From Subtercola vilae (lineage in GTDB: Bacteria > Actinomycetota > Actinomycetes > Actinomycetales > Microbacteriaceae): a DNA stretch of 64,000 nt. Shown here piece by piece: positions 1-64,000 of the stretch (within the stretch, counting starts at the first letter, position 1; the number at the start of each line of letters is the position of its first letter). A model generated the notes under the pieces. The model was not told the DNA's origin. It saw only the letters and a program-made list of their open reading frames with translations, and did no database searches. Where the stretch lies: contig NZ_QYRT01000016.1 of NCBI RefSeq assembly GCF_004923255.1, positions 1 through 64,000 of the forward strand. The letters run 5' to 3'. Made by a program: the position numbers and the translations under genes.

Positions 1-822
1 CGGGCGTTGTTGGAAGCGTTGCAGTCCCCGAGGGTGCGCCCCCAGTTCGAAACCGACACTCCTGCCGATGGCGAATCCGGGCCGTCGCGTTCAGGGGCAA
101 GCCCGCAGGGCGCGGCAGCCCCCAACGTGTGTCTTGGCCGGAACGGTGAACCAAGCGACGAGATCATCAAAGACGTACGTACGGGTGAGCAGTTCGTCTT
201 CGACCGGTTCTATGACCTCCTGACCGTCGCGGCAGGCCTGACCGGTGCGCCGCGGATCAACGGTGCCGCCCCGGTGCTGAACATCCGGGTGGAACTTGAT
301 GATCTCACTGCCGGGCATGGTGTGGGTTGGGTTGATGGGATTGTTGACCCGGTCCCGATGTCGAGTGTGGAACAGATCCTCTGCCACGGCGACATCACGA
401 CCACCGTCTTCGGGCTGCACGGGGAAGTACTCCAGCACGGGAAAACGAAACGGCTGTTCACGACCGCGCAAAAGGCCGCTATGGCCGCACGGGATGGCGG
501 GTGTGTGTGGCCGGGCTGCGACCGGGGCCCGTCCTGGTGCGAAAGCCACCACGTCGATGACTGGAAACACCAAACCTACGCACCCGGGCGCACAGACATC
601 GACAACGGAGCACTGCTGTGTCACTTCCACCACACACATGTGCATTCTTCTGAGTGGAAACTCGCCATGCAGAACGGCGTCCCCGTTTTGATCCCACCGA
701 AAAGCATCGACTGGGAACAAACCCCCAGACCCTGCTCCCAAATCAGATCGAGACGACGCGGACCCCTCCCCACAACACCACTACCACCATGGGTCAGACA
801 ACCACGACCATACACAACCTGA
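1..822 (+). CDS. HNH endonuclease / DUF222 (13E12-type) protein, C-terminal part
   Basis: The reading frame is open from the first base, so the gene begins outside the window and only its C-terminal ~273 residues are visible. Near the C-terminus is an HNH-type zinc/nuclease region: CVWPGC, then ESHHVDDW, then NGALLCHFHHTHVH. That is the layout of the HNH tail of actinobacterial DUF222/13E12-repeat proteins. These proteins are multicopy in many Actinobacteria. They are annotated as HNH endonucleases, but their biological role is not settled. The last ~30 residues are rich in Pro, Thr and Arg. Family assignment is confident; nuclease activity is inferred from the motif. Confidence 0.85.
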   Translation, partial: RALLEALQSPRVRPQFETDTPADGESGPSRSGASPQGAAAPNVCLGRNGEPSDEIIKDVRTGEQFVFDRFYDLLTVAAGLTGAPRINGAAPVLNIRVELDDLTAGHGVGWVDGIVDPVPMSSVEQILCHGDITTTVFGLHGEVLQHGKTKRLFTTAQKAAMAARDGGCVWPGCDRGPSWCESHHVDDWKHQTYAPGRTDIDNGALLCHFHHTHVHSSEWKLAMQNGVPVLIPPKSIDWEQTPRPCSQIRSRRRGPLPTTPLPPWVRQPRPYTT

Positions 823-877
823 GCACGACCCAGCTCTGACTCTGAGGAAGACTGGCCGGTGCACCCGACAATCAGTC

Positions 878-2440
878 GTGCGCTTGAATGGAGGGGTGAG
901 TTCTTCCCTGATTTCTGACCTGAGACGCGATCTCATCACTTCCAACTTCAGCGTCGAGACGGTCAGCGACCTGTGGGGCGATGAGGCTGCGTCGGCGCTT
1001 CACAGGGGCCAGCGGCTTCCAGCACTGCGCGCGTTGCATTCTCGGCGAGCCGCATCGACAGCCCTTTCGCGTGCGGAAACCCTGGCCGCTCTCTTCGTTC
1101 TGAATGTGCCGGTGTCAGAAGTCGATGCAGATTCAGCCCTGCCGCAGCTGGGGGTCGAGGGTGCGCTCACACTCGAGCTTGTGCGACGGCTCGAGACGGG
1201 TGAGGTGAGTGCGCTGCTCGATTTGCGTCCGTACAGCTTCGTCGATGCGTTCGGCGCCGGGAGCTGGTGGATCCTTTCTGACCTCGGCGAGGTCGCGGTC
1301 GGCGGGCCGCTCAGCGTTGGGCATGTGCTCGGCGTGGGTGGGGCATCCACCACCCTCAGCGGGCTGATGATCAGTGAACCGGTGGAACGCGTACTCGACC
1401 TCGGTACGGGGTGCGGAATTCAGGCCATGCACGCGTCGCGCCACGCGCTCACGGTGGTCGCCACAGATATCTCTGAACGGGCGTTGTGGATCGCCGGGCT
1501 CAACGCCGAACTGAACGCAATAGACAACATCGAGTTTCGGCTGGGTAGTCTGTTCGACCCGGTGGAGGGCGAACGATTCGACCAGATCGTTTCTAACCCG
1601 CCGTTCGTGATCACTCCGCGCAGGCAGGGCGTGCCGTTGTACGAGTATCGCGATGGAGGCATGGTCGGTGATGCGTTGGTGTCGACAGTCATTCGTGGGT
1701 GCGAAGATCACCTCACCGACGGCGGTATCGCCCAGCTGCTGGCCAACTGGGAGTACACGGCCGAAACCGAAGGCCTCGACCGGGTCAAGGGATGGGTCGA
1801 CGGCTCGTCGCTCGATGCGTGGGTGATTGAGCGCGAGCTTCAGGATGCTCCGCAGTACTCCGAGACGTGGATTCGTGATGGCGGCACCCGCCCCGGCACC
1901 CCTGAATTCGATGAGCTCTACGCCGCCTGGCTCGACGATTTCGATGCGCGCGCGGTCACCCAGGTGGGATTCGGGTACGTGCTGCTTCGCCGCCCGGTCG
2001 AATCGCCGACACCGGGGGCTCCCGCTCCGCTCCGTCGGTTCGAGCGTCTCGACGGCGCTCGGGGCTCGAACCCGTCGGGGCTCGGCCAGTACTTCGCGAC
2101 GAGCCTCTCGGGCCACGACTGGCAGTCGTCGCGTTCAGATAAAGAGCTGCTCGCGTCAACCGTGACGTACGCCCCCGATGTGACTGAAGAACGGCATTAC
2201 TGGCCGGGCCAGGAGAACCCTACGGTGATGACGCTGCGTCAGGGCTCAGGGTTCGCGCGAACGGTTTCGCTCGACACGGCACTGGCGGCGCTGGTTGGGG
2301 CCTGCGACGGCGACTTGACGATCGGCCAGATCTGCGGTGCCATCGCACACCTGCTTGAGGTCGATGAGGCTTCTTTGGTGGCCGATGTGCTGCCGCGGAT
2401 GCGTTCGCTCATCGACGATGGGTTTCTGCTGCCAGCCTGA
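878..2440 (+). CDS. Class I SAM-dependent methyltransferase (DUF7059/DUF7782 type)
   Basis: A 520-residue protein. The SAM-binding motif I DLGTGCG lies at about residues 174-180, an acidic loop (ATDIS) at about 195-199, and an NPPF motif at 240-243. NPPF is the catalytic signature of N-methyltransferases acting on amide, exocyclic amine or RNA/DNA bases (HemK, RsmC/RlmG, N6-adenine enzymes). About 140 residues precede the core and about 250 follow it; these flanks match the architecture of actinobacterial proteins carrying DUF7059 and DUF7782. The substrate is unknown, with rRNA or protein being reasonable guesses. The start is uncertain: GTG at 878 has no clear ribosome site, and GTG at 896 has a GGAGG only two bases upstream. 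Confidence 0.85.
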   Translation: MRLNGGVSSSLISDLRRDLITSNFSVETVSDLWGDEAASALHRGQRLPALRALHSRRAASTALSRAETLAALFVLNVPVSEVDADSALPQLGVEGALTLELVRRLETGEVSALLDLRPYSFVDAFGAGSWWILSDLGEVAVGGPLSVGHVLGVGGASTTLSGLMISEPVERVLDLGTGCGIQAMHASRHALTVVATDISERALWIAGLNAELNAIDNIEFRLGSLFDPVEGERFDQIVSNPPFVITPRRQGVPLYEYRDGGMVGDALVSTVIRGCEDHLTDGGIAQLLANWEYTAETEGLDRVKGWVDGSSLDAWVIERELQDAPQYSETWIRDGGTRPGTPEFDELYAAWLDDFDARAVTQVGFGYVLLRRPVESPTPGAPAPLRRFERLDGARGSNPSGLGQYFATSLSGHDWQSSRSDKELLASTVTYAPDVTEERHYWPGQENPTVMTLRQGSGFARTVSLDTALAALVGACDGDLTIGQICGAIAHLLEVDEASLVADVLPRMRSLIDDGFLLPA

Positions 2441-2464
2441 TCGATGTCGAACGGCGAACAGGCG

Positions 2465-3229
2465 TCAGGCTGACGTGACGAGGTGGCGAGCGAAGAACTC
2501 GGTGCTTCGCTGCCAGGAGTCGTGTGCGGAATCCGGTCGGTAGGCGTGTGCGTTGGTGTCGTTGAAGAATGCGTGACCCGCACCCGGGTAGGTGACGGCC
2601 TCGAAGTCAACACCCGATTCGTGCATCTGTTCGGTGAGGGCGGGCAGAGCCCCGAAGAGGTTCAGGTCGTCTTCGCCCACGAAGTAGAGAACCGGGCACT
2701 CGATCTCGGCGAGAAGTTCGTTCGTCAAGTTGGCGTAGCCGTAGAAGGGGGCGCTCGCTTTCACCCGCGCGTCGGCGACGGCCAGGCTGAACGCGTAGCT
2801 TCCGCCGAAACAGAACCCGGTGACGCCGATGCGACCGTCGACGCCCGGTTGCTGTTCGAGGTAGTCGACGCAGGCGATCAGTTTGGTGATTGCGGCGGCG
2901 GCGAACTCGGGCGCCGCGATGGGGGCCATCAGTTCGCGAAGGCGCGGTTGGGCCGCGCTTCGCTCTTCGGGGTCGGCTGCGAAGAGTTGCCGTTGCAGGT
3001 CGGCGGCGACCTCGGCGGTCACACCGAGCCCGCCCATCAGATCGGGGGCCAGCGCGAGATACCCTTCGGCTGCGTAGCGGTCGGCGATCGTCGTGATGTG
3101 TTCAACGAGCCCCCACACCTCATGGATCACGACGATGGCACCGCGCCATTGGGCAGGGTCGCCGTCGGGCGTGGCCACGTAGGCGGTGAACGGATGCTCG
3201 GCGGCACTGAGTTCGACAGAACCAGTCAT
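2465..3229 (-). CDS. Dienelactone hydrolase family protein
   Basis: A 254-residue alpha/beta hydrolase. The nucleophile elbow GFCFGGS places the catalytic cysteine at residue 140, a hallmark of dienelactone hydrolase (carboxymethylenebutenolidase) rather than a serine esterase. An HEVWG motif (Glu37) and a C-terminal GAGHAF (His219) complete the expected active site. The family hydrolyses lactones or activated esters; no aromatic-degradation genes lie nearby, so the physiological substrate is unknown. It is cytoplasmic (no signal peptide). It converges on the methyltransferase gene and lies 84 bases downstream of the peptide-transport ATPase on the same strand, so it could be the last gene of that transcript. 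Confidence 0.9.
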   Translation of the reverse strand: MTGSVELSAAEHPFTAYVATPDGDPAQWRGAIVVIHEVWGLVEHITTIADRYAAEGYLALAPDLMGGLGVTAEVAADLQRQLFAADPEERSAAQPRLRELMAPIAAPEFAAAAITKLIACVDYLEQQPGVDGRIGVTGFCFGGSYAFSLAVADARVKASAPFYGYANLTNELLAEIECPVLYFVGEDDLNLFGALPALTEQMHESGVDFEAVTYPGAGHAFFNDTNAHAYRPDSAHDSWQRSTEFFARHLVTSA

Positions 3230-3263
3230 GCGGGGTGGGCCTTTCGGGCGGGAGGGCTGGCAG

Positions 3264-3303
3264 GCGGGCAGACGGGCAGACGGGCAGACGAGCAGGCGGG
3301 CAG
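3264..3303. repeat. 8-bp tandem repeat (5 copies of a GCGGGCAG-like unit)
   Basis: Five consecutive 8-base units (consensus A/G-CGGGCAG, one with an A for G) fill the gap between the transport ATPase stop and the hydrolase start on the minus strand. Such short G-rich units commonly vary in copy number by slippage. Confidence 0.8.
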
Positions 3304-3313
3304 AGGTACTGGG

Positions 3314-5068
3314 TTACTGCCCGGCCGCGCGCAGCAGCCGCAGGGCATCCCGCCGCTTCGCCTGCTCGATCGGGTCGGGTACCGGCAGTGAGGCGAGCAG
3401 GCGCTGAGTGTAGGGGTGCTTCGGGTCTCCGAGCACCTCTGCCCCCGTGCCCTCTTCTACGAGCTTGCCTTTGAACAGCACAGCGATGCGGTCGGCCAAC
3501 AGGTCGACCACGGCCAGGTCGTGGCTGATGAACAGGGCCGCAAAGCCGAACTCCCGCTGAAGCTCAGCGAAGAGTTCAAGCACGCGGGCCTGAACAGAGA
3601 CGTCGAGCGCCGAGGTGGGCTCGTCGGCGATGAGCAGTGCCGGTTCGAGCGCAATGGCCCGCGCGAGGCTCGCACGCTGGCGTTGACCGCCCGAGAGCTC
3701 GTGCGGATACCGATCGCCGTAGCTCTTCGGCAGCTGCACGGCCTCGAGCAGCTCGTCGACTCGTGTTCTCGCAGCTCGCGGGTCGCGGGCTCGGCCGTGG
3801 ATGACCAGCGGCTCGGCCACGCACTCTGCGATCGTCAGCAGCGGATTGAAACTCGAGGCTGGGTCTTGAAAGACGAACCCGATGTTCGACCGCGTCTTCT
3901 TGAACACCCGCTCGCGAACGCCGTTCATCTCGTGGTCGAGAACCTTCAGCGAACCCCCGGTGACCCTGGTGAGCCCGCCGATGGCTCGGCCGATGGTGGT
4001 CTTACCTGACCCCGACTCACCGACCAACCCGAGCACCTCGCCCGCGCGAATCTCGAAGCTCACACCGTCGACGGCAACGAACCCGCCGCGGCCGAGCCGC
4101 CCGGGGTATTCGATTCGCAGATCGGTTGCGACGACCACAGGGGCCGTGCTCTGCCACGACTGCTCGCGACCTGATGCCCGCTCGGCCGTCTGCAACGCGC
4201 CCTGGCCGATGTGCGGCACCGACGCGAGCAACTTCTTGGTGTAGTCGTTCTGCGGGTTCGAGAAGAGTGTCACGGCGTCGGCCTCTTCGACCACCTTGCC
4301 TTCGTACATGACTGCGACCCGATCGGCGAGGTCGGCGACGACACCCATGTTGTGCGTGATCAACACAATGGCCGTGCCAAACTCGTCGCGGCACCGCCGC
4401 AGAAGGTCGAGAATCTCGGCCTGCACGGTGACATCGAGCGCCGTGGTGGGCTCGTCGGCGACGATCAGCCCCGGATCGAGCACCAGCGCTTGCGCAATGA
4501 CCACGCGCTGCTTCTGCCCGCCAGAGAACTGGTGCGGGTAGTAGTTGACCCGCGTCTCGGGGTCGGGAATGCCCACCTTCCGCAGAATGTCGATGGCCTT
4601 CGCTTTGGCCGCGGAGCGCGAGATCTTCGAGTGCGCCCGCAACCCCTCCATGATCTGCCAGCCCACCGTGTACACCGGGTTCAGCGCTGTCGAGGGCTCT
4701 TGAAACACCATCGACACGTCTGAGCCCCGGATGCCCCGCAGCTGTTTCTTCGTGAGAGTGAGCACATCGTTCGAGTCGGTTCCCGCGCGGTTCGACAGCA
4801 CGATGGCTCCGCGCGCAGTAGCCGTCTCGGGCAGCAAGCCCAGGATCGTCTTCGCGGTCACGGTCTTGCCCGAACCGCTCTCGCCGACGATAGCCAGTAC
4901 TTCGCCGGCGGCGACGCTGAGACTGACGCCGTCGACCGCCTTGATGGCACCGGCATCGGTGGAGAATGACACCTCGAGGTTGCGGATCGACACGACAGGA
5001 GCCTTGGAGGCGGCGGTTGCGGTGCCGATGTGTGCGGGGGAGCGTGCGGGTACGGGGCTATCGGTCAC
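3314..5068 (-). CDS. Peptide ABC transporter, fused double ATP-binding protein (DppD-DppF type)
   Basis: A 584-residue cytoplasmic protein with two complete ABC ATPase domains in tandem. Each has a Walker A GESGSGKT (first at about residue 62), an ABC signature (LSGGQ-like: FSGGQKQR and LSGGQRQR) and a DEPT Walker B end. Both carry the C-terminal region of oligopeptide/dipeptide importers. It powers uptake through the two permeases encoded upstream. The start is set at GTG 5068: it overlaps the permease stop by 11 bases and follows a good GGTGAGG ribosome site, whereas an upstream in-frame extension would lie inside the permease gene. The downstream end abuts the dienelactone hydrolase. Confidence 0.92.
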   Translation of the reverse strand: MTDSPVPARSPAHIGTATAASKAPVVSIRNLEVSFSTDAGAIKAVDGVSLSVAAGEVLAIVGESGSGKTVTAKTILGLLPETATARGAIVLSNRAGTDSNDVLTLTKKQLRGIRGSDVSMVFQEPSTALNPVYTVGWQIMEGLRAHSKISRSAAKAKAIDILRKVGIPDPETRVNYYPHQFSGGQKQRVVIAQALVLDPGLIVADEPTTALDVTVQAEILDLLRRCRDEFGTAIVLITHNMGVVADLADRVAVMYEGKVVEEADAVTLFSNPQNDYTKKLLASVPHIGQGALQTAERASGREQSWQSTAPVVVATDLRIEYPGRLGRGGFVAVDGVSFEIRAGEVLGLVGESGSGKTTIGRAIGGLTRVTGGSLKVLDHEMNGVRERVFKKTRSNIGFVFQDPASSFNPLLTIAECVAEPLVIHGRARDPRAARTRVDELLEAVQLPKSYGDRYPHELSGGQRQRASLARAIALEPALLIADEPTSALDVSVQARVLELFAELQREFGFAALFISHDLAVVDLLADRIAVLFKGKLVEEGTGAEVLGDPKHPYTQRLLASLPVPDPIEQAKRRDALRLLRAAGQ

Positions 5069-6167
5069 GATCGGCCTCACCTTCGGTGTCTTCGAGGCCG
5101 GCGAGTCCGGCGGGGCCCGCGGTAAGGGTTCCGCCGGGTACGACAGAGGTCTGTGCCACATCTCCCGACGCCGCAGAGACGGCGCGCCGACCACGCAGCC
5201 GTGGGTCGGCGAGGTCGTTCAGACTCTCGCCCACGAGGGTGACGCCGAGTACCGAGAGCACGATGGCGAGCCCGGGGAACACCGCCGTCCACCAGATTCC
5301 GCTGGTGACGTCGGAGAGCGACTTGTTGAGGTCAAAGCCCCACTCCGCCGCGGCCGTCGGCTCGATGCCGAACCCCAGAAACCCGAGGCCAGCCAGCGTG
5401 AGAACCGCCTCTGAGGCATTCAACGTGAAGATCAGCGGCAGCGTTCGGGTCGAATTGCGAAGGACGTGTCGGAACATGATGCGTGTGTTCGACGCACCGA
5501 TGACCTTCGCCGACTCGACGAACGCCTCACCCTTGATGCGCACGGTCTCTGACCGGATGACCCGGAAGTACTGCGGAATGTAGACCACTGTGATGGAGAT
5601 GGCCGCCGCGAGAATGCCGCCGTACAGGTTCGACTGGCCGCCCGAGATGACAATCGACATCACGATGGCGAGCAGCAACGACGGAAACGCGTAGATCGCG
5701 TCGGCCAGAACCACGAGGATTCGGTCGAGCCAACCGCCGAAGTACCCCGAAACGAGGCCGAGGAAGACCCCGAGGAAGATCGACAGGATGATCGCCACGA
5801 CCATCACCTCGAGCGCGGTCTGAGCGCCCCAGATGACGCGGGAGAATACGTCGTACCCGCCCACGGTCGTTCCCCAGATGTGCGAACCGCCGGGAGCGAG
5901 CTGGGCACCGAACGGACCGTTGTCGTCGCGCAACTGAGAGAAGCCGTAGGGAGCGATGAACTGGGCGAAGACCGCGCAGATGACGAACACGGCTGTGATG
6001 ATGAGGCCGATGACGAGCATGCCGCGCTGGAGCCCAACGCTCTGGCGCAGCTGGTGCACGACGGGCAGACGGGAGAACAGGCTCTGTTTCGGCGGCCGGG
6101 TGGCTTTCGTTGCCGGTGACGCGGTCGGCCCGCCTGCGGTCTCGGGTGCTGTTGTTGGTGCACTCAC
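5058..6167 (-). CDS. Peptide ABC transporter permease (DppC type)
   Basis: A 369-residue inner-membrane permease. An N-terminal hydrophilic Ala/Pro/Thr-rich stretch is followed by a first membrane helix, a periplasmic-type loop (QLAPGGSHIWGT), and five further helices. The BPD_transp_1 coupling loop (EAFVESAKVIGASNTRIMFRHV) is present. The pattern is DppC/OppC. The GTG start at 6167 lies two bases after the stop of the preceding permease, with GGGTGAGG as ribosome site; an in-frame upstream extension exists but would overlap that gene. It forms a heterodimeric channel with the DppB-like protein. Confidence 0.93.
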   Translation of the reverse strand: MSAPTTAPETAGGPTASPATKATRPPKQSLFSRLPVVHQLRQSVGLQRGMLVIGLIITAVFVICAVFAQFIAPYGFSQLRDDNGPFGAQLAPGGSHIWGTTVGGYDVFSRVIWGAQTALEVMVVAIILSIFLGVFLGLVSGYFGGWLDRILVVLADAIYAFPSLLLAIVMSIVISGGQSNLYGGILAAAISITVVYIPQYFRVIRSETVRIKGEAFVESAKVIGASNTRIMFRHVLRNSTRTLPLIFTLNASEAVLTLAGLGFLGFGIEPTAAAEWGFDLNKSLSDVTSGIWWTAVFPGLAIVLSVLGVTLVGESLNDLADPRLRGRRAVSAASGDVAQTSVVPGGTLTAGPAGLAGLEDTEGEADRDR

Positions 6168-6169
6168 GA

Positions 6170-7273
6170 TCAGTACCTCACCCTCGGGTCGATGAGCGCC
6201 GCAATGATGTCGACGATGAAGTTTGTCACGGCCACGATCACAGCCAGTAGCGCGACGATGCCCTGCACGGCGACGAAGTCGCGCGCGGCAAGGTACTGCG
6301 CGAGCTGGAACCCGAGGCCCTTCCACTCGAAGGTCGACTCCGTGAGCACCGCGCCGCCCAGCAGCAGCGCGATCTGCAGGCCGATGACGGTGATGATGGG
6401 TATCAGCGCCGGCTTGTACGCGTGCCGGCGAACCAGCCGATACTCGCTCACGCCGCGCGAACGTGCCGCGTCGACGTAGTCGGTCGAGAGCGTACCGATG
6501 ACGTTCGTGCGCACCAACCGCAGAAAGACCCCGGCTGTGAGCAGCCCGAGCGCGATGGCGGGCAGCACCGCGTGAGTCAGAACGTCGCCGATGACGGCCG
6601 GGTCACCGGTCTGAAACGCGTCGATGAGGTAGATGCCGGTTCGGTTCGGCAGGTCTTGCATCTCGAACTCCGAACTCGTGGTGGCTCGGCCCGCGACGGG
6701 CAGAACGTTCAACCACACGGCGAAGATGAGCTTCAGCAGAATGCCGGCGAAGAAGACAGGAGTGGCGTAACAGAGAATGGCGAAGACGCGCAGTGCGGCA
6801 TCCTGACCCTTGTCACGAAAGTAGGCGGCGAGCATGCCCAGCGGAATGCCCACGATGAACGCCACGATGAGGGCGTAGAACGCCAGCTCGAGGGTTGCTA
6901 CGCCATAGGTGGCGAGAATTTCGGTGATGGGCCGGTTGTCGCTGATGCTGGTGCCGAAGTTGCCCGTGACGATCTGGCCGAGGTACTCGAAGTACTGCAC
7001 CAGGATGGGCCGGTCGTAGCCGGCTGCATGGATGCGCTCCTGCAGTTGTGCGCCGCTGAGACGGCCGCCCAGGGCCGCGGTGATCGGGTCGCCCGTCGCC
7101 CGCATGAGAAAGAAGACCAGGGTCACCAGGATGAAGATGGTGGGAATGATGAGCAGGAAGCGAATGACGATGTAGCGACCGAGGCCTCCTCCGGAGGCCT
7201 TGCTCTTCGCAACGGGTGAAGCGGGGGAGGCCGGAGGTACCGGGGGTACCAGGGCCTGGGCGGTCGCTGTCAT
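6170..7273 (-). CDS. Peptide ABC transporter permease (DppB type)
   Basis: A 367-residue permease. A Pro/Ala-rich N-terminus precedes the first helix (FLLIIPTIFILVTLVFFLM) and a conserved extracytoplasmic segment typical of DppB (GDPITAALGG). The five-helix transport core follows, with the EAA-type loop YVDAARSRGVSEYRLVRRHAYKPALI. Start ATG 7273 is preferred over the in-frame TTG at 7282; neither has a strong ribosome site. It is the second gene of the operon, after the binding protein, and nearly abuts the DppC-like gene, indicating translational coupling. Confidence 0.92.
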   Translation of the reverse strand: MTATAQALVPPVPPASPASPVAKSKASGGGLGRYIVIRFLLIIPTIFILVTLVFFLMRATGDPITAALGGRLSGAQLQERIHAAGYDRPILVQYFEYLGQIVTGNFGTSISDNRPITEILATYGVATLELAFYALIVAFIVGIPLGMLAAYFRDKGQDAALRVFAILCYATPVFFAGILLKLIFAVWLNVLPVAGRATTSSEFEMQDLPNRTGIYLIDAFQTGDPAVIGDVLTHAVLPAIALGLLTAGVFLRLVRTNVIGTLSTDYVDAARSRGVSEYRLVRRHAYKPALIPIITVIGLQIALLLGGAVLTESTFEWKGLGFQLAQYLAARDFVAVQGIVALLAVIVAVTNFIVDIIAALIDPRVRY

Positions 7274-7366
7274 GGATGCCAATCGTCAGTGAAGGGTAGT
7301 GCTGTGCAGGTGATCGCTGTGCGGTGGTGCAGATTCTGGAACTCTTATGGCCCAGTGGGCCTGTGT

Positions 7367-7400
7367 GAGGGGGCGGCCCGTCGAAACGAGCCGCCCCCTC
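7367..7400 (-). terminator. GC-rich stem-loop between binding protein and permease genes
   Basis: A perfect 11-base inverted repeat (GAGGGGGCGGC ... GCCGCCCCCTC) around a 12-base loop lies just after the binding-protein stop on the minus strand. No T-run follows it. It could be a partial terminator or an mRNA-stabilising hairpin that raises expression of the binding protein relative to the membrane and ATPase subunits, a common arrangement in ABC operons. Confidence 0.7.
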
Positions 7401-7423
7401 GGTGAAGCGATTCTAGCTAACGA

Positions 7424-9061
7424 CTAGCCCTTCGTGAGCGCCGCGTAACGGAACTTGAACGACGCGTCGAGCGTGTCGGAGGCCCCGTTGACGGTCGAAC
7501 CGACCACGGCAACCTGCGCGCCCTGCAGATAGGGGATCGTCGACAGATCGGCAGCGACTTTCGCCTGGATGTCTTGGATCTCTGTCGTGCGGGCAGCCGA
7601 ATCGGTCTCGCCGACCTGCTTCGTGATCTCGTCTTGCACCGCAGTGTTGTTGTAGTGGTTGGCGAGGAAGCTGTCGGCCGAGAAGAACGGGGTCAGGTAG
7701 TTGTCGGCGTCGGAGTAGTCGGGGAACCAGCCGAGCTGGTACTCCGGGTAGACGTCTTTCGTACGGTCTTTGGAGTACTGCACGTAGTCGGTCGTCTGCA
7801 GGTTGACCGTGAACAGGCCGCTCGACTCGAGCTGGTCTTTGATGAGCGCATACTCATCGCCTGACGACGGGCCGTAGTGCTCGGAGACGTACTGAAGGTT
7901 CAAGACGATCTTGTCGGTGACGCCGGCTGCGGCCAGGGTGGCCTTCGCCTTGTCGAGGCTGGGCTTGCCCGAACCGTCGCCGTAGAGGTCTTTCAGTACG
8001 GTGGTGGCACCGGTCAGACCCGCGGGAACGTAGGAGTACAGCGGCGTGTAGGTGCCCTTGTAGACCTGCGAGGCGATGGCGTCACGGTCGATGAGGTCGG
8101 CGACGGCCTTGCGCACGGCGAGTGCCTTGGCGGGGTCGGCGTCGGCCGTGGTGGCGCCGAACGGCTGGGTGTTGAAGTTGAACACGATGTAGCGGATCTC
8201 GCCGCCGGGACCGTCGACGACCTTGACCTTGTTGTTCGTGCTCAGGTCGGCCACGTCGGTCGCCGACAGGCTGCGGAACGCGACGTCGATGTTGTTCTGT
8301 TGGATGTCGAGCTTCAGGTTGGCAGACTCGGCGTAGTACTTCACATTGACCGTCTTGGTCTTCGCGGCGCCCAGCAGACCCTGGTAGTTCGGGTTCGCCA
8401 CGTACTGAATAGTGTTGTTGAAGTCGTAGCTCTTGATCATGTACTGGCCGGCGAAGGCGTTGCCCTTGACGATGTCGGCGTCGGAGGTGAGCGCAGTGGC
8501 CGAGAAGACCTGCTCATCGACGATGGGGCCGGCCGGGCTCGAGAGCACCTGCGGGAAGGTCTGGTCGTTTGCCGCCTTCAGCGTGAAGACCACGGTGGTG
8601 GGGTCGGGAGCCGCAGTGCTGGCGAGGTTGCCAAGCAGTGACGACGGGCCGTTCTGGTCGGCGATGGCCAGTTGGCGGTCGAAGCTGAACTTGACGTCAG
8701 AGGAGGTGAGGTCGTCGCCGTTGGCGAACTTCAGGCCGCTCTTGAGTTTCACCGTGTACTGGGTGGGTGTGGTGAATGTGGCCGACTCGGCGATGTCGGG
8801 TTTGACGTCGGGGCTGCCGTAGGGGGTGTTCATCAGGAACGGGTAGACCTGATTCATCACGGCGAACGAACCGTTGTCGTACGAACCGGCCGGGTCGATG
8901 GTGGTGATCTTGTCGGTGGTGCCGATGGTGATCGAGCTGGCTGCGGAGCCGGTCGACGATGAGTTGTTCGAGTTGCCTGAGCAACCGGCGAGCACGAGCG
9001 CCGAGGCGGCGAGCCCTGCGGCTACACCGACCAGTCGCTTTTTGGTGAATGCGGACGACAT
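7424..9061 (-). CDS. Peptide ABC transporter substrate-binding lipoprotein (SBP_bac_5)
   Basis: A 545-residue extracellular lipoprotein. A lysine-containing N-terminus and hydrophobic segment lead to the lipobox LAGC (Cys at about 26), followed by an Asn/Ser-rich linker. The mature part is an OppA/DppA-type solute receptor: ITTIDPAGSYDNGSF near the start, and DVKFSFDRQ, KAVADLIDRDAIA and PEYQLGWFPDYSDADNYL further on. It captures short peptides or a related solute and delivers it to the permeases encoded downstream. It is the first gene of the four-gene operon, with an AGAGG ribosome site before ATG 9061. Family specificity (di- or oligopeptide) cannot be read from sequence. Confidence 0.93.
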   Translation of the reverse strand: MSSAFTKKRLVGVAAGLAASALVLAGCSGNSNNSSSTGSAASSITIGTTDKITTIDPAGSYDNGSFAVMNQVYPFLMNTPYGSPDVKPDIAESATFTTPTQYTVKLKSGLKFANGDDLTSSDVKFSFDRQLAIADQNGPSSLLGNLASTAAPDPTTVVFTLKAANDQTFPQVLSSPAGPIVDEQVFSATALTSDADIVKGNAFAGQYMIKSYDFNNTIQYVANPNYQGLLGAAKTKTVNVKYYAESANLKLDIQQNNIDVAFRSLSATDVADLSTNNKVKVVDGPGGEIRYIVFNFNTQPFGATTADADPAKALAVRKAVADLIDRDAIASQVYKGTYTPLYSYVPAGLTGATTVLKDLYGDGSGKPSLDKAKATLAAAGVTDKIVLNLQYVSEHYGPSSGDEYALIKDQLESSGLFTVNLQTTDYVQYSKDRTKDVYPEYQLGWFPDYSDADNYLTPFFSADSFLANHYNNTAVQDEITKQVGETDSAARTTEIQDIQAKVAADLSTIPYLQGAQVAVVGSTVNGASDTLDASFKFRYAALTKG

Positions 9062-9105
9062 GGACGTCTACCTCTTTCAGTTTGCTGTTTGCTGTGTAAC
9101 CAGTC

Positions 9106-9135
9106 TTAACACACCGAAAGCGAGGCAAAGTTCAA
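9106..9135 (-). promoter_or_regulatory. Possible sigma-70-like promoter of the peptide ABC operon
   Basis: On the minus strand TTGAAC (9135-9130) is followed after 18 bases by TGTTAA (9111-9106), about 45 bases before the binding-protein start. The -35 match is good and the -10 is weak, so this is tentative. Confidence 0.3.
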
Positions 9136-9180
9136 TTCGCCGAAATGTTTACAGCAACGCAATGAATGGATGCACAGCGA

Positions 9181-9211
9181 AAGGGCCCCGACGGTTTTCG
9201 TCGGGGCCCTT
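9181..9211 (-). terminator. Strong intrinsic-type terminator hairpin
   Basis: A perfect 13-base inverted repeat (AAGGGCCCCGACG ... CGTCGGGGCCCTT) with a 5-base loop GTTTT. It follows the lipoprotein gene by about 45 bases on the minus strand and precedes the peptide ABC promoter region, separating the two transcription units. No long U-tract follows, as is usual in high-GC Actinobacteria. Confidence 0.85.
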
Positions 9212-9256
9212 CAGCTGTGGTGCGAGGGTGGTGCGTGGTGCGGGTGGTGCGGGGTG

Positions 9257-9937
9257 TTACTTGGTGTTGACGGTGATCTTCGCGACACCCACGAGCAGGC
9301 CGGCCTTGACGGCGGTCGTGTTGTAGGTCTTGTTCAGCAGTGCGGCAGCGTCAGCTGACACGTGCACGGTCGTGCCCTCGAGGATCGCGGTACCGTTCGT
9401 ACCGGTCTGCAGCGGCTTCAGCGTTGAACCATCGAGATCGAACAGGAATGCCTGCTTCGCGACTGATGCACCGTTCGCGGCGACATCACCGTAGAGCTTC
9501 GAGGTGCCCGGGTCGATGGTGAAGTTCGTGAGGTCGACCTCGATACCGCCACCGGTCAGGCTCAGACCCGAACCGGCGTGATCGATGGTGCCCTGCACGT
9601 AGGGGCGGTACGACTGGGCCGGGTCGTAGTACTTCACGTTACCGCCCGTGATCGGGAACGCGAGAACGCCGGCCTGTGACAGGGTTGCGGTACCGATGAC
9701 ACCGGGGGTGAGGGAGAGGCTCTTCAGTGCGGCGAGGAACCCGGCATCGACCGTGACCTCGGTATCGACACCCGACAGGGCCGGGATCGTCGCGATCGGG
9801 GTGCCGTTCGTGGAGGCCGAAGCTGAAGGAGACGACGTCGATGACGATGTCGTTGAGGAGGTCGAGCAAGCGGCGAGAGAGAACGCGAGCAGACCCGACG
9901 CCGCGATAGCGAGCGAGACAGTTTTGATGTTGCGCAT
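9257..9937 (-). CDS. Secreted lipoprotein, beta-rich domain (HtaA-like pattern)
   Basis: A 226-residue protein starting at ATG 9937 with a signal peptide and lipobox LAAC (Cys about 24), then a Ser/Thr-rich linker. The mature part is Gly/Thr-rich and beta-strand-like. It has the order ITGGNVKYYDP, GTIDHAGSGLSL, VDLTNFTID, FDLDGSTLKPL, then an Ala-rich VHVSADAAALLNKTYNT and a terminal VGVAKITV. That order resembles the HtaA-type domain found in actinobacterial surface proteins, some of which bind haem. The match is by pattern only, and no haem-uptake genes are adjacent. It is a single-gene transcript bounded by the terminator at 9181-9211. Confidence 0.6.
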   Translation of the reverse strand: MRNIKTVSLAIAASGLLAFSLAACSTSSTTSSSTSSPSASASTNGTPIATIPALSGVDTEVTVDAGFLAALKSLSLTPGVIGTATLSQAGVLAFPITGGNVKYYDPAQSYRPYVQGTIDHAGSGLSLTGGGIEVDLTNFTIDPGTSKLYGDVAANGASVAKQAFLFDLDGSTLKPLQTGTNGTAILEGTTVHVSADAAALLNKTYNTTAVKAGLLVGVAKITVNTK

Positions 9938-9999
9938 GAGGGGGAGTCCTAACAGGCTGTGTGCGAGAAGCGGTTGCCATCTCGATAGCAGTAGTTCGG

Positions 10000-11445
10000 T
10001 CACCCCCACAAAAAGGTTTGGTCTCGTGTAAAAAGGCCACGCCGAGCGAGGAGCCCAACGAGTACGACGACGATGGCGAGGGCGAAGGAGACGCGAGCGA
10101 CGGCAAGGGTGGGAACGAGCAGCTGCGCGGTGAGGGCGAGGGGAACGGCCATCCATTCCCACCGCCCGCTGAGGGCGACGAACGGTACGAGCAGCAAGGC
10201 GTACCAGGAGTAGTGCGGGGTCACGACGAGCAGTGTGACGCCGATCATCACCACCTGGCCGAGCCAGGGATTCTCAGGGTCGGTGCGTCGCCACACCAGC
10301 ACGGCGGTGACAAGAAGAATGAGCGCGGCGAGAACGAGCGCGCCGGTTCCAGGGGCGACGATCGAGAGCAGGGCGAACCGGCTGCCGTCGTCGTAGCCCT
10401 CTTCAGAGAGGTAGCCCGGCAGATACCCGATCACCGCAATTCCCGTCGAGAGAATGTAGGGAATGTACAGGGCGACGAAGGTGAGTACGGCCCCGAGAAT
10501 CACCTTCCAGGGCTGCCTCCGCAGCAGTGCGGGGGCCGCGATGACGGGCACGAGTTTCACCGCAATGCTGACTCCGAGGCTGACGCCACCGAAGAAGCTC
10601 GTCGGGGTTCCGCGCCGCCCGCGCGACACGAGCAGGGTGGCAGTGAGTGCGAGCAGCGCGGCCAGAGCATCCACGTGCGAATTCGTGATGGCCTCGGTGG
10701 CGACGAACGGGCTCCACGCCCAGAGGGCGGCCCAGCGCACGTTCATTCCGCGCCGGCGCAGTGCCAGAACGAGGGCGAGTGTGATCGCAATACAGATGAG
10801 GAGCCCGGTCAGCTGGAAGGGCCAGTACTCGGCGCTGCTGCCGACCACCGATCGCACGGCGAAGAAGTAGATCTCAGCCGCAGGGGGGTAGATGGTGTGC
10901 ACCTGCGGGCGGTTGATGGTGGTGCAGAGAACCACGAACGAGGGCACGCTGATGGTGCGTTCGACGCGCACGCCGTCGCACTGCGGGCGGCCGTCGGCGT
11001 CGAGCACCGAAGGGGGAAACAGCCACGGCGTGCGAAACTGCGCCAGCGCGTCGTCGGCCGGGGTGTATCGATAGGGGGAAATGCCCTCGGTCTGAACGAT
11101 GCCGTCCCACGCGTAGCGCGCCGAGTCGGTGCTCGTGTTGGGCGGCCCGGCGAGGGCGGATGCCCCCAACACTGCCGATCCGGCGAGTACCAGCGCCACC
11201 GCCGCTTTCGCGGGCACCCGGCAGAGCAGCCACACTGCGAGCCCGAACAGCGCCCAGAGCGCAGCGGTGTACCCGATGATGCCGCCCGCGCCGGCACCCT
11301 CGCCGGCCGCGCCGGGGTCGAAGAACCCGAGCGTCGTGACCGAAAGCACCGTGAGCGCCGCCATCGCCGCGAGAACCAGCGCCACGACGCCGACACGAAT
11401 CGCACCACCGAAGCCTCGGCTCGCGGAGTGCTGTCGGCCGGTCAC
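10000..11445 (-). CDS. GT-C fold membrane glycosyltransferase (GT87/DUF2029-like)
   Basis: A 481-residue protein with about ten to twelve predicted membrane helices. After the second helix is an extracytoplasmic loop with acidic and aromatic residues typical of GT-C polyprenyl-phosphate-sugar transferases: TDSARYAWDGIVQ, GISPYRYTPADDALAQ and YPPAAEIYF. Such enzymes transfer a sugar from a lipid-phosphate donor to an envelope glycan on the outer face of the membrane. It diverges from the molybdopterin oxidoreductase gene. The nearby GT2 and epimerase block (16.2-20.6 kb) could supply its lipid-linked donor. The GTG start at 11445 lacks a strong ribosome site. Confidence 0.8.
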   Translation of the reverse strand: MTGRQHSASRGFGGAIRVGVVALVLAAMAALTVLSVTTLGFFDPGAAGEGAGAGGIIGYTAALWALFGLAVWLLCRVPAKAAVALVLAGSAVLGASALAGPPNTSTDSARYAWDGIVQTEGISPYRYTPADDALAQFRTPWLFPPSVLDADGRPQCDGVRVERTISVPSFVVLCTTINRPQVHTIYPPAAEIYFFAVRSVVGSSAEYWPFQLTGLLICIAITLALVLALRRRGMNVRWAALWAWSPFVATEAITNSHVDALAALLALTATLLVSRGRRGTPTSFFGGVSLGVSIAVKLVPVIAAPALLRRQPWKVILGAVLTFVALYIPYILSTGIAVIGYLPGYLSEEGYDDGSRFALLSIVAPGTGALVLAALILLVTAVLVWRRTDPENPWLGQVVMIGVTLLVVTPHYSWYALLLVPFVALSGRWEWMAVPLALTAQLLVPTLAVARVSFALAIVVVLVGLLARRGLFTRDQTFLWG

Positions 11446-11527
11446 ACGCTCATCTTGCCATCACAAAGATGCCGTGTCCCGCCCAATTCGCGTTCGGCTC
11501 CGAACTACAGTCACCACAAGCGATTAG

Positions 11528-12832
11528 ATGGGGATCATGCTGCGACGACTGCTGCTGAACATGCAACGTGCTGTTGCCGCGCCCAGCCGCAACCCTCGGC
11601 TCGCCGTTGTCATCGGGCGTCTGCTCGCAACGGCGTTCCTCGTGTGTTTCGGTACCGGGCTCTACTCCCATTTCCTGCAGGAACCGCTGCCGTGGATGCA
11701 CTTCCCCACCCAGCCGAGCAACCTGTACCAGTACACGCAGGGCATCCACATCACCGCCGGAATCGCGTGCTTTCCGCTACTGTTCGGCAAGTTGTACACG
11801 GTGTTCCCGAACCTGTTCGAGACCCCGCCGATCACCGGCATCGGCTCTCTGCTGGCCCGGGCATCCATCGCCGTCTTCGTGGGCGCATCGCTCGTCGAGA
11901 TCACCATCGGCCTGCTGAACACGTTTCAGTTCTATCCGTGGCCGTTCGGCTTTCGTGAGGTGCACTTCGCGCTGTCGTTCGTGATCATCGGTTCGCTCGC
12001 CATTCACATCGCCGTGAAACTGCCGATCATTGCGCGGTATTGGCGCAAACGAGACGGCTACCGCCCCGAGGTGTCGTTCGACGCCGACGAACAGTCGGCT
12101 CTGGATGCCCCCCTCATCGATGTGCCCCGACCCGTTCTGGGCACACCCCTCGAGCCTGTCGCGTCGAAGGTGGCCTCGCAGGCATCGGGTCTCACCGGTC
12201 GCGTCTTCGCGTGGATCGACGGCACCCCTCGCCCTCAGCCCCGCACCTCACGGCGCACCTTTCTCGCCACCGTCGGTGCGAGCGTTGCGGCCGTAGTGCT
12301 GCTCACCGCGGGTCAGTCGTTCGCCGTTCTCAAACCGTTCAATGTCTTCGCCCCCCGCGAAAAGGGAATCGGGCCGAACCAGGTGCCCGTGAACCGCACC
12401 GCTATGGCCGCGCAGGTGACCGACACGGCGATGGATGCGGCGTGGGCGCTTCGCATTACAAACGGCACAACGACGGTCGCTTTCACCCGGGCCGAGCTGT
12501 TGGCCATGCCGCAGACCACCGTGAACCTGCCGATCGCGTGTGTTGAGGGATGGAGCCAGATGGCCACCTGGTCGGGCGTACGCCTGCACGACCTGGTGGG
12601 CAGGGTGGCGCCCGATGGAGCCGCGCTTCGCATCACGAGCCTCGAGAAAGAAGGTGGCTACCGTGTCACGCAGATGGGCTCCGAGTACGTGAGCGATCTC
12701 TCGACTCTGGTGGCACTCACCCTGAACGGTGAGACGCTCGACATCGACCACGGGTACCCCGCGCGCATGATTGCGCCCGGTCGCCCCGGGGTGCTGCAGA
12801 CAAAGTGGCTCGACCACGTGGAGGTGATGTGA
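11528..12832 (+). CDS. Membrane molybdopterin-dependent oxidoreductase
   Basis: A 434-residue protein in two parts. Residues about 20-175 form four membrane helices resembling a cytochrome-b561-like/DUF4405 membrane anchor, with several histidines (for example IHITAG and REVHFALSF). After a linker and a fifth helix (about 245-265) comes a sulfite-oxidase-type molybdopterin domain. It contains LPIACVEGW, with the probable Mo-ligating Cys338, and ends with DHGYPARMIAPGRPGVLQTKWLDHVEV, the usual family ending. It probably oxidises or reduces a small or envelope substrate on the outer face, exchanging electrons through the membrane part. ATG 11528 or 11537 are both possible starts. The next gene overlaps its stop. 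Confidence 0.85.
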   Translation: MGIMLRRLLLNMQRAVAAPSRNPRLAVVIGRLLATAFLVCFGTGLYSHFLQEPLPWMHFPTQPSNLYQYTQGIHITAGIACFPLLFGKLYTVFPNLFETPPITGIGSLLARASIAVFVGASLVEITIGLLNTFQFYPWPFGFREVHFALSFVIIGSLAIHIAVKLPIIARYWRKRDGYRPEVSFDADEQSALDAPLIDVPRPVLGTPLEPVASKVASQASGLTGRVFAWIDGTPRPQPRTSRRTFLATVGASVAAVVLLTAGQSFAVLKPFNVFAPREKGIGPNQVPVNRTAMAAQVTDTAMDAAWALRITNGTTTVAFTRAELLAMPQTTVNLPIACVEGWSQMATWSGVRLHDLVGRVAPDGAALRITSLEKEGGYRVTQMGSEYVSDLSTLVALTLNGETLDIDHGYPARMIAPGRPGVLQTKWLDHVEVM

Positions 12833-13302
12833 TGCGCGAGGTTGACGACGTGGGCGACATCCGCAGGTTCCGGCTCGCTCGCGCGATTCTCATCGGCGTG
12901 GGGGTGCTCGGCCTCCTTCTCGGGGCCATCGAACTGGTGATGAAGCAGACGCCCATTCAGATCGTGGGCGTCGCCGTGTGGATGCTCGGCGCAATCATTC
13001 TGCACGACGCCATTCTGTCGCCGCTGGTGCTCGGCATCAGTGTGCTGGCGAGGCGAGCGGGGCATCGGGTCTCGAAGGGCGTGCTGGCCATCATGCAGGG
13101 CGCCGTCGTGGTGGGCTCGATCATGACCCTGCTTGTGGTGCCTGAGGTGTACGCGAAGACGCTCGGCCCCAACCCCACCGTGCTGACGTTCGACTACGCC
13201 CAGCGCCTCGGCGTCATGTGGCTGGTCATCGCGGCCCTCACAGCCCTTACCTGCATCCTCTACACGCGACGGGCTGCGAAGAATCGGTTGCAGCGGCAGT
13301 AG
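12832..13302 (+). CDS. Small membrane protein coupled to the molybdoenzyme
   Basis: A 156-residue protein with four predicted membrane helices (about 18-38, 45-65, 83-105 and 122-143) and a basic C-terminus. I do not recognise a named family. Its ATG overlaps the molybdoenzyme stop by one base (TGATG), so the two are translationally coupled and probably act together, perhaps as a membrane subunit or assembly partner. It converges on argG with only 11 bases between stops. Confidence 0.75.
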   Translation: MREVDDVGDIRRFRLARAILIGVGVLGLLLGAIELVMKQTPIQIVGVAVWMLGAIILHDAILSPLVLGISVLARRAGHRVSKGVLAIMQGAVVVGSIMTLLVVPEVYAKTLGPNPTVLTFDYAQRLGVMWLVIAALTALTCILYTRRAAKNRLQRQ

Positions 13303-13313
13303 CGCTGTTTCAG

Positions 13314-14765
<1,452 letters not shown>

Positions 14766-14795
14766 CTAGTAGAGGTGGGTGTGCCCCCGAGACGC

Positions 14796-16112
14796 CTAGT
14801 TGTTGCCGACGGTGCAGGTCTGCTCAGCTGCCGTCTGGCCGCTCACGTTCGTGGGCAGCGAGACTGAGGTCGACGTGGGTGTGGGTGTCGGTGTTGCCGC
14901 GCCCGTCTCGGTGGGCGTCGGAGTCGGAGTACCGGTAGCCGCGGGCGTCGCGGTTGCCGCGGCCGAAGGGTCGGCCTCGGCCGCGATGCCGGTCTTACCG
15001 GTGAGCGTGATGGGCTTGTTCTGTTGCAGGGCAGTATTGAGCAGCTTCGCCGCAGTGGCGTCGGGTATTACGCGATTGACATCGTCGGGGTCGGTGACTG
15101 CGGGGTACTGAACGAAGACCAGGCTGCTGAGACTCACATTCTTCAGCGCGAGCGCAATGGAGACGAGGGCAGTGGGGTCGGTCAGCGTGGTGGAGAACTG
15201 CATGTTCGACAGCGCCGCGTTGGCGAGCGAGTACAGAGAGATGGGATTGGCCAGCACGCCGGCGCTGGTGATCTTGCGCATCAGTGACGACAGAAACACC
15301 TGCTGATTGCTGATGCGACCGAGGTCACTGCCGTCGCCCACGCCGTGGCGGCTTCGTACGAAGGCAAGCGCTTCATCGCCCACGAGGGTCTGCTCTCCGG
15401 CAGCCAGATCGAGGCCGGTGTAGGCATCGGTCACGGGGGTGGCGAGGCACACGCTCACACCGCCGACGGCGTTCGACATGGCGATCACACCGTCGAAGCT
15501 GATGACCGCAGCGTAGGGAATGCTGAGGCCGGTCATCTTCTCCACGGTCAGAACGGTGCAGGAGAGGCCGCCGCGCGACAGCGTGGTGTTGAACATAGCG
15601 AGATCAGTGGCGTCGACCGTGCCCTTGCCGCTCGGGTCGGGGCACTCGGGAACCGGCACCATGAGGTCGCGCGGAATGCTGATGACCGTGGCATTGGTGT
15701 GATCGGCCGAGACGTGCAGCAGCATAGTGACGTCGTTGTTGCCGACCCCGGAGCTGGCATTCTGATTCGCCGAGTCTGTGAAGCCGGTTCCCTGGTTCGT
15801 GCGTGTGTCGGTGCCCACCAGCAACAGGTTCACCTCACCGTCGATAGCCCCGACGCTCGGGATTGCCGCCGCGGTCGAACCGGGCAGCTGCGCGAGTTGG
15901 ATACCCGGTTTGATGCGCCCGACCGTCTGCCAGACAGCGATGGCTGCGACCGACGTCGAACTCACCGCGAGCACCACGATGCAGGCAAGAAAGATCTTGG
16001 CGGCAGTGGCGACGGGGCTCTGGGTGGGGCGGCGACCGTGTTTCAGCGGGGTCTCGTGTGCAGTCATACGTCGGCTGGGCTGCCCTCTCGTAACGGTCAT
16101 TCGTGTCACCAT
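14796..16112 (-). CDS. LCP (LytR-CpsA-Psr) family cell-wall glycopolymer ligase
   Basis: A 438-residue type II membrane protein: a basic N-terminus, one membrane helix (about 35-58), then the LCP domain with LLLVGTDTR, DVTMLLHVSADH, the arginine-rich active-site strand ISIPRDLMVPV, and DLGRISNQQVFLSSLM. LCP proteins transfer lipid-linked glycopolymers (teichoic acid, arabinogalactan, capsule) to peptidoglycan. The tail is a Pro/Thr repeat linker ending with a cysteine (TCTVGNN). It lies just downstream of the sugar-modification block on the same strand, consistent with a shared envelope role. ATG at 16112, 16100 or 16067 are all possible starts. Confidence 0.92.
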   Translation of the reverse strand: MVTRMTVTRGQPSRRMTAHETPLKHGRRPTQSPVATAAKIFLACIVVLAVSSTSVAAIAVWQTVGRIKPGIQLAQLPGSTAAAIPSVGAIDGEVNLLLVGTDTRTNQGTGFTDSANQNASSGVGNNDVTMLLHVSADHTNATVISIPRDLMVPVPECPDPSGKGTVDATDLAMFNTTLSRGGLSCTVLTVEKMTGLSIPYAAVISFDGVIAMSNAVGGVSVCLATPVTDAYTGLDLAAGEQTLVGDEALAFVRSRHGVGDGSDLGRISNQQVFLSSLMRKITSAGVLANPISLYSLANAALSNMQFSTTLTDPTALVSIALALKNVSLSSLVFVQYPAVTDPDDVNRVIPDATAAKLLNTALQQNKPITLTGKTGIAAEADPSAAATATPAATGTPTPTPTETGAATPTPTPTSTSVSLPTNVSGQTAAEQTCTVGNN

Positions 16113-16190
16113 GGTGCCGTACGATTGCTGGGAACTCCGTCGATTACGGCGTTTCTACCTGAAATTCTTTGCAGATGCCCAGAATTTCGC

Positions 16191-16853
16191 TCACTCGTGC
16201 CCGAGTCGGCAGAAGGTGCGACCGTCGCGGCTCCAGGTCTGGGTGACGCGGAGGCCGGTCATCCGGGCCCTGGTTTCGAGAGCCGAACTGCCGATCTGGG
16301 CCCAGGGAAACGAGGCGCTGACCGCGCCGCTGTTGTCGTCGAGCGTGACGGTGCAGTCGAAGGTGGCGTCGGTGGCAGGATCGGTCTGCACTTCGACAAG
16401 AACGCTGCCACTCGGTGAGAGCAACTCGGCGCAGCGTTCGAGCATGAGCGACACGTCGCCGCCGATGCCGATGTTGCCGTCGACCAGCAGCAGGGTCATC
16501 CATTCTCCCTCGAGGGGGAGGGGTTCGAAGACGCTGCGCTTCAGCACGGGGATGCCGGCCTGCTCGGCCACGTCGATGGCGGCCTGCGAGACGTCGATGC
16601 CGAGCGCCACATACCCAGCGGTCAGCGCGGCTTTCACCATGCGGCCGGGGCCGCACCCGATGTCGAGAAGCGGGCCTGTGCCCTCTTCGATGAGGCTCAT
16701 GTCGGTGGCGTCTGCTGCGGCGCTCCAGCGGCTGACATCCATCACGACGGCGTCGTGCTTGCCGAAACCGTCGGGGATGAGCAGCAACTGGCCGTCGTTC
16801 GCCAGGGCGCGGGCGTAGGGTTCGCCGCCGCCGGCGCCGAAAGTGGGCGTCAT
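16191..16853 (-). CDS. Class I SAM methyltransferase in the sugar-modification block
   Basis: A 220-residue methyltransferase with motif I LLDIGCGPGRMVKAAL at about residues 65-80, GIDVSQAAID for the ribose-binding acidic loop, and a Rossmann-like core. There is no NPPY motif, which argues against an amine/nucleobase enzyme. The C-terminal part resembles small-molecule or sugar methyltransferases and carries no ArsM-type cysteine set. Its ATG lies two bases after the DUF2064 stop, so the two are co-translated. Its likely substrate is a sugar or lipid-linked intermediate of this locus; that is inferred only from context. Confidence 0.85.
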   Translation of the reverse strand: MTPTFGAGGGEPYARALANDGQLLLIPDGFGKHDAVVMDVSRWSAAADATDMSLIEEGTGPLLDIGCGPGRMVKAALTAGYVALGIDVSQAAIDVAEQAGIPVLKRSVFEPLPLEGEWMTLLLVDGNIGIGGDVSLMLERCAELLSPSGSVLVEVQTDPATDATFDCTVTLDDNSGAVSASFPWAQIGSSALETRARMTGLRVTQTWSRDGRTFCRLGHE

Positions 16854-16855
16854 TC

Positions 16856-17656
16856 TCAGACCATCGAGACGAGTCGGCGGGCTGCGCGGGCTGCCCGGGC
16901 GGGCTGCGTCACGCGCTGCTGCGGCAACTGCTGCGGCAACAACTGGGCCTGGGGCTGATGCAACTGGTGCAGCTGAGCCGTGGCGAAGACGCGGGCGAAA
17001 CGACTGGTGGGCGCGGTGATGGCCACCTCGACCGCATCGTCGACCGTGTCGACGTCGGTGAGTTCGGGCAGCATTCCCACGCGGAGGTGCGCGTCGTGCA
17101 GGCGGCGCAGCTGCTGTGCGCCCGTGTCGTCTTGTGACATGCCGACACCGCGGATCAGTGATCCCGTGGGGTTTGAAAGGGCGAGCGCCCAGAACCCTCC
17201 GTCGGTCGCAAAACCGAACCATGCGTCGATGCTCTCGGTGGCAGCATCGCCGGTGACCGGGTGCGCCAAGCGGGTCTGCCACGACGCCGGTGCAGTGTGT
17301 GCGGCAGCCCACGCCACGACGGGGGCGAGATCTTCGTGGGTCAACTGCGGGGTGTCCATGCCGACGAGCAGCGTGGGGCCCGTGGCTTCGTCGAAGAGGG
17401 CTGCCAGCCGGTCATCCAGCCCACCTGATGACTGCGGCACGATTTCGAATCCGCGCGCTTCAGAGGGGGCGTTGTCGGGGTTGCCGTCGAACGCCAGAAC
17501 CCGACGGTCAGCGGGAAGGGTGCGTACCACCTCGAGGGTGTCGGCAAGGCTCGCTGCGGCGACGGCCGCGGCCTGGCCGGCCGTGAGGTCGGGGGTCAGA
17601 CGGGTCTTCACCCGGCCGGGTATGCACTCTTTGGCAATGACGATGATGGTGAGCAA
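16856..17656 (-). CDS. DUF2064 / TIGR04282-type glycosyl- or nucleotidyltransferase
   Basis: A 266-residue GT-A-fold protein of the DUF2064 family. The N-terminus IIVIAKECIPGRVKTRLTP has the basic nucleotide-binding loop of MobA/GT-A enzymes. LLVGMDTPQL contains the metal-binding aspartate, and ATDGGFWALAL is a conserved family block. Homologues sit in arsenosugar-type and mycobacterial methylthioxylose-type clusters. The last ~35 residues are a Gln/His/Pro/Ala-rich tail unlike the core. The TTG start at 17656 is well supported by AGAGGAG seven bases upstream. It could act as a sugar-1-phosphate nucleotidyltransferase or as a glycosyltransferase. Confidence 0.8.
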   Translation of the reverse strand: MLTIIVIAKECIPGRVKTRLTPDLTAGQAAAVAAASLADTLEVVRTLPADRRVLAFDGNPDNAPSEARGFEIVPQSSGGLDDRLAALFDEATGPTLLVGMDTPQLTHEDLAPVVAWAAAHTAPASWQTRLAHPVTGDAATESIDAWFGFATDGGFWALALSNPTGSLIRGVGMSQDDTGAQQLRRLHDAHLRVGMLPELTDVDTVDDAVEVAITAPTSRFARVFATAQLHQLHQPQAQLLPQQLPQQRVTQPARAARAARRLVSMV

Positions 17657-17754
17657 CTGCGACTCCTCTGACGATAAATCTGCGGCGAGGGCAGATGCAC
17701 CCTCGAGCAGTCTTCGGAGCCGGTACTCGTTTCGGTGGTTCGCTGAGCGAACGT

Positions 17755-18426
17755 TCAGCTGTGCTTGACTTCGGCGAGCAAACGAGACATGTCGTTGATC
17801 GCCACAATGGTTCCGCGCAGGGTTCCGGTGACCTTCGAGCGCCCCACCCGTGGGGCGTACGACGTGTCGATCTCGCGGATGCGCCAGCCTCTCGTCGACG
17901 CACGCAACACCATTTCGAGCGGGTAGCCGCTGCGTCGGTCTTCGATGCCGAGCGCCAGCAGCCGTTCACGATGCCCGGCGCGCATGGGCCCCAGATCTTT
18001 CAGGTCGATTCCGGCACGCCACCGGATGAGCGTGCTGAGCGCTCGGTTCGCGAGCCTCGCGTGCAACGGCCAGGAGCCTCGCCCGGTGGGGCGGCGGCGG
18101 CCGAGCACGAGATCAGCCGTGTTCGAAAGCAGAGCATCGACCAGTCTCGGCAGCTCCGCCGGATCCATCGACGCATCTGCATCGCAGAACGCCACGATGT
18201 CGGCCGTGGCGGCGACCAGACCGGCGTTCGCGGCCGCGCCGAAGCCACGGCGTGCTTCGCTGACGACGGTAGCACCGTGGGCGCGAGCGACATCGGCTGA
18301 GCCATCGGTAGAGCCGTTGTCGACAACGATGCCGCGGTACCCCTCCGGCAGGCGGCCGAGCACCCAGGGCAGGGCGCCGGCCTCGTTGAGGCAAGGAAAT
18401 ACGACGTCGACAGAGAACTCAGGCAT
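17755..18426 (-). CDS. GT2 glycosyltransferase, polyprenyl-phosphate-sugar synthase-like (MtxS-like candidate)
   Basis: A 223-residue GT-A glycosyltransferase with no membrane helices. Motifs are VVFPCLNEAGALPWVL, VVDNGSTDGSADVA, FCDADASMDP (DXD-type metal site), and KDLGPMRA in place of the acceptor-site block. Size and motifs fit dolichyl/polyprenyl-phosphate mannose synthase-like proteins, which load a sugar from a nucleotide donor onto a lipid phosphate. Its start overlaps the epimerase stop by eight bases (ATGCCTGA). In the similar mycobacterial locus the GT2 is, as I recall, the synthase of a lipid-linked methylthioxylose donor; the assignment here is by context. Confidence 0.85.
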   Translation of the reverse strand: MPEFSVDVVFPCLNEAGALPWVLGRLPEGYRGIVVDNGSTDGSADVARAHGATVVSEARRGFGAAANAGLVAATADIVAFCDADASMDPAELPRLVDALLSNTADLVLGRRRPTGRGSWPLHARLANRALSTLIRWRAGIDLKDLGPMRAGHRERLLALGIEDRRSGYPLEMVLRASTRGWRIREIDTSYAPRVGRSKVTGTLRGTIVAINDMSRLLAEVKHS

Positions 18427-19654
18427 GAGTCGAGGGTAGGGCAGTTGAGGGTGGGGCAGTTGAAGGTGTCGAGACGGCGGCCCGGAGGGGGGCGGTGGCG
18501 AACTCGCGCACGCCCTGCTCGAAGGTGACGGCGGGCATCCAGTGCAGTTCGAGACGCAGGCGCTCAGACGAGGCCGTGATGTGTCGCACGTCGCCGAGGC
18601 GGTATTCGCCCGTGGTCACCGGGGCCGGGCCGTTCGACCAGCGGCTCAGTTCGGTGGCGAGGTCACCGATGGTGTGCACTGTTCCGCTGCCCACATTGAA
18701 GGCGCGAAAGGCGCCTCCCGGGTTCGGCAGGGCGGTGTTGTCGATGGCGGCAAGGTTGGCGGCGGCCACGTCTCGAACGTGAACGAAGTCTCGGCGTTGC
18801 AGGCCGTCTTCGAAGACCCGGGGCGCCTCGCCGCGTTCGAGTGCCGAGCGGAACAGCGACGCCACCCCCGCGTACGGCGTGTTCTGTGGCATGCCGGGCC
18901 CGTACACGTTGTGGTACCGCAGCGCGACCGCGCGTCCTCCGGTCGAACGGGACCACGCTGTGGCGAGGTACTCCTGCGACAGCTTGCTCGAGGCGTAGAC
19001 GTTGCGCGGGTCGAGGGGGGCGTCTTCGAAGATGAGTGCAGGCTCGAGTGGCACGCCCGTTTCGGTGTCGACGGGGTCGAAGCGCCCTGCCTCGAGATCG
19101 GCGACGAGCCGGGCGGGTGGCCTGACCGTCTCGCCTCTGCTGCCTGCGCTGCCCGTGTCATCGGTCTCGCCCGTTTCGATGCTGCCGGTACTGGATGCGC
19201 GGCGGTAGCTGCCCTCGCCGTAGACCACCATCGACGACGCCAGCACCAGCCGGTCGATGCCCGCGGTCGTCATGGCGGCGAGCAGAATCGCGGTGCCGAG
19301 TTCGTTGCTCGCCACGTAGTCGGGAGCGTCGAGAAAGTCGACTCCGAGCCCGACCTTGGCCGCCTGATGGCAGACGACGGTGACGTCCACGAGGGAATCA
19401 GCAACGGCTGCGGGGTCGGTCATGTCGCCGAGCCGGAAGTCGACGCGTGGGTCGAGCCCGGCGGGCCGGCCCAGCTGCGCCGCGTGCACGTCGGGTCGCA
19501 GCGAGTCGAAGACGCGTACCGCCCAGCCCTGCTCGAGGGCGGCCGTGACGATGGCGCTGCCGATGAACCCGGCGCCGCCCGTGACGAGAAGGGTTCTGGG
19601 TTCGTGGCTCGAAGCGCTCGCGGGCTGCGTGACCGAGGTGGGGTGGTCGCTCAC
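18419..19654 (-). CDS. NAD-dependent sugar epimerase/dehydratase (GalE-like)
   Basis: A 411-residue extended short-chain dehydrogenase. The NAD motif GGAGFIGS lies at about residues 26-33, the SSMVVYGEG strand at about 145-153, and the catalytic YASSK at about 225-229. RRDFVHVRDVA and the C-terminal GSGTVHTIGDLA are standard for nucleotide-sugar epimerases. Compared with GalE it has an insert of ~70 residues before YASSK, as in the Rv0536-like group. In relatives I recall cysteine pairs in that insert; none are here. GTG 19654 overlaps the phosphorylase stop by three bases (GTGA), and its own stop overlaps the GT2 start. Confidence 0.88.
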   Translation of the reverse strand: MSDHPTSVTQPASASSHEPRTLLVTGGAGFIGSAIVTAALEQGWAVRVFDSLRPDVHAAQLGRPAGLDPRVDFRLGDMTDPAAVADSLVDVTVVCHQAAKVGLGVDFLDAPDYVASNELGTAILLAAMTTAGIDRLVLASSMVVYGEGSYRRASSTGSIETGETDDTGSAGSRGETVRPPARLVADLEAGRFDPVDTETGVPLEPALIFEDAPLDPRNVYASSKLSQEYLATAWSRSTGGRAVALRYHNVYGPGMPQNTPYAGVASLFRSALERGEAPRVFEDGLQRRDFVHVRDVAAANLAAIDNTALPNPGGAFRAFNVGSGTVHTIGDLATELSRWSNGPAPVTTGEYRLGDVRHITASSERLRLELHWMPAVTFEQGVREFATAPLRAAVSTPSTAPPSTALPSTHA

Positions 19655-20580
19655 GATGCTGCGCCAGAGACGGTTGCTGCGGCAGAGACGGTTGCTGCGC
19701 CAGAGACGGTTGCGGCGGGCGGGTACGCGAGAACAGCGGCCACTTCGGCGGGCGCGATCAGGTCGCGCGGGGCGTAGTCGGCGGGGATCGCCCGGATGAT
19801 GGCCTCGATGGCCCCGACGATGCGCGGCTGGGCTGCGGCGAGGCGCTCGAACACCAGCTCGGCGCTCACCGAGTCGTCGTCTAGCGACGCAGACGCAGAC
19901 GCAGACGCGTCAGCCGCAGGCGCAAGACCCGCATCGGCATCGGTGACGAACGACAGGTTCACTGTGCCGATGGTGAGTTCGGCGGCGAGCGTCACCTCGG
20001 GCACCAGGGTCATGTTCACCGTGTGGGCCCCGGCCGCGCGAAACCACAGCGACTCGGCGCGCGTCGAGAACCGCGGGCCCTGAATGACCACGACCGTGCC
20101 CGTCGAAGCGAACACCTCGCCCGCTTCGGTGAGCGCCCGCGCCGCGATGCCGTGAAGTTCAGGGCAGAACGGGTCGGCCGCAGCCAGGTGCTGCACGCTG
20201 CCCCGGTCGAAGAACGTGTCGGGTCGGCCCGACGTGCGGTCGAGGAACTGGTCGGTCAGCACGAGGGTTCCGGGCGGGTACTCGGGGCTGACGCCGCCCA
20301 CGGCGGCCGACGAGACGATGGCGCGCACGCCGAGCGATTTCAGCGCCCAGATGTTCGCACGGTAGTTGATGAGATGAGGCGCCACCGAGTGGTCTGACCC
20401 GTGCCGGGTGAGGAACGCTACGCGCCGACCGCCGAGCTCTCCGACCGTGATGGTGCTCGAGGTGGGGCCGTATGGCGTGTCGACCGTGAGCGTCTCCGAT
20501 GACGCGGGGTCGAACAGCGAGTAGAGCCCCGAGCCCCCGATGACGGCGACGGTCGCGGTGGCGGCGTGGTGGTGTGACAT
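19651..20580 (-). CDS. S-methyl-5'-thioadenosine phosphorylase / MTAP-family purine nucleoside phosphorylase
   Basis: A 309-residue enzyme. The phosphate loop VAVIGGSGLYSLF at about 11-24, TRHGSDHSVAPHLINYRANIWALK, a conserved SSAAVGGVSPEYPPG block, QGPRFSTRAESLWFR and the purine-site NMTLVPEVTLAAEL are all present. Family enzymes split methylthioadenosine with phosphate into adenine and 5-methylthioribose-1-phosphate. It is the first gene of a block coupled by overlapping stops and starts, so it may feed 5-methylthioribose-1-phosphate into a sugar pathway rather than, or besides, methionine salvage. An inserted Ala/Ser/Asp run (ADASASASA) and a repeat-encoded Ala/Thr/Val tail look lineage-specific. 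Confidence 0.9.
   Translation of the reverse strand: MSHHHAATATVAVIGGSGLYSLFDPASSETLTVDTPYGPTSSTITVGELGGRRVAFLTRHGSDHSVAPHLINYRANIWALKSLGVRAIVSSAAVGGVSPEYPPGTLVLTDQFLDRTSGRPDTFFDRGSVQHLAAADPFCPELHGIAARALTEAGEVFASTGTVVVIQGPRFSTRAESLWFRAAGAHTVNMTLVPEVTLAAELTIGTVNLSFVTDADAGLAPAADASASASASLDDDSVSAELVFERLAAAQPRIVGAIEAIIRAIPADYAPRDLIAPAEVAAVLAYPPAATVSGAATVSAAATVSGAAS
19661..19714. repeat. 18-bp tandem repeat, three copies, within the MTAP C-terminus
   Basis: Three in-frame 18-base units (GCGCCAGAGACGGTTGCT with one- or two-base variation) encode the terminal ATVSGA/ATVSAA repeats of the phosphorylase. They lie directly before its stop codon and the overlapping epimerase start. Copy-number change would alter only the tail length. 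Confidence 0.9.
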
Positions 20581-20632
20581 GCGTTTAACGTAACAGCGAC
20601 CGAGCAGGAACGCGGGTGGGGCGCGTGGGGCT

Positions 20633-21454
20633 TTACTCGGCGGCAGCCCCGTGCGTACGTGCCACCAGCGACTGCACCTCCGGCAGCCGCTCGATCTCGT
20701 TGAACGAGTACACGTGCAGCCCTGCTACTCCCACGCGCTGCAACTGCGGCTCGGCCGCGAGCTCGGCGATGAACGGCGCCGGGTCGAAATCGCGAGACCT
20801 CAGCAGCCCGCCCGCCACACCGGCGCTTCGCTTCAGGAAGCCGAGCGAGCTGCCAACGCCGATGCGCGCCGAGAGCGAGATGAGGCGCGATCGTCTGAGT
20901 GCCCCGGGCACCCCGACCCAGAGCGGTGCCGTCACGCCCGACGCCCGCAGCTGGGCGGCGTAGGTGCCGATGGTCTCGGCCGAGAAACAGAGTTGAGTGA
21001 CGACCTTGTCGACGAAGGGGGCCCGCTCGAGCAGGTGCTTCGAGAGCTGGTCGGGGCTCTGGTGGGGGTGGCCCTCGGGGTATCCGGCGATGCCGAGCGA
21101 CAGCTGCGGTGCGCGGTCGACGATGTCGTGGATGAGTTCGAGACTGGTGGAGTACGAGCCGGCCGGGGAACCGCCGTCGCCTGAGACGACGAAAGCTTCG
21201 CCGATACCGCTGTCGTGCATCCGGAGCAGAATGCTTTCGAGTTCGCCGCGGCTGGCGATGGCGCGGGCAGAGAGGTGCGGCACCACACCGAAGCCGAGGC
21301 GTGCAAGCTCGATCGACGCACGCACGGTACGTTCGACGCCGTGCTGCGGCAGGCTGGTGACGGTGAGGGTCACGGCAGAGGTGTCGGCGAAGGTGCGTGC
21401 GAGCCGGTCAGCGACACCGTCGGCGGGAATGATTTCAAAACGCAGTGCGGTCAC
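20633..21454 (-). CDS. Methylenetetrahydrofolate reductase-like flavoprotein
   Basis: A 273-residue TIM-barrel protein of the MetF family, with VTSLPQHGVERTV, PHLSARAI, VSGDGGSP, GYPEGHPHQSPDQ, DKVVTQLCFSAE and a C-terminal GLHVYSFNE block. MetF reduces 5,10-methylene-THF to 5-methyl-THF using FAD. The sequence is shorter and more divergent than E. coli MetF and lacks the standard N-terminus, so the exact substrate may differ (some actinobacterial paralogues are only MetF-like). GTG 21454 lies 24 bases after the rhodopsin stop on the same strand, so it may belong to the same transcript. Confidence 0.8.
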   Translation of the reverse strand: MTALRFEIIPADGVADRLARTFADTSAVTLTVTSLPQHGVERTVRASIELARLGFGVVPHLSARAIASRGELESILLRMHDSGIGEAFVVSGDGGSPAGSYSTSLELIHDIVDRAPQLSLGIAGYPEGHPHQSPDQLSKHLLERAPFVDKVVTQLCFSAETIGTYAAQLRASGVTAPLWVGVPGALRRSRLISLSARIGVGSSLGFLKRSAGVAGGLLRSRDFDPAPFIAELAAEPQLQRVGVAGLHVYSFNEIERLPEVQSLVARTHGAAAE

Positions 21455-21478
21455 CCACCCAAGCGTGTCACATGCCGG

Positions 21479-22435
21479 CTACAGGTCGCCGACCACCTCG
21501 GGGTCTTGAACGGTGGGAACAGCGGTGCTCGTCGGTGGCCGCGAGTGCCGAGGGTGAACTTCGGCGCCCTTCGCGAGATGCACCTCGAGCGGTTGGCCCG
21601 CATCAGAGAGTTTCTCAGACGAGATCCAGATCGACTCCGGATGCACGTCGTCACCTGCCCGTACATCTTCGGCCGTGCGCAGCTTCGCCACCCGGTGTAT
21701 GAGGGTGCCGAAGCCGAGCTTCACCACGACGTCGGCCACGCACAGCGCGATTTGCATCGTCGTGGCCCACGCGCCGCCATCGCCGAAGATCTGGATGAGG
21801 AAGACGATCGGGTAGATCACCCAGCCCGAGAGCAGCACAATCGCCGCGTTCTTCAGCAGAACAGCCGCCCGAGGGGTGACGTTCGGAAGCGATTTCTGTA
21901 CGGCGCCGATGAGCACGATGTTGGTGGCGATCCAGAACACCACGCTGATGCCGCCCCAGAGCAGGGTCGACACGCGGTTCTCGCCGCCATCGACGATGAT
22001 CGCGCCCATGAAGCCGCAGAAGATCATCAGAAACGAGAAGCCGCCAGCCATCAGCTGTGTGCGCCGCAGGTGGGCGCCGGTGAAGGTACAGACGGCGAGC
22101 AACTCGAACGTGAGGAGTGGAACGGTGACCGACCAGTCGCTGTAGCGCAGAGCAAAAAGCGAGACGGTCGAATCGGTGGGCGAGTACGCGCCGCCGGAGT
22201 GGGTGTAGCTCAGCAGCAGGGTGAGCAGCAACCCGATGTACGAGACGAAGGCGATGCCCGTGATGCTGAGCCGTGCCACGACGGCCGGACGAAAGCGTGA
22301 ACCGACCTCAGCCTGCGTGACGATGCTGCGCATGAACCCGGCGAGCAGGGCGAGACCGGCGAGAACAAAGAAGTACAGAGTGAGCTGGAACTCGGCCGTT
22401 GTGAGGGTGGCGGTCCAGGGAGGAATGAGGTTCAT
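21479..22435 (-). CDS. Microbial rhodopsin, CryoRhodopsin-like
   Basis: A 318-residue seven-helix retinal protein. Helix G has the Schiff-base lysine K239 in DVVVKLGFG with counterion D235. Helix C reads RYSDWSVTVPLLTFEL, giving R97, D100, T104 and E111: a DTE motif in the positions of bacteriorhodopsin D85, T89 and D96. Helix F has W205 and P209. The residue aligned with bacteriorhodopsin T46 is R55 on the cytoplasmic side of helix B, a buried-arginine feature I recall as defining CryoRhodopsins. The position of proteorhodopsin H75 is S65. Helix E has W160-G161, where Gly replaces W138. A ~68-residue hydrophilic tail follows helix G. AGGAG five bases before ATG 22435 and an 8-base gap couple it to DUF7882. 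Confidence 0.93.
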   Translation of the reverse strand: MNLIPPWTATLTTAEFQLTLYFFVLAGLALLAGFMRSIVTQAEVGSRFRPAVVARLSITGIAFVSYIGLLLTLLLSYTHSGGAYSPTDSTVSLFALRYSDWSVTVPLLTFELLAVCTFTGAHLRRTQLMAGGFSFLMIFCGFMGAIIVDGGENRVSTLLWGGISVVFWIATNIVLIGAVQKSLPNVTPRAAVLLKNAAIVLLSGWVIYPIVFLIQIFGDGGAWATTMQIALCVADVVVKLGFGTLIHRVAKLRTAEDVRAGDDVHPESIWISSEKLSDAGQPLEVHLAKGAEVHPRHSRPPTSTAVPTVQDPEVVGDL

Positions 22436-22443
22436 TGACGCTC

Positions 22444-22785
22444 CTAGACTCGAGCTCGGCCGGCCGGAGCCGCGGTGTGCGCCACCGAACCCGGTTCGGG
22501 AAGAAAAAAGAGACCGCTGCCACTGTTCGCCGACTCCATGAGCGCGTCGATCCACTCCCTGTTTATAGAGGGAACGCGCGAGCCGAAGAACCGGTAGTAG
22601 AGAGTGCTGCTGGCGTCGAGCCAAATAGAACTGCGGCCGCTGCCGACCTCAGCCGAATCGTTCCAGGAGAATACAAAGCTCTCCCGGCGGCGGAGTTTGG
22701 CGGTGATGACAATCTGGAGATGCTGGAGAGCCCGGTCATCGAAACTGATCTCGATGCTGGGGCTCCCGTAAAGCAGTAGGCCCAA
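22444..22785 (-). CDS. DUF7882 family small protein, paired with the rhodopsin
   Basis: A 113-residue protein starting at TTG 22785 (LLLYGSPSIEISFDD), the family's usual N-terminus after Met. Typical blocks follow: LQIVITAKLRRRESFVFSW, GSGRSSIWLDAS, LYYRFFGSR and NREWIDALMESAN. DUF7882 is abundant in Microbacteriaceae and has often been labelled an ATP-dependent DNA ligase without evidence; no ligase motif is present. It looks soluble with mixed alpha/beta. Its TAG stop is part of the rhodopsin ribosome site (TAGGAG), so the two genes are translationally linked. A small protein beside CryoRhodopsin genes has been proposed as a signalling partner; whether it is this family I cannot confirm. 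Confidence 0.85.
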   Translation of the reverse strand: MGLLLYGSPSIEISFDDRALQHLQIVITAKLRRRESFVFSWNDSAEVGSGRSSIWLDASSTLYYRFFGSRVPSINREWIDALMESANSGSGLFFLPEPGSVAHTAAPAGRARV

Positions 22786-22797
22786 AACCCGGCCTGT

Positions 22798-22923
22798 CTA
22801 GAGGTCTTTGGGGTCTGTATCGGCTGCCGCGCCGCCCGAGGCCGTGTCTTCATCGGTCTCGGCATTGTGGTTCTGCTGGGTGTCGGTTGACGTGTCGGGA
22901 GTCTCATCTTTTTTGTCGCTCAT
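22798..22923 (-). CDS. Small acidic ORF (41 aa) upstream of DUF7882 and rhodopsin
   Basis: ATG 22923 to TAG 22798 encodes a 41-residue, strongly hydrophilic and acidic peptide rich in Asp, Thr, Glu and Ala (beginning MSDKKDETPD, ending DTDPKDL). It has no hydrophobic segment and looks disordered. It ends 12 bases before the DUF7882 start, in the same direction, so it would lead a three-gene rhodopsin operon. The ribosome site (GGTG) is weak, and I recognise no family. It may be a real small protein or a non-coding leader. Confidence 0.5.
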   Translation of the reverse strand: MSDKKDETPDTSTDTQQNHNAETDEDTASGGAAADTDPKDL

Positions 22924-23033
22924 GAACACCAAAATACGCGGGGCTGTGCGGGAGCTGCGGCTACTGCCCTGGGGACTTGTGCGGAGGGCGACGCGGGGCT
23001 AGCATCGTGCGCTTTCTGCGCCCTACGACATGC

Positions 23034-24407
23034 TCAGCACTCCACCACATTCAGTGCCAGGCCCCCGCGCGATGTCTCCTTGTACTTGTCTTTCATGTCG
23101 GCACCGGTCTCGCGCATGGTCTTGATCGCTTGATCGAGCGAGACGTGGTGCTCACCGTCGGTGCGCACGGCCATGCGGGCGGCCGTGATGGCCTTCACCG
23201 CCCCCACCGCATTCCGTTCGATGCACGGAATCTGCACGAGGCCGCCCACCGGGTCGCAGGTGAGGCCCAGATTGTGTTCGATGCCGATCTCGGCCGCCAT
23301 CTCGACCTGTTTCGGTGTGCCGCCGAGCACTTCGGTGAGCCCGGCGGCCGCCATCGAGCAGGCCGACCCGACTTCGCCCTGGCAACCGACTTCGGCGCCC
23401 GAAATCGATGCGTTCTCTTTGAAGAGGATGCCGACGGCGGTGGCCGCGAGCAGAAACCGCACCACCCCGTCATCGGTGGCCCGTGGCACGAACTCTGTGT
23501 AATACGACAGAACGGCCGGGATGATGCCGGCGGCCCCGTTCGTCGGAGCCGTCACCACGCGCCCGCCCGCCGCGTTCTCCTCGTTCACGGCGAGAGCGTA
23601 GAGGGTGACCCATTCCATGGCCCGTAGGGGGTCGGACGGGTCGAGGTGAGCCTCGAGCTGGGCCCGTTGGGCCGCGGCACGGCGGCGTACCTTGAGGCCA
23701 CCGGGAAGAATGCCGGGGGTCGAGCATCCGCGCTCAATTGTCTGCTGCATCACGTGCCAGATGTGCAGCAGCTCGGCACGCACCTCCGCCACGGTTCGCC
23801 ACACCAGTTCGTTCGCGAGAACCAGGTCGCTCACGCGCATTCCGGTGCTCTCGCAGAGCGCTACGAGCTCATCGCCGCTCGAGAAGGGGTACGGAACGGG
23901 CGTGGGGTCTTTCACGACGACCTTCTGACCTGTCTCGTCTTCGTCGACCACGAAGCCACCGCCGATCGAGAAGTACTCGCGCAGTTCTAGGGGTTCGCCG
24001 GCACTGTCGAACGCGGTGAACCGCATGCCGTTGCTGTGGAAGTCGAGGCGCTCGCGGCGGTGCATGACGATGTCGGTGCGCCACGAGAAGGGCACCGGAT
24101 GCCCGCCGGCCAGTTCGAGCACCCCTGCGGTCTCTGCGCGCTCGACCGCCGCATCGGCCGTCTCAGGGTCGACGAGGTGCGGCTGTTCGCCCGCGAGACC
24201 CAGCATCACGGCCTTGATCGTGCCGTGACCGTGGCCCGTGGCCCCGAGCGAGCCGAACAGGTCGACGCGCACCCGGGCGACCGCCTCGAGCGTGCCCGCC
24301 TCTCTCAGCCGAGTGACGAACTGGTAGGCGGCCCTCATGGGCCCGACGGTGTGAGAACTCGACGGGCCGATGCCGATGGTGAAGAGGTCGAATGCGCTGA
24401 GGCTCAT
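23034..24407 (-). CDS. sdaA: L-serine ammonia-lyase (L-serine dehydratase), iron-sulfur type
   Basis: A 457-residue single-chain enzyme that deaminates L-serine to pyruvate and ammonia. The beta domain begins [24 protein letters not shown]. The alpha domain has the cysteines used for the 4Fe-4S cluster and active site: [31 protein letters not shown] and [21 protein letters not shown]. The [11 protein letters not shown] block is also conserved. It is cytoplasmic and oxygen-sensitive in the known family. It diverges from the alcohol dehydrogenase unit. Two direct repeats lie just upstream and may be its operator. Confidence 0.96.
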
Positions 24408-24429
24408 TGCAAGAAGTGTAATCTCGGCC

Positions 24430-24461
24430 CCACGACAGAAAACTGCAAACCACGACAGAAA
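24430..24461. repeat. 12-bp direct repeat in the sdaA upstream region
   Basis: CCACGACAGAAA occurs at 24430-24441 and again at 24450-24461, a 20-base period (two helical turns) beginning 23 bases upstream of the sdaA start. Same-face spacing suggests binding of a dimeric regulator, but no regulator is identified. Confidence 0.6.
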
Positions 24462-24587
24462 GCCGCGACGCTGTGCTGACGCTCGTCTTTCTCGCCGCCA
24501 CCTTCCTCACCGCCGCAGTCTCTGACGCCTCTCTCCACAACCTCACCCTGCACACCCTCCCGCCCCGCCCGCGCCCTTAATCCGAGA

Positions 24588-24600
24588 ATAAGTCCCTTAT
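24588..24600. promoter_or_regulatory. Short dyad, possible operator of the alcohol dehydrogenase operon
   Basis: ATAAG-TCC-CTTAT is a perfect 5-base inverted repeat in an AT-rich island, about 135 bases before GTG 24736. It might bind the IclR regulator encoded at 28627-29448; this is speculative because I do not see a matching site by the IclR gene. Confidence 0.3.
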
Positions 24601-24735
24601 CAGAATGGCGCCGGGGCAGGGGCGGGCATCCGGAATTCTCACCATGCGAAAACGGCGGTGGTGGGGCAGCCTCGGGCGAGGGATGCTGAGGAGGTCGAGA
24701 AGACGAAGTCGATCGACCTCACTGAGGAGGAACAC

Positions 24736-25764
24736 GTGAAGGCAGTACGGCTGCACCAGTATGGTCAGAGCCCGCTCGTCGAAGAGGTTGCCGAACCGAC
24801 GGTGTCGGGCCCGTGGGACGTGATCGTCGATGTGGGCGCTGCCGGCCTCTGCCGCACAGACCTGCACATCATCGAGGGTCAGTGGGATCCGATTCAGCAC
24901 CCGAGTCTGCCCTACATTCTCGGCCACGAGAACGCCGGCTGGGTGCGCGAGGTGGGCAGCGCGGTTCACAATGTGAAGGTCGGCGACACCGTCATCATGC
25001 ACCCGCTCACCAGTTGCGGGCTCTGCCCGGCGTGCCGGGTGGGCCAAGACTCGCACTGTGAGAACGCCACCTTCCCGGGCATCAACGTCAACGGCGGCAT
25101 GGCCGGCCAGTTGCTCACGAACGCCCGTGCGGTGGTGAAGCTCGACGACGGGCTCGAGCCGCGCGACGTGGCTGCGCTCGCCGATGCCGGGCTGACGGCC
25201 TACCATGCGGTGCGGAAGGCCGCCGGTGACCTCTTCCCGGGAACCCACGCCGTCGTGATCGGTGCGGGAGGCCTGGGTCACATCGGTATCCAGGCCCTCG
25301 CTGCCATCACCAGCGCCACCATAACCGTGGTCGACCGCAGCGAGGAGGCTCTCGAACTGGCTCGCCAGCTCGGCGCGCACCACACCGTTCTGTCGTTCAA
25401 CGACGACCAGGTCGAGCAGCAGGTGCTCGACATCACGGGCGGGGGAGCGCACGTGGTCTTCGACTTCGTCGGCGAGAAGAGTGCAGAGCTGCTGGCGCCC
25501 AAACTGCTCCGCAACCGCGGCTCGCACTACGTCATCGGCTACGGCGGCGCCGTGAACCTGCCGACAATCGACATCATCTCCCGGGAGATCAATGTCATCG
25601 GCAATCTGGTGGGCACCTACAACGACCTCGTCGAACTGATGACGCTCACCTCGCAGGGCCGCGTGACGCTGCACACCGCGGTGTATCCGCTCGATGCTGT
25701 GAACGACGCCATCGCCGACCTCGAAGCAGGCCGGTTGGTCGGGCGGGGCATCCTCGTTCCCTGA
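24736..25764 (+). CDS. Zinc-containing NAD(P)-dependent alcohol dehydrogenase (MDR)
   Basis: A 342-residue medium-chain dehydrogenase. Catalytic-zinc residues are in GLCRTDLHIIEG (Cys, Asp, His) and GHENAG (His, Glu). The four structural-zinc cysteines are in TSCGLCPACRVGQDSHCENA, and the nucleotide fold is GAGGLGHIGIQAL. An acidic residue follows the second beta strand (VVDRSEEAL), favouring NAD. The GTG start at 24736 follows GAGGAGG. It leads an operon with the subunit-3-like protein, the GMC oxidoreductase and probably the YbhB-like gene, so its alcohol substrate may be linked to the sugar or polyol handled by the GMC enzyme. Confidence 0.9.
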   Translation: MKAVRLHQYGQSPLVEEVAEPTVSGPWDVIVDVGAAGLCRTDLHIIEGQWDPIQHPSLPYILGHENAGWVREVGSAVHNVKVGDTVIMHPLTSCGLCPACRVGQDSHCENATFPGINVNGGMAGQLLTNARAVVKLDDGLEPRDVAALADAGLTAYHAVRKAAGDLFPGTHAVVIGAGGLGHIGIQALAAITSATITVVDRSEEALELARQLGAHHTVLSFNDDQVEQQVLDITGGGAHVVFDFVGEKSAELLAPKLLRNRGSHYVIGYGGAVNLPTIDIISREINVIGNLVGTYNDLVELMTLTSQGRVTLHTAVYPLDAVNDAIADLEAGRLVGRGILVP

Positions 25765-25809
25765 CCGGCTCACACCCCACCCCCACCACATCACGCAAAG
25801 GAGCTACTG

Positions 25810-26436
25810 ATGGCTTTTCCCGCCAAATATCCGCAACTGAATGCGACCGAGCTGACCGACGAGGCGCGCAGCGTTCTCATCCGGGTCATTCGAGTCGCGT
25901 TTCCGCACGACAACTTTCCCGATGGCCCCTACGAGCGCACTGCTGACACGATTCTGAAAGAGGCAGAGACGTCGACCTGGTTTCGGGTGGCGCTCACCCA
26001 GGGTCTGCTCACCCTGAGCCACCTGGCCGGGGGTGACTTTCGTGACCTGAATGAAGAAGACGCAACGAAGGTGCTGCGGCGAATCGAATCGACCGAGTTC
26101 TTCGGGTTCATCCGGCGCACCACGGTACTGAACCTGTACGACAACGAAGACGTCTGGCAGGTGCTCGGCTACGAGGGCCCGAGCTTCGACAAGGGCGGCT
26201 ACATCGACCGTGGGTTCGATGATCTCGACTGGCTTCCGGATGCCCGGGTCGAGACCTACACCGGCCCGAACACGTTGATCGAGATCGCCGACAACGTGCC
26301 CCTCGCCAAGGGTCGCGCCGCCACGGCCACCGGCCCGGTCACGACGATCCCCACCGCACCGGTCGGAACAGGCAGCCGCGACACCAGCAACCAGCCCGGC
26401 AAGCGTGCCGCAGAAATGGCAGAGGTGAAGAAATGA
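25810..26436 (+). CDS. Gluconate 2-dehydrogenase subunit 3 family protein
   Basis: A 208-residue protein with the helical core of the family (for example LTDEARSVLIRVIRVAFPHDNFPDG, and RRIESTEFFGFIRRTTVLNLYDNEDVWQVLGYEGPS in two blocks). In characterised systems this small subunit accompanies a GMC flavin dehydrogenase and carries the Tat signal that exports the complex. Here the N-terminus (MAFPAKYPQL) has no twin-arginine or other signal. The last ~45 residues are low-complexity Ala/Thr/Pro/Gly. A strong AAAGGAG precedes the ATG. Its stop overlaps the GMC start by four bases (ATGA), so the two proteins are surely made together. Confidence 0.88.
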   Translation: MAFPAKYPQLNATELTDEARSVLIRVIRVAFPHDNFPDGPYERTADTILKEAETSTWFRVALTQGLLTLSHLAGGDFRDLNEEDATKVLRRIESTEFFGFIRRTTVLNLYDNEDVWQVLGYEGPSFDKGGYIDRGFDDLDWLPDARVETYTGPNTLIEIADNVPLAKGRAATATGPVTTIPTAPVGTGSRDTSNQPGKRAAEMAEVKK

Positions 26437-27998
26437 CCGCTATCGACCACGCCGAGAACGCCGTTGTGATCGTCGGGTCGGGCGCTGGCGGCGGAACCCT
26501 GGCGTACGAGCTCACGAAGAAGGGCATCCCTGTGGTCGTGCTCGAAGCCGGCGGGTACCTGACGAACGACGACTATGTGAACGACGAGTGGGAGGCGTTC
26601 AACCAGATGGCGTGGCTCGACCCGCGCACCACGTCGGGTTCGTGGCGGGTGGCCCGCGACTTTCCCAACCTGCCCACCTGGATCGTGAAAGCGGTGGGCG
26701 GCACCACGACCCACTGGTCGGGCGCCACCCCGCGGTTCAAAGCGCACGAGTTCGCGGCCCGCAGCACGTACGGCCGCATCGACGGGGCGAACCTGCTCGA
26801 CTGGCCCCTCACGCTGGCCGAGCTGGAGCCGTACTACGACCTCGCCGAGATCGCGATGGGTTCGACTCACGTGCACGGGCGAAAGCCCCTGCCGGCGAAC
26901 AACAACTACACCGTGTTCGCGAACGGCGCCGAACGCGTCGGGTACTCGTTCTATTCGACGGGCCCGTACGCGACGAACGCCGAGGAGTACGACGGCCGCC
27001 CGGCATCGATTCAAGATGGCTTCAATTTCCAGGGCGACAAGAACACGTCGAAGTGGTCGACGCTGGTGCGGGAGATTCCGCGCGCCGAGGCGACCGGCCT
27101 GCTCGACCTGCGCCCCAACAGTCACGTCGTGCAGATCACGCACGACGCGTCGGGCCGAGTGGATGCTGTGCTCTACCTCGACGCAGACGGCAACCTGCAA
27201 CGCCAGGCAGCCGAGCTCGTCGCGGTGGCCGGCAACTCGATCGAGACGCCCCGGTTGCTGCTGCAGTCGGCGTCACCGATGTTTCCCGACGGCCTCGCGA
27301 ACTCGTCGGGGCAGGTGGGCCGCAACTACATGCGCCACACCACCGGCTCGGTCTACGCGCGGTTCGACAAGCCGGTTCACATGTACCGCGGCGAGACGAT
27401 GGCCGGGGTGATCGCCGACGAGTCGAAGCACGACCCTGACCGCGGGTTCGCGGGCGGCTACTACCTCGAGACCATCTCGCTCGGCCCGGCGTTTCTGGCG
27501 AGCTTCGCAGAGCCCGGGGCGTGGGGCCGGGAGTTCACCGAGATTCTCGACGCGTACGCGAACACCGCCGGACTCTGGGTGGTGGGCGAAGACATGCCGC
27601 AGGAGTCGAACCGGGTCACCCTGAACACGAGCGTGACCGACAAGAATGGCCTGCCCGTGCCGAACGTGCACTTCGACGACCATCCGAACGACATCGCGAT
27701 GCGCACACACGGATACACCCAGGCCGAGCTGCTGTACGACGCGGTGGGCGCGACAGGGTCGCATCGCACTCCGCCGTACCCGTCGACGCACAACCTCGGT
27801 ACCTCACGCATGAGCGAGAAGCCCCAAGACGGCGTCGTCGACAAGTGGGGGCGGGCGCACGACGTGCCGAACCTGTTCATCAGCGATGGGTCGCAGTTCA
27901 CCACCGGTGCCGCCGCGAACCCCACGCTCACGATCGTGGCCCTGGCCATCCGGCAGGCCGAGTACATCGCCGACCAACTGAGAACCGGGGGTATCTGA
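26433..27998 (+). CDS. GMC family FAD oxidoreductase
   Basis: A 521-residue flavoprotein. The FAD-binding GSGAGGGTLAYEL starts at about residue 14, with VVLEAGG as the second strand end. VGGTTTHWSGATPRF is the GMC flavin-loop region. The C-terminal domain has NLGTSRMSEKPQDGVVDKWGR and LFISDGSQFTTGAAANPTLTIVALA; the His and Asn of these blocks are the usual catalytic pair. Its closest functional relatives are sugar and gluconate dehydrogenases that pair with a subunit-3 protein. There is no signal peptide and no cytochrome subunit gene nearby, so it may be a cytoplasmic sugar dehydrogenase. The substrate is unknown. Confidence 0.9.
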   Translation: MTAIDHAENAVVIVGSGAGGGTLAYELTKKGIPVVVLEAGGYLTNDDYVNDEWEAFNQMAWLDPRTTSGSWRVARDFPNLPTWIVKAVGGTTTHWSGATPRFKAHEFAARSTYGRIDGANLLDWPLTLAELEPYYDLAEIAMGSTHVHGRKPLPANNNYTVFANGAERVGYSFYSTGPYATNAEEYDGRPASIQDGFNFQGDKNTSKWSTLVREIPRAEATGLLDLRPNSHVVQITHDASGRVDAVLYLDADGNLQRQAAELVAVAGNSIETPRLLLQSASPMFPDGLANSSGQVGRNYMRHTTGSVYARFDKPVHMYRGETMAGVIADESKHDPDRGFAGGYYLETISLGPAFLASFAEPGAWGREFTEILDAYANTAGLWVVGEDMPQESNRVTLNTSVTDKNGLPVPNVHFDDHPNDIAMRTHGYTQAELLYDAVGATGSHRTPPYPSTHNLGTSRMSEKPQDGVVDKWGRAHDVPNLFISDGSQFTTGAAANPTLTIVALAIRQAEYIADQLRTGGI

Positions 27999-28069
27999 GT
28001 TTCGGGCACAACCCCCTTTCTGTACGTGCCCCCTCGGTGCGTAGAGTTTTACAACGAATGGAGAACACA

Positions 28070-28612
28070 ATGAGCACAACGACAAATGCCAACCCGTACG
28101 ACGCCATCGCCGAGGTTCCGACCTTCACCCTGACGAGCACCGACGTCGCCGACGGCGAAGAGCTGCCCACACCCCAGGTGAGCGGTATCTTCGGTGCCGG
28201 CGGCAGCGACACGAGCCCGCAGCTCAGCTGGAGCGGTTTTCCCGAGGGCACGAAGAGCTTCGCGGTCACGGTCTACGACCCGCTCGCCCCGACAGGCGCC
28301 GGGTTCTGGCACTGGGCTGTCGTCGACATCCCCGTCGAGACGACCTCTCTCGAAGCAGGCGTCGGCGACGATGCCGGTGCGGGCCTGCCCACCGGAGCAT
28401 TTCAGCTGAAGAACGACGCGAGCCTCGCCCGCTTCCTCGGTGCGGCACCGCCGGCCGGTCACGGTAAGCACCTGTACCACATTGCGGTGCATGCTCTGGA
28501 TGTCGCGTCGCTCGGTATCGATGCTGGCGCGACCCCCGCATTCCTCGGCTTCAACATGTCGGGCCACACCCTGGCCCGTGCTGTGATCACGCCCTGGTGG
28601 GAGGCGAAGTAG
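28070..28612 (+). CDS. YbhB/YbcL (PEBP, Raf-kinase-inhibitor-like) family protein
   Basis: A 180-residue cytoplasmic protein of the phosphatidylethanolamine-binding fold. DTSPQLSWSGFPEGTKSFAVTVYDPLAPTGAGFWHWAVVDIP contains, in two blocks, the conserved DPDAP-like ligand loop and the HW of the pocket. PPAGHGKHLYHIAVHALD carries the second conserved His cluster. The biochemical role of bacterial members is unclear. Start ATG 28070 is chosen because GGAG lies six bases upstream; the in-frame ATG at 28058 has none. It follows the GMC gene by 71 bases and converges on the IclR gene. Confidence 0.9.
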   Translation: MSTTTNANPYDAIAEVPTFTLTSTDVADGEELPTPQVSGIFGAGGSDTSPQLSWSGFPEGTKSFAVTVYDPLAPTGAGFWHWAVVDIPVETTSLEAGVGDDAGAGLPTGAFQLKNDASLARFLGAAPPAGHGKHLYHIAVHALDVASLGIDAGATPAFLGFNMSGHTLARAVITPWWEAK

Positions 28613-28626
28613 GCTGCACATTCGCG

Positions 28627-29448
28627 TCAGGCGGCGGCGGGCGCGCCGGGCTTACGGGTCTGACCCGAGCGGTAGTAGCGGCTGACGTGATTCGAGGCGT
28701 CGCGCAGGTATCGCTCGAGTTCGCGCTCTCGGACGCGGGAGATCTGCTCGCTGGGGGCGCTGATCGCCACGGCCCCCACCACCATTCCGGCGCCGTTTCG
28801 AACACCGACGGCCGCGCAGGTCATGCCGGGCACGAACTCCTCGTGCTCCCACGCCACCCCGAGGTGACCCACCCCGGCCAGATGCTCGTCGAGCTGTGCC
28901 CGTGAGGTCATGGTGCGCTCGGTCATCCGAGGCATTCCGTGCACTTCGAGGTACTGGTTCACCTGCTCTGGCGTCATTCCGGCCAGCATGATCTTGCCGA
29001 AGGCCGTGGCGTGGGCCGCTTCGTGAAACCCGAAGCCGAGAGGTGTGAGTCGCGGATGCTCGGGGCTGTCGACCACGTACGCCACCACCACATCGGCGCC
29101 GCGGTACACCGCGAAGTATCCGGCGGTCTGTGCCGCGTCGTGCAGCCGCCCGATCTCGGCCCGCACCGGATTCGGCACTCCGATCTGGCGGTGCAGTGAC
29201 ACGCCCAGCCGGTCGAGTTTGTACCCCAGCTCGAACCGACGCTGCCCTTTCAGGTGCACGAGATAGTCGCTGCTGACGAGTGCCTGCATGAGGCGGTAGA
29301 CGGTCGGCAGCGGGTAGCCGAGGGCCAGTGAGACCTCTTTCGCCGTGGCCCCGCCTCGCTCCGCCACAATCTCAAGGATTGAGAGCGTCTTTTCGACCGT
29401 CGCCACCCCAGGCTCGCGGGGAATCGCTGAAACATCGCTGGTTCGCAT
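28627..29448 (-). CDS. IclR family transcriptional regulator
   Basis: A 273-residue regulator with an N-terminal winged helix-turn-helix (VEKTLSILEIVAERGGATAKEVSLALGYPLPTVYRLMQAL in consecutive blocks, residues about 17-60). The C-terminal ligand-binding domain has TPLGFGFHEAAHATAFGKIMLAGM, GVAWEHEEFVPGMTCAAVGV and VGAVAISAPSEQIS. IclR proteins bind small carbon-source effectors. The gene sits at the end of the alcohol dehydrogenase/GMC operon and convergent to it, so it probably controls that operon. The last residues are a short Gly/Pro/Ala tail. Confidence 0.92.
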   Translation of the reverse strand: MRTSDVSAIPREPGVATVEKTLSILEIVAERGGATAKEVSLALGYPLPTVYRLMQALVSSDYLVHLKGQRRFELGYKLDRLGVSLHRQIGVPNPVRAEIGRLHDAAQTAGYFAVYRGADVVVAYVVDSPEHPRLTPLGFGFHEAAHATAFGKIMLAGMTPEQVNQYLEVHGMPRMTERTMTSRAQLDEHLAGVGHLGVAWEHEEFVPGMTCAAVGVRNGAGMVVGAVAISAPSEQISRVRERELERYLRDASNHVSRYYRSGQTRKPGAPAAA

Positions 29449-29811
29449 GCCCTCAGTCTCGTCGTCGAGTCTCTCCGGTGCAACGCGGATGCCCGGCCTT
29501 TCTCACTCCGTGAGAGCGCCTCTGGGCGAACAGGCTACCCCCTCGTCGTCGCTGAACGAAGCGGGGCTGCCGGTGCGCAGAGAGAAGTTCAACGGTATTA
29601 CCACGGCCCAGGATGTCGACCGTCTCGTTGGAGTCATCAAGGAATCGGGGGCCTACCTCTGCCCTGGCCGTAATCTATCCAGTTCCTGTCCGGGGGATGC
29701 CTGTCTGACGTAACCGCGTCGGGGGTACAGTGAGGTGAATGCTTATTCGTTGTGTTGCCTGACTAGCATCCTTCTTTGCAGCCGTAGTTCACTACGCCGC
29801 CCAGGGATGGC
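29449..29811. other. Gene-poor stretch upstream of the NmrA-like gene, possible decayed coding remnant
   Basis: 363 bases with no intact gene. In the plus direction, bases about 29563-29713 could encode LPVRREKFNGITTAQDVDRLV followed by VGVIKESGAYL and a stop. That looks like the C-terminal end of an enzyme (faintly like class V aminotransferases) with no start or body, so it may be a remnant. The rest shows no clear motif. Any promoter for the next gene must lie here, but I cannot place it confidently. Confidence 0.35.
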
Positions 29812-29876
29812 GATTTTGTGTGCCTTCGAGCGGGGCCCGAGTTTGGGTCCCCGCTCGATTCGACCCACACAAAATC
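29812..29876 (+). promoter_or_regulatory. Large structured 5' leader hairpin before the NmrA-like gene
   Basis: An outer perfect 11-base stem (GATTTTGTGTG at 29812-29822 with CACACAAAATC at 29866-29876) encloses an inner 10-base stem (TCGAGCGGGG at 29826-29835 with CCCCGCTCGA at 29849-29858). The inner stem is extended by CCC/GGG around loop GAGTTT. The element ends 18 bases before ATG 29895. In RNA it would form one long, stable structure next to the ribosome site, as expected of a translational regulator or a transcription attenuator. It matches no riboswitch I know. Confidence 0.7.
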
Positions 29877-29894
29877 TCTCAACTGGAGTAAGTA

Positions 29895-30749
29895 ATGACT
29901 GTTTTTCTCGTAACTGGTGTGACCGGCAACCTTGGTACGGCGGCGCTTCGCAGCCTGCTCGTTCACGTTCGTGTGGCAGATGTGCGGGTGCTGGTGCGCA
30001 CAGAGCGCGCGGCGGCTGAGTACGCTGCCCGTGGGCTCACAGCGTGTGTTGCGGACTATTCGGATTCTGCTTCCTTGGATCGAGCCTTCGCCGGAGTTGA
30101 TCGCGCGATCGTGGTCTCTAGCCCCGTACTGGATCCTTCGGTGCGTACCGCGCAGCACCGTCGGGTCGTGGGGGCGGCTGTCGCCGCCGGAGTGCGTCAC
30201 GTGGTGTACACGAGCGGCATGGGTGCGCGACACGATCCGGGCCATTCCGCAGCCGAAGATGCGCTCACCGAGAGTAGCGTGCACCATGCGATATTGCGGA
30301 ACGCTCTCTACACAGACCCATTCGTAGACCGTGCGCTCACCCAGGCGCTGGCGAGCGGAGTGATTCAGTCGGCGAGTGCCGGGCAGAGGATAGCTACCGC
30401 CGCGATCGGTGACCTGGGGGACGCGGCAGCAACGGCCTCGATCATCATGCCCACGAAACAACTCTGGGAACTTCGCGGTCCCGCGTGGAATTTTGAAGAA
30501 ATGGCGACAGCCTTGACAGCGTCGCTTCGCCGACAGATTAGCCAGGAAGAGGTCAGCGATGAAGAAACCGGACCGTTCGCCGTACTCTTTCCGCTCGTGC
30601 GGCGCGGCGTGTTCGCCTCGGAGAGCGACGGTCTCGCCGAACTCCTCGGCCACGCACCGGCGAGCATCTCAGACGTAGTGCATAGCCTCGTAAGCCAGCT
30701 CAACCAAGATCAGCACGAGAATGAGGGGTTCAGCGCACGTAAACGGTGA
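29895..30749 (+). CDS. NmrA-like NAD(P)-binding protein (atypical SDR)
   Basis: A 284-residue Rossmann protein with the N-terminal motif FLVTGVTGNLGTAALRSLL (GxxGxxG, residues about 6-12), VRVLVRTE after strand 2, VSSPVLD, and RHVVYTSGMGA; the NAILRNALYTD region is also family-like. The typical catalytic YxxxK is absent, placing it with NmrA/HSCARG or quinone-reductase-like (QOR2) SDRs that sense or use NADPH. The C-terminal ~70 residues are more divergent. It stands alone between gene-poor flanks, preceded by the large hairpin and a TGGAG ribosome site. The substrate is unknown. Confidence 0.82.
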   Translation: MTVFLVTGVTGNLGTAALRSLLVHVRVADVRVLVRTERAAAEYAARGLTACVADYSDSASLDRAFAGVDRAIVVSSPVLDPSVRTAQHRRVVGAAVAAGVRHVVYTSGMGARHDPGHSAAEDALTESSVHHAILRNALYTDPFVDRALTQALASGVIQSASAGQRIATAAIGDLGDAAATASIIMPTKQLWELRGPAWNFEEMATALTASLRRQISQEEVSDEETGPFAVLFPLVRRGVFASESDGLAELLGHAPASISDVVHSLVSQLNQDQHENEGFSARKR

Positions 30750-31062
30750 CACGGTCCGGATCGGGTGCGGCGCCGTAGCTGCAACACCTGCACCACACCT
30801 CAAGACGGCTTAGCCTCGATGAGGCTCTCGATTCTCGATGAAGTCGATCGAGCGCCTCTCCCGGCGGGTGCGGCAGGAGGCCGGGCTACCCGAACCTGTG
30901 AATTACGAGGGTCACCACTGACTCGTACACAGGGCGCCGTGTCAAGGTGAAGCATTCGCCACCGACCCTCAAGTTTTGCAGGCTACAATCAGGCGCAAAC
31001 GAGGCGTGATGCGCGCGATTTCAGGCGTGCGATGCCCCCGTTCGAGACCTGCGGGAGTAGTC
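30750..31062. other. Intergenic stretch before the MoxR operon, with one very short ORF
   Basis: 313 bases. The only open stretch of note is ATG 30838 to TGA 30921 (27 codons, beginning MKSIERLSRRVRQEAG), basic and probably helical, with no close ribosome site; it could be chance. An in-frame extension of the MoxR gene begins near 30976, but GGGAG before ATG 31063 marks the better start. No clear terminator or RNA gene is seen. Confidence 0.5.
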
Positions 31063-32166
31063 ATGACGAATGCGGTTGGCAACAGTGCTATCGGCGGCAG
31101 TGCTATCGGCAACAGAGTGAGCGGCCAGACAGGCGAGCCCTCACTCGATGAGTTCGGCCGGCACGCGGCGGCCATTCTCGACAACCTGCAGCGCGTCATC
31201 AACGGCAAGCCCGAGATAGCGGCTCTCTCGCTGGTCGTTCTGCTGGCGGAGGGCCATCTGCTGGTCGAAGATGTACCAGGAGTGGGTAAGACCACCCTCG
31301 CCAAGGCCCTCGCCCGCTCGGTGGGCTGTTCGGTCAGCCGAATCCAGTTCACCCCCGATCTGCTGCCCTCCGACGTGACGGGCGTGTCGATCTACAACCA
31401 GCACAGCCGCGAGTTCGAGTTCAAGCCGGGCGCCGTCTTCGCGAACATCGTCATCGCCGACGAGATCAACCGCGCGTCACCAAAGACTCAGTCGGCCCTG
31501 CTCGAATGCATGGAAGAGCGCCAGGTCTCGATCGACGGCCAGACCTACTTTCTCGACGCTCCTTTCAGCGTGGTCGCCACGCAGAACCCCATCGAGATGG
31601 AGGGCACGTACGCCCTCCCCGAGGCCCAGCGCGACCGTTTCATGGTGCGGGTGTCGATGGGCTACCCGGATGCCCGTGCAGAGCTCGCCATGCTGCAGAA
31701 CCGTGAGCAGAAGAGCCCACTCGACGATATCGACGCTGTGGTGAGCCGTGACGAACTCAGGGGCATGATCGAGACCGCCCGCACGGTATTCGTCTCTCCT
31801 GCCGTGGAGCAGTACGCCGTGAACATCGCCCAGGCCACCAGGCGCGACCCCGAGATCCGTCTCGGCGTGAGCCCACGGGCCACCCTGCACCTCGTGCGCG
31901 CCGCCAAGGTGACGGCCGCACTCGACGGCCGCGAATTCGTTCTTCCCGACGATATCGATGCTCTGGTCATCCCCGTCTTCGCCCACCGGGTACTGCTCAC
32001 GCGGCGCTCGCTTGCCGACAGCCGCCCAGGCGCTCGCCCCTCGGCGGGGTACGCGGGCGCGGGCCTCGCCGCAACCGCCGGCAGCACCTCCCGACCGGTC
32101 GACGAGGTGCTCCGCCGCATCGTGGCGAACACCCCGGTGCCTCTCGTGGCGGCTCGGAAGGGCTGA
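31063..32166 (+). CDS. MoxR family AAA+ ATPase
   Basis: A 367-residue AAA+ ATPase of the MoxR group. Walker A is EDVPGVGKTTLAKALA, Walker B IVIADEINRA, sensor 1 region VVATQNPIEMEGTYALPEAQRDRFM, and the lid domain has RLGVSPRATLHLVRAAK. MoxR proteins act as chaperones that mature partner proteins. The start is ATG 31063, with GGAG five bases upstream; the first ~25 residues include a Gly/Asn/Ser repeat (GNSAIGGSAIG). It leads a three-gene operon with the DUF58 and transglutaminase proteins, a conserved bacterial trio. Confidence 0.94.
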   Translation: MTNAVGNSAIGGSAIGNRVSGQTGEPSLDEFGRHAAAILDNLQRVINGKPEIAALSLVVLLAEGHLLVEDVPGVGKTTLAKALARSVGCSVSRIQFTPDLLPSDVTGVSIYNQHSREFEFKPGAVFANIVIADEINRASPKTQSALLECMEERQVSIDGQTYFLDAPFSVVATQNPIEMEGTYALPEAQRDRFMVRVSMGYPDARAELAMLQNREQKSPLDDIDAVVSRDELRGMIETARTVFVSPAVEQYAVNIAQATRRDPEIRLGVSPRATLHLVRAAKVTAALDGREFVLPDDIDALVIPVFAHRVLLTRRSLADSRPGARPSAGYAGAGLAATAGSTSRPVDEVLRRIVANTPVPLVAARKG

Positions 32167-32168
32167 GC

Positions 32169-33551
32169 GTGCGAGCCCTGGCGGCCCTCCTCTCGCGGCT
32201 GCCGCGCCCCACCGTGCGCGGCTGGGGCCTTCTGGTGACCGGCGCGGCGATGCTTGTCGCGATGGAGGTTCTGCAGCGCCGGGAGTTCAGTTTTGTCGCC
32301 CTGTTGGTGCTCGCCCTTCCCGTTGTCGCCGCCATCGGGGTATCGCTGTACAGCGCCCCGCTGACCATCGAACGCCGGTTCGATCCCGAACTCGCCCCGG
32401 CAGGTTCTGACGTGTCGGTGCGATTGCTCGTGCGCAACTGGGGCAGCCTGTCGAGCCCCGAAGCCGCCTTCTTCGACAGGGTCTCCGGGCCGCTTGAAGC
32501 GGCAGGCCGCTCTCGGCTGCCCCGGATGCCCGGCTTTCGCGCCTCGATTCATGACGCCCCCGTGCCGCTCTCACTCGGTTATCGGCTCGAGGCCCGGCAC
32601 CGGGGCCGTCACGCGGTGGGCCCGTTCGTGCTGCTGCTCTCCGACCCGTTTGCGCTCGTCGTTCGCCGTCTGGCCATCGGAACAACCGACACCCTCACCG
32701 TGACACCGTCGACGACCCTCCTGCCGCGGGGAGCCGTGCGCCTGGCCACCGGCGCGGGCGCCGATCAGGTCTCGCGTCAGCTCGGCGGTGCCGGCGAACA
32801 AGACGTGATCTCCCGTAAATACCAGACCGGCGACTCCATGCGCCGCGTCAACTGGCCGGCCACCGCACGGTTCGGTGAGCTCATGGTGCGCCAAGACGAT
32901 CAGCAGAGTGATCAGAACTCGATCGTGCTGCTCGACACGGCCGCGGCGAGCTTCGGGCTCGAGGCCCAGCACGACGGGGCGCCCGGTACCGCGCACACCT
33001 TCTCGGCCGAGTTCGAGTGGGCAGTGTCGATGAGCGCGTCGATCGGCCTGCACTTGCTGGCCGAGGGCTTTCACGTTCAGCTCGTCACGTCGGCTGACGC
33101 TGTCGTCGACAGTGCCCTCCGCACGCGCGGGCCAGGTGGCTCCGCGCAGCACCCCGGCCCCGTCTCGACGCGCTTCGAACCGAACGGAGGCGAAGAGGCT
33201 CTGCTTCTGCATGCCGCCCAGCTTGATCTGATCGACGCGTGGGAGACCGATTTTCGCCTCGCGCTCAGCCGAAGCGACGCCGTCGTGGGCGAGCTGCCCC
33301 CCGTCTTCGCCGTGGTCGGGCAGCTCGGTGACGCGTCGGCGCAGGCCCTGGCCTCGGCGGCCCGGTATTCGTCGGGCGCTGTTGCGATCGTGGTCACCGA
33401 ACCGCTGTCGCCCGGCGTTCGGGCACCGCGGTGGGCAACGGGGCTCTGCGAAGTGCTCGAAGCGGGTGGATGGAGCGCGCAGTGCGTCGGCTCCGACGAA
33501 GCACCGGCAGCGGCGTGGGGCGCCACCGGCGCAGAACGGTTCGTGCTGTGA
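32169..33551 (+). CDS. DUF58 (vWA-like) membrane protein, MoxR partner
   Basis: A 460-residue protein with two membrane helices near the N-terminus (about 18-60), a beta-rich segment, and the DUF58 signature at about 220-260 (SRKYQTGDSMRRVNWPATARFGELMVRQ). The region after it, with LLDTAAASFG, resembles the start of a von Willebrand A fold. DUF58 proteins are the usual partners of MoxR ATPases. The GTG start lies two bases after the MoxR stop, and its own stop overlaps the next start (GTGA). It probably acts at the cytoplasmic membrane. Confidence 0.9.
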   Translation: MRALAALLSRLPRPTVRGWGLLVTGAAMLVAMEVLQRREFSFVALLVLALPVVAAIGVSLYSAPLTIERRFDPELAPAGSDVSVRLLVRNWGSLSSPEAAFFDRVSGPLEAAGRSRLPRMPGFRASIHDAPVPLSLGYRLEARHRGRHAVGPFVLLLSDPFALVVRRLAIGTTDTLTVTPSTTLLPRGAVRLATGAGADQVSRQLGGAGEQDVISRKYQTGDSMRRVNWPATARFGELMVRQDDQQSDQNSIVLLDTAAASFGLEAQHDGAPGTAHTFSAEFEWAVSMSASIGLHLLAEGFHVQLVTSADAVVDSALRTRGPGGSAQHPGPVSTRFEPNGGEEALLLHAAQLDLIDAWETDFRLALSRSDAVVGELPPVFAVVGQLGDASAQALASAARYSSGAVAIVVTEPLSPGVRAPRWATGLCEVLEAGGWSAQCVGSDEAPAAAWGATGAERFVL

Positions 33552-35977
33552 CCCGGCTCGAGACACCTGCCCGGTCGGGCGGAGCATCACAGCGGGCATC
33601 CGGAGCCACCGGGCGAGGCTACGAGAGAGGTGCAGCACCCGGCCGGGGTGAGGCCAGACGAGGCGCCGACCCAGACGAGACACAGCTGGCCTCCACGCGC
33701 GGGCGCCCTGCGCGGCCAGGCCTCGCTCGTGCGGCGCTGTTGTCGGCGCTAGTTTTTCTGCTGCTCGCGCTTCCCGTGGGCGGGCTCGCACCGCTGCTGA
33801 TGGGCACTGGCTGGTGGTTCACGACCTGCCTGGTCGTTGCCGTTGTGCTGGCGATTGCTGCGGGCGCACGTCTGCTACCCGTTGCCAGCTGGATACCGTC
33901 GCTGGCGGCCCTGGTCGCGTGGGGTGTCAGCATCACCGTTCTGTTTGCTCCGAGTGAGGCGCTGTTCGGCATTCTTCCCACCTTCGACACGCTGCGAACG
34001 CTGCGCGACGAACTGCGAGACGCTGGTGCATCGATCGCCTCACAGGGTGTTCCGGCCGAACCGGTCGCCTCGATCGTGTTTCTGCTCGCCCTCACCATCG
34101 GCCTCTTGGCGCTGGTCGCTGACGCACTCGTCTTCGCCGTACGGATGCCCGCCCTGGTCGGCCTCGTACCCATCACGGTTCTCGCGGTGCCGTACACGAT
34201 CCGCCAGCAAGACTTCGACGTGTGGCTGTTCGTGTGGCTCGCGGCCGTGTTTCTCGTGCTCGTGTGGCTCGCCGACCGCTGGGGTGTGGGCCTGCGGCTA
34301 CGGTCGGCTTCGAGTCTGCGGCCGGGTCGCAACACTGTTCGTGCGCTGGTGTCGGGTGCCGTGGCAATCGCCCTCGCGGTGGTGCTGCCGGCGGTAACAC
34401 CGGGCCTGACCGCCAATTCGTTTCATTCACTGCCACAGGGCCAGCTGCCCTCGGTGTACTCGAGTGGAGTTGACCCCACCATTCAGCTGAGCCAAGACCT
34501 GCGCCGCACGAACCCGGTTCTGTCGATGACCTACACAACCAGTGCGGCCAGCGGGCTCTACCTCAAGCTCGTGAACCTGTGGAACTTCACCAACGGGCCC
34601 TGGCAGCCCGAGAACACCGACTCGGCGCACCCGCTCGGCACCGCCTTCGACACACCCGACGGCCTCAACACCGATGTCGCCACGCAGGAGGTCACCACAT
34701 CGGTGTCGGTCAGCGGGTTGCGCAGTGACTGGTTACCCCTGCCCTACCCCGCCGAGACGGTCACGGGGTTGACCGGCGACTGGGTGCAGTCTCCCGGTAG
34801 CCTCACGGTGACGGCTGTCGAGGCGAACGCCGATGGCCAGAACTACACGGTGACGAGCCTCGACGTCGAGCCGTCGGCGGCGCAGCTTGCCGCGTCGTCG
34901 GCCGCGGTTCCCGCTGCACTGCAGAGTTACGTGTCGCTGCCCAGAGGCATCGACCCGATCATCCAGAGCACCGCCACCGAGGTCACGGCCGGGGCCGTCT
35001 CGAACTACGACAAAGCCGTCGCTCTGCAGAAGTACTTCACCTCGGGGGCGTTCACGTATTCGGTCACGGCACCGGTCGAGGGCAAGTACGACGGTGGCAA
35101 CTTTCAGGCCGTGGCGAAGTTTCTGTCGGCAAAGAGCGGCTACTGCATCCATTTCGCGTCGGCGATGGCGGTAATGGCACGCAGCCTCGGTATTCCCTCG
35201 CGCATCGCGATCGGCTATCACCCCGGTGCTGCGGTGTCGCGCCAAGACAATGGCACGGCCACATTCCAGGTGTTCAGCGATGAGCTGCACGCGTGGCCCG
35301 AACTGTGGTTCGAAGGGGTCGGTTGGCTGTCGTTCGAGCCCACCCCCGGGCTCGGTCTCACCCCGCCCGCATATTCGCTTCCGAACTACACGAGTGCGAC
35401 GCCGGCGACCACGGCGCCGAGTACCGCCCCCAGCAGTGCCACGCCGGTGACACCGAGAACACAGACCCCCACCGACCTTGCCGCCAACCCGGCTCTCACC
35501 CCTCAGGCGCAGGCCGCAGAGACCGGGCGGGCCTGGCTGGTGGCCGTGGTGATTGTTATTGTTGTCGGCGGCCTCGCGCTCATCCCTGCGGGTCTTCGTC
35601 GGCTGCGTCGCCGTCGTCGGCTGTCGCGCATGGCGGGTTCGGGCAGATCGACCGCGACAATCGGCTGGCGGGAGATCACCGACACGGCCGTCGACTACCG
35701 GCTCGATGTTCCGGCCGGTGAGACGGTGCGGGCGTTCGGCGCTCGGTTGGCGGCGCTCGACACTGTGCCGCCCGAGCCGGTGCTGCGACTGGTGCAGGCG
35801 GTCGAGCGTGAACGCTTCGCGCCCGGGGGAGCGGCCGAACCAGACCACGCCCAGAGGCAGGCGCTGGCGGGCGATGTGCGGGAGGTCATCCGGGGCCTGC
35901 AGAAGAACGCCAGTCGGGCAGACGACCGGTGGGCGCTGATAGTGCCGCGCTCGCTGTTCAGCCGGGCCGAAGAGTGA
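33548..35977 (+). CDS. Membrane transglutaminase-like protein (TgpA type)
   Basis: An 809-residue protein. After a basic N-terminus come about six membrane helices (residues about 55-280, DUF3488-like). The extracytoplasmic transglutaminase core has its catalytic triad in SAKSGYCIHFASAMAVMARSLG (Cys), DELHAWPELWFEG (His), and WLSFEPTPG (Asp replaced by the Glu-containing motif common in this family). A Thr/Ala/Pro linker, another helix and a C-terminal DUF4129-like segment follow. Start GTG 33548 overlaps the DUF58 stop by three bases. It may crosslink or cleave envelope proteins. Confidence 0.93.
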   Translation: MTRLETPARSGGASQRASGATGRGYERGAAPGRGEARRGADPDETQLASTRGRPARPGLARAALLSALVFLLLALPVGGLAPLLMGTGWWFTTCLVVAVVLAIAAGARLLPVASWIPSLAALVAWGVSITVLFAPSEALFGILPTFDTLRTLRDELRDAGASIASQGVPAEPVASIVFLLALTIGLLALVADALVFAVRMPALVGLVPITVLAVPYTIRQQDFDVWLFVWLAAVFLVLVWLADRWGVGLRLRSASSLRPGRNTVRALVSGAVAIALAVVLPAVTPGLTANSFHSLPQGQLPSVYSSGVDPTIQLSQDLRRTNPVLSMTYTTSAASGLYLKLVNLWNFTNGPWQPENTDSAHPLGTAFDTPDGLNTDVATQEVTTSVSVSGLRSDWLPLPYPAETVTGLTGDWVQSPGSLTVTAVEANADGQNYTVTSLDVEPSAAQLAASSAAVPAALQSYVSLPRGIDPIIQSTATEVTAGAVSNYDKAVALQKYFTSGAFTYSVTAPVEGKYDGGNFQAVAKFLSAKSGYCIHFASAMAVMARSLGIPSRIAIGYHPGAAVSRQDNGTATFQVFSDELHAWPELWFEGVGWLSFEPTPGLGLTPPAYSLPNYTSATPATTAPSTAPSSATPVTPRTQTPTDLAANPALTPQAQAAETGRAWLVAVVIVIVVGGLALIPAGLRRLRRRRRLSRMAGSGRSTATIGWREITDTAVDYRLDVPAGETVRAFGARLAALDTVPPEPVLRLVQAVERERFAPGGAAEPDHAQRQALAGDVREVIRGLQKNASRADDRWALIVPRSLFSRAEE

Positions 35978-35986
35978 GCTGGCCGC

Positions 35987-37759
35987 TCAGTTCAGCGCGT
36001 CGGCCGCGCGCACGAGTGCAAGGTGCGAGAGCGCCTGCGGAGTGTTGCCCACTTGTCTTTCGCCTTCGACGTCGTACTCCTCAGACAACAGGCCGACATC
36101 GTTGCGGAGTGCCAGCAACCGTTTCATCAGCGCTGCGCCGTCTTCGGTACGGCCAGTGCGGGCGTACTGTTCGACCAGCCAGAACGAGCAGGCAAGAAAT
36201 GGATGCTCGCCGGCTGGCATGCCATCGACGCCGCTCTCGGTGCGATACCGCATGACCAGCCCGTCGCGCAGCAGCGTCTTCTCGAGTTGGGACACCGTGC
36301 CCAGCATTCGGGGGTCATCGGGTTCGCAGTAGCCCACCTGGGCCAGCTGCAGCAGTGATGCGTCGACCTCAGAGCCGCCGAACACTTGGGTGTACGTGCC
36401 CAGTTCGGTATTGAAACCCTTCTCCTCGATCTCGGCTCGCACTTCATCGCGGATGCGCCGCCAGGTGGCGACCGGGCCGCGCAGCCCGAACTGTTCGATG
36501 GCTTTCACACCGCGGTCGAACGCCGCCCACACCATGACACGCGAGTGGGTGAAGTACTGGGCGGGCCCTCTGATCTCCCAGATTCCTGAGTCGGGGCGCT
36601 TCAGGTTCTCTTCGAGAAAGCCGAGCAGAGCGCGTTCGAGCGCCCACGCATCCTGGCTCTGCTCCACGCCGCCCTCGCGAGCCTCGTGCAGGCCCACCAT
36701 GACCTCGCCGATGACATCGGCCTGATACTGGTCGACCGCACCGTTGCCCACCCGCACGGGAGACGCGCCCTGGTAGCCGGGCAGTGAGTCGAGCTCGCGC
36801 TCGGGCAACCAGCGTTCGCCCTCGATGCCGTACATGATCTGCAGGTCGTTCGGGTCGCCCGCGATGGCCCTCAGCAGCCAGCTGCGCCAGTCGTTCGCTT
36901 CGGTGACGAAGCCGTGCTTGACCAGCACCGAGAGCGTGAGCGACGCGTCGCGCAGCCACACGTAGCGGTAGTCCCAGTTGCGCTGGCCGCCGAATGACTC
37001 GGGCAATGACGTTGTCGCCGCTGCCACAATGCCGCCGGTGTCTTCGTGGGTGAGGGCGCGCAGAACCAGCAGCGACCGCACCACTGCGGCCTTGTACGGG
37101 CCCTCGTGGGTGCTGTTCGAGCTCCAGTTCTCCCACCACTCGCACGTGTCGGCCAGTGCCTTGTCGACGTCGATCAGCGCGGGGGCCGGGCGGTGCGCCG
37201 GGTACCAGGTCATCACCGTGTCGACCGTTTCACCGGCGCCGACGGTGAAGTCGCGCCCGTGCGAGTGGGTCTTGCCCTTCGAATGCAGCTCCGGCCCTCG
37301 AAAGACCAGTGCGTCGGGGCCGGCCACAGCGAGCAGCGAGACCCGCCCGTCGTCACCCCGCACCTGGCGCACCCAGGGCAGTGCGCTCGAGTACGCGAAC
37401 CGAATGCGCAGGTCGGTGGTCATGTTGACGTGCCCAGAGACCCCGTGAACGCGGCGCACGAGGTCGGCATGGCGGTCGCCGTGCGGCATGAAGTCGGTGA
37501 CCTCCACGACGCCGGTCGCCGTGCTCCAGACCGTGCGCAGAACGAAGGTGTTGCCCACGTATTCGCGGCGGGCGTGAGCGTTCGGGTCGGCGGGGGCGAT
37601 CATCCAGCGCCCGTTGCCCTCGTCGCCGAGGAGTGCGCCGAATGTCGAGGGGGAGTCGTAGCGCGGCAGGCACAACCAGTCGATGCTGCCGTCGATGCCC
37701 ACCAGGGCGGCGGTGTGGCAGTCGCTGATGAGCGCGTAGTTCTCGATGGGAAGGGCCAT
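35987..37759 (-). CDS. Glycoside hydrolase family 15 protein (trehalase/glucoamylase type)
   Basis: A 590-residue soluble protein. The N-terminal DUF5911-like segment begins LPIENYALISDCHTAALVG and includes SIDWLCLPRYDSPSTFG. The (alpha/alpha)6 barrel has GGQRNWDYRYVWLRDASLTLSVL (substrate/catalytic region) and LLSEEYDVEGERQVGNTPQALSHLALV (second catalytic Glu). Actinobacterial members of this length include cytoplasmic trehalases, so trehalose is a good guess, though an alpha-glucan is possible. ATG 37759 has AGGG shortly upstream. It converges on the transglutaminase gene with nine bases between stops. Confidence 0.92.
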   Translation of the reverse strand: MALPIENYALISDCHTAALVGIDGSIDWLCLPRYDSPSTFGALLGDEGNGRWMIAPADPNAHARREYVGNTFVLRTVWSTATGVVEVTDFMPHGDRHADLVRRVHGVSGHVNMTTDLRIRFAYSSALPWVRQVRGDDGRVSLLAVAGPDALVFRGPELHSKGKTHSHGRDFTVGAGETVDTVMTWYPAHRPAPALIDVDKALADTCEWWENWSSNSTHEGPYKAAVVRSLLVLRALTHEDTGGIVAAATTSLPESFGGQRNWDYRYVWLRDASLTLSVLVKHGFVTEANDWRSWLLRAIAGDPNDLQIMYGIEGERWLPERELDSLPGYQGASPVRVGNGAVDQYQADVIGEVMVGLHEAREGGVEQSQDAWALERALLGFLEENLKRPDSGIWEIRGPAQYFTHSRVMVWAAFDRGVKAIEQFGLRGPVATWRRIRDEVRAEIEEKGFNTELGTYTQVFGGSEVDASLLQLAQVGYCEPDDPRMLGTVSQLEKTLLRDGLVMRYRTESGVDGMPAGEHPFLACSFWLVEQYARTGRTEDGAALMKRLLALRNDVGLLSEEYDVEGERQVGNTPQALSHLALVRAADALN

Positions 37760-37846
37760 TTCCCTATCTTGCCCGACTGGGCGCGGGGTTGCAGCGCGGG
37801 CGCGGTTGCCAGCGCACGTTCGGGGCCAAAGACTTAGGGTTGAGAG

Positions 37847-39001
37847 GTGAGTATCGAAAGCCTGGTCAGCGACGACCTGCTGCAGGGCATCCGGTCTCGT
37901 GCCGCCGGCTACGACGCCGACAACAGTTTCTTCACCGAAGACCTCGCCGAACTGGCCGAGGCCGGCTATCTCCGGATGCTCGTTCCGGCAGAGTTCGGCG
38001 GCCCGGGGTTGGGGCTGGCCAGTGTCGCCCGTGAGCAGACCCGTCTCGCCACCGCTGCGCCGGCCACCGCGCTCGCTGTGAACATGCATCTGGTCTGGAC
38101 AGGGGTTGCCCGGTTGCTGCACGACAGGGGCGATCATTCGCTCGACTTCGTTCTACGCGAGGCTGCCGAGGGTGAGGTGTTCGCTTTCGGCAACAGCGAG
38201 GCCGGCAACGACCAGGTGCTGTTCGACTCGACCACTCGGGCTGAACCGCAACCCGGCGGCGCGTACCGGTTCTTCGGGCAGAAGATCTTCACGTCGCTGT
38301 CACCGGCGTGGACGAGGCTCGGCATTTTCGGGCGTGACGACTCGGAGCCGGGCTCGCCCGTGCTGGTGCACGGTTTTCTTGCACGGGAGGCCACCGGCTA
38401 CCGAATCCTCGACGACTGGAACACCCTCGGAATGCGGGCGACGCAGAGCAGAACGACCGTACTCGAGGGTGCCGAGGTGGCCGCAGACCGTATCGTGAGG
38501 CGACTGCCGGTGGGGCCGAACGGTGACCCGTTCATCTTCGCCATGTTCGCGAACTTCGAGATTCTCATCGCCGCTGTCTACGCCGGAATCGGAGAGCGGG
38601 CTCTCGAGCTCGCGGTGCAGGCGGCGCATCGCCGCACGTCGATGAAGAACGATGGGCGAACGTATGCGGCCGACCCCGACATTCGCTGGAAGGTCGCCGA
38701 GGCAGCCATCGCCCAAGACGGGCTGTATCCGCAGGTCGAGGCGCTCGCGCGCGACGTCGATTCGGGCGCGGATCACGGGGCCGAGTGGTTTCCCCGGCTC
38801 GTGGGGCTCAAGGTGCGCGCGACCGAGAACGCGCGATTCGTGGTCGATCAGGCGCTGAGGGTTGCCGGTGGCTCGTCGATGAGCGCCACGAGCGAGCTCG
38901 GGCGGCTCTACCGCGACGTGCTGGCCGGAATGTTTCATCCCTCCGACGGCGAATCAGCGCATTCGACCGTTGCCAATGCCTGGTTGGGGCCCCTCTCATG
39001 A
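37847..39001 (+). CDS. Acyl-CoA dehydrogenase family protein
   Basis: A 384-residue FAD enzyme with the ACAD architecture: an N-terminal helical part with LVPAEFGGPGLGLASVAREQTRLA, a beta domain with EVFAFGNSEAGND and FFGQKIFTSLSPAW, and a C-terminal helical domain with ALRVAGGSSMSATSELGRLYRDVLAGMFHPSD. The usual catalytic Glu is not obvious at the C-terminal position, where HPSDGES is seen, so it may be a flavin monooxygenase-like ACAD (DszC-type) rather than a beta-oxidation enzyme. It diverges from the GH15 gene. Its stop overlaps the next start (ATGA). Confidence 0.85.
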   Translation: MSIESLVSDDLLQGIRSRAAGYDADNSFFTEDLAELAEAGYLRMLVPAEFGGPGLGLASVAREQTRLATAAPATALAVNMHLVWTGVARLLHDRGDHSLDFVLREAAEGEVFAFGNSEAGNDQVLFDSTTRAEPQPGGAYRFFGQKIFTSLSPAWTRLGIFGRDDSEPGSPVLVHGFLAREATGYRILDDWNTLGMRATQSRTTVLEGAEVAADRIVRRLPVGPNGDPFIFAMFANFEILIAAVYAGIGERALELAVQAAHRRTSMKNDGRTYAADPDIRWKVAEAAIAQDGLYPQVEALARDVDSGADHGAEWFPRLVGLKVRATENARFVVDQALRVAGGSSMSATSELGRLYRDVLAGMFHPSDGESAHSTVANAWLGPLS

Positions 39002-39528
39002 CGTCTGTCGCACTGATCATCCCATTCGGTGGGCGCACGCCGCTCGTAGCCGAGACCGCATGGCTGGCGCCGACAGCCACCGTGATCGGCGATGTCTCTG
39101 TGGGGGCCGAGGCGAGCGTGTTCTACGGGGCGGTGGTGCGCGCCGACTCCTCAGCCATCACCCTGGGTGCCCGCAGCAACCTTCAAGACACTGTTGTGGT
39201 GCATGGCGACCCCGGTTTTCCGGCCCGGATCGGCTCCGGCGTGAGTGTGGGCCACGGTGCGGTCCTGCACGGCTGCACGATTGAAGACGACTGTCTGATC
39301 GGCATGAACGCCACGGTGCTGAACGGCGCCGTGATCGGTGCCGAGTCATTGGTGGCGGCGGGTGCGCTCATCCTCGAGGGCACCGTGATTCCGGCCGGTT
39401 CGCTGGTTGCCGGCGTACCGGGCAAGGTGCGCCGTGAGCTGACGGCTCCCGAGCGGGCTGCCGTGCGGGAGAACGCTGCGACGTACGTGCGGCTGTCGGC
39501 CGAGCATCGGGTCGCGGCAGGCGGCTGA
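38998..39528 (+). CDS. Gamma carbonic anhydrase-like protein (left-handed beta-helix)
   Basis: A 176-residue hexapeptide-repeat protein (LAPTATVIGDVSVGAEASVFYGAVVRAD). The metal-site histidines are in NLQDTVVVHGDPG and SVGHGAVLHGC, the three-His set of gamma-class carbonic anhydrases (YrdA/PaaY group). Whether it hydrates CO2 or acts as a thioesterase-like PaaY cannot be told. ATG 38998 overlaps the ACAD stop by four bases and is the correct start, since conserved sequence begins there. It is followed after one base by the NagZ-like gene. Confidence 0.93.
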   Translation: MTSVALIIPFGGRTPLVAETAWLAPTATVIGDVSVGAEASVFYGAVVRADSSAITLGARSNLQDTVVVHGDPGFPARIGSGVSVGHGAVLHGCTIEDDCLIGMNATVLNGAVIGAESLVAAGALILEGTVIPAGSLVAGVPGKVRRELTAPERAAVRENAATYVRLSAEHRVAAGG

Positions 39529-39529
39529 G

Positions 39530-40828
39530 GTGACGCGAGGTGGGTTCACGCGAAGTGGGGTCTCTCGGCTCGGAGCCGCGCGGGGTGGGGTGAACGCGGT
39601 TGCGGGCGCGATTGCCGTTTCGATCCTGTTGTCGGGGTGCAGTGGTGCGTCGGTCGCGGCTGAAGGGTCGTCGCCGGCACCTTCCACAGGCACCGCCGAG
39701 GGTGAGACCCCCGCTCTCACCGCAACGCCCTCAGCCAGCCCCGTGCCCGCCGTTCCTGCCGTGCCGCGCGTTCCTGCCGTGCCACCTGTGCCCGGCGCGA
39801 CCGACCTCGACGACGTATATGCCCGAACGCGCATGCATTCGATGAGCCTCGTCGACAAGGTCTCACTCCTGTTCATGGTGCAGGTCGCGGGCACCGACCC
39901 GGCGCCCATGCAGGCCTACCTCGCGGCGAATCGGCCCGGCGGCTTCCTTCTGCTCGGCAGCAATGTTCCCGCCACCGCCGACGCGCTCGCCGCCCAGCTC
40001 TCCGGCGTCGGCACCGCGACCGGGCTCAGCCCCCTCATCTCCATCGACGAAGAAGGCGGCGATGTCGCCCGACTCGGTCAAGACACCTTTCCCGGTGCCG
40101 ACCAGCTGAAGTCGATGCCCGTTCAAGCCACCACTGACGCCTTCACGCAGCGCGCCGCCCTTCTCACCGCGGCGGGCGTCTCGGTCAACTTCGGAACCGT
40201 CGCCGACGTCACAGCCAACCCCTCGTCGTTCATCTTCGACCGAGTTCTGGGCACCGATCCCGCCGCCGCGAGTGAGCGGGTGGCGGCATCCGTCGCGGCC
40301 GAGAATGACTCCGTCTTCAGCACCCTGAAACACTTTCCCGGGCACGGCGAGACCACGGGTGACTCGCATACGAGCATCCCGAGCACCGAAGTGACCCTCG
40401 ACCGCTGGCAGATTCAGGATGCCCCACCCTTCGTGGCCGGGATCTCAGCCGGCGCCGGGCTCGTGATGTTCGGGCACCTCTCCTACAGTTCTGTCGACAC
40501 GGCGCCGGCCTCGTTGTCGTTGCGCTGGCACCAGATTCTGCGCGACGATCTGCATTTCACGGGCGTGGCTGTGACCGACGACATGCTCATGCTGCAGGAT
40601 TCGGGGCTGCCGCAGTTCGCTGATCCGTCGGCGAACGCCGTGGCGGCGGTGGCCGCGGGCAACGACCTCCTGCTGTACGACAGCGCAATCGATATGGCAC
40701 CACCGGTTGCCGCAATTGTTGCCGCGGTGCAGGCTGGAACCATCAGCGAACAGCAGATCGACGCGTCGGCGACACGGGTGTTGCAGTTGCAGCGGGTGGC
40801 GTGGCTCCGAACGCATCCCGCGCCGTGA
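39530..40828 (+). CDS. Beta-N-acetylhexosaminidase lipoprotein (GH3, NagZ-like)
   Basis: A 432-residue lipoprotein. Signal and lipobox LLSGC (Cys about 37) are followed by a Pro/Ala/Thr-rich linker containing several PAVP repeats. The GH3 barrel has GGFLLLGSNVPAT, SIDEEGGDVARLG, VNFGTVADVTANP and KHFPGHGETTGDSHTSIPS (about residue 267). The His/Asp pair in the last motif is the NagZ catalytic loop. These enzymes remove N-acetylglucosamine from muropeptides or other glycans; here the site of action is outside the membrane. GTG 39530 starts one base after the previous stop. Confidence 0.92.
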   Translation: MTRGGFTRSGVSRLGAARGGVNAVAGAIAVSILLSGCSGASVAAEGSSPAPSTGTAEGETPALTATPSASPVPAVPAVPRVPAVPPVPGATDLDDVYARTRMHSMSLVDKVSLLFMVQVAGTDPAPMQAYLAANRPGGFLLLGSNVPATADALAAQLSGVGTATGLSPLISIDEEGGDVARLGQDTFPGADQLKSMPVQATTDAFTQRAALLTAAGVSVNFGTVADVTANPSSFIFDRVLGTDPAAASERVAASVAAENDSVFSTLKHFPGHGETTGDSHTSIPSTEVTLDRWQIQDAPPFVAGISAGAGLVMFGHLSYSSVDTAPASLSLRWHQILRDDLHFTGVAVTDDMLMLQDSGLPQFADPSANAVAAVAAGNDLLLYDSAIDMAPPVAAIVAAVQAGTISEQQIDASATRVLQLQRVAWLRTHPAP

Positions 40829-40835
40829 AGTCTTC

Positions 40836-40858
40836 GGTCGGGGTCGGGGTCGGGGTGG
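40836..40858. repeat. G-rich GGTCGG hexamer repeat
   Basis: Three GGGG runs separated by TC, flanked by GG pairs, in the 94-base gap between the NagZ-like and YedK genes. The plus strand could form a two-layer quadruplex; no function is evident. Confidence 0.6.
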
Positions 40859-40922
40859 CGGTCGCGGTGGTTGTGGCGGTCGGGGCTCCGGATGCGCGAG
40901 ACGAGAGAACGGGTGGTGCCTG

Positions 40923-41684
40923 ATGTGCGGTCGGTTTGCAATGAACAAAGAAACCGATGACCTCATTCTCGAGTTCGTCGCTCGTGGGGGAGACCCGCAG
41001 CAGTGGCGGCCGAGCTACAGCGTGGCTCCGACCGACTCTGCCCCGATCATCCGCGAGCGAATGCATACGTCAGAGGGTGAGACGGATTCGGGTGCGGATG
41101 AAGGTGCAGATGCGGCGCAGGGCTCTGGGGCCGAGGCAATTCGTGAACTGGAGCTCGCGGCGTGGGGGCTGAAGCCGGCCTGGGCGAAACCCGGTGGGCC
41201 AGCGCCGATAAACGCTCGGTTGGAGTCAGTGGCGACGAATGGCATGTTCCGGTCGGCGTTCGCGTCGCATCGGTGCATTGTTCCGATGACCGGATACTAC
41301 GAATGGCAGCAGCAGGCCGACGGAAAACAGCCGTACTTCATCCATGCCGACACTGACCTGCTCGCGGCGGCCGGGCTCTACAGCGCGCGCCGCGTGAACG
41401 ACGAGTGGAAGGTCACGTTCACGATCATCACCCGCGAGGCGAGAGACGCATCGGGCGACGTGCACGAGCGCATGCCGGTCTTTCTGACGCCTGACCTCTG
41501 GGATCGGTGGCTCGACCCCACTCCCATCGCAGCGAAGGATGCCGCACTCGCGGCACTCGACCGCTCGAGTCTCGCGGTGGCGCGCTCGATCACGACGTAC
41601 CCGGTCGCCCGCGCTGTGAATAACTCGCGCACGCTCGACCCGGCTGATCCGACGCTCATCGCCCCGGTGTCGTTACCGCTCTGA
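40923..41684 (+). CDS. SOS response-associated peptidase YedK/HMCES
   Basis: A 253-residue SRAP protein that crosslinks to abasic sites in single-stranded DNA. Catalytic Cys2 (MCGRFA) must follow the initiator Met, which fixes the start at ATG 40923. Further active-site residues visible are Asn97 (PINARLES), Glu127 (MTGYYEWQQ) and His181 (SGDVHERMPVFL). An insertion rich in Asp, Gly and Ala (residues about 50-75) separates the early strands. It protects abasic sites during replication. It is not in an obvious operon. Confidence 0.95.
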   Translation: MCGRFAMNKETDDLILEFVARGGDPQQWRPSYSVAPTDSAPIIRERMHTSEGETDSGADEGADAAQGSGAEAIRELELAAWGLKPAWAKPGGPAPINARLESVATNGMFRSAFASHRCIVPMTGYYEWQQQADGKQPYFIHADTDLLAAAGLYSARRVNDEWKVTFTIITREARDASGDVHERMPVFLTPDLWDRWLDPTPIAAKDAALAALDRSSLAVARSITTYPVARAVNNSRTLDPADPTLIAPVSLPL

Positions 41685-41752
41685 CGAGTCGGTAGCGGTG
41701 CCATCGCATCGCGGGGTCGGCCACGCCAGGCCCAGGACGCGCCAGTTCTGGC

Positions 41753-42289
41753 TCAGAGTCGGCCGGCCGCGACGGTTTCGAGAACCGGCAACGCTCTGGC
41801 GAGGCTTGCCAGATCGGCATCAGACTGCTCGGCCAGCATGGTGAGCACCCGGGCCGTGCGCGACGACCGAGCCTGGGCCACCGCGCCGACACCAGCCGGC
41901 GTCGCACGGAGGAGAAACGAACGGCCGTCGAGGGGGTCGGCGGTTCGCTCGATGAGCCCGCGGTTCTCGAGGTCGGCCACGATGCGCGTCATCGTGGGAG
42001 CCGCGACATTCTCGAGGCGTGCCAGGTCGCTCGGCCGCAGGGGGCCCGCGGTCTTCACGCTTGACAATGCTGACAGTACGCCGTGGCTCAGCTCGTCTCC
42101 GACGGGTCGGATGCGCCGGCTGAGCCGGCTGATCACCAGGGTGAGCCGTTCGGCGACATCGTCGCGGTTCACGTCGGGCATGAGCATGGATTCGGGCGAA
42201 CCGACGGCAGGCGTGCTGGCGGGTACGGTCTCGCCCTGGGCCCCCACGGCTGCCGTTCGGTCGATCGTTTCATCGGCAGATTCGGGCAT
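41753..42289 (-). CDS. MarR family transcriptional regulator
   Basis: A 178-residue winged helix regulator, with a disordered N-terminus (about 40 residues) and the wHTH (LRPSDLARLENVAAPTMTRIVADLENRGLIERTADPLDGR in consecutive blocks). The dimerisation helices flank it. MarR proteins repress efflux genes and release DNA on ligand binding. Its ATG lies nine bases after the MFS stop, with AGGG as ribosome site, so it is co-transcribed with the exporter and likely represses the shared promoter by the dyad at 44052-44069. Confidence 0.92.
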   Translation of the reverse strand: MPESADETIDRTAAVGAQGETVPASTPAVGSPESMLMPDVNRDDVAERLTLVISRLSRRIRPVGDELSHGVLSALSSVKTAGPLRPSDLARLENVAAPTMTRIVADLENRGLIERTADPLDGRSFLLRATPAGVGAVAQARSSRTARVLTMLAEQSDADLASLARALPVLETVAAGRL

Positions 42290-42298
42290 TTTATGACC

Positions 42299-44029
42299 CT
42301 ACACTGCCGAGGCCGATGCGGCGGCCGGCGTCGGCGCGACAACGGAGTCGTCGTGCACGTACTTGCTGCCGCGCGTGATCGACATGACCGCCGCGACCAC
42401 CGACATGGCTGCCGCCACCACGAAGACAAGCACGAGCCCGTCGTGGAACGGCCCCGAGAGCAGCTCGGGAAAGAACTGTTGCCCGGTGAGCACGGCCGAA
42501 CTGTTGCCCGGCAGCGAGCCGAGAACGCTCGGCCCCAACAGGCTCTGGATGGGGTTGTACCCCAGAAAGGCGGCGAACAGGCTGCCCACCGGAGGTGTCT
42601 GGCCGATCTGCGCTGCGATGTTCGCGGGCACCCCGTTGTTCGCGAGCCCAGCGGTGAGTGCGCCGGGTAACGAACCCGAGAGCCCCACGATCATCAGCGA
42701 GAAGAACACCCCGATCGAGAGTGAGCTGCCGGCGTTGAGCGCTGCCCCGGCCATCCCGGAGGCCGAACCGCGCTGATTCGCCGGAACACTGTTCATGATG
42801 GCCGTGCGGTTGGGTGAACTGAACAGCCCTGAGCCGATACCACTCAGCCCGGTGATGAGAGCGAACTCCCAGTAGTCGAAGTTGACCGGAATAACCAGCA
42901 GGGCCAGAAAAGTGGCCGCGTTCAACAGCAGCCCGACCGTGGCGAAGGCGCGAGCGCCGAACCGGTCGCTGAGCGCGCCCGAGAGAGGGCCGGCGATGAG
43001 GAACCCGATGGTGATGGGCAGGAGATAGATGCCGGCCCACAGCGGTGTGTCTTCGTACGAGTAACCGTGCAGCGGTAACCAGATTCCCTGCAGCCAGATG
43101 ATCAGCATGAACTGCAGACCACCGCGCCCGATGGCCGCAAGGAGGCCTGCAAAGATGCCGCTTGAGAACGCCCGGATTGTGAAGAGGTGCATGTTGAACA
43201 TGGGGTTGGCCACCCGCAGCTCGATGACCACGAAGACCACCAACAGCGCGAGGCCGCCGATGATGGCTGCCAGAACCCACGGGTTCAGCCACCCCATGCT
43301 CGCGCCGCCATAGGGCTGGATTCCGTAGGTGATGCCGGCGAGCACCGCTGTCAGCCCCAGTGCGAACGTGATGTTTCCGGGCCAGTCGATTGTGCTCTTC
43401 GTGCTGGTTCCGACCTCATGCAATGACTTGTACGACCAGATGGTGCCGATGATGCCGATGGGCACGCTCACGAAGAACACGGCACGCCAGTCGACCACGG
43501 CCAGCAGGCCACCCACGATGAGGCCGATGAAGCTGCCCGCGATGGCGGCGACCTGGTTGATACCGAGGGCAAAGCCGCGCTTGTTGACAGGAAAGGCGTC
43601 GGTGAGAATGGCCGTCGAGTTCGCGAACAGCATGGCGCCGCCGACCCCCTGCACGAGCCGCCAGATGATCAGCCACATCGCGCCGGCTCCGCCCGCGAAC
43701 GGGTCGAGCGCCAGCGCGATCGAGCCCACCGTGAAGACGATGAACCCGATGTTGTAGATGCGAACCCGGCCGAAGATGTCGCCGAGGCGCCCGAATGTGA
43801 CGACGAACACGGCGGTTACAAGCATGTAGCCCATCAGAATCCAGAGCAGGTAGCTCACGTTGCCGGGCTCAAGCGGGTTGAGCCCGATGCCTTTGAAGAT
43901 GGCCGGCAGCGAGATGATCACGATGGAGGAGTTGATGGTGGCCATGAGCACGCCGAGCGTAGTGTTGCTGAGCGCGATCCACCGGTAGCGCGGGTGGTCG
44001 CGGGTGAACAAGCCGGTTCGAGTGGCCAC
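42299..44029 (-). CDS. MFS transporter, DHA2 (EmrB/QacA) type
   Basis: A 576-residue membrane protein with about 14 predicted helices. The early motif [18 protein letters not shown], motif [15 protein letters not shown] and motif C-like [23 protein letters not shown] fit drug/proton antiporters of the DHA2 family. A loop of ~90 residues with Gly/Pro precedes the last helices. It probably exports a toxic compound; specificity is unknown. GTG 44029 has GGAG seven bases upstream. The gene heads a two-gene operon with MarR, and its promoter region carries overlapping dyads. Confidence 0.92.
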
Positions 44030-44051
44030 GGTGATTCTCCGAACAATAATA

Positions 44052-44070
44052 AGTTGTGTTAGCTCAACTA
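44052..44070. promoter_or_regulatory. Probable MarR operator at the exporter promoter
   Basis: On the plus strand AGTTG (44052-44056) and CAACT (44065-44069) form a dyad with an 8-base spacer. A second dyad overlaps it on the minus strand (GTTAG-TTGAG-CTAAC). The AT-rich island is ~25-40 bases upstream of the exporter start and just past the response-regulator stop. Placement and symmetry fit autoregulation by the co-encoded MarR. Confidence 0.6.
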
Positions 44071-44071
44071 A

Positions 44072-44755
44072 CTATAACTCTTGTGCTCGGGTTATGGCCT
44101 GCGCCCGGTCTCTGGCGGGCAGCTTGGTGAAGATCGAATTGATGTGGGTCTTCACGGTCGCGACGCTCACGAACAGTCGGGCGGCGATCTCCGGGTTGTT
44201 GAGGCCTTCCGTGATGAGCTGCAGCACCCCCGCCTCTCGCGGAGTGAGCTGCGGAAACCGGCTCTGGATGCCCGCGGCGGTGTTGATCGAAGACGCAGCG
44301 GCAGGCTGAGGGGTTAGCGTGTTCGTCTGGGTGAAACTGTCGATCAGTTTCGCGCCGATCTCGGGGCCGAACGTGGTCTGACCGTTCGCCACGGCACGGA
44401 TGGCCGACGCCACCTCGGCCCGGGAGGCGTCTTTTGTCAGATACCCCCGAGCACCGACCCGCAGGGCACCCAGCAGCGACTCGTCGTCTGCGAACGTCGT
44501 GAGCACGAGTACGGCCGTCGCGGGCCGCTCGGCGACGATGCGTGCCGTGGCTTCGGTGCCGCCCAGCACGGGCATGCGCAGATCTATCAGCACGACATCG
44601 GGCCGAAGCTCGGCCGCGCGCTGCACGGCCTCTTCGCCGTCGGCTGCCTCGCCAACCACATCGATGTCGGGCAGTAGCGCGAGCACGGTGACGAGCCCGT
44701 CGCGAACAATGGCCTGGTCGTCGACGACGAGTACGCGAATGCGATCGGCCGTCAT
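44072..44755 (-). CDS. NarL/LuxR-type response regulator
   Basis: A 227-residue two-domain regulator. The receiver has VLVVDDQAIVRDGL, the phospho-Asp in DVVLIDLRMP (Asp at about 57), a conserved Thr in LVLTTFADD, and Lys in GYLTKDASRAE. A Thr/Ala/Pro linker leads to the LuxR helix-turn-helix (LTPREAGVLQLITEGLNNPEIAARLFVSVATVKTHI in two blocks). It is the partner of the histidine kinase whose stop overlaps its start by four bases. Targets are unknown; the adjacent small membrane proteins are candidates. Confidence 0.95.
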   Translation of the reverse strand: MTADRIRVLVVDDQAIVRDGLVTVLALLPDIDVVGEAADGEEAVQRAAELRPDVVLIDLRMPVLGGTEATARIVAERPATAVLVLTTFADDESLLGALRVGARGYLTKDASRAEVASAIRAVANGQTTFGPEIGAKLIDSFTQTNTLTPQPAAASSINTAAGIQSRFPQLTPREAGVLQLITEGLNNPEIAARLFVSVATVKTHINSIFTKLPARDRAQAITRAQEL

Positions 44756-46059
44756 GCAGGCTCTGCCACAGTGCGAGCCGGCACGATAGCCGCGACAACG
44801 AAGTGGCCGTTCTGCACCCCGGCGCTCAGGGAGGCGCCCGGCAGCGCCTCGAACCGTTCGCGCATGCCGGCGAGGCCGTGCTGGCCGCCGGACTGCTGCA
44901 GGCTGGCGATGAGGGGCGCCGCCGTGATGAGCGCTGGCTCTGTGGTGCGGCCTGGTGCAGAGGGGGCGGCGGGTGCAGAGGGGGCGGCGGGTGCAGAGAT
45001 GATGCCCGGCTCGAGGGCCGTGCTGAGAGCGACTTCGACCGTCGGCGTAAGGGAGCCCGCCGCCAGCCTGACGACAAGGTGAATAGTGCTGCCGGGCGCG
45101 TGTTTGCGGGCGTTCGTGAGGCCTTCCTGCACTGCACGGGTGAGGGCCGCCGCGGCGTCGGGTGAGACGCTCACGGCATGTGTCGCCGTGATTTGTGGCA
45201 GGTGCTCGGTGACGGCACCGCCCAACGAGCGGTGCGACTCGACGAGGGTGACGATGCTCGAGAGAACCTCGGTGAGGGGGAGCGTCAGCGCGGTGGTGTT
45301 CTCAGGGTGGGCTCGCAGGGCATCCACCGCCCGGCGCGCGTCGGCGAGACCGGATGCCGCAAGCAGGCGGGCGTCGTGAACACGACGGAGAGCGTCGTCG
45401 AGGTGCCCCGACTCGAGCAGCGCCTCGACGGCGTCGAGTTGCAGCACCAGGCCGCCGAGGCTGTGGGCGAGAACATCGTGGATGTCGCGCGCCACGGCCT
45501 GGCGGTCGGCCAGAACCTGCACCCGCGCCTGTTCTTCGCGAATCGCGAGGCGCTCGTCGAGCAACGCCCGGGCCTGCGCATCGGCCCGACGGAACTGGCG
45601 GCGGTTGATACCGCCCAGCGCGGCGAGGGCGACGGAGCATTCGATCGCCACGAGGGCGAGCGGCGGCAGGGTGGCCAGGAGCGCACCGATGGGCACGATC
45701 ACGGCGGTGACGAGAGTGAGGGTGACAGCCCGCCACAGTGGCCATTCGAGGTTGGCGATCGCTCGCAGTACCCCCACCACGATCAGTGTGCAGCCGAGCC
45801 CGAGCGTCGGTGCCGCCACGAGTGCGCCGCAGGTTGCCGTGAGCCACAGCGCCAGCGCCCGAATGCGGCGGTCAGCGTGCTGGTTCAGCGTTGCCAGAAC
45901 GATTTCGGCGATCCAGGCCGCGATGCCGATCAGAGCCACGGCGCTCAGCCAGAGATCGATGACAGGTGTGAACGATGTGAGCAGGTAGAAGGTGACCACC
46001 GCCACGCCGAGCAGGTTGAGCCCCAAGCTCAGCGGGCTCAGGCGAGTGGTGTGCGACAT
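44752..46059 (-). CDS. Sensor histidine kinase (HisKA_3 type)
   Basis: A 435-residue membrane kinase. Residues about 1-160 hold four or five membrane helices with little outside the membrane. The dimerisation/phosphoacceptor motif is RQAVARDIHDVLAHSLGGLVLQLDAVE (His phosphorylated), and the ATPase part has EGLTNARKHAPGSTIHLVVRL (N box) and GGQHGLAGMRERFEALPG (G box). Between these is an Ala/Pro/Ser repeat (SAPAAPSAPAAP) encoded by an 18-base DNA repeat at about 44958-44999. Stimulus is unknown; the intramembrane sensor type often senses envelope stress. Confidence 0.94.
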   Translation of the reverse strand: MSHTTRLSPLSLGLNLLGVAVVTFYLLTSFTPVIDLWLSAVALIGIAAWIAEIVLATLNQHADRRIRALALWLTATCGALVAAPTLGLGCTLIVVGVLRAIANLEWPLWRAVTLTLVTAVIVPIGALLATLPPLALVAIECSVALAALGGINRRQFRRADAQARALLDERLAIREEQARVQVLADRQAVARDIHDVLAHSLGGLVLQLDAVEALLESGHLDDALRRVHDARLLAASGLADARRAVDALRAHPENTTALTLPLTEVLSSIVTLVESHRSLGGAVTEHLPQITATHAVSVSPDAAAALTRAVQEGLTNARKHAPGSTIHLVVRLAAGSLTPTVEVALSTALEPGIISAPAAPSAPAAPSAPGRTTEPALITAAPLIASLQQSGGQHGLAGMRERFEALPGASLSAGVQNGHFVVAAIVPARTVAEPA

Positions 46060-46086
46060 AGGTTCATTCTCTCGCTGGCGGCCCGG

Positions 46087-46620
46087 CTACGCAGCTACCG
46101 CCTCGAGACGAATCACCCGTGCAGCCACCACGGCACCACGTGCGGCCCGGTTGGCGGCGATCATGACGAGGATCACGGCAGTCGATGTCGCCAGCTGCGA
46201 ACCGGCTTGAGTGGCCCATACGTCAAGGCCGATGCGCACCACGATGAAGACGGCCCACAGGGCGAACCCCACCCAGCCGGTTCGGCTCTCGAGATTCGGC
46301 ACGGGGTCTCCGGGCTTGCCGTTCGCGTGATACCGCGCCTGGTCGGCAGCGGAGATCGGGCGGAACCGTGCAATGACACCCATCGCAGCGCCGACCCCCA
46401 GCGAGACGACCACCTCGATGATCAGCAGGCTGATGTCGAGCGTCGACAGAGCAAGGGGGCTCGATGCGTTGGCGAGGGTGACGACCCCGATTATGCCGAG
46501 CACAACCGGCAACCGCCATAGGCGACTTGTGACCACGGGGCGCCAGGCGAGCTGGCGGAACCCCAGGAACGCCACGGCAGCGATGATGATGGCCGCGTTG
46601 GCGAGAAGTTGAAATGTCAT
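46087..46620 (-). CDS. Small membrane protein upstream of the two-component system
   Basis: A 177-residue protein with about five predicted membrane helices and a basic loop with YHANGKPGDPVPNLES. It resembles DUF1453/CcdC-like membrane proteins in layout but I cannot confirm a family. ATG 46620 is followed at once by a hydrophobic helix. It precedes the histidine kinase by 27 bases on the same strand, which suggests co-expression and possibly a role in sensing. Confidence 0.7.
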   Translation of the reverse strand: MTFQLLANAAIIIAAVAFLGFRQLAWRPVVTSRLWRLPVVLGIIGVVTLANASSPLALSTLDISLLIIEVVVSLGVGAAMGVIARFRPISAADQARYHANGKPGDPVPNLESRTGWVGFALWAVFIVVRIGLDVWATQAGSQLATSTAVILVMIAANRAARGAVVAARVIRLEAVAA

Positions 46621-46694
46621 GACCGAAGTCTCGCAAGGCGTGGGGTGGGCATCCACCGCCCCTGGGTGGAGATGAGGGTGGAGATCTCAGACGA

Positions 46695-47381
46695 TCAGGC
46701 CGTGACGGGCTTCCTGCGCGAGAGCGCGATGGCACCGGCACCGAGCGCACAGATCACCAGAGCGATGAGGATGACGTAGAACGTCACCGAGAAGTAGCCC
46801 TCGGCCGAGGTGACGGGGTTGAGAAACGGGTACGGGTACCACGCTGCGCCGGTGACAGGGTCGAGAGCGAACGGCCCGCGAATCAGCGTGTACGCGGCCC
46901 AGACGATGGGAAACGCCACGATCGCCCAGAGACGCCGGTAGTTCAGGGGAATGCGCCCCGGAGCGAAGAGCCAGTCGAGCAGGAGGTAGAGCGGCCCGAC
47001 CACGTGCAGGATTTCATTCGACCATTCGACGGTCTGGCCCTGCGGCAATGAGATGCCGCGCAGCAGCAGGTTGTAGACGATGCCGGTCGTGACCATGTAG
47101 GTGACGACGGCGGCGCGAACGGTGGTGAACAGCAGTGGGTCTCGGGCGGCGTCGTTGCCGACGCCCTGCTTCAGCAGCAGGCCGGCACCCACCAGAAGCA
47201 CGACAACGCTCGCGGCGTTCGAGTCGATGGTGAAGAAACTGAAGAAATTCGTGACGTAGAAACTGACGTCAGTTGCACCTGCTGCCCGCTGAAAATCGAC
47301 GGTGTGGGCCAGCTGGGCGATGATGGCGACCGCGACAGCGACCCCCACCACGATTCTCAGAACGACGAACAGTGTGCGCAT
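46695..47381 (-). CDS. Pr6Pr-family (FAR-17a/AIG1-like) membrane protein
   Basis: A 228-residue protein with about six membrane helices. The family-like blocks are YVTNFFSFFTIDSNAASVV, WSNEILHVVGPLYLLLDWLFAP and WYPYPFLNP. The pattern of conserved Asp, Asn, His and Trp in the membrane matches Pr6Pr proteins, which are common in Actinobacteria and have no assigned function. The related eukaryotic AIG1/ADTRP proteins are serine-type lipid hydrolases, but that should not be transferred here. It is separated from the next gene by 74 bases on the same strand. Confidence 0.8.
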   Translation of the reverse strand: MRTLFVVLRIVVGVAVAVAIIAQLAHTVDFQRAAGATDVSFYVTNFFSFFTIDSNAASVVVLLVGAGLLLKQGVGNDAARDPLLFTTVRAAVVTYMVTTGIVYNLLLRGISLPQGQTVEWSNEILHVVGPLYLLLDWLFAPGRIPLNYRRLWAIVAFPIVWAAYTLIRGPFALDPVTGAAWYPYPFLNPVTSAEGYFSVTFYVILIALVICALGAGAIALSRRKPVTA

Positions 47382-47434
47382 GTGCTCAGCATAGGGCCGC
47401 GCAGCTCGCGCGGCCCCGACGCCCTGCCCAGGCG

Positions 47435-47863
47435 CTATGCCGCCTTGGCGAACCCACCCTCAGCTGCGTGCCGCGCATCAGGTTTGACGACCTGGCGGTC
47501 GGCCACGATGGTGTCGTGCGAGATCTTCATGCCGTCGGCGACCACGACACCGTCACCGATACGGGTGTGGCTGCCGATCTTGACGCCACGGCCGATGCGA
47601 GCGTCTTGGCCGATGTGCACGTTGGCGCCGATGAAGACGCCGGGGCCCACCATTGCTCCGCGGTCGATCCAGCTGCCGGCACCGATCCAGGCCCCCTGGC
47701 CGACCTGCGCATCAGGTTCGACGTACGCCGACGATTCGATGTACGCGCTGGGATGCACGGTAGCGGTCGCCGAGATGAAGCCCCGACCGTTCAGGTGGTG
47801 CTTGTAGCGCGAGAGCTCGCCGAATTCATTTTCGATTTCTACGTATATTTTGCTCAACTGCAT
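47435..47863 (-). CDS. Left-handed beta-helix (hexapeptide-repeat) protein
   Basis: A protein of about 142 residues. A short helical N-terminus (YVEIENEFGELSRYKHHL) is followed by regular hexapeptide coils with Ile/Val at every sixth position (GQGAWIGAGSWIDRGAMVGPG, then IGANVHIGQDARIGRGVKIG). No acetyl-CoA or catalytic His-Gly insertion is evident, so it may be a binding or scaffold protein rather than an acyltransferase. The start is ambiguous: ATG 47863 is directly after GGAG, while the TTG six bases further on has ideal spacing. Confidence 0.7.
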   Translation of the reverse strand: MQLSKIYVEIENEFGELSRYKHHLNGRGFISATATVHPSAYIESSAYVEPDAQVGQGAWIGAGSWIDRGAMVGPGVFIGANVHIGQDARIGRGVKIGSHTRIGDGVVVADGMKISHDTIVADRQVVKPDARHAAEGGFAKAA

Positions 47864-48004
47864 CTCCAGAGATTTGTACCTTGTCACGTGTAACAACGAG
47901 GAGGCGTCGTCGATTCCCTACAGCGGGGGTGTTCTGTGCGGCGAACAAGACCGGCTGTGGTGGGGGGTTGCCCCGGCACCCGGGTGCGCACATAGGCTGG
48001 TCGA

Positions 48005-48988
48005 ATGGAATACCGCGAACTCGGCAGAACACACCGCACCGTATCGAGCATCGGGCTCGGCACCTGGCAGCTCGGCTCCGACTGGGGCAACGTCGACGAG
48101 AAAGACGCCGTCGCTGTACTCGACGCGTCGGTCGAGTCGGGGGTGACGTTCTTCGACACGGCCGACGTCTACGGCGACGGTCGAAGCGAAGAGGTCATCG
48201 GGAGGTATCTGGCGGCGAACCCCGGCCACTCGATCACCGTGGCCACGAAGATGGGCCGGCGGGTCGACCAGGTCGCCTCGAATTACACTCTCGACAACTT
48301 TCGTGCCTGGGCCGATCGGTCACGCCGCAACCTCGGGGTCGAGACGCTGGATCTGGTGCAGCTGCACTGCCCCCCGAGCTCGGTTTACGACAGCGACGCG
48401 GTCTACGACGCCCTCGACACACTTGTTTCGGAGGAGGTCATCGCCACCTACGGTTTCAGCGTCGAAGAGACGAGCCAGGCGCTCGCTGCGATAGCGAGGC
48501 CGGGAACCGCGACCATCCAGATCATTCTGAACGCGTTCAGGCTGAAGCCGCTCGACGAGGTGTTGCCCGCAGCGCGAGAGGCGGGCGTCGGTATTATCGC
48601 CCGCGTTCCGCTGGCGTCGGGGCTGCTGAGTGCGAAGTACTCGAAGCAGACGGCCTTCGCAGCTGACGACCACCGCAACTACAACCGCGACGGCAGCGCG
48701 TTCGACGTGGGTGAGACCTTTTCGGGGGTCAACTACGACGACGGGCTTGCGGCGGCGCAGGAGTTCGCCGCTCTGGCTCCCGATGGCGTGTCGTCGGCTG
48801 CGGCGGCCTTGGCCTGGGTTCTGCAGCAGGCCGGGGTGAGCACCGTCATTCCCGGTGCTCGAAACCCCGAGCAGGCGCGATCGAACGCCGCCGCGGGCTC
48901 GCTGGCGCCGCTCGGCGAACAGTTCGAGGCCAGTGTTCAGGGCATCTACGACCGGTACTTTCGCGCGAGTATCCACTCCCGCTGGTAG
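48005..48988 (+). CDS. Aldo/keto reductase
   Basis: A 327-residue AKR. The N-terminal YRELGRTHRTVSSIGLGTWQLG, the active-site Asp/Tyr in FFDTADVYGDGRSEEVIG, Lys in ITVATKMGR, and the His in LVQLHCP are present. The C-terminal NADP site is GVSTVIPGARNPEQARSNAAAG, as in the AKR11/12 group. It reduces aldehydes or ketones using NADPH; substrate unknown. It diverges from the hexapeptide gene and converges on the second AKR. Confidence 0.93.
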   Translation: MEYRELGRTHRTVSSIGLGTWQLGSDWGNVDEKDAVAVLDASVESGVTFFDTADVYGDGRSEEVIGRYLAANPGHSITVATKMGRRVDQVASNYTLDNFRAWADRSRRNLGVETLDLVQLHCPPSSVYDSDAVYDALDTLVSEEVIATYGFSVEETSQALAAIARPGTATIQIILNAFRLKPLDEVLPAAREAGVGIIARVPLASGLLSAKYSKQTAFAADDHRNYNRDGSAFDVGETFSGVNYDDGLAAAQEFAALAPDGVSSAAAALAWVLQQAGVSTVIPGARNPEQARSNAAAGSLAPLGEQFEASVQGIYDRYFRASIHSRW

Positions 48989-49024
48989 GCCTGCACCTCG
49001 CCGACACCTCGCCACCAGCACTGC

Positions 49025-49082
49025 ATAAGGCTGTTTTGGTCGCCAGCTACGACATCCGGTGCGGTGGTCACAATAGCCTTAT
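49025..49082. repeat. Imperfect inverted repeat in a convergent intergenic region
   Basis: ATAAGGCT at 49025-49032 is exactly mirrored by AGCCTTAT at 49075-49082, and matching continues weakly inwards (about 13 of 17 bases). It could be a bidirectional terminator or a 58-base MITE-like element. It lies between two convergent aldo/keto reductase genes. Confidence 0.5.
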
Positions 49083-49123
49083 TCAGCGGGCGCCCGGGTG
49101 TTTGACGGCCGGGCTGCGCGACC

Positions 49124-49948
49124 CTAGTCGACCAGGTCGGGGTCGCGCCCCGTGCGCTCGCCCGATTCGAGCGACGCGATGGCAGCCAGATCGTCGGCGT
49201 CGAGGGCGAAGTCGAACACGTCGATGTTCGAGGCGATGCGCGACGGCGTCACCGACTTCGGAATCACCACGTTGCCGAGCTGGATGTGCCATCGCAACAC
49301 CACCTGCGCCGGGGTACGGCCGTGTTTCGCGGCCAGCGCGTCGAGCACCGGGTTGTCGAGAACGCGACCGCGGGCCAGCGGCGACCAGGCTTCGGTGACG
49401 ATTGCGTGTTGGTCGTTGTAGGCACGCACCTCGGTCTGCGGCAGCCACGGGTGTAGCTCGATCTGGTTGACGCTCGGAACCACGCTGGTCTCGTTCGCGA
49501 GGCGTTCGAGGTGGTGCGGGTGAAAGTTCGAGACGCCGATCGAGCGAGCGAGGCCGTCGGCCTGGATCTTCTCCAGTGCGCGCCACGTCTCGACGTACAG
49601 GTTCTGCCGGGGCGCCGGCCAGTGGATGAGAAACAGGTCGACGTAGTCGAGGCCCAGCCGGGCGAGGCTGTCGTCGAACGAGCGGCGAGCCTCGTCGTAG
49701 CCATGCCGGTCTTGGAAGACCTTGGTCGTGACGAAGATCTCGTCGCGCGGAACCGAGCTCGACGCGACGGCCCGGCCCACACCGACCTCATTGTCGTAGA
49801 GCGTCGCCGTATCGATGTGGCGGTAGCCGGCGTCGAGCGCGGAGCCCACCGCAGTGATGGCTTCGTCATCGGTGACCTTGTAGACGCCGAGGCCGAGCTG
49901 GGGAATGGTGACGCCGTTGTTCAGCGTGACGAGGGGTGCGAAGGTCAT
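49124..49948 (-). CDS. Aldo/keto reductase, DkgA-like
   Basis: A 274-residue AKR of the AKR5 group. N-terminal LNNGVTIPQLGLGVYKV, catalytic region GYRHIDTATLYDNEVGVGRAV (Asp, Tyr), VTTKVF (Lys) and LFLIHWPAP (His), and the NADP site NVVIPKSVTPSRIASNIDVFDF. These match 2,5-diketo-D-gluconate reductase-like enzymes, though the family is broad. ATG 49948 begins the conserved sequence. It is not coupled to neighbours. Confidence 0.95.
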   Translation of the reverse strand: MTFAPLVTLNNGVTIPQLGLGVYKVTDDEAITAVGSALDAGYRHIDTATLYDNEVGVGRAVASSSVPRDEIFVTTKVFQDRHGYDEARRSFDDSLARLGLDYVDLFLIHWPAPRQNLYVETWRALEKIQADGLARSIGVSNFHPHHLERLANETSVVPSVNQIELHPWLPQTEVRAYNDQHAIVTEAWSPLARGRVLDNPVLDALAAKHGRTPAQVVLRWHIQLGNVVIPKSVTPSRIASNIDVFDFALDADDLAAIASLESGERTGRDPDLVD

Positions 49949-50082
49949 GCCCGCAATTATCCGGCATCGGGCGAGGCCGACCGGGTGGGCATCCGGTGCC
50001 GTGTCGAGAATCGGGTGACGCGAACCGATGTGAGCGAGTAGCCAGCAGAACAGGCGGCGCCCCGCGGCTGCGAGCAGTGCAG

Positions 50083-51291
50083 CTAGCTCGTGACGGTGGC
50101 CACGGGCTCGGTGTCGGGAATGGGGCTCGCGTCTCTGCCGCGCAGGTCGGGGTGAAAGCGGCGACCGAGTAGAGGCACCAGAAAGCCGAACAGGGCGAGT
50201 ACGGCGGCGACGACAAAGGCTCCGGATGACCCGCTCGAGTCGATCATGAAGCCGGCCAGCGCCGACCCCACTGCCGCACCGATCAACTGGCCCGTGCCCA
50301 CCCAGCCGTAGGCCTCCGCGGTGTCGCTGAAGCGTACGCTCGACGACACGATCGAGAACATGACGGCGAGGGCCGGAGCGATACCGACGCCCGCGAGGAA
50401 GAGGAACACGGCCAACCAGCCCACGTTGAGCGACAGCGCGGCGATGGCGGTGCCCACGAAGACGATGAACATGCGCTGGGCGAGGGCCCACGGCCCGATG
50501 GCGATGTGGCCGAGCGCGAGACCGCCCACGAGCGAACCCACGGCGAAGACCGCGAGCACGATTCCTGCCTCGGCGCCGCCGTGGCTGAATGCCGACACGA
50601 CGCCGGCCTCGATGGCCGCGCAGGCCGCGACCAGCAGAAAGCCGACAATCGTGGCGAGAAGCACAGGGGGTTTGGCCAGAACGGCGCCGATTCGACGACG
50701 GCTGCGGGGGATGCGCACCCGGCCGAGTTCGGGGCTCGCCAGGAACCAGGCGCCACCGCCCACGAGAAAGGTGACGGCGAGCAGAATGCCCTGAACTGTA
50801 CCGATCTGCGTCGCCGTGAAGGTTGTGATGACCGGCCCGACCACCCAGATGATCTCCTGCGCCGATGCGTCGAGCGAGAACAGCGGTGTGAGCTGCTTCG
50901 AGTTGACCATCTTGGGGTAGATGGTGCGAACGGCGGGCTGGATGGGCGGCATCGTCAGCCCGGCGACGAACGCGACCATCATCGTCGTCGTGATGCTCAT
51001 GGGTACGAGGGCGATGATCGAAATCGCCACAGCGCAGATGGCAATGGTGCCCGTGATGACCGGGCGCATGCCCCAGCGACCCATCAGACGGCTCGTGAGC
51101 GGGCCAGCGATGGCCTGCCCGATCGACAGCGCGGCCAGAACGAGACCGGCAGAGCCGTAGGAGTTGTGCACCCGTTCGATGTGCAGCAGGAACGCGAGTG
51201 AGAGCATTCCGAAGGGAAAACGGGCCACCAATTGGGCAGCCATGATGCGCGCGACACCGCGGGTTTTCAAAAGGCTGGAATAACTGCTCAC
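50083..51291 (-). CDS. MFS transporter (12-helix)
   Basis: A 402-residue membrane protein with 12 predicted helices in two groups, separated by a short basic loop (RVRIPRSRRRIG). Motif A is SRLMGRWGMRPVI, and a Gly-rich helix near the end (YGWVGTGQLIGAAVGSALAGFMID) is typical. Sequence features resemble actinobacterial transporters of the MFS_1 superfamily of unknown substrate. It is preceded by the terminator hairpin after hrpA on the same strand, so it probably has its own promoter. Confidence 0.9.
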   Translation of the reverse strand: MSSYSSLLKTRGVARIMAAQLVARFPFGMLSLAFLLHIERVHNSYGSAGLVLAALSIGQAIAGPLTSRLMGRWGMRPVITGTIAICAVAISIIALVPMSITTTMMVAFVAGLTMPPIQPAVRTIYPKMVNSKQLTPLFSLDASAQEIIWVVGPVITTFTATQIGTVQGILLAVTFLVGGGAWFLASPELGRVRIPRSRRRIGAVLAKPPVLLATIVGFLLVAACAAIEAGVVSAFSHGGAEAGIVLAVFAVGSLVGGLALGHIAIGPWALAQRMFIVFVGTAIAALSLNVGWLAVFLFLAGVGIAPALAVMFSIVSSSVRFSDTAEAYGWVGTGQLIGAAVGSALAGFMIDSSGSSGAFVVAAVLALFGFLVPLLGRRFHPDLRGRDASPIPDTEPVATVTS

Positions 51292-51337
51292 AAGAGGTTA
51301 ACTGTACCAGCCAGACGGTATTCCCGGTCTACCGTGT

Positions 51338-51378
51338 GGTGCCCCGACTGTGAACAGAAACTGCACAATCGGGGTACC
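51338..51378 (-). terminator. Terminator-like hairpin downstream of hrpA
   Basis: Arms GGTGCCCCGACTGTG (51338-51352) and CACAATCGGGGTACC (51364-51378) pair over 15 bases with two mismatch/wobble positions around an 11-base loop. It begins five bases past the hrpA stop on the minus strand. No U-run follows. Confidence 0.75.
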
Positions 51379-51382
51379 AGAA

Positions 51383-54300
51383 CTACACGGCGAGCAGCTT
51401 CTGGATGCGCTGCAGCGAGACCGGCTCAGCGGTGCCGAGGGTTTGGGCGAAGAGGCTGATGCGCAGCTCTTCGAGCATCCAGCGCGCCCGGATGATCGGC
51501 GCCGGCAGCACGACCTCAGCGCCCTGGGGCAGGGGTAGCAGCCCCCCGGCGGCCTCGTAGCGGGCGGTCGCGTTCTGTACTTCGATCATCCATGCGCGAT
51601 CCCGGGCCACTGCGTCTTGCAGTTTCTGCATGCGCAGCTCGACCCCGGCGAGGTATCGCGGCACGTGGCGCAACTGTTCGGCACCGGCGGCCGAGACGAA
51701 GCCGGGGTAGACCAGAGCCGCCAGTTGGGCCCGGGCGTCAGACAGGGCGGGCAGCAGTGAAACGCTCGTCACACTCTTGAGGGCCCGTTCGGCGTCGCGC
51801 GCCTTCGTGAGCACGGCTGCCACGTTTGCCACCACGCCGTACATCGAGTCGATCACTGTGGCTGACAGCTGGTCGCGAACGGCCTCGAATGCCTGTCGGG
51901 TGAAAACGAGCCCGTCGGGGTGGTTGAGCCGGATCGCCTGGTCGGCCACCGCCTTCATGCAGTCGTCGAACAGCGCCTGGATGCCGGGGTACGGGCTCGT
52001 CGACAGCACCAGCTTCTCGTTCTGGGTCAGGTGCTCGCGCACGTATGAGACGGGCGATGCCACCGCGAGCAGCAGCAGTCGTCGCACTCCGGCGGGGGAG
52101 ACCCGGTCGGCCTCCTGCTGGGTGCTCATGAGGCGAATGGCGACAGACGTCTTCTCGTCCACAATCGCCGGATACGCGCGAATCACACTGCCTTGCAATC
52201 GGGTGTCGAGATGGCGGGGGAGTTCCGTAAAGTCCCACGAGGTGAGGCCGCTTCGCTCGATGGCGTTGGCGGTCTGACTGGATGCCCGGGCGACGCTTTC
52301 GCGTGCCGCCGAACGGTAGCGGGTCTGCAGCGCCGCAAGGTCTTTCGACGCGGCCAGGGTGTGGCCCCGATCATCCACCACACGAAACGAAACGGAGAGG
52401 TGTGAAGGAATGCGTGATCTGTCGAAGTCGGCTTCGGTGACCGGAATGAACGCCAAACGCGCCATTGTGCGGGCGAGAGCGGTCAGGAAGGGGTCGCCGC
52501 CCACGTCGGCGGGAATTGCCGCCAGCAGTTTGACGGCCCAGTCGGTGGCGGGAACGAAGTTCTTGCGAATGTTCTTCGGCAGCGCCCTGATAAGAGCGGT
52601 GACCAGTTCCTCTCGGAATCCCGGCACCTGCGACTCGAAGCCGCCCGGCTCGAGGCGGGGCAGCAGCGTGAGTGGCACGGTCACACTCACGCCGTCGTCG
52701 TCGGTGCCCGGTTCGAACCGGTAGGTGAGGGCCAGATGCTGATCGCCCTGCTGCCACGTCGCCGGAAACTTGGTCTCGTCGATGTCGGGCGCGCCCTCTG
52801 GCACGAGCGAGTCGAGCGTCATTGTCAGAAGGTTCGGCGAATCGTGGCGCGTCGTCTTCCACCAGCCGTCGAAGCTCCGCGCGGTGTTGACCTCGCGAGG
52901 AACGCGGGCGTCGTAGAACTCGAAGACCGCCTCGTCGTCGAGCAGCAGATCGCGGCGGCGCGTGCGCTCTTCGATCTCGGCGAGTTCGGTGCGAAAGCGT
53001 CGGTTGTCGCGGTCGAAGGCGTGCTGCGATTCCCAGTCTCCATCGACCAGAGCATGACGAATGAACAGCTCGCGGGCGTACGCCGGGTCGACCCGCGAGA
53101 ACTGCACCCGTCGTTTGAGCACGATCGGTACTCCGTACAGCGTGACCCGCTCGTACGCCACCACGGCGCCCTGTTTCTTCTCCCAGTGCGGCTCAGAATA
53201 GGTGCGCTTGCACAGGTCGCCCGCCAACGCCTCGGCCCACGCTGGGTCGATCGAGGCGTTCGTGCGAGCGAACAGGCGGCTGGTCTCCACCAACTCGGCG
53301 CTCATCACGGCGTTCGGCTGCTTCTTCGACAGGCCAGAGCCGGGGAACAGGCTGAAGCGCGTCTGCCGTGCACCGACGTAGTCTTTTTTCGCCACGTCTT
53401 TCAAACCGATGTGCGAGAGCAGTCCCGCGAGAATCGAGCGGTGAATGCCGTCGGAGTTCATCGACGGCTCGCCGAGCGTGAGATCCAGCGGCTTGCTGAG
53501 CTGACGCAGCTGGCGAAACACGTCTTGCCATTCGCGCACGCGCAGATAATTCAGGTGTTCGGCCTTGCAGAGTCGCCGAAACGCGCTCGACGACAGCTCT
53601 CGCTGCTTCTCCTCCACGTAGTTCCACAGGTTCAGCAGGGTGAGAAAGTCGCTCGTCGGGTCGGTGAAACGGGCGTGCAGCTCGTCGGCTCGCTGGCGTT
53701 TCTCGAGTGGCCGTTCTCGCGGGTCCTGCACGGTGAGGCCCGCGACGATGATCATGACCTCGCGGCTGGTGCCGTGGTTCTTCGACTCGATCACCATGCG
53801 GGCGAAGCGCGGTTCGATGGGCATGCGCGAGAGGTCGCGGCCAACGCGGGTGAGCGTGGGTACAGCTGCGTTACCGCCGGGGTTGATGGCACCCGGGTTG
53901 ATGGCGCCGAGTTCACTCAGCAGGTCGAGGCCGTCTTTGATCCCGCGGGAATCCGGCGGCTGCAGAAACGGAAAACTCGCAATGTCGCCGAGCCCGAGCG
54001 AGATCATCTGCAGAATCACGGCTGCGAGATTGGTTCTGAGAATCTCCGGCTCAGTGAACTTGGGCCGGGCGAGGTAGTCGTCTTCAGAGAACAGCCGAAT
54101 GCAGATGCCATCGCTCGTGCGGCCGCTTCGCCCGGCGCGCTGATTGGCCGACGCCTGCGAAATGGCCTCGATCGGCAGTCGCTGCACCTTCGACCGCACG
54201 CTGTAGCGGCTGATACGAGCCGTTCCCGTGTCGATCACGTATTTGATGCCCGGCACAGTGAGGCTCGTCTCGGCCACGTTCGTCGCCAACACGATGCGGC

Positions 54301-55222
54301 GCCGGATGCCCGGGGTGGCCGTTCTCTGAAAGACCTTGTGCTGGTCGGCCGCCGACAACCGCCCGTACAACGGCAGCACTTCGGTTGCCGCGCCCAGCGC
54401 GCCGCCCGAGCTGAGACGCCCCCGAATCGACTCCTCGGCGTCGCGGATCTCGTTCTCACCCGAGAAGAACACCAGAACATCGCCCTCGCCTTCTCGGGCC
54501 AGCTCGTCGAGCGCCTCGTTCACCGCGTCGAGCGGATCGCGGTTCTCGCTGCGCGTGCTGCTCGTGCCGCTTGTGCTGCTCGCCTCGTCTGTGTCGGCAC
54601 CGTCGTCGACATCGTCGCTCACCTCGCCATCGGCCACCAGGGGGCGGTAGCGAACTTCAACCGGGTAGGTGCGGCCCGACACCTCGATGATGGGGGCGCC
54701 GCCGAAGTGCCGGGAGAAACTCTCGGGGTCGATCGTCGCCGAGGTGACGATGACCTTGAGGTCGGGTCGCTTGGGCAGCAGCTCACGCAGATACCCGAGA
54801 AGAAAGTCGATGGTGAGGCTGCGCTCGTGGGCCTCGTCGATGATGATCGTGTCGTACTTCTTCAACAACCGGTCGCGATGAATCTCGTTCAGCAGAATGC
54901 CGTCGGTCATCAGTTTGATCTGGGTGTTCGGCCCCACCTTGTCGGTGAACCTCACCTGGTAGCCGACCCGGTCGCCCACCTCCTGGCCCAGCTCTTCGGC
55001 GATGCGCTCGGCGATCGTGCGCGCGGCGATGCGGCGGGGCTGGGTGTGCCCGATGCTCGTGCGGCCGAGTTCGAGGCAGATCTTCGGCAGCTGCGTGGTC
55101 TTGCCCGAGCCTGTTTCGCCGGCCACGATCACGACTTGGTTCGCGGCGATGGTGCGCGCGATCTCCTCGCGCAGTTGGCTGACGGGCAGCTCCGGCGGAA
55201 AGTAGATCGTCTCAGCATTCAT
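51383..55222 (-). CDS. hrpA: ATP-dependent RNA helicase HrpA
   Basis: A 1279-residue DEAH-box helicase. Motif I GETGSGKTTQLPK lies at about 35-47, motif Ia TQPRRIAARTIAERIAEEL, motif II DEAHERS at about 130, and motif III SATI. After a Asp/Glu/Ser/Thr-rich insert (about 205-235), motif V VLATNVAETSLTVPGI and motif VI QRAGRSGRTSDGICIRL are present. Winged-helix and HA2 regions, the OB-like part and the long DUF3418 C-terminus typical of HrpA (but not HrpB) follow. HrpA in E. coli helps rescue stalled ribosomes. ATG 55222 diverges from the thioredoxin-domain gene. Confidence 0.97.
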   Translation of the reverse strand: MNAETIYFPPELPVSQLREEIARTIAANQVVIVAGETGSGKTTQLPKICLELGRTSIGHTQPRRIAARTIAERIAEELGQEVGDRVGYQVRFTDKVGPNTQIKLMTDGILLNEIHRDRLLKKYDTIIIDEAHERSLTIDFLLGYLRELLPKRPDLKVIVTSATIDPESFSRHFGGAPIIEVSGRTYPVEVRYRPLVADGEVSDDVDDGADTDEASSTSGTSSTRSENRDPLDAVNEALDELAREGEGDVLVFFSGENEIRDAEESIRGRLSSGGALGAATEVLPLYGRLSAADQHKVFQRTATPGIRRRIVLATNVAETSLTVPGIKYVIDTGTARISRYSVRSKVQRLPIEAISQASANQRAGRSGRTSDGICIRLFSEDDYLARPKFTEPEILRTNLAAVILQMISLGLGDIASFPFLQPPDSRGIKDGLDLLSELGAINPGAINPGGNAAVPTLTRVGRDLSRMPIEPRFARMVIESKNHGTSREVMIIVAGLTVQDPRERPLEKRQRADELHARFTDPTSDFLTLLNLWNYVEEKQRELSSSAFRRLCKAEHLNYLRVREWQDVFRQLRQLSKPLDLTLGEPSMNSDGIHRSILAGLLSHIGLKDVAKKDYVGARQTRFSLFPGSGLSKKQPNAVMSAELVETSRLFARTNASIDPAWAEALAGDLCKRTYSEPHWEKKQGAVVAYERVTLYGVPIVLKRRVQFSRVDPAYARELFIRHALVDGDWESQHAFDRDNRRFRTELAEIEERTRRRDLLLDDEAVFEFYDARVPREVNTARSFDGWWKTTRHDSPNLLTMTLDSLVPEGAPDIDETKFPATWQQGDQHLALTYRFEPGTDDDGVSVTVPLTLLPRLEPGGFESQVPGFREELVTALIRALPKNIRKNFVPATDWAVKLLAAIPADVGGDPFLTALARTMARLAFIPVTEADFDRSRIPSHLSVSFRVVDDRGHTLAASKDLAALQTRYRSAARESVARASSQTANAIERSGLTSWDFTELPRHLDTRLQGSVIRAYPAIVDEKTSVAIRLMSTQQEADRVSPAGVRRLLLLAVASPVSYVREHLTQNEKLVLSTSPYPGIQALFDDCMKAVADQAIRLNHPDGLVFTRQAFEAVRDQLSATVIDSMYGVVANVAAVLTKARDAERALKSVTSVSLLPALSDARAQLAALVYPGFVSAAGAEQLRHVPRYLAGVELRMQKLQDAVARDRAWMIEVQNATARYEAAGGLLPLPQGAEVVLPAPIIRARWMLEELRISLFAQTLGTAEPVSLQRIQKLLAV

Positions 55223-55287
55223 CGGCCCTCAATTCTACGTGCCGACCGGCCCCGGGCGCCCCCGGAGGCTCGGGTTAGGCTTGAACA

Positions 55288-56910
55288 ATGGCCAACCGAC
55301 TGGGTGATGCGATCAGCCCGTACCTCCGTTCACATGCCGACAACCCTGTCGACTGGTTCTCCTGGGGTGAGGCAGCATTCGCTGAGGCAGAGCGGCGAGA
55401 TGTGCCCGTGCTGGTGTCGATCGGGTACTCCACCTGCCACTGGTGCCACGTGATGGCACGCGAGAGTTTCAGCGATCCGGCCTTGGCCGAAGTTCTGAAC
55501 CGCGGCTTCGTGGCCATCAAAGTCGACCGGGAAGAGCATCCGGAAGTCGACGCGGTCTACCTCGCCGCGGCTGGGGCTTTCACGCAGAACCTCGGCTGGC
55601 CGCTCAACGTCTTCGTGACGCCGGAGGGCAAGCCGTTCTTCGCGGGAACGTATTCGCCGCCCGTCGCAGTGCAGGGCAACCCCTCGTTCGGCCAGGTGCT
55701 GGGTGCCGTCAGCGACGCGTGGCAGACCCGCCGCGACGACGTCGAGAGCACTGCTCGCCAGCTCACGGCCGCGCTGGTCGCGGTAGAGAACGCAGACCAG
55801 GCAGTCGACGCGCTTCCCACCCCGGCACAGCTGGAGCAGGTGGTACTCGAACTCGACGACTACGAAGACACCGTCAATGGTGGGTTCGGTGGTGCGCCGA
55901 AGTTTCCCGTCGCGCCGGTGCTCAAATTTCTGCAGGCGATGGATGCACCCGTAGCCACGCGCGCCCTTCAGGCCATGGCGGCCTCCGACCTGCGTGACCG
56001 CGTCGAGGGCGGCTTCTTTCGGTACGCCACCCGCGCTGACTGGAGCGAGCCGCACTACGAACGAATGCTCTACGACAATGCGCTGCTGCTCGATGCCTAC
56101 ACCGCTGCGGCGGTGCGGTACCCGGGCGAACAGTGGGCGACCGATACGGCCGCGGGCATCGCCTCGTTTCTTGTCGACGTGCTGCAGGTCGACGGCGGCG
56201 CGTTCGCGGCGGCGCAAGACTCCGAGAGCCTCGTCGACGGCACCGCTTCGGAGGGCGGGTACTACGCCCTGAACGCTGCCCAGCGCGTCGATCAGCCGGC
56301 CCCCGCGCGCGACCTCAAGATTCTCACCGGGCTCAACGGCCTCGCCATCGCGGCGCTGGCGAGGGCTTCTGCGGCCCTGTCGCCGGCGCTCACCCCTCCA
56401 TCGTCAACACAGCCGGGCGCGTGGCTGGCCGCTGCCGTCGCGGCGGCCGACTACCTTCTCGGGCACCACCTCCGCCCCGATGGAACCCTGGTGCGGGCCT
56501 CGCTGGGAGAGCGCACATCTGACGCCCGGGCGACCCTCGAAGACTACGGAATGTTCGCCGAGGCCCTGCTCGCGCTCGCCGCCGTCACGGGTGACGAGCG
56601 CTATTCCCGCACCGGCCGCGACCTGGTCGACAAGGTGCTCGACGCTGGGTTCGCGACTCCGGGCGGCGGAGACCCGGTGCTTGCGGCGCGCGGCTTGCTC
56701 ATCGACGGCGATGTGTCAGAGGGGGCCTACCCCTCTGGAACGAGCGCAGTGTCAGCGGCGGCGTACGCGTTGTACCTTTCGACGGGCGAGCAGCGTTACC
56801 GTGCTGCCGTTGTCGAGGTGTTGACGCCGCTGTCGGCCGATGCGCTTTCGCGGCCCATCGGTTTCGGTGCGTCGCTCGAGATCATATTGCGGCTCAGCGC
56901 CGACGCCTGA
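55288..56910 (+). CDS. YyaL-like thioredoxin-domain protein (DUF255)
   Basis: A 540-residue protein with an N-terminal thioredoxin-like domain ([21 protein letters not shown], then the CHWC motif in [15 protein letters not shown]). [18 protein letters not shown] and the six-hairpin-like (alpha/alpha) domain follow, with [11 protein letters not shown] and [17 protein letters not shown]. Bacterial YyaL and human spermatogenesis-associated protein 20 share this layout; function is unknown. It is cytoplasmic. At 540 residues it is shorter than the ~650-700 usual for the family, the missing part being inside the barrel. Confidence 0.93.
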
Positions 56911-56914
56911 GGCG

Positions 56915-57820
56915 TCAGTAGATCGCCGCCCCGACCAGCGGGAGCGCGTCGTCGACCGACCACTCGGTCAGCGACCCGTCGTAGATTGCCACGTCGGTGA
57001 CCCCGATGAGAGCGAGTGCGAGAGCGTCGGCCGCCGCCGCAATCGCACCATCGCAGTAGGCCACGATGAGAGTCGGTGTGCCCGCGACGGCAGACCGAGC
57101 GGTGAGATCGAGCGTCGGGGCGAACAGGGCTCGCAGGGCATCCGGTTTCAGAAATGCGTTCGTCTCAGCGTCGACCAGGCGCCCGGAGGGCACGCTGACG
57201 CTGCCGGGAATGTGCCCACGCCGGGCGCGCTCGCCTGACTCTGCGGCGAACTCGCTGGCCGGAACGGCGCACACCAACGTGGCAGCGGCCTCGCCCGAGA
57301 CGACCGACGCGACGAATGTCTTGTCTGCCCAGAGCTGTGGGCGCTCGGTCGACGTGAATGCGCCTCGAGCCGGTTCGACAGAGCCGGTGTCGATGGGACG
57401 GTCTTCGTGGTTCCACTTGGTGAGGCCACCGTCGAGCACTGCGACGCGGTCGTAGCCGTTGGCCCGGAAGAGCCACCAGAGCCGGGCTGCCCACTGGCCC
57501 GCGGCGGTGTCGTAGACGATCACGGTGCTGTCGTTCGTCACTCCGACGGCGGCCGCGGCAGCCTCGAACTGCGCGATGCTGGGGCGTTCGAAGCCGAACG
57601 CGCCAGTCGGGTTGCTGAACTCGTCAATCAGATCAGCGAAGATGGCGCCCGGAATGTGCCCGCCCACCAGGTACTGGTCGAGCCCGCTGAGCCAGGTGGG
57701 GTGGCTGTCGAAGCCCGTCACCCGGAGAACGCTCGCGTCGAGCACCACCACAGAATCAGAACCGATGTGGTCGCAGAGCCACTGGGTCGAGACAATGGGT
57801 GCGACAAGAGGCGAGACCAT
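56915..57820 (-). CDS. Thiosulfate/3-mercaptopyruvate sulfurtransferase (double rhodanese)
   Basis: A ~301-residue tandem rhodanese. The first domain has VVVLDASVL, GHIPGAIFADLI and VIVYDTAAGQWAARLWWLF with no catalytic Cys. The second has RRGHIPGSVSVP and the active-site loop in TLIVAYCDGAIAAA, a Cys followed by DGAIA rather than the common RxGxT. The start is uncertain: ATG 57820 begins the conserved sequence; GTG 57934 would add a 38-residue Ala/Ser/Thr-rich leader. It converges on the YyaL-like gene with four bases between stops. Confidence 0.9.
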   Translation of the reverse strand: MVSPLVAPIVSTQWLCDHIGSDSVVVLDASVLRVTGFDSHPTWLSGLDQYLVGGHIPGAIFADLIDEFSNPTGAFGFERPSIAQFEAAAAAVGVTNDSTVIVYDTAAGQWAARLWWLFRANGYDRVAVLDGGLTKWNHEDRPIDTGSVEPARGAFTSTERPQLWADKTFVASVVSGEAAATLVCAVPASEFAAESGERARRGHIPGSVSVPSGRLVDAETNAFLKPDALRALFAPTLDLTARSAVAGTPTLIVAYCDGAIAAAADALALALIGVTDVAIYDGSLTEWSVDDALPLVGAAIY

Positions 57821-58149
57821 GCGGGGTGAGGCCGTCGTGCGCTCGTGCGAGTGGGCAGGCCTCGCGAGAGGGATGACGTGTGCGGCGATTCCGGCGGTGG
57901 CCGGAGAGCCTGAGGTCGTACGTGAATCGTTCACGGCCCCAACGCTAGCCCCGCAGAGCGTCGGGCAGCTGGGTATTGCAACAGAGTGTAATAACCCGCT
58001 CGGGTACTGCGGTCGCAACGGCAAATGCCCGCGCACACCCTGAATTCGGGCGGTACGCGGGCAGGTGGTCGATCGTCGTGGTGAAGCACAGACTCGGTGA
58101 GCACAGACTCGGTGAGCACAGATGTGACGAAGCCGAGACGCCATCGGGG
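57821..58149. other. Intergenic region with a short direct repeat (58086-58122)
   Basis: 329 bases if the rhodanese begins at 57820. GCACAGACTCGGTGA occurs twice in tandem (58086-58115) and begins a third time at 58116, making a 15-base tandem repeat. Promoter elements for the rhodanese must lie here; I cannot place them. Confidence 0.6.
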
Positions 58150-58776
58150 CTAGCGCAGCACCTTGCGTGCGGTGATCTGGCCGGTGTCGAAGCCGAGCAG
58201 GTGCAGGCCACCGTGGAAGCGCGCGTGTTCGACTTTGATGCAACGATCCATGACGACGGTGAGCCCCTTGCTCTCGCCGTAGACTGCTGCGTCTTGGTTC
58301 CAGATACCGAGCTGGATCCACACCGTCTTCGCGCCGACCGCGAGCACGTCGTCGATGACCGACGGAATGTCGCTGGCCTTACGGAACACATCGACGATGT
58401 CGGGAACCTCGGGCAGCGACGCCAGATTGGGGTAGGCCTTCTGGCCCAGAATGGTGTCGGCATTCGGGTTCACGAAGTACACGCGGTAGTCGGCCGACTG
58501 AAGCAGGTACGTGCCGACGAAGAAACTCGACCGAGCCGGGTTCGGCGAGGCGCCGACAATGGCAATCGACTTCGCTGCACGCAGAATCTTCAGGCGAGCC
58601 TTGGCATCGGGGCCAACCCAGGTGCGCTGTGATTTCAGCAGCTTGGCGAGAGGAGAGCTGGCCGGAACGTCGCAGGTCAGCCCATTGGCGAACTGCGTGG
58701 TGACGGTGTCGGTGGTGACGTTGTCGGTCTGTGCGGCCTCGGCCGCACCACCCGGTGCATCGATGGTGAGTGACAT
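58150..58776 (-). CDS. CoA-binding domain protein (YccU-like)
   Basis: A 208-residue protein with an N-terminal ~60-residue extension and a Rossmann-like CoA-binding domain (SIAIVGASPNPARSSFFVGTYLL, VYFVNPNADTILGQKAYPNLASLP, VDVFRKASDIPSVIDDVLAVGAKTVWIQLGIWN in two blocks, then VVMDRCIKVEH). The fold is that of succinyl-CoA synthetase alpha N-terminal domains; single-domain proteins of this group bind CoA in vitro. ATG 58776 overlaps the MetY stop by one base (TAATG), so it is co-translated with the sulfhydrylase and may serve its acetyl-ester substrate metabolism. Confidence 0.92.
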   Translation of the reverse strand: MSLTIDAPGGAAEAAQTDNVTTDTVTTQFANGLTCDVPASSPLAKLLKSQRTWVGPDAKARLKILRAAKSIAIVGASPNPARSSFFVGTYLLQSADYRVYFVNPNADTILGQKAYPNLASLPEVPDIVDVFRKASDIPSVIDDVLAVGAKTVWIQLGIWNQDAAVYGESKGLTVVMDRCIKVEHARFHGGLHLLGFDTGQITARKVLR

Positions 58777-60068
58777 TACTTACCCTCCGTTGCTTTGGCC
58801 AGAGCTTGGTCTAAGTCGTAAACGATGTCGTCGGGGTCTTCTATTCCCACGCTGATGCGCACGATGCCCGGCAGAACGCCTGCTTCGAGCAGCTGCTGCT
58901 CAGAGAGTTGCGCGTGCGTGGTGGAGGCGGGGTGGATGACGAGGGTCTTGGCGTCACCGATGTTCGCCAGGTGGCTCGCGAGGTCGACGGACTCGATGAA
59001 CGTGCGGCCGGCGTCGCGGCCACCCTTCACTCCGAAGCTGAAGACCGAGCCGGGGCCCTTCGGCAGGTACTTGAGGCCACGTTCGTAGTGCTCGTGGCCC
59101 GGCAGGCCTGCCCAGTTGACGAAGTCGACGCGCGGGTCGTTGTCGAGCCACTCGGCGACGATTCGAGCGTTGTCGACGTGTGCCTGCATGCGGAACGCGA
59201 GGGTCTCGACTCCCTGTGCGAGCAGAAAGGCCGAATGTGGGGCGAGAACGGGACCGATGTCACGCAACTGCTCGGCGCGCAGACGTGTGAGAAACGCGTA
59301 TTCGCCGAAGTTGCCCGACCACTCGAGGCCGCCGTAGCTCGGCACCGGCTGGCCGAACAGCGGGAACTTCTCGCTGTGCCAGTCGAACCGACCGCTCTCG
59401 ATGACAATGCCGCCAAGCGTGGTGCCGTGGCCGCCCAAGAACTTGGTGGCCGAGTGGATGACCACGTCGGCACCCCACTCGATGGGGCGGTTGAGGTAGG
59501 GGGTGGCGATGGTCGAGTCGATGATGAGCGGCAGCCCGTGGGCGTGCGCCACGTCGGCCAGACCCTCGATGTCGGCGATCTCGCCAGACGGGTTGGCCAC
59601 CGTCTCTGCGAAGATGAATTTGGTCTTGTCAGTGATCGCAGCGGCGTAGTCGGCGGGGTCTGAGCTTCTGACGAAGGTCGTGTCGACGCCGAACCGGCGA
59701 AGGGTCACGTCGAGCTGCGTGATCGAGCCGCCATAGAGGTTGGCCGATGAGACGATGTGATCGCCTGCTCCCGCGAGAGACGCGAACGTGATGTACTGCG
59801 CGGCGAGACCGCTGGCCGTCGCCACAGCGCCGAGGCCGCCTTCGAGGCTGGCCACCCGCTCTTCGAATGCAGCAACGGTGGGGTTCGACAGACGGCTGTA
59901 GACGTTGCCGTATTTCTGCAGAGCGAACCTGGCCGCAGCATCCGCAGTGTCGTCGAAAACGAACGCCGACGTCTGGTAGATGGGCAGGGCGCGAGCACCC
60001 GTCACCGCATCAGGAATGTTGCCTGCGTGGATTGCCCGAGTTCTGAAGCCGTATTCGCGATCTGCCAT
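58776..60068 (-). CDS. metY: O-acetylhomoserine (O-acetylserine) sulfhydrylase
   Basis: A 430-residue PLP enzyme of the Cys/Met metabolism family. RAIHAGNIPDAVTGARALPIYQTSAF at the start, YSRLSNPT, SLEGGLGAVATASGLAAQY and the Schiff-base Lys in VIHSATKFLGGHGTTLGG (Lys at about 207) are present. The long insert (DWHSEKFPLFGQPVPSYGG) identifies the MetY group rather than cystathionine gamma-synthase. It makes homocysteine from O-acetylhomoserine and sulfide. Its upstream leader has a CCTGC/GCAGG hairpin but no SAM riboswitch I can recognise. It overlaps the CoA-binding gene by one base. Confidence 0.96.
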   Translation of the reverse strand: MADREYGFRTRAIHAGNIPDAVTGARALPIYQTSAFVFDDTADAAARFALQKYGNVYSRLSNPTVAAFEERVASLEGGLGAVATASGLAAQYITFASLAGAGDHIVSSANLYGGSITQLDVTLRRFGVDTTFVRSSDPADYAAAITDKTKFIFAETVANPSGEIADIEGLADVAHAHGLPLIIDSTIATPYLNRPIEWGADVVIHSATKFLGGHGTTLGGIVIESGRFDWHSEKFPLFGQPVPSYGGLEWSGNFGEYAFLTRLRAEQLRDIGPVLAPHSAFLLAQGVETLAFRMQAHVDNARIVAEWLDNDPRVDFVNWAGLPGHEHYERGLKYLPKGPGSVFSFGVKGGRDAGRTFIESVDLASHLANIGDAKTLVIHPASTTHAQLSEQQLLEAGVLPGIVRISVGIEDPDDIVYDLDQALAKATEGK

Positions 60069-60279
60069 GCCCCAACGCTACCCGAGCGCTCTGGCCCGGA
60101 TGCCCGGGGTCGACTCCCTTGGTAACAATTCCCCTGCTCGTGGCCCTGTGCAGGAGTAGTTCGAAGGCGGTGACCCATCGTTCTGAACATCCGCATCGAA
60201 TGGATGTCAATGCACGGCTGCCCCGCAGCATCCCAAGCTAAACTCGAACCATGTCAAAGTCGACCGAAAGAAGTGCCCG

Positions 60280-61866
60280 ATGAGTGCTGGTTTTGCCACC
60301 ATGTCCGTTGCATCGATCCTCGTTGAAACAGCGAGGCGCATGCCTGAAAGGGTGGCGCTTGTCGTGGGCCCGACAGAGACCACCTATGCAGAGCTGTGGC
60401 AGCAGACCCGTGAATACGCCGGGGCCCTCCGCGAGCGAGGAGTGAAACCGGGAACGCCCGTCGCCATGCTGATTCCGAACGTTGCCGACTTTCCGCGGGT
60501 CTACTACGCGGTGCTGTCGCTCGGTGGAGTCGTCGTGCCGATCCACGCCCTGCTGAAGGGCAAGGAGATCGAGTACGTGCTGCGCGACAGCGGCGCCGAG
60601 TTGTTGGTGTGTGCCGCGCCGCTGCTGACCGAGGGGGCGAAGGGCGCAGCGCTGGCGGGCGTTCCCGTTCTGAGCGTGCTGCTGCCCGACGCAGCCCCTG
60701 AACTGCCACCCCGGCTCGAAGACGAGGCCCGCAGCGCCCAGCCGATCGAGACATACGTTCCGCGTGACCCGTTCGACACGGCGACGATTCTCTACACCAG
60801 CGGAACAACCGGAACCCCGAAGGGCGCCGAAGGCTCCCACCTGGCGCTGGTCGAACAGGTGAACGTGTCGCTGCTGACCACCTTCGACATGAAAGAAGGT
60901 GACCGCGTTCTCGGCGCGCTGCCGCTGTTTCACACCTTCGGTCAGACCTGCACGATGAACACCGTCTTCCGGGCCGGCGCGACGCTCGTGATGGTGCCCA
61001 AATTCGACGGTGACACAGCCCTGCGGGTCATGAACGAGCAGCGTTGCACCATCTTCATGGGCGTGCCGACCATGTACATCGCCCTTCTCGACGCCGCCTC
61101 CCGCACCCCCGAGCGCCCGCCGCTGCGTTACGGCATCTCGGGCGGTGCAGCGATTCCGGTGGCGGTCATCACCAAGTTCCGTGAATCGTTCGGCACCGAG
61201 ATCCACGAGGGCTACGGGCTCACCGAGACCTCACCGGTGGCCACGTTCAACATGGTGGGTGTGCCTCCGCGCCCCGGCACCATCGGAACACCCATCTGGG
61301 GAATCGATGTCGAAATCGCCGATTCGGAGGTGAGCGATTCGATCGTGCTGCTGCCGACCGGCGAGCTCGGTGAGCTGGTCATCCGGGGTCACAACCTGAT
61401 GAACGGGTACCACAATCGTCCTGAAGACACGGCCAAGGCCATGGTCGACGGCTGGTTTCGTACCGGAGATCTGGGCCGCAAAGACCACGACGGGTACCTC
61501 ACCATCGTCGACCGAACGAAAGACATGATTCTGCGAAACGGCTACAACGTCTACCCGCGTGAGGTTGAAGAGGTGCTGGCGAAGCATCCCGCCGTCTCGA
61601 TGGTGGCCGTCTATGGCGTGCCCCACGAGACGCACGGGCAGGAGATCATCGCGTCTGTCGTGCTGGTTGCCGGAGCGTCGACCAGCCCCGACGAACTGAG
61701 CGCGTTCGTTCAAGAAGACGTGGCGCACTACAAGTATCCGCGGCACATCGACATCGTCTCTTCGCTGCCGATCGGCCCGTCAGGCAAGGTGCTGAAACGG
61801 GAGCTGGTCGCGGCGTATGTCGCCGCAGCAGACCAGCCGGCCGAGCCTGCTCCGATCAGAAGCTAG
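60280..61866 (+). CDS. Long-chain fatty-acid-CoA ligase (acyl-adenylate enzyme)
   Basis: A 528-residue ANL-family enzyme. The ATP loop TILYTSGTTGTPKGAEGSH lies at about 168-186, followed by GYGLTETSPVATFN, the motif GWFRTGDLGRKDHDGYLTIVDRTKD, NGYNVYPREVEEVL and the catalytic Lys in SGKVLKREL. The acceptor pocket region (FHTFGQTCTMN) is like bacterial FadD/long-chain acyl-CoA synthetases. It activates fatty acids for lipid synthesis or degradation. ATG 60280 is chosen; an internal ATG at 60301 is possible. It diverges from metY. Confidence 0.93.
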   Translation: MSAGFATMSVASILVETARRMPERVALVVGPTETTYAELWQQTREYAGALRERGVKPGTPVAMLIPNVADFPRVYYAVLSLGGVVVPIHALLKGKEIEYVLRDSGAELLVCAAPLLTEGAKGAALAGVPVLSVLLPDAAPELPPRLEDEARSAQPIETYVPRDPFDTATILYTSGTTGTPKGAEGSHLALVEQVNVSLLTTFDMKEGDRVLGALPLFHTFGQTCTMNTVFRAGATLVMVPKFDGDTALRVMNEQRCTIFMGVPTMYIALLDAASRTPERPPLRYGISGGAAIPVAVITKFRESFGTEIHEGYGLTETSPVATFNMVGVPPRPGTIGTPIWGIDVEIADSEVSDSIVLLPTGELGELVIRGHNLMNGYHNRPEDTAKAMVDGWFRTGDLGRKDHDGYLTIVDRTKDMILRNGYNVYPREVEEVLAKHPAVSMVAVYGVPHETHGQEIIASVVLVAGASTSPDELSAFVQEDVAHYKYPRHIDIVSSLPIGPSGKVLKRELVAAYVAAADQPAEPAPIRS

Positions 61867-61882
61867 GTTCTGCCGAACGCTG

Positions 61883-63004
61883 TCACGTGAGAATCGCGAC
61901 GGCGCCGAGAGAGAGCACCGCGATCAGGGCCCACGACGCGAGCCCCACAATCAGGGCGCGCCAACCGGTACGTGCCAGTGCGGCGAACCGGATGTTCGAA
62001 CCGAGTGCGAAGAGTGCCATCGCGAGCAGCGCGGTCTGAAGCATGTCGGCGACCGAGAGCAGCTCGCCGGGCAACGGAACCACCGTGCGCACGACGACCG
62101 CGGCCAGAAAGCCGGCGATGAAGAGGGGCACGATGGCCGGGCGCTTGGCGCTCGTGCCCGAGCCGCTGCGCTTGATCTCGGCTGTGTTGCCGGCGCCCGC
62201 ACGGAGTTCCCGCGCGTCGCGCGCACGCTCGACGAGCCCGACGATCGCCACCATGGGGGCGAGGGTCAGCACCCGGGTCAGCTTGACGACCACGGCAACG
62301 GCGAGCGCGGCCGGCCCGGCGATCTGAGCGGTTGCGACGACCTGACCCACGTCGTGCACGCTGAGCCCCACCCACATGCCGAACTGCTGCTCGTCGAGGC
62401 CGAGGGGCAGGCGCAGCACCGGCAGGATGAAGATGGCCAGTGTGCCGCACAGCGTGACGAGTGCGATCGGGGTGGCCTGGTCTTCGTCTTTGCTGCGGGT
62501 CACTGCGCTCATCGCGCCGACAGCCGATGCGCCGCAGATGGAGAACCCGGCGGCGATGAGAATGGGCTGGGTTCCCGGCAGGCGGAGCAATTTGCCGAGC
62601 CCGAGCGTCGCACTGAAGGTGATCCCCACGATGAGAACGATCACGATGATAGTGGGCCAGCCGAGCCCGGCAATATCGAACAGCGAGAGCTTCAGCCCGA
62701 GCAGCACAATGCCGATGCGCAGCAGCCGACGTGCGGCGAGCGCGATGCCCGGCTTCAGAACGGTGTCGAGCAGACGCTGGCTTGCAGGGATCTGCCCGGC
62801 GATCATTCCGAGCCCCACTGCAGCGGTCAGGAGCGGCACGGCGGGCACCAGCGAATGGATGCCCAGCGCCACCAGCGCGGCCACCCCCGCCACGACGACT
62901 CCGGCCCCCCACCGCGGCCACCACGTCGGCGTCAATCGGGAGCCGCTGCCACCTGCCGAACCTCCACCAGTGCTGCCAGTGCCGGCTCCGCCTTCTACCG
63001 CCAT
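61883..63004 (-). CDS. YeiH-family putative sulfate exporter
   Basis: A 373-residue membrane protein with about ten helices after a Gly/Ser-rich N-terminus. Family blocks are SLVPAVPLLTAAVGLGMIAGQ, GIVLLGLKLSLFDIAGLG, SICGASAVGAMSAVTRSKDED and VGLSVHDVGQVVATAQIAGP. YeiH (UPF0324/Cons_hypoth698) proteins are annotated as putative sulfate exporters, with little experimental support. ATG 63004 overlaps the mannosyltransferase stop by 10 bases; a longer in-frame extension would lie inside that gene. A link with the sulfide-using metY is possible but not shown. Confidence 0.9.
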   Translation of the reverse strand: MAVEGGAGTGSTGGGSAGGSGSRLTPTWWPRWGAGVVVAGVAALVALGIHSLVPAVPLLTAAVGLGMIAGQIPASQRLLDTVLKPGIALAARRLLRIGIVLLGLKLSLFDIAGLGWPTIIVIVLIVGITFSATLGLGKLLRLPGTQPILIAAGFSICGASAVGAMSAVTRSKDEDQATPIALVTLCGTLAIFILPVLRLPLGLDEQQFGMWVGLSVHDVGQVVATAQIAGPAALAVAVVVKLTRVLTLAPMVAIVGLVERARDARELRAGAGNTAEIKRSGSGTSAKRPAIVPLFIAGFLAAVVVRTVVPLPGELLSVADMLQTALLAMALFALGSNIRFAALARTGWRALIVGLASWALIAVLSLGAVAILT

Positions 63005-64000
63005 GACGGCAGCCAGTAGTGCAGGGTCAGAAGCCACCCGGGGATGGGCTGGGCCGTCCAGACCGGCCAGAAGAACACCGAGACCGCCACCGTGAGCAGA
63101 AGGTAGGCGCCCACCACCCACAGCGCGAGCACCCGTTTTCGACGGGCATCCGTTCTCGCGCCCAGGGCCAGCCCGATGACGAACGTCAGCCCCAGGATCA
63201 TGTACGGCTCGAAGGCGATTGTGTAGAACTGGAAGATGGTGCGGTTCGCGTACATCAACCACGGCAGGTAACCGGCAACCATGCCCATGAGAATGAGCCC
63301 GACCTGCCACTCACGCTTACGAATGAGTCGGTAGACGAGGTAGAACAGGGCAGCCGTTGCAGCCCACCAGATGGCCGCGTTGCCCACCGAGGTGATGTTC
63401 GCGTAGCAGGTCTGTTCGCCGCAGCCGCCGGTGCCGTCGGTTGTCGTGTTCACGTACATCTGGGTGGGCCGAATCATGAACAGCCACGTGAAGGGGTTCG
63501 CTGCGTAGGGGTGCGGTGAATGTTCGTTCACATTGAAGTTGTAGACCGACACCTGGAAGTGCCAGAAGTTCTGGATGGTCAGTGGAACCCACGACAGCGA
63601 ACCGGTCCACTCGGTGCCGCTCGTCTGGGCCCACGTTCGGTAGTACCCACCGGCCGTGGTGAACCAACCCACCCAGGTGGCCAGGTAGCTCGCCAGAAAC
63701 AGCGGAACCATCACCAGAAAGGTCGCCGGGCCCTGCTTGAGGATGGCCGCACTGATCCAGAACGGAAGCCCCACGCGGCGGCGGGCGAGCGCGTCGACGA
63801 GCAGCGAATACACGGCGAACGCAACGAGAAAGTACAGCCCCGACCATTTCACGGCGCTGGCCAGACCGAAAGCCAGAGCAGCAGCCATCAGCCACGGGCG
63901 CCACCAGAACGTGGGCCCCCACGACGCTGTGAGCCCCTCTCGCTCGCGTCTGTCCACCCAGGCCGCCAGTCGCCGGGCATGCCATTCCCGATCGAGTAGC
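62995..64000 (-). CDS. Protein O-mannosyltransferase (PMT), C-terminal part
   Basis: The frame is open to the last base, so the N-terminal catalytic region lies outside the window. About 335 residues are visible: the loop LLDREWHARRLAAWVDRR and the helix with GLASAVKWSGLYFLVAF, then a loop (HSPHPYAANPFTWLFMIRP) and C-terminal helices with MYANRTIFQFYTIAFEPYMILGL, the PMT_4TMC domain. PMTs transfer mannose from polyprenyl-phosphate-mannose to secreted proteins in Actinobacteria. It is the first visible gene of an overlapping pair with the YeiH-type gene. Confidence 0.92.
   Translation of the reverse strand, partial: LLDREWHARRLAAWVDRREREGLTASWGPTFWWRPWLMAAALAFGLASAVKWSGLYFLVAFAVYSLLVDALARRRVGLPFWISAAILKQGPATFLVMVPLFLASYLATWVGWFTTAGGYYRTWAQTSGTEWTGSLSWVPLTIQNFWHFQVSVYNFNVNEHSPHPYAANPFTWLFMIRPTQMYVNTTTDGTGGCGEQTCYANITSVGNAAIWWAATAALFYLVYRLIRKREWQVGLILMGMVAGYLPWLMYANRTIFQFYTIAFEPYMILGLTFVIGLALGARTDARRKRVLALWVVGAYLLLTVAVSVFFWPVWTAQPIPGWLLTLHYWLPSWR

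Follow-up and report, generated by a model that had tools for sequence, protein, structure and literature searches.

The rhodopsin gene at positions 21479..22435 (minus strand) of the window, by which we mean the whole 64,000-nucleotide stretch of Subtercola vilae DNA analysed here, raises the question of whether its product is an ordinary proton pump or a light-driven switch, and through which partner a switch might act. The S. vilae assembly (4,043,135 bases, 103 contigs) contains three rhodopsin genes, a pump-like one on contig C45, the window gene on C12 and a further one on C27, and a 2019 report on strain DB165T had likewise counted three, two of them S. boreus-like and one xanthorhodopsin-like (PMC6518244). 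The strain was isolated from a lake at 6170 m, and S. vilae shares with the hosts of CryoRhodopsins that it is one of the Microbacteriaceae of a cold environment. Five CryoRhodopsins, CryoR1 to CryoR5, were described by Lamm et al. 2025 (PMC12227055), with a supplementary table that lists 40 sequences; CryoR4 was taken from S. vilae (A0A4T2CD69, motif RRDNEDK), and CryoR5 carries the motif RRDTEDK. CryoR4 fits the second S. vilae copy (C27, locus L065) and not the window gene, a match made by species and the motif RRDNEDK alone.

Judged by its sequence, the window gene encodes a CryoRhodopsin. The frame is intact from 22435 down to 21479, opens with an ATG that has AGGAG five bases 5’ of it, and encodes a protein of 318 residues. 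This protein matches the Pfam Bac_rhodopsin profile at 93.4 bits (cut-off 24.6), while NCBIfam at E 0.001 gave no match for it or for the DUF7882 protein encoded upstream. In a sequence search of the PDB, CryoR2 scored 371 bits and CryoR1 323 bits, and the next rhodopsin, Gll0198, 88 bits. The residues R97, D100, T104, E111, D235 and K239 that the sequence-only reading had singled out are all found at these numbers in the translation, as are R55 and S65; K239, the lysine of the retinal Schiff base, is encoded at 21719..21721 and R55, the helix-B arginine characteristic of the group, at 22271..22273 (both minus strand). The motif RRXXXDK of CryoRhodopsins appears here as RRDTEDK, the form found in 18 of the 28 full-length R55 rows of our alignment. 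The proposed equivalence of R55 to bacteriorhodopsin T46 held up, since R55 aligns ungapped onto CryoR2 R58 and CryoR1 R57 (phmmer, 8r0p and 8r0k), the step to T46 itself being taken from PMC12227055. The column of S65, said to replace the proteorhodopsin histidine H75 (a numbering that is the reading's own), is indeed a histidine in the genome’s own pump-like rhodopsin. In the solved structures of CryoR1 and CryoR2, the arginine lies inside the protein next to the glutamate equivalent to E111 (PMC12227055). By homology to these structures, R55 would be buried beside E111; the window protein is 55% identical to L081, 49% to L017 and 59% to the second S. vilae copy L065. Four pairs of related CryoR genes have dN/dS of 0.12 to 0.18, so that the frame of the R55 rhodopsins is not a chance one, the window gene itself being without a relative close enough for such an estimate.

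We placed the protein within its family using an alignment of 48 rows, made up of 40 of the 46 places found by the search (34 of the 398 genomes sampled for the family), seven additional loci and the genome’s own pump. The six places left out (three in G097 and one each in G159, G209 and G016) all scored 234 bits or less, and 13 of the 20 loci of a second search were treated as duplicates of sampled genomes and counted once. Among the 47 rhodopsins besides the pump, position 55 is arginine in 30 (28 full-length, 2 partial), serine or glycine in 16 and absent in one (L103, which stands outside the R/non-R counts); the partial sequences L091 and L092 stand outside the per-residue counts and the rhodopsin tree. 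In a tree of 53 rows, obtained by one quick IQ-TREE search without bootstrap and with an outgroup of only seven pumps, all of one kind, the 30 R55 rows (28 full-length and two of G405) form one clade with SH-aLRT 100. All 28 full-length clade members have R55, and all 16 sister rhodopsins have S or G. Among the clade's members are L017 (Cryobacterium levicorallinum, CryoR1) and L081; the letters of L017 and L081 match CryoR1 and CryoR2 over the stretches compared by eye. The window gene falls inside it, within a starred branch that unites eight Subtercola sequences and is here called lineage A. The seven pump-like sequences of the same family stand far off, behind a branch of 3.26 changes per column. 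The tree thus bears out the expectation of the sequence-only reading that the protein belongs with the CryoRhodopsins and not in a pump clade. Nor is it a xanthorhodopsin or actinorhodopsin, as it does not group with the pumps and does not keep the helix-B histidine. We therefore regard as very improbable indeed that this is an ordinary outward proton pump of the xanthorhodopsin or proteorhodopsin type with a chance arginine. Carboxylates do occupy the acceptor and donor positions (D100 and E111), as in pumps; however, the tree, the bit scores, the C-terminal tail, the DUF7882 neighbour and the serine in place of the pump histidine all contradict such an assignment, and this genome encodes its pump-like rhodopsin elsewhere, on C45.

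All five measured CryoRs share a blue-shifted, UV-absorbing state that lasts minutes, and at pH 8 the CryoR1 mutation R57T speeds up the decay of the long-lived state about 100-fold (PMC12227055). The arginine of CryoR1 and CryoR2 first shields the route between cytoplasm and Schiff base and later closes it (PMC12227055). By analogy, the window protein would be expected to photoswitch slowly, as CryoRs do. Visible light would deprotonate the Schiff base, R55 would then flip toward it and block reprotonation, and the resulting UV-absorbing state would last minutes until reset by UV or blue light; these steps were measured in relatives and are transferred to the window protein by homology. Its output is most likely a contact between proteins, in which the conserved C-terminal tail of the pentamer would dock on the DUF7882 protein of the upstream gene. 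We assign a probability of roughly 0.8 to this reading as a whole, a CryoRhodopsin that acts as a very slow photoswitch with its output through docking of the tail on the upstream DUF7882 protein. The suggestion that the gene encodes a light sensor or photoswitch rather than an ordinary pump stands in its first half, which is supported by the five measured relatives, one of them with the same motif; the words “rather than a pump” call for caution, since CryoR1 was seen to transport protons inward. A light-sensor role for CryoRs is a hypothesis in PMC12227055 too.

As to the supply of retinal, matches to BCD/Blh (PF15461) and RPE65 (PF03055) were absent from the S. vilae genome despite its three rhodopsin genes, and S. 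vilae is in this respect one of 13 among the 22 R55 genomes asked that gave no BCD match; the other 9 have it, and RPE65 is found in 1 of 23. Aurantimicrobium minutum produces retinal with none of the known genes for it (PMC7734400), and a missing match to a retinal enzyme does not, therefore, mean a dead rhodopsin.

The gene upstream of the rhodopsin (22444..22785, minus strand) encodes a DUF7882 (PF25355) protein of 113 residues with a TTG start, which scores 126 bits against a cut-off of 27. Between its end and the rhodopsin start lie 8 nt, and the AGGAG of the rhodopsin overlaps its stop codon; because of this spacing and overlap, a single message very probably serves for the translation of both genes. 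A scan of 21300-23300 gave no promoter sites and two terminator-like sites, with 1.0 expected. On the same strand lie sdaA, for L-serine dehydratase (23034..24407), whose synteny holds for part of lineage A, an MTHFR-like gene downstream (20633..21454), a metabolic neighbour, and a gene like that for S-methyl-5’-thioadenosine phosphorylase (19651..20580), a syntenic neighbour that falls below the NCBIfam cut-offs. Between sdaA and the DUF7882 gene there is also a small acidic ORF of 41 codons (22798..22923, minus strand), with 12 nt between it and the DUF7882 start. L067, L068 and L069 have related ORFs of 35 residues in the corresponding position; L066, L070, L071, L204 and L205 do not.

DUF7882 has been called a “putative cytoplasmic transducer” of CryoRs, with a stated PH-like fold (PMC12227055); its profile found no match in the PDB up to E = 1. 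An adjacent DUF7882 gene was present at all 32 R55 loci examined (28 full-length, 2 partial and 2 of G405) and at none of the 16 S/G-55 loci, where a second search, by profile at a threshold of E 0.01, took in 5 to 8 kb in either direction (for L101, 1.3 kb in one of them). It is the only neighbour family common to at least three genera within 4.5 kb of R55 loci once shadow frames are set aside. Other candidates for conserved CryoR neighbours were discarded, as the remaining recurrent rows, judged by position, overlap the CryoR or DUF7882 genes in other frames. On the tree, the association of R55, DUF7882 and the tail is one evolutionary step, and the loci are therefore not independent.

The tail itself (residues 251-300, 21536..21685, minus strand) gives the window protein the elongated, conserved C terminus that is typical of CryoRs. 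Across the 28 R55 proteins, the mean frequency of the commonest residue is 0.92 in residues 251-281 compared with 0.69 in residues 20-250, whereas the 16 sister proteins give 0.67 and 0.64. The distal part, residues 282-300, is conserved only among R55 rhodopsins, with a score of 0.72 against 0.34 in the sisters; V285 is present in 28/28 R55 proteins and 1/16 sisters, L287 in 27/28 and 1/16. The tail that could hold the partner is thus conserved on the same branch as R55. A short C-terminal strand of CryoR is predicted to join the DUF7882 sheet (PMC12227055), a contact that fits a tail appearing together with its DUF7882 partner. The HPExxW-like motif of the proximal tail is mostly kept in the sisters (PE in 16/16, H in 75%, W in 94%), including rhodopsins of five genomes that have no DUF7882 match (G163, Geodermatophilus, AZ43, Kineococcus and Streptomyces), and this part of the tail must therefore have another role too. 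It also tells against a simple reading of the tail that CryoR1 cut after residue 263 has a wild-type-like spectrum and oligomer (PMC12227055).

These observations also bear on whether the protein is mainly a UV-gated inward proton translocator, with DUF7882 as a structural or regulatory accessory and not a signal transducer, which we consider rather unlikely. Inward proton transport by CryoR1 is modulated by UV light (PMC12227055), and DUF7882 genes are numerous and present also without rhodopsins, as this explanation would have it. The CryoR1 transport is, however, described as weak in the same paper, and the strong conservation of the tail, together with a specific clade of DUF7882, argues for a protein partner.

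That clade emerged from a tree of 89 DUF7882 sequences, a subset of the copies in the genomes; the protein is short and the bootstrap not fully settled, the broken copy of L091 was left out, and the identical copies of L092 and L075 were counted once. A starred clade of 30 sequences (100/99) holds 26 of the 28 CryoR-adjacent copies, that of the window included, and excludes the other nine copies of the S. vilae genome. The label of CryoR adjacency changes 7 times on this tree, compared with 23.8 times when shuffled. Distances among the CryoRs correlate with those among their DUF7882 partners (r 0.55, 28 pairs, a value reached by 0 of 5000 permutations), a correlation that also reflects species relatedness. 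As the tree has it, the partner gene of CryoRs is nearly always drawn from this CryoR-type subclade and not from the generic copies. Docking of the tail on the DUF7882 protein is what we infer from the gene order, the CryoR-type clade and a tail conserved only among R55 rhodopsins.

Two R55 CryoRs, at L082 (G077, Agreia) and L083 (G238), have a convergent, generic-type DUF7882 gene, and they are the only such cases among the 28 in the tree. In the Subtercola pairs, DUF7882 evolves more slowly than the rhodopsin, with the window copies 92% and 66% identical, respectively, to their nearest relatives. A third CryoR copy in G153 (contig C45; L091, L235) is interrupted by one in-frame TAA and lies beside a degraded DUF7882 gene, a decaying pair.

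The family extends well beyond rhodopsins. DUF7882 was found in 39 of the 44 genomes asked, with 11 copies in S. vilae, and three Subtercola genomes without a CryoR match (G090, G248 and G286) have 6 to 9 copies. Inspection by eye of the output of a crude gene picker showed no neighbours common to the other nine S. vilae DUF7882 genes. Four of the 30 members of the CryoR-type clade have no adjoining CryoR: L163 and L162 (both G286), L129 (G007) and L179 (G076). The L163 sequence recurs in G248, with no difference in its first 90 residues. In G286 and G248 (loci L204 and L205), a CryoR-type DUF7882 gene follows sdaA as in the window, and what comes next is an ABC transporter gene, not a rhodopsin; by Pfam, each of these two genomes has one rhodopsin, a pump, and G090 has none. 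One tentative explanation, possible though we lean against it, is that CryoRs are a late light input on an older, rhodopsin-independent DUF7882 adaptor system of the Microbacteriaceae, of which one subclade was recruited by R55 rhodopsins through the new distal tail. If so, DUF7882 proteins would be general membrane-side adaptors, two paralogous pairs in a cell would give two light channels, and members of the recruited subclade would continue to act by themselves at sites that gave no CryoR, such as the sdaA site of G286 and G248 and the place behind the two-component operon of G007. Species that have the partner and no CryoR match offer natural controls for the function of DUF7882.

The second S. 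vilae CryoR lies in a different setting. On C27 (L065, G000:C27:18000-31000), genes for an ABC ATPase, a permease, a HisKA_3 kinase, a LuxR-type regulator, DUF7882 and the CryoR (RRDNEDK) follow one another on one strand; the kinase and regulator genes overlap, and 26 nt separate the regulator from DUF7882. This arrangement is common to five Subtercola genomes (G000, G395, G347, G203 and G153) and, among the six full-length CryoR loci of Subtercola that do not belong to lineage A, to five (L065, L072, L073, L074 and L076; not L081). A small gene 3’ of this CryoR was found at only two loci. The strand, the overlap, the short gap and the recurrence of the order would all suit a scheme in which the S. 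vilae CryoRs feed the LuxR-type two-component system, with DUF7882 passing the light signal to the kinase. We initially treated the two-component system as a candidate for a dedicated CryoR path and then demoted it to a rival of the docking model, one that we now hold to be quite improbable: the operon kinase is present in 12/12 Subtercola genomes, in 7 of which no CryoR follows, and the operon is therefore not dedicated to CryoR. In G007 a DUF7882 gene follows the kinase operon without a CryoR, and the other six genomes have neither gene in the stretch fetched (only ~1 kb for G090). Moreover, there is no kinase and regulator pair of the C27 kind at the window locus, and the order was not found outside Subtercola among the R55 loci. 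The main text of PMC12227055 makes no mention of a histidine kinase, a two-component system or a response regulator.

The kind of protein has thus been published (2025), the rhodopsins of this genome had been counted before (2019), and the window gene is an ordinary member of its group. In the literature collection searched for CryoRhodopsins, DUF7882 and Subtercola rhodopsins, no other paper on CryoR genomics turned up. A reading of raw sequence that recognised a group published only in 2025 is confirmed here, and a comparative test of the proposed transducer is added to it; the CryoR-type DUF7882 clade, its members without a CryoR and the detail of the tail are what is new, and they bear on the evolution of the pair.

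The rhodopsins in which position 55 is S or G (L019, L021, L022, L023, L089, L090 and L093-L102) include some from Geodermatophilus, Kineococcus and Streptomyces, outside the Microbacteriaceae. They are of the same family as the window CryoR and have a related proximal tail, with P266 and E267 in 16/16 and W270 in 94%. In contrast to the window CryoR, they lack R55 and the conserved distal tail, and none of the 16 loci has DUF7882 in the stretch. DSE rhodopsins have been named as the nearest relatives of CryoRs (PMC12227055). The upstream gene of the window is a member of DUF7882 (PF25355), a broad, multi-copy family within which the window copy belongs to the CryoR-type subclade. As for the CryoRs themselves, the window protein is not described in the accessible portion of PMC12227055, and our comparison of sequences was with CryoR1 and CryoR2. 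At the narrowing of the pore, it has I38 and Q41 where CryoR1 has W40 and R43 and CryoR2 has Y41 and R44; Q41 is present in 11 of the 28 full-length R55 rows. By alignment offset, it keeps R36, H247 and W205, which correspond to R38, H249 and W207 of CryoR1, and E284, which corresponds to E287 of CryoR2. CryoR4 comes from the same species and group, with the motif of L065, which is 59% identical to the window protein, and CryoR5 has the very motif of the window protein, RRDTEDK. With CryoR1 to CryoR5 together, the window protein shares the arginine at the T46 position, the motif RRXXXDK, the conserved tail, the adjacent DUF7882 gene and an origin in cold Microbacteriaceae.
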